Shown here one piece after another: positions 1 through 39,168 of a stretch of DNA of 39,168 nucleotides. The notes below the pieces were generated by a model. That model searched no databases, had not been told where the DNA came from, and worked only from the letters and a program-made list of their open reading frames with translations. The position numbers were made by a program, and so were the translations under genes. The stretch's first letter is position 1. Every line of letters begins with the position of its first letter. Source of the DNA: Pelodictyon luteolum (GTDB lineage: Bacteria; Bacteroidota; Chlorobiia; Chlorobiales; Chlorobiaceae); NCBI GenBank assembly GCA_020721225.1, contig DYNE01000022.1, positions 1-39,168 on the forward strand. The letters are read 5' to 3'.

Positions 1-553
1 ATTTATCGAAAATCAATAGGTTATACGATTTTACGCCAAGGAACTTCGGTTTAGCCTTGTACTCCCCCTTGACGGCGAGAACGATGGACTCGACACCGCG
101 CAGAAAACCTGCATCGATCTGACCGGCCTTGAAAGCGGGCACAACCTCGTTATCGACAATCCGACCGGCAAGCAGATCGGTTAAACGGCCTTCAAGACCA
201 TATCCGACCTCGATTCGAATCTTCCGGTCATCTCTCGAAACGAGAAAAAGCACTCCGTTGTCATACCCTTTCTGACCTATCTTCCAGGCGTCAACGACCT
301 TCATGGAAAAATCTTCGAGCGCGTCTCCCTCCAGAGAGGGAACCGTAAGAATAACGATCTGGGTGGATTCGGTTTTTTCAAGCTCGGCAAGCTTTGCGTC
401 CAGGCCGGCTTCCACCTGCGCGGAGATCATGTCCGCGTTGTCGTTGACCCTGCCCCTGAGCGGTGGAACATCGAGAGCCAATGCCGTGTAGAGGGGCAGG
501 GACTGCAACAGTAACGCACCGAGTATGAAAAGCCCTTTCAACCGTTTATACAT
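1..553 (-). CDS. TPM-domain (YgcG/Psb32-like) membrane-associated protein, 3' end outside window
   Basis: The frame is open from ATG at 553 to the left edge, giving at least 184 residues with no stop, so the C-terminus is missing. The N-terminus has a basic start (MYKRLKG) and a hydrophobic stretch ending near Ala23/Ala25, which looks like a secretion signal. It continues with features of the TPM domain (named after TLP18.3, Psb32 and MOLO-1): an early LRGRVNDNADMIS segment, STQIVILTVPSLEG, then KGYDNGVLFLVSRDDRKIRIE and GYGLEGRLTD. Such proteins usually face the periplasm or outer surface and have a C-terminal membrane segment, which would lie outside the window. Only 14 bases separate it from the lemA stop, and LemA plus TPM protein is a common pair. 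The biochemical function is not established for the family. Confidence 0.85.
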   Translation of the reverse strand, partial: MYKRLKGLFILGALLLQSLPLYTALALDVPPLRGRVNDNADMISAQVEAGLDAKLAELEKTESTQIVILTVPSLEGDALEDFSMKVVDAWKIGQKGYDNGVLFLVSRDDRKIRIEVGYGLEGRLTDLLAGRIVDNEVVPAFKAGQIDAGFLRGVESIVLAVKGEYKAKPKFLGVKSYNLLIFDK

Positions 554-567
554 GCCTGTTGAGCGCT

Positions 568-1155
568 TCAGAACTTCACCTCCGGAACGGCCCTGGCCGC
601 TGCATCGGCCTTGAAATACTCCTTGGCCTTGAGCTTGAGTACCAGACTGTTGGTCATCGAGTTGGGAAACTGCCTGATCGAGAAATTAAAGGTTTCGACC
701 GCAGCATTATAACGCTGACGGGCTACCGTAATACGGTTTTCGGTACCTTCAAGCTGATTCTGCAGATCTCTGAAATTCTGGTTCGCCTTGAGTTCGGGAT
801 ACCGCTCAACAGCAACCAGAAGTCGGGACAGACTTGACGAAAGCTGGCCCTGTGCGCTCTGGAACTTGTTCATGGCCTCAGGATCGCTGAGCATCTCCGG
901 CGTAAGCTGCACCGATGTGGCTTTTGCCCGTGCTTCGATAACCGCGGTCAGTGTCCCTTTTTCGAAATCAGCTGCGCCCTTTACGGTGGCGACCAGGTTA
1001 GGGACAAGATCGGCCCTTCGCTGAAGCTGCGACTCGAGGTCTCCCCATGCCCTGTTTACGGCCTCGTCATTCTGCTGAATGGAGTTATAACCGCACCCGG
1101 AAAGCGTACCGATAAACAGGAAAAAAGCGACCAATCGTAAAGCAATAGGTTTCAT
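568..1155 (-). CDS. lemA: LemA family lipoprotein
   Basis: From ATG 1155 the product is 195 residues, the usual LemA length. It begins with a short signal peptide ending in a lipobox (LSGC, Cys21), so it is predicted to be lipid-anchored. The mature part is the all-helical LemA domain, recognisable from [20 protein letters not shown], the Val-Lys-Gly segment that follows, and [12 protein letters not shown]. The frame is open up to 1248 and there are in-frame ATG codons at 1164 and further upstream, but only starts near 1155-1164 put the signal peptide at the N-terminus. No strong ribosome binding site decides between them. The following TPM-domain gene is 14 bases downstream. LemA function is unknown; a membrane-associated scaffold role is the usual guess. 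Confidence 0.9.
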
Positions 1156-1244
1156 GATGTTCATGTTCAGATTTTTGGACATTTTTCGATACTGGCAATT
1201 CTTCATAAATATAATGGTTACCTGTCGATCATCATAAAACGGGG

Positions 1245-3446
1245 TCAACTTATCAAACGCTCGACCGTAAAAATACCCTGAACCTTTTTCAGTTTCTCCA
1301 TGAGTGTTGCAAGCTTCTCGATGTTGCGGACATAGACCATCAGCGTACCGACAAACATGCCGTCTCTGGCATGAAGCGAGATGCTGCGAATATTGGTATC
1401 AAACTTCGAAATCACGGCGGTGATCTGGTTCGTGATGCCGATCCGGTCCTCGCCCACAATTTTTATACCGGCAAGAAAATCTGTTTCTACCTTTCTGTTC
1501 CAGGCAACAGAAACAATCCTTTCGCTTTTCAGCAGATTTTCATTACTGACGTTCAGGCAGTTTTTTCGATGTATTTTCACCAGACCCTCGGCCGTAACGA
1601 AGCCGATAACGTCGTCTCCGGGAACCGGCTGACAGCATTTCGCATACGCATAGGCGATATTGGTCATGCCGGCGATAACCACGTCATCCTTTTTCGATAC
1701 CGGGGCTTCCTGGTCCTGACGCGCCTGCTGCAGATAAGCCTCAACCTGCTTTGCCTCACTTGAGGAAGCTTTTGCCCCGGCTTCCGAGGGCTCCTTGCGG
1801 GCATTGCTGACCCGCTCGAAAATCTCCTCGCCGCTGATCTGCTGACTGGCCAGCGCGCTGAAAAAATCGGCAGGAGTTCTGATGCCGTATTTTTTAGCCT
1901 GACGAATAATATCGTTATCGGAAAAGAGCTTTTTCCCTCCGGAAAGCAGTTTTTCCCACATGCTGCGGCCTTTTTCAATCTGAAGGCGACGCTCTTCATT
2001 GATGGCCGAGCGGATTTTGAGACGAGCGCGATGGGTGACGACAAACTTGAGCCAGTCGGATTTCGGCTTCTGGTTCTTCGACGTGATAATTTCCACCCGA
2101 TCTCCGGACTTGAGCTGAGCGTTCAGACGCACAATCTTGCCGTTGACTTTTGCACCGATACAGCCGTTGCCTATTTCAGAGTGAATGGCATAGGCAAAAT
2201 CGATTGGAGTGGCACTTGCCGGCATTGTTTTCATATCCCCTTTCGGAGTGAAAACATAAATCTCGTCGTGGTAGAGATTGAGCTTGAACCCTTCCATAAA
2301 GGAGGCCGCCGAATCGGCATCCTTTATGAGTTCCCTGGCCCAGCGCAGAAAAGAGTCAATCGAAGCGTCATCTTTCGATATTTTCTCCTTGTACCTCCAG
2401 TGCGCGGCAACGCCAAGTTCGGCGAACTCATGCATGCGCGTCGTTCTGATCTGCAGCTCGACCACATACCCTTTGGGGCCTATGATAGCAGAGTGGAGCG
2501 ACTGATACCCGTTGTGCTTGGGAATGGATATGTAGTCTTTGAAGTGCTGAGGAATAGGTGGATATTTCTGTGTAATGAAACCGTAAACCGCAAAACACTC
2601 GGCAACCCGTTCGGTATCAACAATAACACGGATACCATAGAGATCGTGAATATCCTCGAAGGTCTTGTTCTTGTTTCGCATCTTGTTATAGATCGAGAAC
2701 AGGTGCTTGGCCCGTCCCTCGACTTCTATACGAAATCCCTGTTTTTCAAGATCGTCCTTGATAGGGGAAATCATCTTGTTCAGATAATTGATGCGCTCCG
2801 CACGGCTCAATTTTATCTTCTGCTGAAGAAATTCGTACATCTCCGGATCGATGTATTTCAGGGCAAGGTTCTCGAATTCAACCTTCATCTTGCCGAGACC
2901 GAAGCGATGAGCCAGAGGCGCATAAATGTCCCTCGTTTCAAGGGCTATCTTCAGACGGCGATGCTCCGGCAGAGATTCAAGAGTTCTCATATTGTGCAAC
3001 CGGTCGCAGAACTTGATGAGAATAACCCTTATATCCTTGACCATGGAGAGCAGCATCTTGCGGAACCCCTCAGCCTGGGTAATTTCCCGGTTGATCATGA
3101 TTCCGGAGATCTTGGTCAGCCCCTCTACGATATCGGCGACTTCGACACCGAGTTCCGCTACAAGATCTTCATAGGTGTATCCGCTGTCTTCGATCACATC
3201 GTGCAACAGCGCAGCAGCAACGGATACGTCATCGAGCGGTAACTCTTCGAGCAGAATGGTGGCAACTTCAACCGGATGATAGAAATACGGTTCCCCTGAA
3301 GCCCGCTTCTCGCCATCATGAGCCCTGTAGCACATAAAAAACGCCCGCTGAATCAGTGATTCATCGCTGTGTTTAAGATTGCTGCGGCAAAGACGCAGAA
3401 TTTCGTGCAGTTTTTCGTAATGCTTTTTATCGATTTGTGCCAGCAT
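1245..3446 (-). CDS. spoT: Bifunctional (p)ppGpp synthetase/hydrolase, RelA/SpoT family
   Basis: This long Rel enzyme makes and degrades (p)ppGpp in the stringent response. From ATG 3446 it is 733 residues. The order is an HD hydrolase domain (His57, His82-Asp83 in LLHDVIEDS, Asp148 in KFCDRLHN), the synthetase domain ([17 protein letters not shown]), a TGS domain ([20 protein letters not shown]), a Cys-rich region ([14 protein letters not shown]) and a C-terminal ACT domain. The hydrolase residues are intact, so the protein should be bifunctional. The frame extends upstream to 3536, but ATG 3446 is preceded by an AGGGG sequence a few bases away and gives the normal N-terminus. It lies 105 bases downstream of uvrB on the same strand and may be the only Rel enzyme of the cell. 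Confidence 0.95.
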
Positions 3447-3551
3447 ATACCCCTGTACTCCCTGAAAACAGTGTTGCCTGTAACCGTATTCCCCTGTATT
3501 ATTCTTATATGATTTTATTTCCCCATAACAAAGCACGAGAGGGAAAAACAG

Positions 3552-5606
3552 CTATGTTCCTTTCCCCGATTCGTTTGCCCGATGTTCGAACTTCGAAATC
3601 TCATCACGCAGATAGGCTGCCTTTTCATACTCCATTTTTAAGGCGGCCTCCTGCATTTCAAGTCGGAGACTTTCTGCCATGGAGTAACATTCTTCTGCGG
3701 TCAACGTATCGATAAGGGTACTGAGCAGACGCTCCGGCTTCGGCTCGAGTCCGAACCGTTTCCTGCGATACCGCTCCTCCGCATCGGCAACGCCTGTGGT
3801 ATTGAGTACCTGCTCCACGGATTTTACGATGGACTGCGGCACAATGCCATGCTCCTCATTATAGGCCTGCTGAATCTTGCGGCGTCTGCCGGTTTCATCA
3901 AGAACCTCACGGATGGAACGGGTCAGGACGTCTGCATAAAGCACCACGAATCCTTCCGAGTTGCGTGCCGCTCTTCCTGCGATCTGCATGAGAGATCGGG
4001 TATTGCGAAGAAAACCCTCCTTGTCGGCGTCGAGAATCGCAACGAGCGATACTTCGGGCAGATCGAGCCCTTCGCGAAGCAGGTTTACGCCTACCAGTAC
4101 ATCAATTTCACCGGTACGAAGCTCCCTTAGAATCTGCATGCGTTCAAGGCTTTTGATCTCTGAATGCAGGTAACGGGAACGGATCCCGGTTTTACGAAAG
4201 TAATCGTCGAGATCTTCGGACATCCGCTTGGTCAGCGTCATGATCAGCGCCTTGAATCCTCTGGCGGTATGCTTGCGAATTTCACCAAGCAGATCATCGA
4301 TCTGGCCTTTTACCGGACGCACTTCTACAGGTGGATCGAGCAGTCCGGTCGGACGTACAAGCTGTTCGACAATCACCCCGCCGGAATACTCCAGTTCAAG
4401 ATCGCCCGGTGTCGCACTTACACAGACAACCTGCGGCACGAGCCCGACATACTCATCAAAACGCAACGGACGGTTATCGAGCGCCGAAGGGAGACGGAAG
4501 CCATGTTCAACCAGAATGGTCTTGCGGGAACGATCGCCGCCGTACATGCCCCGGATCTGCGGCAGCGTGACATGCGATTCGTCAACGACAACGAGGTAAT
4601 CTTCCGGAAAATAGTCAAGCAGACAGTGCGGACGGTCGCCAGGCTCTCTGCCGGCAAGATGACGGGAGTAGTTCTCGATTCCCGAACAGTAACCGAGTTC
4701 TTTCATCATTTCAAGATCGTAACGGGTACGCTCTTCAAGCCTCTTGGCCTCTATCAGACGGTTTTCGCCGCGAAGCTGGTTGAGCCTTCCTGCCAGCTCA
4801 TTCTCTATGGCCAGCATGGCGTGCCGCATCTGCTCCTCTCCGGCGACAAACTGACGGGCAGGATAAATGAAGGCATAGTCGTCCTTGCCGAGCACCTCGC
4901 CACTCTGCAGATCAAACGTCTGGAGACTCTCGATCTCCGATCCGAAAAACTCCACGCGCACGGCAAGCTCCTCGTGAGCCGGAACAAGATCGATAATATC
5001 TCCCCGAACTCTGAACTTGCCGGGACCGGGCTTCATGTCATCCCGCACATAGTGCAGGGCGATAAGCTCCTGAAGAAACTGATCGCGGTCTTTTTCCATT
5101 CCGGGCCGCAATTCGATAATCTGGGCCTTCCACTCTTCAGGGGAACCGAGACCATAGATGCAGCTTACCGAACTGACAACGATGACATCACGGCGTCCGC
5201 TCAGCAGGGAACTCGTTGCCTTGAGCCGCAACCGCTCGATTTCATCGTTGATGCGCAGATCCTTGGCGATATATTTGTCGAGAGCAGGCAGATAGGCTTC
5301 CGGCTGGTAGAAATCGTAGTAACTGATAAAATATTCAACGGCATTATCAGGGAAAAATTGCCGGAGTTCTCCGTAAAGCTGGGCCGCAAGTGTTTTGTTA
5401 TGGCTCATCACCAGCACAGGCTTGCCGACCTGCGCAATGAGGTTCGATATCGTGAACGTCTTTCCTGAACCCGTAACGCCCAACAGCGTCTGCCAGCGGT
5501 CGCCCCTTTGAACTCCTTCTACAAGCTGCTTGATTGCTCCCGGCTGATCGCCTTTCGGGCTGTAACTGCTGACAAGCCGATAACCGCTTCCTGTTATACC
5601 GTACAT
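3552..5606 (-). CDS. uvrB: Excinuclease ABC subunit B
   Basis: UvrB is the damage-verification helicase of nucleotide excision repair; it receives DNA from UvrA and recruits UvrC. The 684-residue product has the full family length. Visible features are Walker A GVTGSGKT (residues 43-50), the beta-hairpin start [12 protein letters not shown] (from about residue 98), the DESH helicase motif II ([17 protein letters not shown]), motif VI (QIAGRAARN) and the C-terminal UVR domain ([20 protein letters not shown]) that contacts UvrC. The ATG at 5606 is preceded by AAGGGG about 12 bases upstream. The gene diverges from the M16 peptidase across a 198-base intergenic region and leads the minus-strand group with spoT and lemA. 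Confidence 0.98.
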
Positions 5607-5804
5607 ATACTGTTAATTCCCCTTGCCTTATTATGATAACTGATGTAAAAAGAACTATTAAAGAACCCTGTTCGTTCTGCATCGGTAAATCAGAATTACC
5701 GGACTCGAACGATACGAAGTTTTTTCCGGCAACCGGAGTTATTTTACGTAGTATCCGATAACGGTTGCAATTATCGCCCGGAAATCCGATTATTATATTT
5801 TTCG
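5607..5804. promoter_or_regulatory. Divergent promoter region between uvrB and the M16 peptidase gene
   Basis: This 198-base gap must carry promoters in both directions. It contains a small inverted repeat, CGGTAA (5683-5688) and TTACCG (5696-5701), which could be an operator. On the plus strand TTGCAA (5765-5770) is followed after 17 bases by GATTAT (5788-5793), overlapping an AT-rich TATTATATTTTT tract. If this is the promoter, transcription would start within a few bases of the ATG at 5805, a nearly leaderless message. No convincing Shine-Dalgarno sequence precedes that ATG, which fits. Promoter assignment is by eye only. Confidence 0.35.
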
Positions 5805-8750
5805 ATGCTTATACCATATTCACCGCAAAGAAGAACCCTCGTTCCATCAGGAATAGCTTTCTTCCTTTTTTTGCATTTACTATCCTGCAGGCCCATGATG
5901 AATGACGTAAAAACGTACGCGTACACAACAGTTCCCGGAGACTCGCTCCATACACGAATCTATACACTTGGTAACGGTCTGACCGTTTTCATGAGTCCCT
6001 ACCGCGACGAACCGCGGATATACACATCGATAGCCGTTCGCGCCGGGAGCAAGAACGATCCGGCGGAAACCACAGGTCTGGCTCACTACCTCGAACATAT
6101 GCTGTTCAAGGGCACAGACTCCATCGGTTCTCTGAATTACGAAAAAGAACATGCCGAACTTGAAAAAATCATCAACCTGTACGAAGAGTACCGGGCAACG
6201 GCAGATCCTGACAAACGTGCAGCAATATACCGGGATATCGACAGCGTTTCTAATGAAGCCGCCCGGTACACCGTTCCCAACGAGTACGACAAGCTGCTGA
6301 ACTCGATCGGAGCACAGGGCACCAATGCCTATACATGGGTGGAACAGACCGTTTATATCAATGACATTCCATCGAACAAGCTCGACCAGTGGCTTACCAT
6401 AGAGGCGGAACGTTTCCGCAATCCTGTTATGCGTCTCTTCCATACCGAACTTGAAACCGTCTATGAAGAGAAAAACATGACGATGGACAGCGACAGCCGT
6501 AAAATCTGGGAGAATCTCTTCTCAGGACTTTTCAGCAGGCACACCTATGGCACCCAGACAACCATAGGAAAAGCCGAACACCTGAAAAATCCATCGATCA
6601 GGAATGTCATCAACTACTACCGCTCCTACTATGTGCCTAATAATATGGCGCTCTGTATTGCCGGCGATTTCGATCCTGATGAAACCATCAGGATGATCGA
6701 TGAGAAATTTTCCGTTCTCGCAGCCAAAGAGATACCTCCCTTTACTCCGGCGGTTGAAGATCAGCTGCAGAAACCGGTCATTAAAAAGGTAAAGGGCCCT
6801 GAAGCCGAGGAACTGGTGATTGGATACCGTTTCAACGGCGTCAACACCAGAGATGCCGACTACCTCACCATGATTGACAAGGTGCTTTACAATCAGACGG
6901 CTGGCCTGATCGACCTGAACCTCAACCAGCAGCAGAAAACCCTCGATGCGGGCTCGATGCTTGTGCTGATGAAAGACTACTCCACACACCTGTTGAGCGC
7001 AAAACCACGTGAAGGCCAGAGTCTCGACGAGGTAAAGGATCTCCTTCTCGAACAGCTCGAACAGCTCAAGAAAGGCAACTTCCCCGACTGGCTGCTCGAA
7101 GCTGCGGTGAACGACCTGAAAATCGAACAGCTGAAGCTGTACGAAAGCAACAAGGGACGGGTTGAAGCCTATGTCGACTCGTTTATCTGGGGAATGGAAT
7201 GGAGCGACTATAACAGTCAGATCGAACGGTTGAGCGCCATCAAGAAAGATGAGTTGACGGCTTTTGCAAAAGCACATTATGGAACGAACTACGTCGCAGT
7301 TTACAAAGAACACGGCAGCGAAAAAAGCAGTCCGAAAATACAGAAACCGCCTATCACGCCGATCAAGGTAAACCGGGATACATCCTCTCAGTTTGCAGGA
7401 AATATTCTGGCGCGGAAATCGGAAAATATCGAGCCGACATTCCTCGATTATCGGAAAGATATCGGCTTTTATGATGTAAAACCGGGCATAAGGCTTCACT
7501 ACCTCCAGAACAAGGAAAACGATTTGTTCTCGGTTTATTATGTTTTTGACATCGGAAAAAACCACAGCAGAAAAATCGATCTCGCTCTCGATTATCTCTC
7601 CTATCTGGGAACTTCGGCATTGACACCTGCGGAGTTCAGCCAGGAGCTATATAAAAACGGAGCGAGCTTCTCGGCATTCACCTCGGACGATTATGTCTAT
7701 CTGAAACTTTCCGGTCTGCGGAAAAATTTTCCGGCGGCATTGCGGCTGCTTGAACAACTGCTTACCTATACACGTCCCGATCAAGCCGCTCTTGAAAAAC
7801 TCAAGGCGGGCACCATGAAAGAAAGGGCCGACGATAAGCTTTCGAAGAGAAAAATTCTCTTCGAGGCTATGGCCAGCTACGGTAAATATGGTCCTTCCTC
7901 GCCGTTCACCAACGTACTTTCCAATACGGAACTTGAAACGATCTCTTCGGAAGAACTGCTTGACGAAATAAAAAACCTCATGCAGTACCGCCACCGGGTT
8001 CTGTATTACGGCCCGGAACACGCGGAAAACCTGCTTACCGAACTCCGTGCAGTCCGCAGATACCCCGAGACCTTCCGTGAGGTACCGTCCGTCGAATTCT
8101 ATCCTGAACTCGAACAGCAGAACAATCTGGTTTATGTTGTCGATTACGACATGACACAGGCAGAGGTCATTCTGCTGACCAGAGATGAACGCTACAAATC
8201 GGAGATGGTACCGCTCGTAACCCTTTTCAACGAGTATTACGGCGGCGGAATGTCCTCGGTTGTGTTTCAGGAGTTGCGCGAAGCCAAAGCGCTTGCATAC
8301 TCTGTCATGTCAATCTATCGGATGCCGAAATTCAGTAACCGCCACAGCTATCTTTTCAGTTATATAGGCACCCAGGCCGACAAGCTGCCGGAAGCTCTCG
8401 ATGGAATCAGCAGCCTGATGCATGAACTGCCTGAGTCTCCGGAACTTTTCGCTTCGGCAAAAGAGGGTATTATGCAGAAAATTTCCACTGAACGGCTCAC
8501 GAGAAGCGAAGTACTCTTCAATTACGAGGACGCGCAACGTCTCGAACTCGACGATGATATCAGAAAAAATATCTATCGCGACGTTCCGTCCATGACGCTG
8601 CAGGACGTGAAACTCTTCCACCAGCAGCATTTCGGCAACAGGAACCATGTTATGCTGGTGCTTGGCGATACATCCCGGCTCGATATGGACACCCTTCGAC
8701 AATACGGTACGGTAAAGGAGCTGAAGCTCGATGAGCTGTTCGGATACTGA
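5805..8750 (+). CDS. M16 family zinc metallopeptidase, predicted lipoprotein
   Basis: This 981-residue protein has the length of a full pitrilysin/insulinase-type M16 peptidase, with catalytic and non-catalytic halves in one chain. A signal peptide ends in a lipobox (LLSC, Cys28), so the enzyme is probably anchored to a membrane facing the periplasm. The inverted zinc motif HYLEH (His94, Glu97, His98) is followed by the downstream Glu region ([11 protein letters not shown]) that completes zinc binding. The C-terminal half contains the [22 protein letters not shown] segment typical of the second M16 domain (split here: [15 protein letters not shown] then AKALAYS). It likely degrades peptides or signal peptides in the envelope. 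The LptF/G-like gene begins 81 bases downstream. Confidence 0.93.
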
Positions 8751-8831
8751 ACACTGCAAAAAAAACACTATCCGAAAAATGAACATCACAACAGCAGAGG
8801 CAAGCGCCCTGCGAAGAAGAGGAATGAAGCG

Positions 8832-9914
8832 ATGAAACTGCTGTACCGGCACATTTTCAGGCAGTTTATCACCTCTTTCCTCTTTGCCTCGATAACCTTC
8901 GCGGCACTGTTTACCCTTATCACAATGGTTGAAAACCTCGATGAGTTTTTTGACCGTGGTATCGGCATATCGGATATCGCCTGGTACTATCTGCTTGCTC
9001 TGCCCTCGACATTCCAGATAACCGCACCGGTCGCAGCACTGCTTGCCTCGATTCTGACTGCCGGAAGGCTGTCGGCATCGAGTGAGCTTGCCGCAATCAG
9101 ATCGGCCGGTGTGGGCATGAGCCAGTTGATGCGGCCCTATGTTCTGGGCGGACTGCTTATTTCGGGAGTAAACCTTCTTAATGCATCATTTCTGGAACCT
9201 GCCGCCGCAAAAGAAAAAATCTCTTTTGAAAAACAGGTTCTCAATCAAACCCGTTCCGCTCTGCACGAAGGGACCAACATCCACGTCATCGAACCGGACA
9301 ACCGTATCGTCACGATAGAATCCTTTGATGCGAAGCGCCTGCTGGCATCACAGGTAACCATCGAGCAGTTCAACGGCTCCCGCCTCATTTCAAGAAAGGA
9401 CGCTTCCCGAATGGTGTTCGATCCGGCAATCGACAGATGGATCATGCAAAAAGCCGCCATGCGTTCATTCGGCTCTGATCCTGGAGAGATCTCTTTCAGC
9501 ACAGGCAACGACACCCTCAATCTGCTGCTCTCCATACAATCGCTGCAGGAGCTGAGTCTGCAGCCTGAGGAGATGAACCTGATTCAGCACTACAGATACG
9601 TAAAAGAGAAAATGCAGGCGGGATTCCCCGGACTTGACCGGGCCAGGGTAAAGCTGCATGCAAAAACAGCTCTGCCGTTAGCCTCCCTGGTTATCATTTT
9701 TATCGGCGTTCCCCTCTCCACCGTAAAAAAACGGAGCGGACTTGCAGCCGAAATTGCCATTGCGCTCTTTATCGGTTTTCTTTTTCTCGGTATGCAGAAA
9801 ACGGTCGCATCACTCGGTTACAACGGCATTATCGAACCATGGATAGCTGCATGGCTCCCGATATTTCTTTTTCTTGGAGCAGGAGCCCTGCTCTATAAGA
9901 AAGCGGCCTCATGA
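8832..9914 (+). CDS. LptF/LptG (YjgP/YjgQ) family permease
   Basis: The 360-residue product has the LptF/LptG layout: a membrane segment near the N-terminus (FITSFLFASITFAALFTLI), two more by about residue 120, a large soluble periplasmic domain in the middle, and three C-terminal membrane segments after residue 270. In lipopolysaccharide export these proteins form the membrane part of the LptB2FG transporter. Whether this copy is LptF or LptG cannot be decided, so no symbol is given. A GAGG ribosome binding site lies about 10 bases before the ATG. The last codons overlap the start of the next gene by 4 bases (ATGA), indicating translational coupling. Confidence 0.9.
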   Translation: MKLLYRHIFRQFITSFLFASITFAALFTLITMVENLDEFFDRGIGISDIAWYYLLALPSTFQITAPVAALLASILTAGRLSASSELAAIRSAGVGMSQLMRPYVLGGLLISGVNLLNASFLEPAAAKEKISFEKQVLNQTRSALHEGTNIHVIEPDNRIVTIESFDAKRLLASQVTIEQFNGSRLISRKDASRMVFDPAIDRWIMQKAAMRSFGSDPGEISFSTGNDTLNLLLSIQSLQELSLQPEEMNLIQHYRYVKEKMQAGFPGLDRARVKLHAKTALPLASLVIIFIGVPLSTVKKRSGLAAEIAIALFIGFLFLGMQKTVASLGYNGIIEPWIAAWLPIFLFLGAGALLYKKAAS

Positions 9915-10744
9915 GCGTAAGCGACAGGCGCAATCCGGTCGTTATCCTGATGACAGATTTCGGACTGCGTGACACCTATGTCGGACAGATGAAAAGCGTG
10001 ATCTCTTCCATTTGTCCGGACGCACGCGTCATAGACCTCACTCATGCTGTCGATCCCCAGAATATCGCACAGGGAGCTTTTTTCCTTGACCGATCGATGC
10101 CGTTTTTTCCGGATCGAGCTGTCGTTGTCTGCGTTGTCGATCCGGGAGTAGGAACATCGAGAAAACCCATAGCGGTAAAAACTGCCCGCCAGACCTTTCT
10201 TGCTCCGGACAACGGCCTTCTGACCCCTGTGCTCGGCTCGCAAACCGTTACGCATTGCATCAGCATCTCCAATCCGGAGATCATGCTTCCCGCACAGAGT
10301 GCAACCTTTCACGGACGGGATATTTTTTCGCCCGCTGCAGCGCATCTGTGCGCAGGCTTTCCGTTCAACCGACTCGGCGATCCTGTAGATCCGGCATCGT
10401 GCATCACGCTTCCTGCAGAAACGAACCGAATCGAAAACGGAAGCAGCATTGAAGGTAGGGTACTTTTCTGCGACCATTTCGGCAATCTTGTAACCTCTCT
10501 GGAGAGTTCCCTTATCGATACAGCGCATAGATGGGAAATCAGCGCCGAAGGCATTGACAGCCTGCCGATCGTGAAAACATATGAAGATGTCGATGAAGGA
10601 GAACTGCTCGCTTACAGAGGAAGTTTCGATATGATCGAAATCGCAGTCCGCAACGGCAGCGCTGCCGGGAGAACCGGCCTGAAGCATGGTGCGGCCGTAC
10701 GTCTTATCCGAAAAAAACCTGTTACGACCGCAATCCCGTCATGA
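9911..10744 (+). CDS. SAM hydroxide adenosyltransferase (DUF62 family)
   Basis: Members of this family hydrolyse S-adenosylmethionine to adenosine and methionine, using hydroxide as the nucleophile. They are relatives of the SAM fluorinase and chlorinase. The 277-residue product has the signature MTDFGLRDTYVGQMK near residues 14-28, then VVDPGVGTSRKP, giving an Asp77/Arg84/His134 set whose spacing resembles the Asp-Arg-His triad of characterised hydrolases. The physiological purpose is unclear. The gene overlaps the preceding permease gene by 4 bases and converges on rpoD 33 bases away. Confidence 0.9.
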   Translation: MSVSDRRNPVVILMTDFGLRDTYVGQMKSVISSICPDARVIDLTHAVDPQNIAQGAFFLDRSMPFFPDRAVVVCVVDPGVGTSRKPIAVKTARQTFLAPDNGLLTPVLGSQTVTHCISISNPEIMLPAQSATFHGRDIFSPAAAHLCAGFPFNRLGDPVDPASCITLPAETNRIENGSSIEGRVLFCDHFGNLVTSLESSLIDTAHRWEISAEGIDSLPIVKTYEDVDEGELLAYRGSFDMIEIAVRNGSAAGRTGLKHGAAVRLIRKKPVTTAIPS

Positions 10745-10777
10745 AGGAAAAAAGGGAAGAAAGCCTTCGGCGATATT

Positions 10778-11677
10778 TCAGCTGCCGATATACTCTTTGA
10801 GAACCTTGCTGTAAGCTGACTGGCGAAGCCTTCTGATGGCTTTTTCCTTGATCTGCCGAACGCGCTCGCGTGTAAGCTTGAACTTTTCGCCGATCTCTTC
10901 AAGAGTCAGCGGATTGTCCATCCCTATACCGAAATATGAGCGGATGACATCGGCTTCACGCGGAGCAAGCACCGAAAGCGAACGCTCAACCTCAAGGGTC
11001 AGCGAGTCCTTGTTCAAACCGTGATCCGGCAGATGACCATCATTCTGCAGCACATCGAGTAACCGGTTATCGTCACCCTGAGCGAATGGCGCATCAACCG
11101 ATACGTGGCGTCCGGCGATTTTCAGGGTGTCGGCAACATCCTGTGAGTCCATATCGAGAAGGTTCGCCAGTTCACGAGTGTTCGGATCCCGCTCGAACTC
11201 CTGCTCAAGCTGACTGTACGCCTTGCTGATCTTGTTGAGTGTTCCAACCCGGTTCAGTGGAAGTCGAACGATTCGGGACTGCTCCGCAAGCGCCTGAAGA
11301 ATGGACTGGCGAATCCACCAGACCGCATAAGAGATGAACTTGAAGCCTCTTGTTTCGTCGAATCGCTTGGCCGCCTTTATAAGGCCGAGATTGCCCTCGT
11401 TGATCAGATCGCCAAGGGTCAGACCCTGGTTCTGGTACTGTTTGGCCACGGAAACAACAAATCGCAGGTTTCCTTTTATGAGCTTGTCCAGCGCCCGTTT
11501 TGCCCGTTTATACTCGACGGTGTCAACGGGCATATCGTAGCCCTCTTTGATAGCCATGGTCAGCTTGACCTCATCATCAGCGGTCAGAAGATCGTATTTT
11601 CCGATTTCCTGAAGATAACGGTCAAGCGAAAGGCTCTCCCTGTTGGTGATCTGCTTGCTTATTTTCAACTGCCTCAT
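10778..11677 (-). CDS. rpoD: RNA polymerase sigma factor, sigma-70 family (primary type)
   Basis: At 299 residues this sigma factor lacks the long region 1.1 of proteobacterial RpoD, as is usual for primary sigma factors of Bacteroidetes and Chlorobi. Region 1.2 starts near [21 protein letters not shown], region 2 contains [20 protein letters not shown] and the promoter-melting segment [19 protein letters not shown], and region 4.2 is [18 protein letters not shown], the -35-binding helix-turn-helix. The gene lies 153 bases downstream of valS on the same strand and probably has its own promoter in that gap. A group 2 role cannot be excluded without the rest of the genome. Confidence 0.93.
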
Positions 11678-11777
11678 TGTCTTAATGCACTCCTTACGAA
11701 CTCATCGGTGAAATCATTTGTCCGTCCACAGCAAAGGCACAGACAAAACGATAAAATATCATTTCAGCTTAAATAGC

Positions 11778-11791
11778 AAAAAACGTTTTTT
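11778..11791. promoter_or_regulatory. A/T-tract palindrome upstream of rpoD
   Basis: A perfect 14-base palindrome of six A, CG, six T (AAAAAACGTTTTTT) lies in the valS-rpoD gap, about 100 bases upstream of the rpoD start. It could be a weak hairpin terminator for valS or a protein-binding site. The T-run follows the central CG in both directions, so strand cannot be assigned. Confidence 0.3.
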
Positions 11792-11830
11792 TCAGACCCC
11801 GCTCAGGAGCACTCCTTCCAATCTTCATCG

Positions 11831-14545
11831 CTATCCGGCAAGAACATCGAGGTTGTTTCTGAGTTTTTCAAGATTGCGTTCCGCTTCGGAAAGTTTATCT
11901 TTTTCCCTGTCAACGACATCCTGAGGCGCATTGGCCGTAAACGCGCTGTTTTCAAGTTTCCTTTTCAGAGAAGCCGCATAGGAGGCAATATTGGAAATCT
12001 CTTTCTGAAGCCGGGCGCTCTCTTTTTCGAAGGAAATCAAACCTTCGAGCTGGACAAAAAGTTCATTCCCCTCAACAACCGAAGCAGCTGCGTGCCGCGG
12101 TCTTTCAGCGGAAGCGGTAATCTGAACGTCGCATTTCGTCATGGCCGCAATAATATTGCTGTCAGCCATAAGCAGATCTGCAGCCGCCTCACCGGCAGCT
12201 CTGATGATCAACGGCGCCGTACTGGTGGACGGAACTGCAAAAAGCGAACGCAGACTTCTGACCTCGGAAATGATCGCACGCGGATGCGATAACAGCGAAA
12301 TATCCATACCCAGCCATTCGTTTTCCGCTTCAGGCATCGAAGAGAGTGCGACGGACCGACCGTGCGGACGCTTCATGATGTAATGCCATATCTCATCGGT
12401 AATGAAGGGCATAACCGGATGCAGTACCTTGAGCGTACCTTCAAGAACATGTACGGAAAGCAGAACGGCTTTTCTGGCCGCATCGGCATCGGAAATACCC
12501 GAAAGATAGATTTTAAGGGCTTCCAGATACCAGTCGCAGAAATCTCCCCAGAAAAATTCATAAACATTCCTGACGATGTCGTTGACCCTGAACTGTCCGA
12601 ATGCCGTATGATAACGATCAAGCATGGAGTGGTACCTGGCCGTCAGCACATGCTCTTCAGCAAAGGCAAAGATCGTCCGATCAGGAGAAAACCCGCTGTA
12701 GGCCGATTCAAACTCCTCGAGCGAATCAAACCATTTTTCCCGCTGCATGAACACCAGTCTTGAAGCGTTCCAGAGTTTGGTGGCAAAATTCCGACCAAGC
12801 TCGCACTTCTCCTCTCCAAAGAGCACATCCTGGCCGAGCGGAGCTATATAGATAATCGTAAATCGCAATGCGTCGGTACCATAGGTATCGATCACCTTGA
12901 GCGGATCCGGCGAGTTTCCGAGTGATTTGGAAAGTTTCCGGCCTTTCATGTCCCTGATGATGCTGGTAAAGTATACGTCGCGGAAGGGAACGTCGCCCTT
13001 GAAATACAGCCCGGCCATAATCATGCGGGCCACCCAGAAGAAAATAATGTCCGGACCGGTTACAAGGGTATCGGTCGGATAAAAGGCCCTCAGATCGTCG
13101 TTATCGCTGTGAGGCCCTCTCCAGCCGAGTGTGGTAAGCGGCCAGAGCCACGATGAAAACCAGGTATCGAGCACATCGTCGTCCTGAACCAGCTTATCAG
13201 TTCCCGCGAGATGACATGCCTCCTCATATGACGAAGCGACCCATACCCTGCCGTCCGAATCATACCAGGCCGGTATGCGGTGCCCCCACCATAGCTGACG
13301 GGAAATGCACCAGTCCTGGATATTCTCCATCCAGTGACGGTAGGTATTGATCCAGTGAGGCGGATGAAAGCGGATCTCTTTGTCGTTCACCACCTGCAGC
13401 GCACGCTCGGAGAGCGGTTTCATACGAACAAACCACTGCTCGGAAAGATAGGGCTCTACAACGACATCGGCACGTTCGGAGTAACCGACATTGTGCTCAT
13501 ACTCCTCGACACGTTCAAGGTCACCCCGCTCCTCAAGATCTGAAAGAATTTTCTCGCGGGCATCGAATCGATCCATGCCTGCATACCCGTACTCGTCGGT
13601 CATTCTTCCATCCTTGCCAACCACCGAAATAACCGGGAGATTATGACGACGGGCAACTTCATAGTCGTTCGGATCGTGAGCCGGAGTAATTTTCAGGGCT
13701 CCGGTACCGAATTCGATATCGACATAGTCGTCGGCAATAACCGGAATATGGCGTCCGGCAACCGGAACGACGGCAAGCTCTCCAACAAGATCACGGTAGC
13801 GAGGATCGGCAGGATTGACCGCTATGGCCACATCGGCAAGAATGGTTTCAGGACGAACTGTGGCTATGGTGATATACTCGCCGGGACGCTTTGCCAGCGC
13901 ATAGCGTATGTAAACCAGTTTATCGCGCCGGGGCTTCATGATCACCTCCTCATCGGAAAGGGCTGTCTGTGAAACCGGGCACCAGTTGATAATACGGGTT
14001 CCACGATAGATCAGACCGTCGCGGTAAAGGGCGATAAATGCATTGATGACCGCTTCGGAAGCGCGATCGTCCATGGTGAAAAGGTTCCGCCTCCAGTCGC
14101 AGGAGATACCAAGCCTGCGGAGCTGGCGGAGAATAAGACCGCCATACTCCTCCCGCCACCGCCATACATGGTCAAGAAAGGCTTTTCGCCCGAGGTCATG
14201 GCGTGAAATCCCCTCTTTTCTGAGTTTCTTTTCAACAACGGTCTGGGTTGCTATGCCTGCATGATCGGTTCCGGGAAGCCAGAGGGCTTCCTTGCCGGTC
14301 ATACGGCTGTAACGGATGAAAATATCCTGAAGGGTGTGATTGAGCACATGGCCGAGGGTAAGGCTGCCGGTTACGTTTGGGGGTGGCATCAGCACCGTAT
14401 AAGGTGTTTTCCCTCCGTCAAGCACTCGGCCGCTCTCGGCATGAAAACTGCCGAGAGCCTCCCAGTGAGCGCTTCTCCAGCGGTCTTCGACCTCCTGATG
14501 GTGATAGGTTTTCTCAAGATTGAAAGGCGCTCTCTCTTCGCTCAT
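11831..14545 (-). CDS. valS: Valyl-tRNA synthetase
   Basis: ValRS charges tRNA-Val. The 904-residue product has the class I catalytic core with [18 protein letters not shown] (residues 54-71), where the HIGH motif reads TLGH, and a KLSKS motif ([15 protein letters not shown]). Between them is the CP1 editing domain ([31 protein letters not shown]). The anticodon-binding domain includes [13 protein letters not shown], and the last 70 residues form the ValRS-specific C-terminal coiled coil ([11 protein letters not shown] onward). The start at 14545 lies 49 bases after the clpP stop, so the two are probably co-transcribed. The first His of HIGH is replaced by Thr. Confidence 0.97.
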
Positions 14546-14594
14546 GGTAAAAGTCGGTTACAACTGAATGGAATATTACAGGTCTGGCTCGGAA

Positions 14595-15272
14595 TCAATC
14601 GACCTTTTCGGGTGCCGGACGTTTCTCGAAAACCTGATCTATAATGCCGTACTCAAGCGCTTCGGCTGCGTTCATCCAGCGATCGCGCTCGGAATCCTCC
14701 CTGATCTGCTGAACATCCCGTCCGGTATGTTTGGCAAGAAGCTCTTCCAGCAGTTTGCGTATCTTTTCTATTTCCCGGGCCTGGATAATGATGTCGGTTT
14801 CCTGCCCCTGAGCGCCGCCGGAAGGCTGGTGGATCATGATGCGCGAATGAGGCAGCGAGGCCCTCTTGCCTTTGGTGCCGCTTGCAAGCAGAAACGCGCC
14901 CATGCTTGCCGCCATACCTACGCAGACCGTAGCGATGTCGGGCCGGATGTACTGCATCGTATCGTAAATACCCAGACCGGCTGAAACGCTTCCGCCCGGA
15001 GAGTTGATGTAGATGAAGATATCGCGCTCCGGATCCTCGGATTCAAGAAAAATCAGCTGCGCCATAACAAGACCGGCAACATGCTCATCGATGCCGCTGC
15101 CGAGAAAAATGATGCGCTCACGGAGCAGGCGTGAAAAAATATCGAAAGCCCTCTCCCCCCTGCCCGAAGTCTCGATAACCATGGGTACGAGCGTATTCCG
15201 GATACCCTCTTCTATTGCGCCCGAATAGAGCTTGCGGGCGTGATGATCAAAGCCGAAGTTGATATTTGCCAT
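14595..15272 (-). CDS. clpP: ATP-dependent Clp protease proteolytic subunit
   Basis: ClpP forms the double heptameric serine protease chamber that works with ClpX or ClpA/C ATPases. The 225-residue sequence contains the catalytic triad at Ser123 ([11 protein letters not shown]), His148 (IMIHQPSGG) and Asp197 ([16 protein letters not shown]), with the same spacing as E. coli ClpP. The oligomerisation segment [17 protein letters not shown] is also present. The roughly 35 residues before the conserved core include a possible propeptide. The gene diverges from thyX and lies just upstream of valS. Confidence 0.97.
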
Positions 15273-15538
15273 AGCTGTTCAATCGTTTGAATTTGGTAAG
15301 ACTGCCGGAAACGTGACCGGGAGTATCTCCCCCGCCGCCAGTAAGGTTTCCATAGCGTCAAAGAAACACGTAAAATACATAGAGCTAACAACAATTCAAT
15401 CATTCCGGTTCCAATAAGTAAAAAAGAAGAGGATAAAGCAAACCGGATACTGACGGATAAAGCGCTCTCTTGCGTATATTTCGGCTTATCCATTCAACTC
15501 AAAGGCACTACCGGTGCCCTCAACCCAAAAACTTCTCT
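15273..15538. promoter_or_regulatory. Divergent intergenic region clpP/thyX
   Basis: This 266-base gap separates two divergent genes and must contain both promoters. An open frame extends the thyX frame to a TTG at 15470, but those codons do not resemble the family. AT-rich TAAAATACAT (about 15371-15380) and GTATATTT (about 15473-15480) tracts are possible -10 elements. No clear operator or terminator was seen. Confidence 0.3.
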
Positions 15539-16192
15539 ATGCAGGTTCGTCTCATTGCGGTAACCACGCCTTGTTTCGAGGCGGAAAACCACCCGATTAC
15601 CACCGCTGAAGGGCTTATGGCCTATTGCGCAAGGGTTTCAAGTCCCCATCAGGAAAATCTCGATTACAGAAAACTGCTCGCCTACTGCATTGCGAACAAA
15701 CACTGGAGCATCTTCGAAATGGCGGATATGACTGTGGAAATTGTCACATCGAGAGCGATAGCACCGCAGATTCTGCGACACAGAAGCTTCCAGTTTCAGG
15801 AATTCTCCCAGCGGTATGCAAAAGCGCAGGCTGTAGAGAAATACCTGCCCCGCAGGCAGGACAGCAAAAACCGGCAGAACTCGCTTGACGATCTGGATGA
15901 TCGTACTGTCGCATGGTTCGACGAAGCACAGAACGAGATTGCCCGCCTGTCGATGGACAGGTACAATGACGCAATCGAAAAAGGAATTGCGAAGGAGTGC
16001 GCAAGGGTACTGCTCCCGCTGGGAACCCGGACTAAACTGTACATGAAAGGATCGGTACGAAGCTGGATTCACTATCTTGAAGTGCGGACCGACAGCAGTA
16101 CGCAAAAGGAACATCGCGATATTGCCGAAGAGATCAAGTCCATTTTCTGCAAACAATTTCCGGCAACGGCCGGCGCTCTCGGATGGCTGTAA
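15539..16192 (+). CDS. thyX: Flavin-dependent thymidylate synthase
   Basis: ThyX makes dTMP from dUMP using methylene-tetrahydrofolate and FAD, and replaces ThyA. From ATG 15539 the product is 217 residues. The family signature RHRx7S is present as [11 protein letters not shown] (Arg80 to Ser90), followed by QRYA. The substrate-binding arginines near the C-terminus lie in [18 protein letters not shown] and [13 protein letters not shown]. An upstream TTG at 15470 would add 23 residues of unlikely sequence. The gene converges with accD, leaving only 9 bases between the stops. Confidence 0.96.
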
Positions 16193-16201
16193 ATCCGCGG
16201 T

Positions 16202-17041
16202 TCAGACCTTGAGCATACCGGCAAGACGGACAATCTGGTTCTTCAGTTCCTTGCGGTGGACGATACAATCGACAAATCCCTGTTCATGCAGAAACTCGGC
16301 CCGCTGAAATCCTTCGGGCAGATCTCTTTTGATGGTATCACGAATAACTCTCGGACCGGCAAAACCGATGAGCGCTTTGGGTTCGCTCAGATTGACATCT
16401 CCGAGCATGGCAAAGGAAGCGGTAATACCCCCCATGGTCGGGTCGGTCATGAGCGAAAAAAACGGGAGTTTTTTCTCGCTGAGCAGGGTAAGACGGGCGG
16501 ATGTCTTCGCCATCTGCATCAGACTGAACGCGCCTTCCATCATTCTTGCCCCTCCCGACTGGGAAATCACCAGAAGCGGCGCATTCAACTCGATAGCCTT
16601 GTCGATGGCACGGCATATTTTCTCTCCAACCACCGAACCCATCGACCCGCCGATAAAACCGAAATCCATAGCCGATACAACCAGTGGATTGCCGCCGGCT
16701 TCACCCCATGCGTTCCGGCAGGCTTCGGTTTTACCGCTTTTTCCAATGGTGTCATGTACCCGGTCGGAATACTTCTTGGTATCGGTAAAACCAAGCGGAT
16801 CACCGGCTCTCAAGGCATCGTCAAATTCCTGATAGGTATCGTTGTCAAAAAGAATGGAAAAATAGCGATACGGTGAAATCCTGAAATGATAACCGCAGTC
16901 AGAGCAGGTGTAAACATGGTCTTCAAGCTGTTTTTTATGTATCATTGCACCGCACTCCTCGCACTTCCACCACAATCCCTCCGGCACATCCCGTTTGTCA
17001 GTCGTACGAATTGAAGGCTTTACCCGTTTGAACCACACCAT
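16202..17041 (-). CDS. accD: Acetyl-CoA carboxylase carboxyltransferase subunit beta
   Basis: AccD pairs with AccA to transfer the carboxyl group from biotin to acetyl-CoA, the committed step of fatty acid synthesis. The 279-residue product from ATG 17041 starts MVWFKRVKP. It has the N-terminal four-Cys zinc ribbon (Cys27, Cys30, Cys46, Cys49). The crotonase-like core is recognisable from [37 protein letters not shown] and [17 protein letters not shown]. The frame is open to 17056, but the extra five residues (MLIIN) are unlikely. It diverges from the patatin-family gene over a very short gap. Confidence 0.96.
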
Positions 17042-17083
17042 GTTTATAATTAGCACTAAAGGTTATACATTAAACTATAAGAT

Positions 17084-19936
17084 ATGAAGTCACTGGCAGA
17101 ACTCAAAAACAGCCCGAAAAGAGTGCCAAGACCGGACACCATGAAAAGGAAAAAAAGATCATCACCCCGTTCCGTAATTCTCATGCCTGCAGCGGTGCTT
17201 CTGACATGCATCCTGCTGTTTCATGCCCGTACGCTTCCCCTCTACGCATCTGAGGCATCCATTGTTTTTCCGGACACCCTTTCGACACCTTTCAGGCGGT
17301 ATAGCATCAAACCGTTCATGAGACCTGCACGAAAAACCGTTGGAGTCGCCCTCTCGGGAGGAGGCGCCAACGGCATTGCACAAATCGGAGTCCTCAAAGC
17401 ATTCGAAGAGGAGTTGATTCCGATGGACTTCATCGCCGGCACAAGTATGGGTGCCATTATCGGCGGGCTGTACAGTTGCGGATACAGTCCGGCAGAGCTG
17501 GAGAAAATGGCCGAAACGTTACCATGGCAGTCGGTTCTGAGTATAAGGGAAGAGAACCCTCGCGCAAGGATTTTTCTTGAACAACAGAGAGTCCGCGACC
17601 GGTCAACTATCGCGATCCGTTTCGACAAGCTGAAACTGATCGTTCCCAAATCACTGAGTTCAGCCCAGGCACTTACCGGGACACTCGATCTTCTTGTACT
17701 GAACGCCCTCTATCACAGCTGGCAGGATTTCAACTGCCTGCCGGTGCAGTTCAGAGCCGTCTCCACTGATCTCATTTCCGGAAAACGGATTACTCTTACA
17801 TCGGGGTCGCTTTCGGAAGCCATGAGAGCGAGCAGCACCATTCCTGTACTTTTCGAGCCGATTGAACGAGACGGGTACAGGCTGGTGGATGGCGGTCTTG
17901 TCGCAAACCTTCCCGTAGATGAACTCGATGTTGTCAACGCATCCTATAAAATAGCTGTCGATACGCACGGCAGCATGTACTCGAAAAGCGGCGACCTCGA
18001 CCTTCCCTGGAAAGCTGCGGATCAGGCTATCACGATTCTTACCGGCCTGCAGTATCCTGCACAGCTTGAAAAAGCGGATCTGGTCATCACGCCCGATCTG
18101 CAATCCCACAGCGCTACTGATTTTTCAGACATCAAGGCGCTGGTAGAAGCAGGGTACAAAAAAGGCAAGGTTCTTGCAGGAACAATCTGGAGAAGCATCG
18201 AAAACCAGCCGGTCAAAGAAACCGATATCAGGAGTTACAATAAATCGTACCTGTTCAATACCGTAGAAAGGGGCAACCGTGAATATGCCGGTATTGTAAC
18301 GGGCATCGTTCGCAATGGCACAGCACTGAACCGGACACTCAGGGAACTGCTTGAAACCGACCTGTTCACGTCCGTCTATGCTGTAATGGATAAATCGAAA
18401 AAAAACATCGTCTTTCACCTCACCCCGCTTCCCCGCATCGCCCGGATCACAATAACCGGTGGACCGCAAGGAGTGTTATCAGTCGAGGAGAGCGAAAACT
18501 GTTTCAAACCTGTTATCGGACAGCTCTACACCAATGCAACAGCCACCAGGGCGCTTGAAGATCTGGTGAGAATTTACAGAAAAAAGGGGTACAGTCTTGT
18601 CGAACCGCAAAACGTTTTTCTTGCGGGCGACAACCTGCAGATCACCATGTCATCGGGAATGGTTAACGGCATCGAGATCGTGCAGAACAGAAACTCTATC
18701 GGGCTGACCCCGATCATGCGAGAAATCAAGATCGATACAACAACTGCCGTCCTGGCGGCAAAAGCTGAAGAGTCTGCTGGAAACCTCTATGAAACCGATG
18801 TATTCAGCCGGGTTTCGCTCTCAGCAGAGAAATCGTCTTTTTTCGATGACGATTCGGGCAGAACATTGACCTTCTCGTTGGTTGAAAAACCATCTTCGGT
18901 GCTCCGACTTGGCCTGCGTTATGATGAAACCAGCAATGCCCAGTTTCTGCTCGACCTGAGAAATGAAAATATCGGAGGAACCACGAGCTCTTTCGGGGGA
19001 TGGATCAAAGCCGGAAAAAACAACAGCGTGGCAAATCTTGAGCTTGCCATGCCTCGTATCGGATCGACACATTTCACACTCTTTTCCAGGTTGTTTTTCG
19101 ATCAGCGAGAATTTGATACCAGAGATCTCCGCTTTTCAACAGATTTCGATGGATATGCCTCGGAGTATATCGACACTTACGGAATCCAGAAATACGGCAT
19201 AACCAGCGCATTCGGCACAAGAATCAGAAAAAACGGGCGTTTTGCGGTCGATTTCACCCTGCAGAACGCACAATCATATCATGCGACCGACCTTGGGCCC
19301 GCCTCACTCAAAACCACCGATCTGAATCTTTTCTCTGTGGGAGCCTCTCTGACCATCGACTCTCGCAACAGCGCGCAAATCCCCACATCGGGAAGTTATT
19401 CCCATCTCAGTTATTCGTTTACTCCTGAACTGCTTGATAATGATGCCACCTTCTGGCAGCTTTCCGGTTTCCATGAAGCAAATATTCCGCTGGGCAACCA
19501 CACGACACTCCAGCTCTCGGGAGCTGCCGGTATCAGCGGTAGTTACCTGCCCCTTTCCGAACAGTTTTTTCTCGGAGGACCCGGAAACGCCTACAACCGG
19601 CGATTCATCGGCTTGAAACAAAATGACCTTATCGGCAGCAATATGGCCACGGCCGGCTTACAGATCAGTTACAATCCGCCTTTTGAAATCATTTTTCCAG
19701 CCTCGTTCCTGCTGCAATACAACGCCGGAAATGTCTGGGAAAAACGAAGCGACATGTCACTCTCAAGACTTATTCACGGTATCGGAACAGGAATTGTCTG
19801 GAATACTCCGGCAGGACCGGCAAAACTTACCGTATCGAAAGGCTTTGCATTTCTCCGGGAAAAAGGAGACCACGAGTCATCCTCATTGCGATTTTCAGAT
19901 ACCCTCTGGTATTTCAGCCTCGGACATGATTTTTAA
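17084..19936 (+). CDS. Patatin-like phospholipase fused to Omp85-type beta-barrel (type Vd autotransporter-like)
   Basis: The 950-residue protein combines a secreted lipase domain and an outer-membrane barrel. Around residues 30-57 is a signal peptide (basic SSPRS, hydrophobic VILMPAAVLLTCILLFH, cleavage near ASEA). The patatin domain has SGGGANG (91-97, oxyanion hole), GTSMG (nucleophile Ser121) and VDGG (Asp269), so the Ser-Asp dyad is intact. POTRA-like sequence follows from about residue 400 (RIARITITGGPQG). The C-terminal half is a surface-antigen barrel ending in Phe (YFSLGHDF), the usual outer-membrane insertion signal. ATG at 17141 gives a more normal signal peptide and is an alternative start. 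surE follows 66 bases downstream. Confidence 0.92.
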   Translation: MKSLAELKNSPKRVPRPDTMKRKKRSSPRSVILMPAAVLLTCILLFHARTLPLYASEASIVFPDTLSTPFRRYSIKPFMRPARKTVGVALSGGGANGIAQIGVLKAFEEELIPMDFIAGTSMGAIIGGLYSCGYSPAELEKMAETLPWQSVLSIREENPRARIFLEQQRVRDRSTIAIRFDKLKLIVPKSLSSAQALTGTLDLLVLNALYHSWQDFNCLPVQFRAVSTDLISGKRITLTSGSLSEAMRASSTIPVLFEPIERDGYRLVDGGLVANLPVDELDVVNASYKIAVDTHGSMYSKSGDLDLPWKAADQAITILTGLQYPAQLEKADLVITPDLQSHSATDFSDIKALVEAGYKKGKVLAGTIWRSIENQPVKETDIRSYNKSYLFNTVERGNREYAGIVTGIVRNGTALNRTLRELLETDLFTSVYAVMDKSKKNIVFHLTPLPRIARITITGGPQGVLSVEESENCFKPVIGQLYTNATATRALEDLVRIYRKKGYSLVEPQNVFLAGDNLQITMSSGMVNGIEIVQNRNSIGLTPIMREIKIDTTTAVLAAKAEESAGNLYETDVFSRVSLSAEKSSFFDDDSGRTLTFSLVEKPSSVLRLGLRYDETSNAQFLLDLRNENIGGTTSSFGGWIKAGKNNSVANLELAMPRIGSTHFTLFSRLFFDQREFDTRDLRFSTDFDGYASEYIDTYGIQKYGITSAFGTRIRKNGRFAVDFTLQNAQSYHATDLGPASLKTTDLNLFSVGASLTIDSRNSAQIPTSGSYSHLSYSFTPELLDNDATFWQLSGFHEANIPLGNHTTLQLSGAAGISGSYLPLSEQFFLGGPGNAYNRRFIGLKQNDLIGSNMATAGLQISYNPPFEIIFPASFLLQYNAGNVWEKRSDMSLSRLIHGIGTGIVWNTPAGPAKLTVSKGFAFLREKGDHESSSLRFSDTLWYFSLGHDF

Positions 19937-20002
19937 CGGAACTTTCTTAATTTAAAGCACTTCCGGTCAGAACCGGTTCCCCGAACAAACTATGTAAATG
20001 TT

Positions 20003-20779
20003 GTGAATGAGCTGAATAAACCGCATATACTTGTCTGTAACGACGACGGCATCGAAGGAGAGGGCATTCATGTTCTGGCTGCTTCCATGAAAAAAATAGG
20101 CCGGGTCACGGTTGTCGCCCCGGCAGAGCCACACAGCGGAATGAGTCATGCCATGACTCTTGGAGTGCCGCTACGAATTAAAGAATATCAGAGAAATAAT
20201 CGTTTTTTCGGTTATACAGTCTCCGGAACTCCTGTGGACTGCATCAAGGTTGCTCTCAGCCATATTCTTGATGATAAACCGGATCTCCTTGTTTCCGGCA
20301 TCAACTACGGAAGCAATACCGCAACAAATACGCTCTATTCCGGAACCGTGGCCGCAGCTCTTGAAGGTGCCATACAAGGCATAACTTCGCTTGCTTTTTC
20401 GTTGACCACCTATGAGCATGCCGATTTTACCTATGCCGGAAAGTTTGCCCGCAAACTCGCAAAAAAAGTACTCCAGCAGGGCCTCCCGGCCGACACGATT
20501 CTGTCGGTAAACATTCCCAACGTTCCGGAATCGGAAATCGCAGGCGTTCTCTCCACCAGCCAGGGACGTTCCCGCTGGGAAGAAAACGCGATCGAACGAA
20601 ACGATATGTACGGAAATCCCTACTACTGGCTTAACGGGACGCTCAAGCTGCTCGACGACTCTCTGCTGCAGGATGAATATGCCGTACGCAGTAACTATGT
20701 TACCGTAACGCCGCTCTCCTGCGATCTGACAAATCAAACCTTTCTGGATTCACTGAATCAATGGAACCTGCAAAAATAA
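20003..20779 (+). CDS. surE: 5'/3'-nucleotidase SurE
   Basis: SurE is a metal-dependent nucleoside monophosphate phosphatase linked to survival in stress and stationary phase. The 258-residue product carries the metal ligands in CNDDG (Asp14, Asp15), the conserved Ser45 ([10 protein letters not shown]), SGTPVDC (74-80) and SGINYGSN with Asn101. Translation starts at GTG 20003; the only ATG just upstream (19992) is followed at once by a stop in that frame. The next gene, bshC, begins 4 bases after the stop, so the two are co-transcribed. Confidence 0.95.
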
Positions 20780-20783
20780 ACGG

Positions 20784-22475
20784 GTGAATACATTCCTGCT
20801 CGACTACCATGCAATCCTGACCCCGAAAAAAGGATTCCCGGCGCTCTTCAAAGACTATACATCGGAAGGGGAAGAGCGTAATCGCCTGATTTCCGGATGT
20901 TTTCACCTTGACTACCTCAATGAGAGTGATTACTATCGTCAACTCAGGCAGCTTGAATCGCGTTCGTTCGACCGCGAACTGCTTGCAACGATCCTTCGCC
21001 GTCAAAATACAAGATATGGCTGCACGGAACTGCACCTTCAGGAAATCGAAAAGCTTCGCTCTCCCCGTTGCATGACGATCGTAACCGGTCAGCAGCCGGG
21101 CCTTTTCACCGGCCCACTCTACACCATTTATAAAGCCCTGACAGCCATCGTTTTTGCAGAACGTCAGAAAACGCTCTTTCCTGAATACGACTTTGTTCCT
21201 CTCTTCTGGCTTGAAGGAGAGGATCATGATTATGAAGAATCAGCCCACACTGCGATTTTTTCTTCGGGCGGAATCATGCATTTCCGGCCCGAGCCGTTCA
21301 GACGCATGCCTGATCAAATGGTTGCCGCGACCTGTTTTGGAGAGGACATACGAAAGATTGTCGCAGAATTTCTCGATCAATTGCAGGAAACCGAAAATAA
21401 ACCCCTCATCGCATCGATGCTCGGCGATTGCTGTTTTCCGGGCAACACGCTTGAAATGAGTTTCGCCCAGCTGATGATGCATCTTTTCAAAAATCAGCCG
21501 ATAGTTCTTCTTTCCAGTCAGGATCCCGATTTCAAAAAGCTCTCCCGACCGGTATTCCTCCGGGAACTGTCAACATGTCCTGCCTCATCCTACAACATCA
21601 TCGCACAAAGCTCGAAGCTCGAAAACCTGGGTTACAGCGCCCAGTCGAAGCCAAGGGCGGTCAACCTGTTCCATATCAATCATCACGGACAGCGGCAGAA
21701 AATCGAGTATCCAGAAGAAAACCTGTTCGTCATCACACCCGACAACATCCGCCTTTCCCGTCACCAGATACTCGAGCTCTGCCAGGACCATCCGGAACGG
21801 TTCAGTCCGAATGTCGCACTCAGACCGATCATTCAGGATACCCTGCTGCCTGCATTCGCGTGTATTGCCGGACCTGGAGAGATCAGCTACCTCGCCCAGT
21901 TCCGCAGGAATTACGAGCAATTCGGTCTGACCATGCCATTTGTCATTCCAAGAGGAAGTTTTACGCTTGTAGAACCGAAATTCAGCCGTTTCATGGACAA
22001 GATGCTTCGGGTTTCCGGAAAATCCGGGTTTTCAAGAAAACAGATCTACCATGCGTTTTTCAACGATCTGCAGGCACTGAAACGAAATGCTGAAAAGGTG
22101 GGGGAAAATCCCGAACTTGACACGCTCTTTCTCAGCACCAGAGAACGTATTGAAAAAGCCCTGAAGGAGCTGGGCCCGGTACTTGCAAAAATCGATCCTA
22201 CCCTTGAACCGATGCTTGCGGCATCGACCCTGCAGGCAATGAAAACTGTTGACACAATCGAACAAAAAGCACGTAAAGCGGGGCGTCGTAAAAACGAAGA
22301 ATTAGTCGAGCAGATCATGAAAACGGAAACAGCCTTTTTCCCTGAAGGGCTTCCCCAGGAACGGCTGATCAATGTATTTTATTACCTCAATAAATATGGC
22401 ATGGAGCTTATCGATACCCTGAAAAATCTGCTTGCAGGCCACTCAACCGAAGCGCATCTCATCGTGGAACTGTAG
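20784..22475 (+). CDS. bshC: Putative cysteine ligase BshC of bacillithiol-type thiol synthesis
   Basis: BshC is thought to add cysteine to GlcN-malate, the last step in bacillithiol synthesis. The 563-residue product has the family length and signatures: [20 protein letters not shown] (about residues 98-117) and [12 protein letters not shown], both in the nucleotide-binding core, and a C-terminal coiled coil. Translation starts at GTG 20784, four bases past the surE stop. Green sulfur bacteria are known to make N-methyl-bacillithiol, so the gene fits the inferred host. The gene converges with ccsA, 15 bases between stops. Confidence 0.92.
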
Positions 22476-22490
22476 AATGCCGAACCTCCG

Positions 22491-23291
22491 TCAATCAGGC
22501 TGATAACTATGTACGCTGTTCTGCGCCGAAGGCATGTAATTTACTCCGAACCAGCAGACCAGAAGCACCAGAAAAGAGAGGGCAAGATACCACTGCAGTT
22601 TATTGCGGCCGGTTCCGTTTGCCGAAAGATGCAGATAACCGAGATAGGCAAGCCATGAAATAAATGCCCAGGTCTCCTTGGGATCCCAGGTCCAGTAATG
22701 ACCCCATGCCTCCTTTGCCCAGAGCGCACCGAACACCAGCCCGAACGTCAGCAAAACGAAGCCAAGAAGCGCAAGATAGTGCGATAACGAGTAGCCAAGC
22801 AGCTCCGTCTTTGAACGGAAGCCGGAATAGATGTTGTGCCAGGCAGCAGCTGAAGAGGCCGCGAGCAGCACGTATCCGACAAGATAGACAACCACATGAG
22901 GAATAAACCAGACACTCTGCAGGGCCGGCATGAGAGCCTTGTCGAACACATCGGGGTGGGCGAGGTTGATACCGAGAAAGAAAGCCGCCAGCACCATACA
23001 ATAATATTTAAGCCAGCCGATCTTCCACCGGTATTCGACAAGAAAACCAACTATCGGAATAAGCGCGGCATACCATAATCTTGTCTCTCCAAGGGTTCTC
23101 AAGGGCGGACGCTCGAGAGTAATCCAGTAAGAAACGATAAACCATCCGATAAACGCTGTTCCTGCCAGCATAACGGCATACGAAGGGTACCGCACTGCGG
23201 GATAACGGCGAACGAGAATCTGCAACAGGGAACCTGTCGCCCAGCATGCAATTGCAGAAAACGCGAAAACCGGAAAATCCGTAAGCGTCAT
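22491..23291 (-). CDS. ccsA: Cytochrome c biogenesis protein CcsA (haem handling, WWD domain)
   Basis: CcsA is the haem-exporting and ligating partner of ResB/Ccs1 in system II cytochrome c maturation. The 266-residue membrane protein has about eight hydrophobic segments and the WWD haem-binding motif WGHYWTWDPKETW (196-208). Two candidate external haem-ligand histidines are His132 (FIPHVVVY) and His260 near the C-terminus (NSVHSY). Its start overlaps the resB stop by 4 bases (23288-23291), so translation is coupled. Green sulfur bacteria rely on many c-type cytochromes for photosynthetic sulfide oxidation. Confidence 0.93.
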   Translation of the reverse strand: MTLTDFPVFAFSAIACWATGSLLQILVRRYPAVRYPSYAVMLAGTAFIGWFIVSYWITLERPPLRTLGETRLWYAALIPIVGFLVEYRWKIGWLKYYCMVLAAFFLGINLAHPDVFDKALMPALQSVWFIPHVVVYLVGYVLLAASSAAAWHNIYSGFRSKTELLGYSLSHYLALLGFVLLTFGLVFGALWAKEAWGHYWTWDPKETWAFISWLAYLGYLHLSANGTGRNKLQWYLALSFLVLLVCWFGVNYMPSAQNSVHSYQPD

Positions 23292-24520
23292 ACTCTCTCT
23301 CCCCGTTTCATTCCTTTCCAGAAAAACATTGCGTTACCGGCCATAATCATGAAAAAACCACAGTAAACCGCAGGAAGCCATGGGTCGCTTACCGCTTCGA
23401 TCAAACTCAATTGCGACCACCGGCCGGCTTTCTCGTCATAACCCATCTGATAGAGTTTCCACCCTTCATAGGTAACCGGCTTGTTGACTTCAAGCTCTGC
23501 GGTTCTCCTGCCGCTGCTGCCGCTGAGCACAACACCGGAACGGAAAACTTTTGGAGAGCCCGGAAACATCACGAGATAAAAACGGTCGAGCTGCACGACT
23601 CCCGGCTTGATAAAAGGGCTGCCGGTATTCAGCCATCTTTCGATACTTTTTCCCCCTGCGGTGATTCTTATTTTTGCATATGGAATACCTTTTTCCCCCT
23701 CTGCAGGGCGAGGAATACCGCTGCTGTCGGGAAGGGCGTGCGGCAGGTAATCCTGCACGGAAACGGCAAAGCCCGGCCAGACCGCCCTGTACCCCTTGCT
23801 CACCTCGGTACCTCCGGTTACCTCTCCCTGCATAACGCGGTCGTTGTCCGGATCATATAGCACTATCTGAGGGGCATACTCTTCAATGGAAAAATCATCG
23901 AGATAAACGGAAAAAGGAAGCTGCACCATGCGATTCTCCTGAGGGATATAAGCCCTGCTGTTCTCATGACCTTCATAAACAGGGATAATAACCCGTTGCA
24001 GATCCGAAGCGCCGGCAAGTCCGGATCCCAGTGCGATCCAGAATCCGCCGTGAAAGAGCATGAACTGAAGATTCGACAACCTGAACGGAATAATTTTCCA
24101 GACTACAGACAAACCGAGATTGCAGAGAAAGAAAAACACAACCAGAGAAAAAGGCCAACCGGAAAATATCCGGCTCAATCCGAGCCTTTCAGACAGCATG
24201 CTGCCGGACGAAATTCCCTGTGGAATAACGCCGCCAAGCAGGGAGAGAAACGCGATTGCAAAAATAAGTGAAAGCCCGAACGGTATGCCGCCCAGCCACA
24301 GAACGAAGTCATTAGTCCTGAATCCTGCTCCAAGCAGCACGATAAATGCCGCAAAAACAGCAAGAGACAGGGCATTGAAAGGCCAGGAAAGCATCCCGAC
24401 TCCCTGCCCTTGTGCGATATACTGCAGGACAAACCCCGCGGCCACGATAAAAACCGTAACGAGCGACGATAAACGATAACTCCGAATATCCCCTGACCAT
24501 CCATTCATGACTTTACTCAT
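23288..24520 (-). CDS. resB: Cytochrome c biogenesis protein ResB/Ccs1
   Basis: The 410-residue product has four clustered hydrophobic segments in the first 200 residues, a large soluble domain and one C-terminal membrane segment (LPAVYCGFFMIMAGNAMFFW), the ResB layout. The C-terminal sequence NKPVTYEGWKLYQMGYD is typical of the family. Together with CcsA it forms the system II haem lyase that attaches haem to apocytochromes on the outside of the membrane. It follows a small HTH gene by 10 bases and overlaps ccsA by 4 bases, giving a three-gene operon. Confidence 0.92.
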   Translation of the reverse strand: MSKVMNGWSGDIRSYRLSSLVTVFIVAAGFVLQYIAQGQGVGMLSWPFNALSLAVFAAFIVLLGAGFRTNDFVLWLGGIPFGLSLIFAIAFLSLLGGVIPQGISSGSMLSERLGLSRIFSGWPFSLVVFFFLCNLGLSVVWKIIPFRLSNLQFMLFHGGFWIALGSGLAGASDLQRVIIPVYEGHENSRAYIPQENRMVQLPFSVYLDDFSIEEYAPQIVLYDPDNDRVMQGEVTGGTEVSKGYRAVWPGFAVSVQDYLPHALPDSSGIPRPAEGEKGIPYAKIRITAGGKSIERWLNTGSPFIKPGVVQLDRFYLVMFPGSPKVFRSGVVLSGSSGRRTAELEVNKPVTYEGWKLYQMGYDEKAGRWSQLSLIEAVSDPWLPAVYCGFFMIMAGNAMFFWKGMKRGERV

Positions 24521-24530
24521 AACATCTTCT

Positions 24531-24863
24531 TTATGAACACTGATTCTCTTCCGCCGCAGAAGCGGTTTCCCCCTCCTTTTTCAGCAATTGACAGCATTTG
24601 CAGACAATAAAATGCAGTTCATCGACTGATGCGTCCTCACAGATTTTTCTCACCGCAGCCTTGATTTCCTGACGGTACATTCTTGTTCTCGGTAATTGCA
24701 GGCCACGCTTTTTATGGATATACTGGGAAACGGCAGCAGGTGTCACACCAAGTTTTTTGGCCGCCTGAGACTGCGTCATACCGGTTTTAACCAACTCGAT
24801 AGCCAGATCGGCCCGAATCTGAGGAAGATAATACCAAACCGCTTTTTCACAGGGAAATATCAC
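24531..24863 (-). CDS. HTH transcriptional regulator with conserved cysteines (COG2522-like)
   Basis: This 110-residue protein starts at GTG 24863. The N-terminus (IFPCEKAVWYYLPQIRADLA) followed by an XRE-type helix-turn-helix (TQSQAAKKLGVTPAAVSQYI) matches a family of small regulators common in archaea and anaerobes. The C-terminus carries a Cys cluster (VCKCCQLLKKEG). With Cys5 and the Cys at about residue 74, these could bind an iron-sulfur cluster or haem, though this is inference. It is the first gene of the operon with resB and ccsA and diverges from a haem-binding protein 55 bases away. It is therefore a candidate regulator of cytochrome c maturation and of itself. Confidence 0.8.
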   Translation of the reverse strand: MIFPCEKAVWYYLPQIRADLAIELVKTGMTQSQAAKKLGVTPAAVSQYIHKKRGLQLPRTRMYRQEIKAAVRKICEDASVDELHFIVCKCCQLLKKEGETASAAEENQCS

Positions 24864-24918
24864 TATAGTTATCGGTTTAACGTTTAAAAAAAAGAAATTC
24901 CTTCAACATCTTCAATTC
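24864..24918. promoter_or_regulatory. Compact divergent promoter between the HTH regulator and the haem protein
   Basis: Only 55 bases separate the two divergent starts. The AT-rich gap includes ACTATAGT, an 8-base palindrome overlapping the GTG start side of the regulator (about 24862-24869), and GTTTAACGTTTAAA. A single operator here could control both sides. Confidence 0.35.
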
Positions 24919-25407
24919 ATGAATGAGCACTCTCTCAAAACAGCGGCAAGCTGGCTTATCCTGACCCTCATTTTCATGCAGTTCATTCCGCTTGATCGCA
25001 TCAATCCTCCGGAAAACAACCCGCTGACAGCCCCTGCGGAAATCGTCGCCATTCTGAAAAAATCCTGTTACGATTGTCACTCCCATCAGACACGATGGCC
25101 TGCTCCGGCCTATATCGCACCGATATCATGGGCAGCAAATGCAAAGGTTGCAGCCGGACGCAGAGCCTTGAATTTTTCCCGATGGAGAGACAGCGACTCA
25201 GAAACAGCAGCACTCAGAATGCACGCAATCAGGAAAACGGTTCTTGACGGCACCACTCATGAACAATTGTACTACAGATGGAAACCGGCTTCACGGCTTA
25301 CTGAAGAAGAGCGAATCGTATTACTGAAATGGGTTGATAATTACGGTAGAGAACAGCAAACCGGATTTAAAAATTCAGGGAATACCCTTCAGGATAAAAG
25401 CTTTTGA
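24919..25407 (+). CDS. Small membrane-anchored c-type haem-binding protein
   Basis: The 162-residue product has one N-terminal hydrophobic segment (ASWLILTLIFMQFIPL), likely an uncleaved anchor, followed by a CYDCH haem attachment motif (Cys50, Cys53, His54). The sequence after it (SHQTRWPAPAYIAPISWA) and the C-terminal ASRLTEEERIVLLKWVDN match the haem-binding domain family PF14376, usually found in Bacteroidetes/Chlorobi. Haem would be attached on the periplasmic side by the neighbouring ResB/CcsA system. Its 3' end overlaps the convergent LOG gene by 41 bases. Confidence 0.87.
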   Translation: MNEHSLKTAASWLILTLIFMQFIPLDRINPPENNPLTAPAEIVAILKKSCYDCHSHQTRWPAPAYIAPISWAANAKVAAGRRALNFSRWRDSDSETAALRMHAIRKTVLDGTTHEQLYYRWKPASRLTEEERIVLLKWVDNYGREQQTGFKNSGNTLQDKSF

Positions 25408-26104
25408 TAATGGAGACCACTTTTTCCGGATCGTCTTCAAGATAAATAAAATCAAGATCGGATGCCTGAATATAGCCTCGCTCCCCAAGCATGGTTTTAC
25501 TTACCCATTGGTAAAATCCGTTCCAATACTCCCTGCCCATAAGAATAACCGGAAACCTTGCACTTTTTCCAGTCTGTATCAGGGTGATCGCCTCAGAAAA
25601 TTCATCGAGCGTACCAAAACCGCCGGGCAAAACCACAAACGCCTGGGAATATTTCAGAAACATGACCTTACGGACAAAAAAATACTGAAACGTCACCAGA
25701 CGGCCGTTATCGATAAAACTGTTGGGCTGCTGTTGATTGGGAAGTCGGATATTGAACCCTATGGAAATCCCGCCGGCCTGCCGGGCCCCCTTGTTGGCCG
25801 CTTCCATAACTCCCGGTCCCCCTCCGGTGATAACGGCAAATCCTTCACGGGCAAGACCCGCACCAATCTCTTCGGCAAGCAGATACTCAACGCTCCCGGC
25901 ATCGACCCTGGTGGAACCGAAAACCGTAACGGCAGGACCGGTATCGGACATGATCTCGAAACCGCTGACGAATTCAGCCATAATTTTAAAAACCCGCCAC
26001 CCGTCAACCATGAAATCGTTTTCCTTTCCGGTTCCGGGAAAACCGATCAGCGGGTCACGATTCGTTTTTTCATGCCCATGCCCTGTCGGTAAGCGGCTGT
26101 TCAT
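25367..26104 (-). CDS. LOG family protein (TIGR00730-type Rossmann fold)
   Basis: The 245-residue product has both LOG signatures: [14 protein letters not shown] (from residue 94) and [13 protein letters not shown] (from residue 160). LOG proteins cleave ribose-5'-phosphate from nucleoside monophosphates in cytokinin activation in plants; bacterial members include AMP or pyrimidine nucleosidases. The first 50 residues are longer than usual. The start overlaps the glutamine amidotransferase stop by 4 bases (ATGA). The last 41 bases overlap the convergent haem-protein gene. Confidence 0.88.
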
Positions 26105-26670
26105 GACGGCAGTTCCAGAAAATTTACAATAATCTTTTTTCCCTCTTCGGTCATGATCGATTCAGGATGGAACTGAACGCCATAAAGCCGTAACGCGATG
26201 CAATCCATACCCATTATGGTTCCGTCTTCCGTCCAGGCCCTGACAACAAGCGTATCGGGAAGCGTCTCTCTCTCGACGATGAGAGAGTGATAGCGTGTTG
26301 CGATAAATGGATTGTCAACGCCATGGAAAATACCCGTATTATCATGGTATACCATCGAGGTTTTTCCATGCATGATCTGTTTCGCCCTGACAACTTTGCC
26401 TCCAAGTGCAGCACCGATCGACTGATGTCCCAGACAAACGCCAAGGAGAGGAATTCTGCCATCCAGAGCTTTAATAAGCGGTACCGATATGCCTGCATCA
26501 TCGGGAGTACCTGGACCGGGAGAAATCACGATTTTATCGGGAGCACGCCGAAAGATCTCTTCAACGGTTATCTCGTCATTCCTGTAAACCTCTACGGACG
26601 CTCCGGACTCCCCTATATATTGAACAAGGTTATAGGTAAACGAATCATAATTATCTATAACGAGAACCAT
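26101..26670 (-). CDS. Anthranilate/aminodeoxychorismate synthase glutamine amidotransferase subunit
   Basis: This class I glutamine amidotransferase supplies ammonia to TrpE or PabB. The 189-residue product from ATG 26670 starts [18 protein letters not shown], has the [11 protein letters not shown] segment, and the catalytic residues Cys79 (GVCLGHQ), His168 and Glu170 (VQFHPES). Whether it serves tryptophan (TrpG), folate (PabA) or both cannot be told from sequence, so no symbol is assigned. An upstream in-frame TTG at 26679 would add three residues. It starts 19 bases after the GlmU-like stop and overlaps the LOG gene by 4 bases. Confidence 0.93.
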
Positions 26671-26689
26671 ACGGAACAACAGTTAATAA

Positions 26690-27946
26690 TTAAATAAAAC
26701 ACTTCCGGCCATGCTCTCTGGCAGCGACAAAACGAAACATGGTTTCATAGGCGCTGCTCATGGCAACCTGCCGACGTCCCATAACCTTTCGGGCCGTTTC
26801 CACCGCTTTTTCGATCAAATAGGTCTCAAACCCATCTGCCGCGCTCCCCCAGGTAAACGACGAAACCTCTTTGGGAGGGAACCCTCCGCCGAAAATATTT
26901 GCTCCGGTACCGACTATCGTCCCGGTATTGAACATCGAATTAATCGAACATTTCGCGTGATCCCCCATGAGAAGCCCCAGAAACTGCAATCCGGTCGAAA
27001 CTTCACACCCGTCTATCACAAGCTTGACGTTACTGTAATTATTTTTAAGATCGGAAGTATTGGTCCCCGCTCCAAGATTGCACCATGAAGAAATATAGGA
27101 ATGCCCGAGAAAACCATCATGCTGTTTATTGGCAAACGGTTCTATCAACGAGTCCTCAACCTCCCCTCCGACTTTTGAAGCAGTACCCACAAACACATTG
27201 CTGTACACTCTCGATCCGGCTTTTACGCGCGAGCAGGGAGAAAGAAAAACATTCTGCATCAGCACCGCCTGCGGTTCAACGACAGCACCCGGGCCGACAG
27301 CGATAAAACCATCCTCCGCATCGAGCACCGCTCCTGCCTTTACGATGGCTCCGGGAGCAATAAATATATTGGAACGATTGACAATAGCCGCTGATGGGTG
27401 GATATCGCCGTCAATACGACCAGGTTCAAGCTGTTCGGCATCCCGCTCCATTTCTTCGGTATGATAAGCCATAACATCCCAGACATTCCCGATAAGTCGA
27501 AAGCCGCTGACCTGCTGAACGGCGAGTCCTGCCGCCAGAAAACCCGAGTCCAGAAGATCCGGCAGTTTCCCATCCGGCAGATCCGATAACCTGCTGCGGT
27601 GCAGACGGGCAAAAAGCAGATCGTCACCCTGCATCAACGCATTTCCGGGATCCAGAGCCCCATGTACGATGATCTCCGTTACACTTTTATCGCAAAGCAG
27701 TCGGCCATTGACAAGAAAAAGTTCATCCTGTTCTATGCTGTTAACCATACTCTCCGGATACCGTTCACGGTAAAACGGCGCAAGATACGTTCTGAGGTGC
27801 CAGGTCAGCCTGACCCTTTCAGCAATCGAATCTTCAAGCTTCTGCGCCAGCGAGCGAAAACCGGTAAAGAGACCGTACGCGGGCTTGAAGTTCACCAGTG
27901 GTTTCAACCTGGAAACCTTTTCATCTTCAAAAACCAGATACTGCAT
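26690..27946 (-). CDS. GlmU-like sugar-phosphate acyl/nucleotidyltransferase (Bacteroidetes/Chlorobi type)
   Basis: The 418-residue product has a left-handed beta-helix of hexapeptide repeats from about residue 185 to 345 (DGDIHPSAAIVNRSNIFIAPG, continuing VKAGAVLDAEDGFIAVGPG), resembling the acetyltransferase half of GlmU. The conserved TSDLKNNYSNVK and LMGDHAKCSINSMFNTGT segments match the alternative GlmU family described for Bacteroidetes. The N-terminal 180 residues lack the classic glycine-rich pyrophosphorylase motif, so the nucleotidyltransferase activity is uncertain. It could supply UDP-GlcNAc or another activated sugar for envelope synthesis. It follows the lipid kinase by 34 bases. 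Confidence 0.85.
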   Translation of the reverse strand: MQYLVFEDEKVSRLKPLVNFKPAYGLFTGFRSLAQKLEDSIAERVRLTWHLRTYLAPFYRERYPESMVNSIEQDELFLVNGRLLCDKSVTEIIVHGALDPGNALMQGDDLLFARLHRSRLSDLPDGKLPDLLDSGFLAAGLAVQQVSGFRLIGNVWDVMAYHTEEMERDAEQLEPGRIDGDIHPSAAIVNRSNIFIAPGAIVKAGAVLDAEDGFIAVGPGAVVEPQAVLMQNVFLSPCSRVKAGSRVYSNVFVGTASKVGGEVEDSLIEPFANKQHDGFLGHSYISSWCNLGAGTNTSDLKNNYSNVKLVIDGCEVSTGLQFLGLLMGDHAKCSINSMFNTGTIVGTGANIFGGGFPPKEVSSFTWGSAADGFETYLIEKAVETARKVMGRRQVAMSSAYETMFRFVAAREHGRKCFI

Positions 27947-27980
27947 AAATCACCTATCAGATTTTTCTTTTTTTCATCAG

Positions 27981-28886
27981 TCAGGAGAAAACCCTGAGAG
28001 CGCCGGGAACAACCGAAATCCTGATTTTTCCCTGGATATGCTCAAAAACCTCTCCGTCCATGTGCATCATTTCCGAATCCGGAATCGTAACTTCGACCGA
28101 GCTGGCCTTGCAGTAGATAACCCTGGAATCAAAAATCTGACTACCCCGGAGATACTTGATGACATAACCCAAAAACAATACATTCGGAATGGATTTCAGA
28201 ATACATACATCAAGGAGCCCATCTGCAGGATCGGCTTCAGGCGCAATACGAAATTTCCCGCCTTCGACTTTTCCGTTCGAGACAGAAAAAGCAAAAACAG
28301 GCTCATGCATTTCATAAACAGAATCCGGAGAAGTGATTTTAATATGCATTTTTAACGGAGTATAACCAATGAGAACGCTGAAAAGGGCATGTATATAACC
28401 AAGCTCTCCTTTCGCCCAGATTGTCCGTCTGACCGTTCCTGCGATTCTTCCGGTAAAACCGATACCGAGAGAATTCACAAAATAACGGTGCTTGTCTCCG
28501 TTAAAAAGAACGCTTCCCAGATCAACCGTTCTGCTTTGTCCGGAAAAACAAGCCGGCATGTTCTTCACTGCACTCCCGCCATGCTGCAACGTCTTGATAA
28601 AATCGTTAGCGGATCCAATGGGAATGACTCCTATCGGCAAATCACTGCCAAACGATGCATTAACCACTTCATGAAGTGTTCCATCTCCACCGCAGGCAAC
28701 CAGACAGTCGCTCTCCTGACAAGCCTCGCGCGCAATATCACCCGCATGCCCCGCATAGGCAGTACGTTTCACGACGGCGGCGTGCATGCCCGAAACCATA
28801 TTCCTGAGCCAGGGCTCCCGCACTGCAGCGCGCCCTTTATCGGCAGCCGGGTTAAAAATAAAGGTATAACGCAACGTATCCATCAC
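27981..28886 (-). CDS. Diacylglycerol kinase-like lipid kinase (YegS/DgkB family)
   Basis: The 301-residue product begins with the FIFNPAADKG segment and has the catalytic CGGDGTLHEVVN motif (GGDGT at 66-70) and IGVIPIGSANDFIK, the signatures of the diacylglycerol kinase catalytic domain. The C-terminal part has the usual second domain (PEADPADGLLDVCI). It probably phosphorylates a membrane lipid such as diacylglycerol, on the cytoplasmic face. The first codon overlaps the phosphatase stop (ATGA), so the two are translationally coupled. Confidence 0.92.
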   Translation of the reverse strand: MMDTLRYTFIFNPAADKGRAAVREPWLRNMVSGMHAAVVKRTAYAGHAGDIAREACQESDCLVACGGDGTLHEVVNASFGSDLPIGVIPIGSANDFIKTLQHGGSAVKNMPACFSGQSRTVDLGSVLFNGDKHRYFVNSLGIGFTGRIAGTVRRTIWAKGELGYIHALFSVLIGYTPLKMHIKITSPDSVYEMHEPVFAFSVSNGKVEGGKFRIAPEADPADGLLDVCILKSIPNVLFLGYVIKYLRGSQIFDSRVIYCKASSVEVTIPDSEMMHMDGEVFEHIQGKIRISVVPGALRVFS

Positions 28887-29404
28887 TTCACCTTCTGAAA
28901 AGCATTTTGGGTATAAACGGGTGACCCCTCATCACAAAAGGCTACCAGATTTCGAAGAATATGATCGGAAGCAAGAAAAAGATCATCCCGGACCTGTTCG
29001 AACTCCCTGTACGTCCCATAATAGGGATCCTGAATTTCTTCATCCGCGCGCCCCGGTACGAACGACATCACGAGTCGAACTCTCGGCTTTTCGCAAAACC
29101 CGGTCAACCTGCTTACATCCTCATAATTCTCGCAGTCCATCACAAAAATCCAGTCGTAATCAAACAGATCGAGTTCATCGATACCACGAGCACAAATCGA
29201 CGATATATCAACGCCGACACGAGCCGTTGCAGCAGCAGATCGTGGATCCGGCGATGAACCCTGCTGATAAGAGCGGGTACCCGCTGACTCGACAGAAAAT
29301 AAATGGCCAAAGCCATACCTTTCCACGTAACTGTAAAAAATACCCTCAGCCATGGGAGAACGGCAGATATTTTCATAACAGACAAATAAAATCCTGATAG
29401 CCAC
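28883..29404 (-). CDS. Low-molecular-weight protein tyrosine phosphatase family protein
   Basis: From a proposed GTG start at 29404 the product is 173 residues with the P-loop VCYENICRSPMAEG (Cys9, Arg15) and the general-acid region DPYYGTYREFEQVRDD near the C-terminus. This family dephosphorylates tyrosine residues, often acting with bacterial tyrosine kinases in polysaccharide export; arsenate reductase relatives are the main alternative. The frame remains open up to a TTG at 29476, and no ribosome binding site decides the start. It is the first gene of a five-gene minus-strand operon ending with the LOG gene. Confidence 0.87.
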   Translation of the reverse strand: MAIRILFVCYENICRSPMAEGIFYSYVERYGFGHLFSVESAGTRSYQQGSSPDPRSAAATARVGVDISSICARGIDELDLFDYDWIFVMDCENYEDVSRLTGFCEKPRVRLVMSFVPGRADEEIQDPYYGTYREFEQVRDDLFLASDHILRNLVAFCDEGSPVYTQNAFQKVK

Positions 29405-29586
29405 TGGTGTTTTATTTACATTTATCAGCACAATACTACTTATACCTGATAAAAAATGATTATTTTTATCTATCAAAAGTCATTTTAATACAAGAAACAC
29501 ACCAATTCACTGTTAGAATCCATAGAATAAACAGGTAAAAGCAGTGCATCCCTCACAAAGGATTTCTATTAATCCGGAAAACCGCC
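29405..29586. promoter_or_regulatory. Divergent intergenic region, phosphatase operon and first twin regulator
   Basis: This AT-rich 182-base gap must contain the promoter of the minus-strand phosphatase operon and that of the plus-strand regulator at 29587. Codons of the extended phosphatase frame (29405-29476) may overlap it. No clear operator or hairpin is visible. Confidence 0.3.
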
Positions 29587-30789
29587 ATGAAACGATGCCC
29601 GGCATCACATCTCCCAATAAGAGAAGAGCCTGAATGGAGGGCAATCCACAACGACGGTGGATATGAAACCATTTTCAGACTTATCGGCAGCGATATCATT
29701 CATTGTAAACATCGATCAGATAACGGAAACATCGTTCTATCGAACATCGATTCAAAAAAATTCCTCTCCATTCTCGAAAATCTGAACCTGCTTCACAGGC
29801 CGATTTATCTGCTCATCGATTTGGAAAACGTAACCGACATCGGATACCAATACAGAAACGATTTCCTGAATTTTGCCTTTAACTGGGGTAAAAACATAAC
29901 GATGCTCGTTTTGTACAATGTACGCGACGAGATACGAAACCGTCTTGAATGTTTCAGCGCAATAGCTCCTGAAAAAATCCATATGACGTTTGCGAACAGC
30001 TATCGAGATGGACTTGATCTCATCCTGAAGCTACCCGAATACTCCTCTCTCGAAAAACCGGAACCCCTGGAAAAAAAAGAATCCGAACAGTTGAAAAACA
30101 GACTGCTCGCCTCCATCACGAGAATTTCGCTACTCGATCTGCTTGACCAACCCATTCAACCCTCGCCTGTCGAAAATGAGTATTATGCCTATTTTATGGC
30201 CGTGGAGGAGTTCCGCAAAGACATGATAAGCAAGCGAAAGGTCGATAGTGAACGAAAAAAAGAAATCCGGCAGGAATATGAACAGCACTATAAAGAGCAG
30301 CTTGCTGACCTGCAGCACAAAATCGATCTGCACAAAAAACAGGTACAAGATTACACAAACACACTGACGGCACTCAACAACGAAATTACTTTACGTAATG
30401 AAAAACTGATGCAGCTGAATGCTGTCGATGCAGAAAAAAAAACGATAGCCGAGCAGTTATGCAAGCAACTGCACTCCATTGACAAAAGCAACAATTTCGA
30501 AAAATTGTGCCCGGATATGTCTGATAAAAATCCGATCACCGAACACTACAATCTGAATCTGACCGCCAGCGATACCCGTTTCCTCGACCAACTGAAAAAA
30601 AAACACCCCTTTCTGACCAGCAACGATGTAAAAATCTGTCTGCTTGTCAGAAAAAACTACAGCACAAAAGTGATTGCCCGCCTCAATGCGACATCAACCA
30701 GAAGCATAGAAAGCATCCGGTACAGGTTGCATAAAAAACTCGGACTGCAAAAAAATCAATCAATTAAAGCGTATCTCTGCTGTTTTTAA
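29587..30789 (+). CDS. Twin regulator 1: novel N-terminal domain, coiled coil, LuxR-type HTH
   Basis: The 400-residue protein has no family name I recognise over its whole length. Residues about 15-155 form an alternating strand/helix domain (LIGSDIIH, RPIYLLIDLENV, ITMLVLYNVRDE, FSAIAPEKIHMTF), whose pattern resembles STAS/SpoIIAA-like domains, but this is inference. Residues about 205-290 are highly charged and helical, likely a coiled coil for dimerisation. Residues about 323-400 are an HTH of the LuxR/GerE type as found in Bacteroidetes/Chlorobi regulators (FLTSNDVKICLLVRKNYSTK, then VIARLNATSTRSIESIRYRL and HKKLGL). It has no receiver domain. A homologous gene follows 110 bases downstream. 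The ribosome binding site is weak. Confidence 0.75.
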   Translation: MKRCPASHLPIREEPEWRAIHNDGGYETIFRLIGSDIIHCKHRSDNGNIVLSNIDSKKFLSILENLNLLHRPIYLLIDLENVTDIGYQYRNDFLNFAFNWGKNITMLVLYNVRDEIRNRLECFSAIAPEKIHMTFANSYRDGLDLILKLPEYSSLEKPEPLEKKESEQLKNRLLASITRISLLDLLDQPIQPSPVENEYYAYFMAVEEFRKDMISKRKVDSERKKEIRQEYEQHYKEQLADLQHKIDLHKKQVQDYTNTLTALNNEITLRNEKLMQLNAVDAEKKTIAEQLCKQLHSIDKSNNFEKLCPDMSDKNPITEHYNLNLTASDTRFLDQLKKKHPFLTSNDVKICLLVRKNYSTKVIARLNATSTRSIESIRYRLHKKLGLQKNQSIKAYLCCF

Positions 30790-30821
30790 AAAATACAAAC
30801 GACAACAGTATTTTTTAAAAA
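30783..30821. promoter_or_regulatory. Perfect 14-bp inverted repeat between the twin regulator genes
   Basis: The arms TTTTTAAAAAATAC (30783-30796) and GTATTTTTTAAAAA (30808-30821) are exact reverse complements with an 11-base loop. The left arm overlaps the stop codon of twin regulator 1. It could be a terminator hairpin, since a T-run lies in the right arm, or an operator for autoregulation of twin regulator 2, whose start is 79 bases downstream. It contains few G/C pairs, so it would be a weak terminator. Confidence 0.55.
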
Positions 30822-30899
30822 AAAACGATAACAATCTTTGACTACTTTAAAATAATTCGCCATATTACTTTTTATATCACGTCAGAGAATCTATAAACC

Positions 30900-32132
30900 G
30901 TGAATAAGCAATGTTTAATGAGTAAAGAAGTCACACTGGAGTTGCCGGTTACCGAAAAAACACACTGGAAAAACGAACACAAACAGGCAGGATACACCAA
31001 ACACATCAAGCTCATCGGTCAGGATATTATTCACAGCTCCGTAGAAGCCCATCATGATATTACGCTGGACAGTATGGATAGCGAGCTTTTCAAAACCGTT
31101 CTGAAAGAAACCGGCCTGATCGACCTCCCTGTTCACTGCGTCTGGGACTTTACTCATGTGGCTGAAGTTTCCTATACTTATAAAAAATCTATAACCGCAT
31201 TACTTTATAATTGGAACCCTCAGTTCCGTTTGATTGTTTTTTACAATGTAAAGGATTCTGTGCGTATTGTAGTCGAAACTTTTGCGGCAGTAGTGCCGGA
31301 GAATATCGTTGTTTTGATTACCGACAATTATCGGCAAGCCATCGACGCCATTCTTGAATACAATAAAGGCATTGCTCCGGAACCCGAGCCACTGTCACAT
31401 GCCGACGTAATGAAAAAAAATTTTCTTGCCTATCTGGCAAGAATGTCGTGGTTCGATATGTTCGAGGAACATATTGCCGTACCAGAGTTCAACGACAGTT
31501 ATTACACGTTTTTTAAAGCAATTGAAGCCATGCAGGCTGACCTTCGTGAAAAAGAAAAAGAAAAAGCAATGGAACTTGAACAAATGAAACAGGACAATGA
31601 GCAGAAAATAACCGAAGCGGTTATCAAACTGAATGCTCAGATCGAGCTCAACAAAAAGCAGACGCGGGAATTTGAAAAGGAAGTGGCTGAACTGAAATCG
31701 CGAATTGCTAATCAGGATATGGAGCTGACCAGAGTTTCTACGGCAATTGCAGAAAAAACAACTGCACTGCGTAATCTGCTCGATCAGATCTATGCTCTCG
31801 ATATAGATCAGGATGTCAAACGGCAGATGACCGACTCCTGCCTGAGCCTTATTGAAACGGAAACTATTGAAAAACGACTCAACATTGAACTGACCGAATC
31901 GGATTCCGTTTTTCTCTCAAAGCTGCAGAAAAAGCATCCCAATCTGAACCAGCGCGAGCTGCGTATCAGCCTGCTGGTTAAACTGAATTACGACACAAAA
32001 GAAATTGCCCGTTCGGTAGGGATTTCAACACGTGGCATGGAAAGCATCCGCTATAGAATGCATAAAAAGCTTGGTCTTGGAAAGCATCAGTCCATCAAGA
32101 CCTATCTTTCCGATCTGGCCGTTATATTTTAG
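30900..32132 (+). CDS. Twin regulator 2: paralogue of the preceding gene with LuxR-type HTH
   Basis: The 410-residue product is a clear paralogue of the upstream gene with the same layout. Shared landmarks are GY at about residue 32, LIGxDIIH, DSxxF, FYNVKD versus LYNVRD, PENI versus PEKI, YRxxxDxIL, the charged coiled coil (about 210-310), and the C-terminal HTH (RELRISLLVKLNYDTKEIAR, then SVGISTRGMESIRYRM). Between the paralogues the N-terminal domain has diverged much more than the HTH, suggesting different signals and similar DNA targets. The frame starts at GTG 30900; ATG 30918 is an alternative. No kinase or receiver gene is nearby, so the input is unknown. Confidence 0.75.
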   Translation: MNKQCLMSKEVTLELPVTEKTHWKNEHKQAGYTKHIKLIGQDIIHSSVEAHHDITLDSMDSELFKTVLKETGLIDLPVHCVWDFTHVAEVSYTYKKSITALLYNWNPQFRLIVFYNVKDSVRIVVETFAAVVPENIVVLITDNYRQAIDAILEYNKGIAPEPEPLSHADVMKKNFLAYLARMSWFDMFEEHIAVPEFNDSYYTFFKAIEAMQADLREKEKEKAMELEQMKQDNEQKITEAVIKLNAQIELNKKQTREFEKEVAELKSRIANQDMELTRVSTAIAEKTTALRNLLDQIYALDIDQDVKRQMTDSCLSLIETETIEKRLNIELTESDSVFLSKLQKKHPNLNQRELRISLLVKLNYDTKEIARSVGISTRGMESIRYRMHKKLGLGKHQSIKTYLSDLAVIF

Positions 32133-32140
32133 CGCGAACT

Positions 32141-32169
32141 CTCCTTCCGAAATCCCCTTCCGGAAGGAG
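32141..32169 (+). terminator. Hairpin downstream of twin regulator 2
   Basis: CTCCTTCCG (32141-32149) and CGGAAGGAG (32161-32169) are exact inverted repeats around an 11-base loop, 9 bases past the stop codon of twin regulator 2. No T-run follows, so it may be a stabilising 3' hairpin or an imperfect terminator. It marks the boundary between the core genome and the accessory island. Confidence 0.55.
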
Positions 32170-32366
32170 GACCGCAACACAAAAAGAACCTGAGCTTCCG
32201 CTGAAACAGTAGCTCTTTAGCGCTCAGCAATATATCTTTTCGTAATTCGTTCTGAAATAATTCAGAATTATGATGCCTGTTTCTTGTTTTTCATGCTGAT
32301 CTGCTTACACTCCGAGTCACTTACTACGGAATAAATTCTTGAGGAACGATTATCAACGCACCTGAT
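32170..32366. other. Intergenic sequence at island boundary, no gene seen
   Basis: I see no coding sequence in this stretch. It holds one short inverted repeat, TTCTGAA (32250-32256) and TTCAGAA (32261-32267). From about 32,133 rightward, gene density falls and broken genes begin. Confidence 0.5.
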
Positions 32367-32525
32367 TTACGGAAATTTATACGCTCTCTGTCGTGCAATA
32401 ATGCTCGCAGCATCAATCAGCTCCCCCACCAGTTGCTTCTGAATCCTTATCTGATAGCCATCACAACTCCCTCTCCATGTTCTATCCGGTAAAAGCCACC
32501 CTGCAACTGGCAATCGGGTAGTCGC
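32367..32525 (-). pseudogene. 3' fragment of an unrecognised gene
   Basis: On the minus strand a frame without an in-frame start reads into a plausible protein C-terminus, including PVAGWLLPDRTWRG, GYQIRIQKQLVGELIDAA and IIARQRAYKFP, then stops at 32367-32369. Its amphipathic helical end looks genuine. The upstream part is cut off where the truncated four-helix-bundle copy begins. I do not recognise the family. Confidence 0.4.
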
Positions 32526-32537
32526 ACCTCGGCACTC

Positions 32538-32834
32538 TCATGCTCCAGCCAGAAAGCATACAGCACCAGGCGCTTCCCTTATGGTGCTCGCCTCCCGGCT
32601 CGACCGCGCAACATTGACCAACCGCAGTTCAGTCTGCGAAGAGGTCGCCGCAGCGCGACTGCCTTCTGCGATGTTCTGCCGACCTGAACGTGCAGCCTGA
32701 ATCATCTGGTCAAGCGTCCGCGATCCCGGATCGATGAACTTCTCGCAAAACCAGTACGTGGCATCGTAAATCAGAGTAGCCGTCTGAAAACTGGCAGCTT
32801 TACGATAGCGGCCGCTCGGTCTCAGCTTCTTCAT
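32538..32834 (-). pseudogene. Internally deleted copy of the four-helix-bundle/zinc-finger gene
   Basis: The first 79 residues are identical or nearly identical to the intact gene at 36542-37297 (MKKLRPSGRYRKAASFQTAT through NVARSS). The copy then loses about 137 bp relative to the intact one, with a short unrelated filler at the junction, and resumes at the sequence coding WALYAFWLEH in a shifted frame, stopping after 98 residues. The matched sequence extends past the start codon into the upstream repeat, so the whole segment was duplicated before it decayed. Confidence 0.8.
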
Positions 32835-32873
32835 GGTGTTCTATGAAAAATCATCCCTTTTCGCATACCAGGT

Positions 32874-32987
32874 TTAACGGTACAGCATCTCGCCGATCAG
32901 TTCGGCAAGCTCGTTTCTCTGAAGCGGATCTCCATAACCCTACCGTACACCTCTTCGCCGCCTGTCGCGCCAATTCTTCCTCCTCGT
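32874..32987 (-). repeat. Island repeat copy 1 (partial)
   Basis: This copy lies directly upstream of the truncated four-helix-bundle gene. It shares with the other copies the minus-strand frame DPLQRNELAEL ending after EMLYR and a stop. It is cut at 32987, where a toxin-like gene tail begins; the distal 90 bases seen in copies 2-6 are missing. Confidence 0.8.
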
Positions 32988-32991
32988 TGAC

Positions 32992-33108
32992 TATTCCGGT
33001 GCAGGTGCTTTTGAACTTCGTTCTATGAGGGACAGACATGATTCGGTAGTTATTATCCATGTCTGGCATAGCAAAGAGAGCCAAATGTTAAGCCAGTTAA
33101 CGCCATAG
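32992..33108 (+). pseudogene. C-terminal remnant of a RelE/ParE-type toxin gene
   Basis: Reading on the plus strand from the repeat junction gives FELRSMRDRHDSVVIIHVWH followed by SKES and a stop at 33106-33108. The pattern of a basic strand followed by a hydrophobic strand and a His-containing end matches the last third of RelE/ParE-superfamily toxins. The 5' part is replaced by repeat copy 1, so the gene is broken. This is family recognition by eye. Confidence 0.45.
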
Positions 33109-33190
33109 CTCAGCGGCGCGAGGTACGAGCGTCCGCTTGCAAGCCGTTGTTCGCATTCCATATTCTATTCACCACGAAGAGCACGAAGGG

Positions 33191-33300
33191 TTACAGAACG
33201 AAACGCCTGATGCCATCCTTGAGCTTCGTGACGTTGAAATTGATCAGCAGTCCAAGCGGATGTCCTTGTATTCGACAGGCTGCATGTGCTGAAGCCGGAA
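33191..33300 (-). pseudogene. C-terminal remnant of a GxxExxY-family gene
   Basis: On the minus strand the sequence HPLGLLINFNVTKLKDGIRR followed by FVL and a stop (33191-33193) matches the usual end of GxxExxY proteins, small PD-(D/E)xK-like proteins scattered through many genomes. Downstream on that strand is the TTCGTGGTGAA-type sequence often found next to these genes. No start or catalytic part remains. It sits beyond the antitoxin stop at 33358. Confidence 0.55.
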
Positions 33301-33357
33301 GCCGATATGTTCATCTTAAATCATCTACTCTTGAGTCTTTACAGCTCCATTGTACGT

Positions 33358-33744
33358 TCACACGCATGGCTCTTCTTCGCGTCCATATCTCAGGTGCTCT
33401 TCGTTGACACAGAGCGCTTCACTGAACCTCCTGGCCATAGCATCGGAATACGTGCGGCGACCGCATTCGTAATCGCTGACCATGCTCTGGCGAATCCCGA
33501 GCTTTTCGGCGAGTTGCGCTTGTGTCATACCCGCTTTGAGGCGAGCGCCTGCAAGGAGATTGCCCACGCGGTTCTTCTCCATCTCTTTCCAATACTCTGT
33601 GCTCTCGATGGCGACATACTCGTCCTCCGGATTTTCAGCGAGTACCGTAACCTCGTACTTCTTCCTGATCCATTCAACAAGTTCGCTCACATTTTCACCC
33701 TGGAGCGAAATTTCAATACGGGGCTTTTTCACGAGAGCCAACAT
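33358..33744 (-). CDS. XRE-family antitoxin (HigA-like)
   Basis: The 128-residue product has a beta-rich N-terminal half (KPRIEISLQGENVSELVEWI) and a C-terminal XRE helix-turn-helix (MTQAQLAEKLGIRQSMVSDY). It is encoded just after and overlapping a RelE-type toxin by 32 bases, the HigBA order. It should bind the toxin and repress the operon. The N-terminal extension before the HTH is longer than in the simplest HigA proteins. Confidence 0.85.
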   Translation of the reverse strand: MLALVKKPRIEISLQGENVSELVEWIRKKYEVTVLAENPEDEYVAIESTEYWKEMEKNRVGNLLAGARLKAGMTQAQLAEKLGIRQSMVSDYECGRRTYSDAMARRFSEALCVNEEHLRYGREEEPCV

Positions 33745-33979
33745 AATACACCTCTATCTCTATTTCATTTTTCCGGCATGTCCAGCACGCCACATACCGG
33801 TAATTCAAGTGACAGTGATAACGCTCTTCTCCAAGAGGCGAAAAGTTGTGCCAGCTTTTCTGTATAGGGCCATCCACCTGAAGTTCAGCGACAAGGAGGA
33901 AGAAAAGCTGCTGAACGTCGGATGGCAACTTGCGCAAACCTCGCTCGACCTTTCTTTTGATTCGTACATTATAGCGCAT
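33713..33979 (-). CDS. RelE/HigB-type toxin
   Basis: From ATG 33979 the product is 88 residues, basic, with an N-terminal helix region (RIKRKVERGLRKLPSDVQQL) and a C-terminal beta-sheet (YHCHLNYRYVACWTCRKNEI) ending VYYVGSREKAPY, typical of a RelE-superfamily cytotoxic translational repressor group. ATG 33982 is equally possible; the frame extends to 34030 but without family-like residues. The overlap with the antitoxin gene indicates a coupled toxin-antitoxin operon. The promoter should lie in 33980-34100. Confidence 0.85.
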   Translation of the reverse strand: MRYNVRIKRKVERGLRKLPSDVQQLFFLLVAELQVDGPIQKSWHNFSPLGEERYHCHLNYRYVACWTCRKNEIEIEVYYVGSREKAPY

Positions 33980-33995
33980 CATGGTAATAATATAA

Positions 33996-34419
33996 CCACC
34001 ATATAAGCGTTGCGCAAGGTATATCAGCAAACTTGAGGACGTTCATGAATTCATTACATTCCGGGTAAACCACCCGCCCCCGCCCGATTTTGATTTCGAG
34101 GAACAAGAAAATCCACAAGACTCGCAAGCCCTATGGGTTTCATTGTTTACAGCCGATTCTCCGGAACCACACAAGCACCCGAAGCAGTGAAGCCGCTTTA
34201 TTTCTCCTCTTTCCGCCTCCGGCAGTTCTACCCTGATGTGCAGATCCTTGAGCTGCTGGAGTGTGATTTCGGAGGGGGCGGATATCTTGACTGGACTAAG
34301 CGGTCAAGCCGGATTGGGAATAGCAATAAAACCAAATGAGACGTTCCACTCCTGACGTAGAAAGAATACTGTACTTTTCATACTTTGCATACCCTCAGTC
34401 ACTTACGTCCATCATTGAC
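33996..34419. other. Intergenic stretch with coding-like fragments
   Basis: No intact gene is seen. On the plus strand an open frame without ATG from 33996 to the stop at 34188-34190 reads a protein-like tail (LEDVHEFITFRVNHPPPPDF, then DFEEQENPQDSQALWV). On the minus strand about 34200-34290 reads APSEITLQQLKDLHIRVELP, which resembles the tail of aspartyl-tRNA synthetases. Both look like gene debris. The region also holds the promoter of the RelE/XRE pair. Confidence 0.35.
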
Positions 34420-34644
34420 GATTTGGGTGCTGCAGCTCGCCGGGCAACTCGGCAAGCTCGTTTCTCTGAAGCGGATCTCCATAACCGTTCCGCACACCTC
34501 TTCGCCGCCCGTCGCGCCAATTCTTCCTCCTCGTGGCAGCACTATTGACTTCAGGTTTTCATGAGGTTATCCCATACATCCCGAATATTTCTAACGGCAA
34601 AACACAATCTCCTACGCTATTGCACTGCGTCCCATCGACTCTGA
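34420..34644 (-). repeat. Island repeat copy 2
   Basis: About 225 bases with both halves: the coding-like part (minus-strand DPLQRNELAELPGEL) and the distal part containing TATCCCATACATCCCGAATA and ACGCTATTGCACTGCGTCCC on the plus strand. It lies upstream, in minus-strand sense, of the RelE/XRE pair. Confidence 0.85.
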
Positions 34645-34694
34645 CATTCAGGTTTTGAACGATTATACCTTGTAAAGGTACAGGTTTCTCCTCA

Positions 34695-34914
34695 GATTTT
34701 GAACCGGCGCAGCATCTCGCCGGGCAGCTCGGCAGGCTCTTTTCTCCAAAGCGGATCTTCTTAACCGTACCGTACACCTCTTCGCCGCCCGCCGGGTCAA
34801 GTCAGCTCCTCGTGGCAGCACTATTGACTTCAGGTTTTCATGAGGTTATCCCATACATCCTGAATATTTCTAACGGCAAAACACAATCCTCTACGCTATT
34901 GCACTGCGTCCCCT
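34695..34914 (-). repeat. Island repeat copy 3
   Basis: About 220 bases, same orientation as copy 2 and 50 bases from it. The minus-strand frame reads DPLWRKEPAELPGEMLRRFK, then Ile and a stop. It belongs with copy 5 to a subtype with GGCAGGCTCTTTTCTC and CTTCTTAAC in place of GGCAAGCTCGTTTCTC and CTCCATAAC. Confidence 0.85.
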
Positions 34915-35016
34915 TTACTTATTTATCTGCACCTCCCGAATATTTCATCAGAACGATTGGCTTATGTATTGCGATTCGTATATTCCGGTAAATTGCCGTA
35001 CAAAACAAGAGCCATC
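34915..35016 (+). promoter_or_regulatory. Upstream region of the TacA/TacT-like pair
   Basis: This 102-base AT-rich stretch between repeat copy 3 and the antitoxin start should carry the operon promoter and the antitoxin operator. A near-inverted pair CCGGTAAATTGCCG lies about 30 bases before the ATG. No clear -35/-10 pair could be fixed. Confidence 0.3.
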
Positions 35017-35445
35017 ATGAAAACGAACGTAAAAGAACAAGGTAAAACCGCCACTCCAAAATCATCCGATACCGGAACAAGGCAGTCAAAGAGCATGAGT
35101 GGGGCAGCAAAAACAAACAAGAGTGTCGGCACTCTCAAGTCTGCTGCACGGAAAGATGCAAAGCAAAGCAGTGAGAGCAAAGCCCGTCTTGAAGCGAGAA
35201 TCTCCAGGGCAACCCATACCCGGATAAAACTTGCCGCAGATATTCAGGGGAGAACAGTAACCGATTTTGTCGTTCATGCAGCACTCAATGCTGCCACAAA
35301 GGCAATCGAAGAAAATTTTGTCGTTCAGTTGTCAATGGAGGGACAAGAGGCTTTTGCCGAAGCCCTGCTGAATCCACCGGAACCAAATGACGCTCTTCGA
35401 CGTGCTTTCGAAAGGCATTCGGCACTTACAGGAAAGAACGACTGA
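35017..35445 (+). CDS. DUF1778 (TacA-like) ribbon-helix-helix antitoxin with long N-terminal extension
   Basis: From ATG 35017 the product is 142 residues. Residues 57-92 are the DUF1778 ribbon-helix-helix (ARLEARISRATHTRIKLAAD, then GRTVTDFVVHAAL). The C-terminus after residue 100 (MEGQEAFAEALLNPPEPNDA) is the toxin-neutralising tail. The first 55 residues are rich in Lys, Ser, Thr and Gly, look disordered, and are absent from typical family members of about 90 residues. The GNAT toxin follows 16 bases downstream. An upstream in-frame start at 34957 is unlikely. Confidence 0.88.
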   Translation: MKTNVKEQGKTATPKSSDTGTRQSKSMSGAAKTNKSVGTLKSAARKDAKQSSESKARLEARISRATHTRIKLAADIQGRTVTDFVVHAALNAATKAIEENFVVQLSMEGQEAFAEALLNPPEPNDALRRAFERHSALTGKND

Positions 35446-35461
35446 CCGGTCATCACTGCAC

Positions 35462-35962
35462 ATGAATGTCCCACGATTCTCGATCATCCCCTTCAACCGC
35501 GAACATCAGAAATCCGGATTCTGCTGCGGTTCAAGCCTGCTCGACCGATATTTTTCCGAACGTGTCGGCCAGGATGTTAGAAGGAATCTCACGAAGTGCT
35601 TTGTGGCGATCGATAACAGTCACGAACGAATTGCAGGTTTCTACACGCTTTCAGCAGCCCAGATCCCGTTGCTGCAACTGCCTGAAAAACTGGCCGACAA
35701 GATGCCCCATTATCATGCAGTACCGGCATCGAGACTGGGACGACTCGCCATCGATAAAAACTATCAGGGAGAGGGACTTGGATGCACGCTCATTGCAGAC
35801 GCACTGATGCGCTCATCAAGTTCTTCAATGGCTGTCTATGCATTGCTGGTCGATGCAAAAGACGAGAGCGCAGCGACGTTTTACCTGCACCATGGATTCA
35901 TTCCCTGTGTCGGTGCACCTCATACATTATTTCTGCCAATAGGCACACTCAGGAAACTCTGA
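35462..35962 (+). CDS. GNAT-family acetyltransferase toxin (TacT-like)
   Basis: The 166-residue product from ATG 35462 has the TacT-type N-terminus (FCCGSSLLDRYF) and the acetyl-CoA-binding RLGRLAIDKNYQGEGLG with QxxGxG at 102-107. A Tyr at 141 (TFYLHHGF) matches the catalytic Tyr position. TacT toxins acetylate aminoacyl-tRNA and stop translation; the antitoxin is encoded just upstream. The gene looks complete, so the pair may be active. Confidence 0.9.
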   Translation: MNVPRFSIIPFNREHQKSGFCCGSSLLDRYFSERVGQDVRRNLTKCFVAIDNSHERIAGFYTLSAAQIPLLQLPEKLADKMPHYHAVPASRLGRLAIDKNYQGEGLGCTLIADALMRSSSSSMAVYALLVDAKDESAATFYLHHGFIPCVGAPHTLFLPIGTLRKL

Positions 35963-36060
35963 CAGCTCATCAGCAGCAACCGTCAACTACGGGCCGAACC
36001 GTTTCGCCACCGGCATCAGTCTCAAAGGTTGCATCTTGTTTTCGGTTATTTTTATACTCG
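35963..36060. other. Short intergenic stretch, no gene seen
   Basis: No gene or hairpin was recognised in these 98 bases between the toxin stop and the ATPase remnant. Confidence 0.4.
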
Positions 36061-36361
36061 ATGATAAAATCAGCCGAACTGGGCCGTACACAACAATCTT
36101 CCGTCATGCTGCTGACAGGGCCTCGCCAAACCGAAAAACGACAAAGACGCAAAAGAGGTTGATCTGCTCATTCATCAGGACGGGACACTCTACCCCGTCG
36201 AAATAAAAAAATCGGCAAACCCGGAAAAAGATGCCATTCGCCATTTCGAGGTGCTTCAAACACTGAAACAACCGATCGGGCAGGGATGCATCATCTCGCT
36301 TGCCCCCATGTATCTCCCGATCACATCAACCATCGATAACGTACCTGCAGGAATGGTGTAA
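36061..36361 (+). pseudogene. Deleted AAA/DUF4143 ATPase gene
   Basis: The left end reads MIKSAELGRTQQSSVMLLTG followed by PRQTEK, a degenerate form of the P-loop (GPRQVGKT in intact members). After position about 36130 the frame changes and reads EVDLLIHQDGTLYPVEIKKS and CIISLAPMYLPITSTIDNVP, the C-terminal nuclease-like part of DUF4143 proteins, ending at a stop at 36359-36361. About 300 codons between the two parts are missing. Intact members are roughly 380-450 residues. Confidence 0.7.
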
Positions 36362-36508
36362 ACCGGGATCAGGAATACAGGTCATGATTGCTATGTGAAC
36401 CGTGCCAGCATGCAGTACCTGTTATTGGTATGGAACAGGAAAAGCGAGAGATGTGTGGCAAGGAACGGTGACAGCGTGCCCTTCGTCATTCTTCCGGAGA
36501 TTTTCATG

Positions 36509-36539
36509 GATCAGTCGGATCCATCGGATCCGACTGATC
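36509..36539. terminator. Perfect 14-bp hairpin next to the four-helix-bundle gene
   Basis: GATCAGTCGGATCC (36509-36522) and GGATCCGACTGATC (36526-36539) are exact inverted repeats around a 3-base loop, followed on the plus strand by TTTT. It lies 2 bases beyond the stop of the minus-strand gene. A stable hairpin here could end transcription from both sides. It also contains repeated TCGGATC units, which could come from a short tandem repeat. Confidence 0.6.
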
Positions 36540-36541
36540 TT

Positions 36542-37297
36542 TTACACCTTCACCACCCCACGGCACTCGGGATAGCCTGTACAGCCCCAGAACTGCTGCC
36601 CCTCGTTTTTGCCGGCCCTGGCCGTTCGCAACACCATGGGGCTGCCGCATTGCGGACACGAGGGAATGGCCCCGGCAGGCGTCGGATGCCGGGAGGTCCC
36701 GTTGCGCTTGCGTTCCCGCTCGGCGAGACGGGCTGCAGCAAGTTGCTCGCTGTACCCGCCCTCTTCAACGAAGGCTGCCTCAAGCGAAGCAATCTGCCGG
36801 TCGAGCAGGTAGTTTGCCTGATGGATCAGGCAGATGATAGCATTGGCCCGAACCTCGGCACTCTCATGCTCCAGCCAGAAAGCATACAGCGCCCAGCGCT
36901 CCTGATCGATCAGCTCAGTCAGATCCGACTGAGCCGACCGATCTCTCTTGAACCGTTGCGGAACTTCGCGAACAGCACTCGATTCAGCGCTCGACGATGC
37001 CCACTGCCTCAGATGCCGATGGCGCAGGTAGTCTTCATAGTCGAGCAGAAGCTCTTCGAGGCTCGATCGCGCAACATTGACCAACCGCAGTTCAGTCTGC
37101 GAAGAGGTCGCCGCAGCGCGACTGCCTTCTGCGATGTTCTGCCGACCTGAACGTGCAGCCTGAATCATCTGGTCAAGCGTCCGCGATCCCGGATCGATGA
37201 ACTTCTCGCAAAACCAGTACGTGGCATCGTAAATCAGAGTAGCCGTCTGAAAACTGGCAGCTTTACGATAGCGGCCGCTCGGTCTCAGCTTCTTCAT
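36542..37297 (-). CDS. Four-helix-bundle protein with C4 zinc finger (four helix bundle suffix type)
   Basis: The 251-residue product has a helical N-terminal domain similar to the four-helix-bundle proteins of 23S rRNA intervening sequences (QMIQAARSGRQNIAEGSRAA, about residues 43-62), a middle helical region, and a C-terminal zinc ribbon with Cys214, Cys217, Cys239 and Cys245 (SCPQCGSPM, FWGCTGYPECRG), as in topoisomerase I zinc fingers. The finger suggests nucleic acid binding. The function is unknown. Its start lies 40 bases downstream (minus sense) of repeat copy 4, and a decayed duplicate is at 32538-32834. Confidence 0.85.
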   Translation of the reverse strand: MKKLRPSGRYRKAASFQTATLIYDATYWFCEKFIDPGSRTLDQMIQAARSGRQNIAEGSRAAATSSQTELRLVNVARSSLEELLLDYEDYLRHRHLRQWASSSAESSAVREVPQRFKRDRSAQSDLTELIDQERWALYAFWLEHESAEVRANAIICLIHQANYLLDRQIASLEAAFVEEGGYSEQLAAARLAERERKRNGTSRHPTPAGAIPSCPQCGSPMVLRTARAGKNEGQQFWGCTGYPECRGVVKV

Positions 37298-37333
37298 GGT
37301 GTTCTATGAAAAATCATCCCTTTTCGCATACCA

Positions 37334-37560
37334 GGTTTAACGGTACAGCATCTCGCCGATCAGTTCGGCAAGCTCGGTTCTCTGAAGCGGATATCCATAA
37401 CCGTACCGTACACCTCTTCGCCGTCCGTCGCGCCAATTCTTCCTCCTCGTGGCAGCACTATTGCCTTCAGGTTTTCAAGAGGTTACCCCATACATCCCAA
37501 ATATTTCAAACGGCAAAACACAATCTTCTATGCTATTGCACTGCGTCCCCTTGACTCTCC
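37334..37560 (-). repeat. Island repeat copy 4
   Basis: It is directly upstream of the intact four-helix-bundle gene, and its first 110 bases match copy 1 closely, including the EMLYR end. It abuts copy 5 with no gap, forming a direct head-to-tail pair. Confidence 0.85.
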
Positions 37561-37790
37561 GATTTTGAACCGGTGCTGCATCTCGTCGGGCAGCTCGGCA
37601 GGCTCTTTTCTCTGAAGCGGATCTTCTTAACTGTACCGTACACCTCTTCGACGTCCGTCGCGCCAATTCTTTCTCCTCGTGGCAGCAGTATTGCCTTCAG
37701 GTTTTCATGAGGTTATCCCATACATCCCGAATATTTCTAACGGCAAAACTCAATCTTCTACGCTATTGCACTGCGTCCCCTCTAATCTCA
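37561..37790 (-). repeat. Island repeat copy 5
   Basis: Full-length copy of the copy-3 subtype, abutting copy 4. Its frame reads DPLQRKEPAELPDEMQHRFK, but the stop at the usual place is mutated (TGA to GGA). It ends in AATCTCA at 37790. Confidence 0.85.
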
Positions 37791-37791
37791 A

Positions 37792-37899
37792 GTGAAGTAT
37801 GAATTGATGGGATTTAAGACGCGAAACGCAAAAACCCTTGAAGAAGATGTTCGCAAAATCTTGGATGGCTTTGGAACCGATTACGGAATGACTTTTTGA
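37792..37899 (+). pseudogene. Short coding-like fragment
   Basis: A 35-residue frame from GTG 37792 (inner ATG 37807) begins one base after repeat copy 5 and reads FKTRNAKTLEEDVRKILDGF before its stop at 37899. It is probably the tail of a lost gene; a real small gene is less likely. I do not recognise the family. Confidence 0.3.
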
Positions 37900-37938
37900 A
37901 GAGCGCTTATATGCTCCCTGCATCTCCTGCTCGCCGCA

Positions 37939-38670
37939 TTAAAGAATTATCGGAATCAATCTATGTTCATCAATCAAAAAGATCGAATCAAAATCATCTT
38001 GCCCCGTTTTTTTTATAGTAAGTTTTTCCTTTAATAAAGGCAAGGCTTCATTATAATCAAGAGCTGGAGCTGGCCAGTTATCATAAACCAACAGCCAGTT
38101 TTTTTCGAACTTTTCAAAGTCATTTTTATTTAGAATTTTCTTTTTCTTACTCACAGAAGATACCATCGCGTCGACCCAACGCATCTCTATCTCATCACCC
38201 AAGGAAGATACACCGATCACGTTATCGTCCAGAATATCAGCTCCAATCTGAACATCTTCCGGGATCACTATGTCATTTTGTTCGTCTATCTCATTTTTTA
38301 TTTCTTTTAACGTCATCACTCTTTCTCCTATGTTATACAAGCGCCCCCAAGCTCTCCTTTTTGGCAATTTCGCTCTTGAGGCCTGTTCTAAAGCTTTGTT
38401 TTGTGGGACTGCTTCTACAACTTCAATACCAATATTGAGATTTGATAGCGACACCACAAAATCAGGCTTATCGCGATAAAACAAGTCAAATGGATACAAT
38501 AATTTGTCATTTTTAGCCATCACTCTGAGAAACTGAAAGACCGAATACGTTTCAACATGTTTTTTATTTCTGCCATCATCTCTTTTTGGAACAACGAAAT
38601 GCAAATCCTCAAGTTTTTGTAACAGATCATTCTTATCGACTGCCTGAAGTAGTTGTTCTTGCTCTTTCAT
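37939..38670 (-). CDS. Hypothetical protein with possible PD-(D/E)xK nuclease-like core
   Basis: The 243-residue product is AT-rich compared with its neighbours, with Lys- and Asn-rich codons, suggesting transfer from another genome. Residues 66-90 (RDKPDFVVSLSNLNIGIEVV) have Asp70 in a strand and Glu83 in an ExV position, the arrangement of PD-(D/E)xK nuclease cores, although the usual Lys is Val. Many uncharacterised proteins share this PDF...GIEV pattern. A good GGAAGG ribosome binding site precedes ATG 38670 by about 5 bases. Repeat copy 6 lies 24 bases upstream. Function not known. Confidence 0.6.
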   Translation of the reverse strand: MKEQEQLLQAVDKNDLLQKLEDLHFVVPKRDDGRNKKHVETYSVFQFLRVMAKNDKLLYPFDLFYRDKPDFVVSLSNLNIGIEVVEAVPQNKALEQASRAKLPKRRAWGRLYNIGERVMTLKEIKNEIDEQNDIVIPEDVQIGADILDDNVIGVSSLGDEIEMRWVDAMVSSVSKKKKILNKNDFEKFEKNWLLVYDNWPAPALDYNEALPLLKEKLTIKKTGQDDFDSIFLIDEHRLIPIIL

Positions 38671-38692
38671 AAATCCTTCCCAATCATTCTAT

Positions 38693-38997
38693 CAGATTTC
38701 AAACCGTCTCAGCATCCTTCCGGACAGTTCGGCAAGCTCGTTTCTCTGAAGCGGATCTCCGGCAACAGATGAGTGTCGTGCCGATCTGAGGTTCTCGAAA
38801 TACTTGCCGTTACAGCCGTGCCTTGCTATCTCCATAACCGTAACGCACACCACTTCGTCGCCGGCCGGATCAAGTCACCTCCTCGTGGCAGCACTATTGC
38901 CTTCAGATTTTCAAGAGGTTACCCCATACATCCCGAATATTTCTAACGGCAAAACTCAATCCTCTACGCTATTGCACTACGTTCCCTCGAATCTCAT
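38693..38997 (-). repeat. Island repeat copy 6 (longest, with extra coding-like sequence)
   Basis: The copy matches the others but has about 65 extra bases between GGATCTCC and CTCCATAACC. On the minus strand the extra sequence extends the reading frame: KYFENLRSARHSSVAG runs into DPLQRNELAELSGRMLRRFE, then Ile and a stop at 38693-38695. The other copies may derive from a form like this by internal deletion. It lies just upstream of the 243-residue gene. Confidence 0.8.
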
Positions 38998-39168
38998 AAA
39001 TGCCTGATATGATGGTTTTGAGAGTAAAAAAGCCGGTAATGACTGAATATTCCTCCTCTTTACCGTATGGCATTGTTATCTTTCTGACTTATAATTGAAT
39101 ATAAGACTATATTTTATCACTACTGTCCAACTATAAGTCAAATAAATTCAACTGGTTACAGGTATAGG
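38998..39168. other. AT-rich right edge, no gene seen
   Basis: These 171 bases after repeat copy 6 are AT-rich, and I see no complete gene, hairpin or repeat in them. A gene or promoter may continue beyond the window. Confidence 0.4.

Follow-up and report, generated by a model that had tools for sequence, protein, structure and literature searches.

A tandem pair of putative STAS-like coiled-coil-HTH regulators at a family-restricted locus of Chlorobiaceae

The gene pair and its surroundings

The window analysed here is a stretch of 39,168 nucleotides from Pelodictyon luteolum (contig DYNE01000022.1, assembly GCA_020721225.1) and belongs to a 2.6-Mb Chlorobiaceae genome, whose close relatives among the records are Chlorobium and Chlorobaculum. 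It carries two intact open reading frames, gene 1 (P0001) and gene 2 (P0002), which run in the same orientation and are separated by 110 bp (Table 1). Their products are paralogues with 34% identity over nearly the full length (E 1e-73), in line with the tandem regulators described in the first-pass annotation of this DNA. For gene 2, the ATG at 30918 is likely the better start, because the orthologues begin there, and would give a protein of 404 aa.

Table 1. Features of the gene pair and its conserved neighbours; positions refer to the window.
Feature	Position	Strand	Basis or remark
YegS/DAGK-like lipid kinase, divergent conserved neighbour	27981-28886	-	sequence recognition
LMW-type phosphatase, divergent conserved neighbour	28883-29476	-	sequence recognition
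Gene 1 (P0001), 400 aa: predicted STAS-like domain, linker, coiled coil, LuxR/GerE-type HTH	29587-30789	+	fast-evolving upstream paralogue
Gene 1 N-terminal STAS-like domain (predicted), residues about 9-151	29611-30039	+	in 53-row alignment A1; A1 model E 8.9e-68; fold modelled on the gene 2 domain
Gene 1 HTH	30565-30786	+	61% identical to gene 2 HTH
Perfect inverted repeat, 14-nt arms, 11-nt loop, overlapping the gene 1 stop	30783-30821	+	candidate operator or weak A/U terminator
Gene 2 promoter, sigma-70-like (TTGACT, 17-nt spacer, CATATT)	30838-30866	+	conserved in relatives
+1 element ATATTAC-N7-ATCACGTCA (written ATATTAC-N7-AWCACGTCA), over the -10 box and probable start site	30862-30884	+	
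Gene 2 (P0002), 410 aa from GTG: predicted STAS-like domain, linker, coiled coil, HTH	30900-32132	+	
Gene 2 N-terminal STAS-like domain (predicted), residues about 15-155	30942-31364	+	AlphaFold pLDDT 89.9; structure match
Gene 2 conserved helical linker, residues 156-215, FLAxxARxSW...PxxxxxYxxFKA	31365-31544	+	alignment, model
Gene 2 long helix, predicted coiled coil, residues about 217-299	31548-31796	+	helix 2-84 of the C-terminal model
Gene 2 LuxR/GerE-type HTH, residues about 333-410	31896-32129	+	

The similarity between the two proteins is unevenly distributed. It amounts to 33% in the N-terminal domain, 27% in the linker and 25% in the coiled coil, as against 61% in the helix-turn-helix (HTH), and 12 of 15 residues (80%) are identical in the recognition-helix segment. 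The earlier remark that the N-terminal domains have diverged more than the HTH is thus confirmed, with the coiled coil as the most diverged part of all. Given the conservation of the HTH and of its recognition segment, both proteins likely read the same DNA, so that the common target proposed before probably exists. A third, partly contained homologue of the pair is located at the edge of contig C32.

The pair occupies a slot that is syntenic across the Chlorobiaceae and holds one or two regulators. It is flanked on one side by a block of LOG-like, PabA, GlmU-like, lipid kinase and LMW phosphatase genes and on the other by an ALDH-RsgA-RecG block; these functional names stem from sequence recognition and not from a profile search. 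The content of the slot varies among relatives and comprises two full-length genes, one full-length gene, a full-length and a short gene, one short gene or two short genes, with tandem pairs being common in the sister genus; Chlorobaculum is a genus that carries such a pair. Downstream of the pair, at 33358-35962 of the window, we noticed by eye a cluster of toxin-antitoxin-like open reading frames, namely an HTH antitoxin-like protein with a small partner and a DUF1778-like with a GNAT-like protein. No study of STAS-like coiled-coil-HTH regulators in Chlorobiaceae was found in the open-access literature, and we consider this a real, family-restricted and unstudied gene-control locus.

Fold and kinship of the two protein halves

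The N-terminal domain had been described as sensor-like, without a family name, and profile searches left it nameless: no credible Pfam match was obtained for it alone or across 53 homologues, including STAS (PF01740) and SpoIIAA-like (PF11964), nor was there a match in NCBIfam. Solved structures related to it by sequence were not found, and neither were viral relatives. A named sensor other than a receiver domain was rejected on the basis of the Pfam and NCBIfam searches, and a receiver domain because Pfam gave no Response_reg match and the structure resembles STAS instead. In the AlphaFold model built from the 53-row alignment (mean pLDDT 89.9, pTM 0.84), the order of strands and helices points to the STAS/SpoIIAA fold, a mixed beta sheet with alternating helices. 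Its best structural match was the SpoIIAA-like (DUF3478) protein 2q3l with a Z of 11.0 (3.0 A over 117 residues), tied with SpoIIAA itself (1tid, Z 10.8; both by VIA). RsbS, the STAS domains of SulP/SLC26 transporters and other antagonists followed, many STAS structures scoring Z 9.2-11.0 and STAS proteins making up almost all of the best-ranked matches, and the confident Foldseek matches (probability >=0.9) were STAS-like proteins or STAS-bearing transporters. The model therefore places the domain in the STAS fold, as had been suspected from the sequence. The statement that no kinase, receiver or ligand-binding family is recognizable still holds for sequence comparison but not for the fold, by which the domain is STAS-like.

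Kinship to STAS or SpoIIAA-like families was not detectable in the sequence. Profile-profile comparison by hhalign yielded a probability of 15% against 15 Bacteroidota STAS sequences and of 0.6% against 20 Bacteroidota SpoIIAA-like sequences, compared to 12% for an unrelated control, and a single SpoIIAA sequence gave no alignment. The best STAS alignment, at that probability of 15% and in the sole register obtained, nevertheless agrees with the register that the fold would predict. In this weak alignment the phosphoserine position of SpoIIAA, at the start of helix 2, corresponds to Y92, which is Tyr or Phe in 50/53 sequences, and the glycine following the phosphoserine corresponds to Y94, beside K95. 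The DSSG motif of SpoIIAA/RsbV thus appears to be replaced by SYxYK, and a SpoIIAA-type switch serine has likely been lost, although S91, one residue ahead of Y92, is Ser or Thr in 41/53. The polar and aromatic positions conserved in the domain are H45 (51/53), Y94 and K95 (50/53 each), Y144 (49/53) and N116 (48/53).

The model of the C-terminal half (pLDDT 90.9) shows a helix of ~83 residues, which is followed by another helix and a four-helix HTH. The first, long and charged helix agrees with the coiled coil claimed earlier, and it is from this helix that we infer both the coiled coil and dimerisation. The HTH model superimposes on the C-terminal domain of DosR (Z 9.8, 2.3 A over 65 residues; Foldseek/VIA), followed by LiaR, VraR, VpsT and NarL, and is accordingly of the NarL/LuxR four-helix type in the model. 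By sequence, the LuxR-type assignment of the first-pass annotation received a weak Pfam GerE match for gene 2 (E 0.005, 17.0 bits, below the gathering score of 23.5) and none for gene 1; the missed threshold concerns recognition by the profile and not the fold, and the HTH is related in sequence to GerE-positive Bacteroidota proteins. Distant homologues of the C-terminal half in other Bacteroidota (24-39% identity) are the C-termini of Reg_prop/Y_Y_Y propeller and TPR proteins. Attached elsewhere to propellers or TPRs, this half is thus an output module of general use that is combined with different inputs, of which the STAS-like domain is the Chlorobiaceae version.

Promoter elements and relatives without the sensor domain

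Two cis-elements of this locus are candidate operators. The inverted repeat at 30783-30821, pointed out before as a possible binding site, is real, with perfect 14-bp arms around an 11-nt loop. Within the 2.6-Mb genome its core, AAAATAC-N5..14-GTATTTT, is confined to this one place, and the relative G032 has it solely at the orthologous position; the repeat is common to close relatives only. An ordinary intrinsic terminator was not called here because the stem is nearly all A-U. As RNA, the repeat forms an A-U hairpin of -9.2 kcal/mol that folds better than shuffled sequences (z -3.2), which leaves room for a weak terminator. It is possibly an operator or a weak terminator.

Most of the genus shares not this repeat but the element at 30862-30884, referred to below as the +1 element. 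In the alignment of upstream regions, only the -35 box, the -10 box and, where transcription is expected to start, the AACACGTCA block are conserved. The one exact site in the 2.6-Mb genome is gene 2's own promoter, and a regulon search in the same genome returned one site with two mismatches, equal to the control count. With at most one mismatch, 48 of 86 family genomes contain the element, most of them a single time (6 matches for the reversed control pattern). Comparison with the homologue list was possible for 30 cases, and in 29 of these the element stands directly upstream of a family gene, among them the two members of the short tandem pair in G017. Gene 2 thus seems to possess a dedicated promoter with an overlapping candidate operator, for which autoregulation is the simplest and most likely reading. 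However, the element is no palindrome, contrary to the expectation for a GerE-type dimer, it could be merely a conserved promoter, and it is nearly absent from the sister genus (2/21 genomes with <=1 mismatch), where another sequence takes its position. Upstream of the gene 2 orthologues at L016, L026, L027, L030, L031 and L034-L036, AACACCTG...CAGGTGT replaces the +1 element; it is an inverted repeat of lux-box-like half-sites ~35 bp apart, just past the -10 box. In short copies such as L037, L063 and L068, a leader of ~100-320 nt separates the +1 element from the reading frame, and control at the RNA level is possible there.

A profile search detected the N-terminal domain in 78 of 394 genomes of the phylum, all from two Chlorobiaceae genera and none from outside the Chlorobiaceae. 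In a 61-genome set, almost every copy continues into the same coiled-coil-HTH, the exceptions being fragments that are short or at contig edges and the split first gene of G001. In the latter (L112:5012-6231), the first tandem gene consists of two overlapping reading frames, split just after the N-terminal domain, so that the STAS-like domain and the coiled-coil-HTH are encoded separately; a frameshift and an assembly error are both possible. Two full-length homologues, L126:3185-4858 (557 aa) and L132:3-1607 (534 aa, open at the contig end), have ~120-145 extra residues before the N-terminal domain, although the start of the reading frame may be over-called.

Seven genomes of the genus, each at least 97% complete, lack the N-terminal domain. 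The three of the domain-free genomes that were checked (G012, G017, G021) encode only short coiled-coil-HTH proteins of 155-216 aa. Most short forms at this locus (~167 aa) are 82-88% identical to the C-terminal half of gene 2, and full-length paralogues encoded by those genomes are often less similar to it. The N-terminal domain is therefore dispensable, as these copies exist without it. In a tree of the C-terminal half, short and full-length forms interleave, many nodes being weakly supported, which suggests that the domain was lost repeatedly, or exchanged. In many genomes the short-form slot is followed by a FIST protein (confirmed by Pfam; L037, L039-L042, L102, L110, L113, L117-L120) and often then by a hybrid histidine kinase; next to slots occupied by full-length forms alone, a FIST gene was not observed. 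This suggests that input may be supplied in trans where the STAS-like domain is missing.

Proposed mechanism, alternatives and known systems

Building on the computed features, i.e. domain layout, folds, kinship, synteny, dispensability of the N-terminal domain and the gene-specific element, we consider it fairly probable that the pair encodes autoregulating one-component paralogues with a STAS input, a coiled-coil dimer and a NarL/LuxR-type HTH that share operators. Each subunit would consist of the STAS-fold input, the conserved helical linker, the long coiled coil that dimerises the protein, and the HTH. A small molecule or partner protein would probably bind the STAS domain near the conserved Y94-K95, N116 and Y144, a candidate site, and thereby alter the coiled coil and hence DNA binding. 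Both paralogues and the short forms of relatives would recognise the same DNA, resulting in competition or mixed dimers, and gene 2, transcribed from its own promoter, would be autoregulated via the element over its -10/+1 region. We infer the signal, sign of regulation, targets, identity of the operator and paralogue competition from this arrangement. The proposal is supported by CapS, a precedent for DNA binding under STAS control (PMC13373217). A more far-reaching version, which we put forward only tentatively and would sooner doubt than assert, is that an undescribed Chlorobiaceae STAS-fold sensor with a ligand site of its own instead of a phosphoserine drives transcription through the Bacteroidota coiled-coil-HTH, and that one autoregulated locus is tuned within the family as this sensor is kept, doubled or deleted, sensor-less forms being constitutive competitors for shared operators.

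It is unlikely that gene 1 is a decaying duplicate that no longer has a role, so that gene 2, or the short form, alone would matter. Its kin have long branches in the C-terminal tree and only 38-40% C-terminal identity even between near orthologues, its counterpart is split in G001, and no first gene was found in L006. Against this reading, gene 1 has an uninterrupted frame of 400 codons and retains 12/15 residues of the recognition segment, and tandem pairs are common in the sister genus.

SpoIIAA is acted on by SpoIIAB in partner switching. A corresponding switch at this locus, in which a GHKL anti-sigma-type kinase would phosphorylate or bind the STAS domain and so control dimerisation and DNA binding, appears improbable. 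The closeness of the fold to SpoIIAA-like and SpoIIAA structures, the Ser/Thr at S91 beside the aligned site, and the STAS-wHTH repressor CapS, which is controlled in this manner by CapK (PMC13373217), are in favour of it. On the other hand, the phosphoserine position is occupied by Tyr/Phe in the weak hhalign register, genomes with full-length forms showed no gene for a GHKL kinase next to the pair, and the hybrid histidine kinase at some short-form loci accompanies proteins without a STAS domain.

One special case of the STAS-input regulator, likewise improbable, would be a lipid or quinone sensor, in which a nonpolar cavity of the SpoIIAA-like (DUF3478)/CRAL-TRIO style opens for a hydrophobic ligand and makes transcription respond to membrane or redox state. 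The proposed opening of a cavity for nonpolar ligands in 2q3l (PMC2954212), the best structural match, and the conserved divergent lipid kinase make the hydrophobic signal an idea and not a result, given that the Z-scores of 2q3l and SpoIIAA are tied, no profile match to Bacteroidota SpoIIAA-like proteins exists, and the neighbourhood may be mere synteny.

For the favoured one-component regulators with a STAS input, several known systems offer comparison. The DUF3478 proteins (PF11964; 2q3l, 2ook) are the closest to the N-terminal domain in structure, but they are mostly single-domain proteins of ~120 aa without an HTH and without profile-level similarity to it. SpoIIAA and RsbV (STAS, PF01740) share its fold, but no significant sequence match was found, and the domain studied here is linked to a DNA-binding module, whereas those proteins act on an antagonist of a sigma factor. 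The Bacteroidota Reg_prop/Y_Y_Y and TPR-coiled-coil-HTH regulators have a related C-terminal output but receive their input through a propeller or TPRs, as opposed to a STAS-like domain or none. With the NarL/LuxR/GerE family (PF00196) the pair has the HTH fold and a weak sequence match in common; it scores below the Pfam gathering threshold, however, and has neither receiver nor autoinducer domain. Unlike two-component response regulators, it gives no Response_reg match, so that no receiver domain was detected.

STAS domains are known as protein-protein switches and transporter domains. CapS has added a further role, the direct control of a DNA-binding domain; in the present pair the fold is combined with another type of DNA-binding module. 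CapS, the STAS-wHTH repressor of the CapK/CapS pair, is dimeric, self-regulating and controlled by phosphorylation of its STAS serine; it has a length of about 184 aa, a winged helix of the MarR-like type and an absolutely conserved STAS serine, and its gene lies adjacent to that of a GHKL kinase (PMC13373217). By analogy, we regard it as the nearest known logic to the gene pair, in which an N-terminal STAS-fold domain is likewise predicted to control a C-terminal DNA-binding domain. The pair differs in its long coiled coil and LuxR/GerE-type HTH, in the apparent lack of a conserved serine and in having no GHKL kinase gene beside the full-length genes; it may therefore work like CapS without being one. 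A predicted STAS fold invisible to profiles is fused to an HTH across a family of phototrophs. The same HTH is available with and without the sensor, and together with a gene-specific promoter element, one candidate operator as a starting point, these natural variants make the regulatory logic directly testable.
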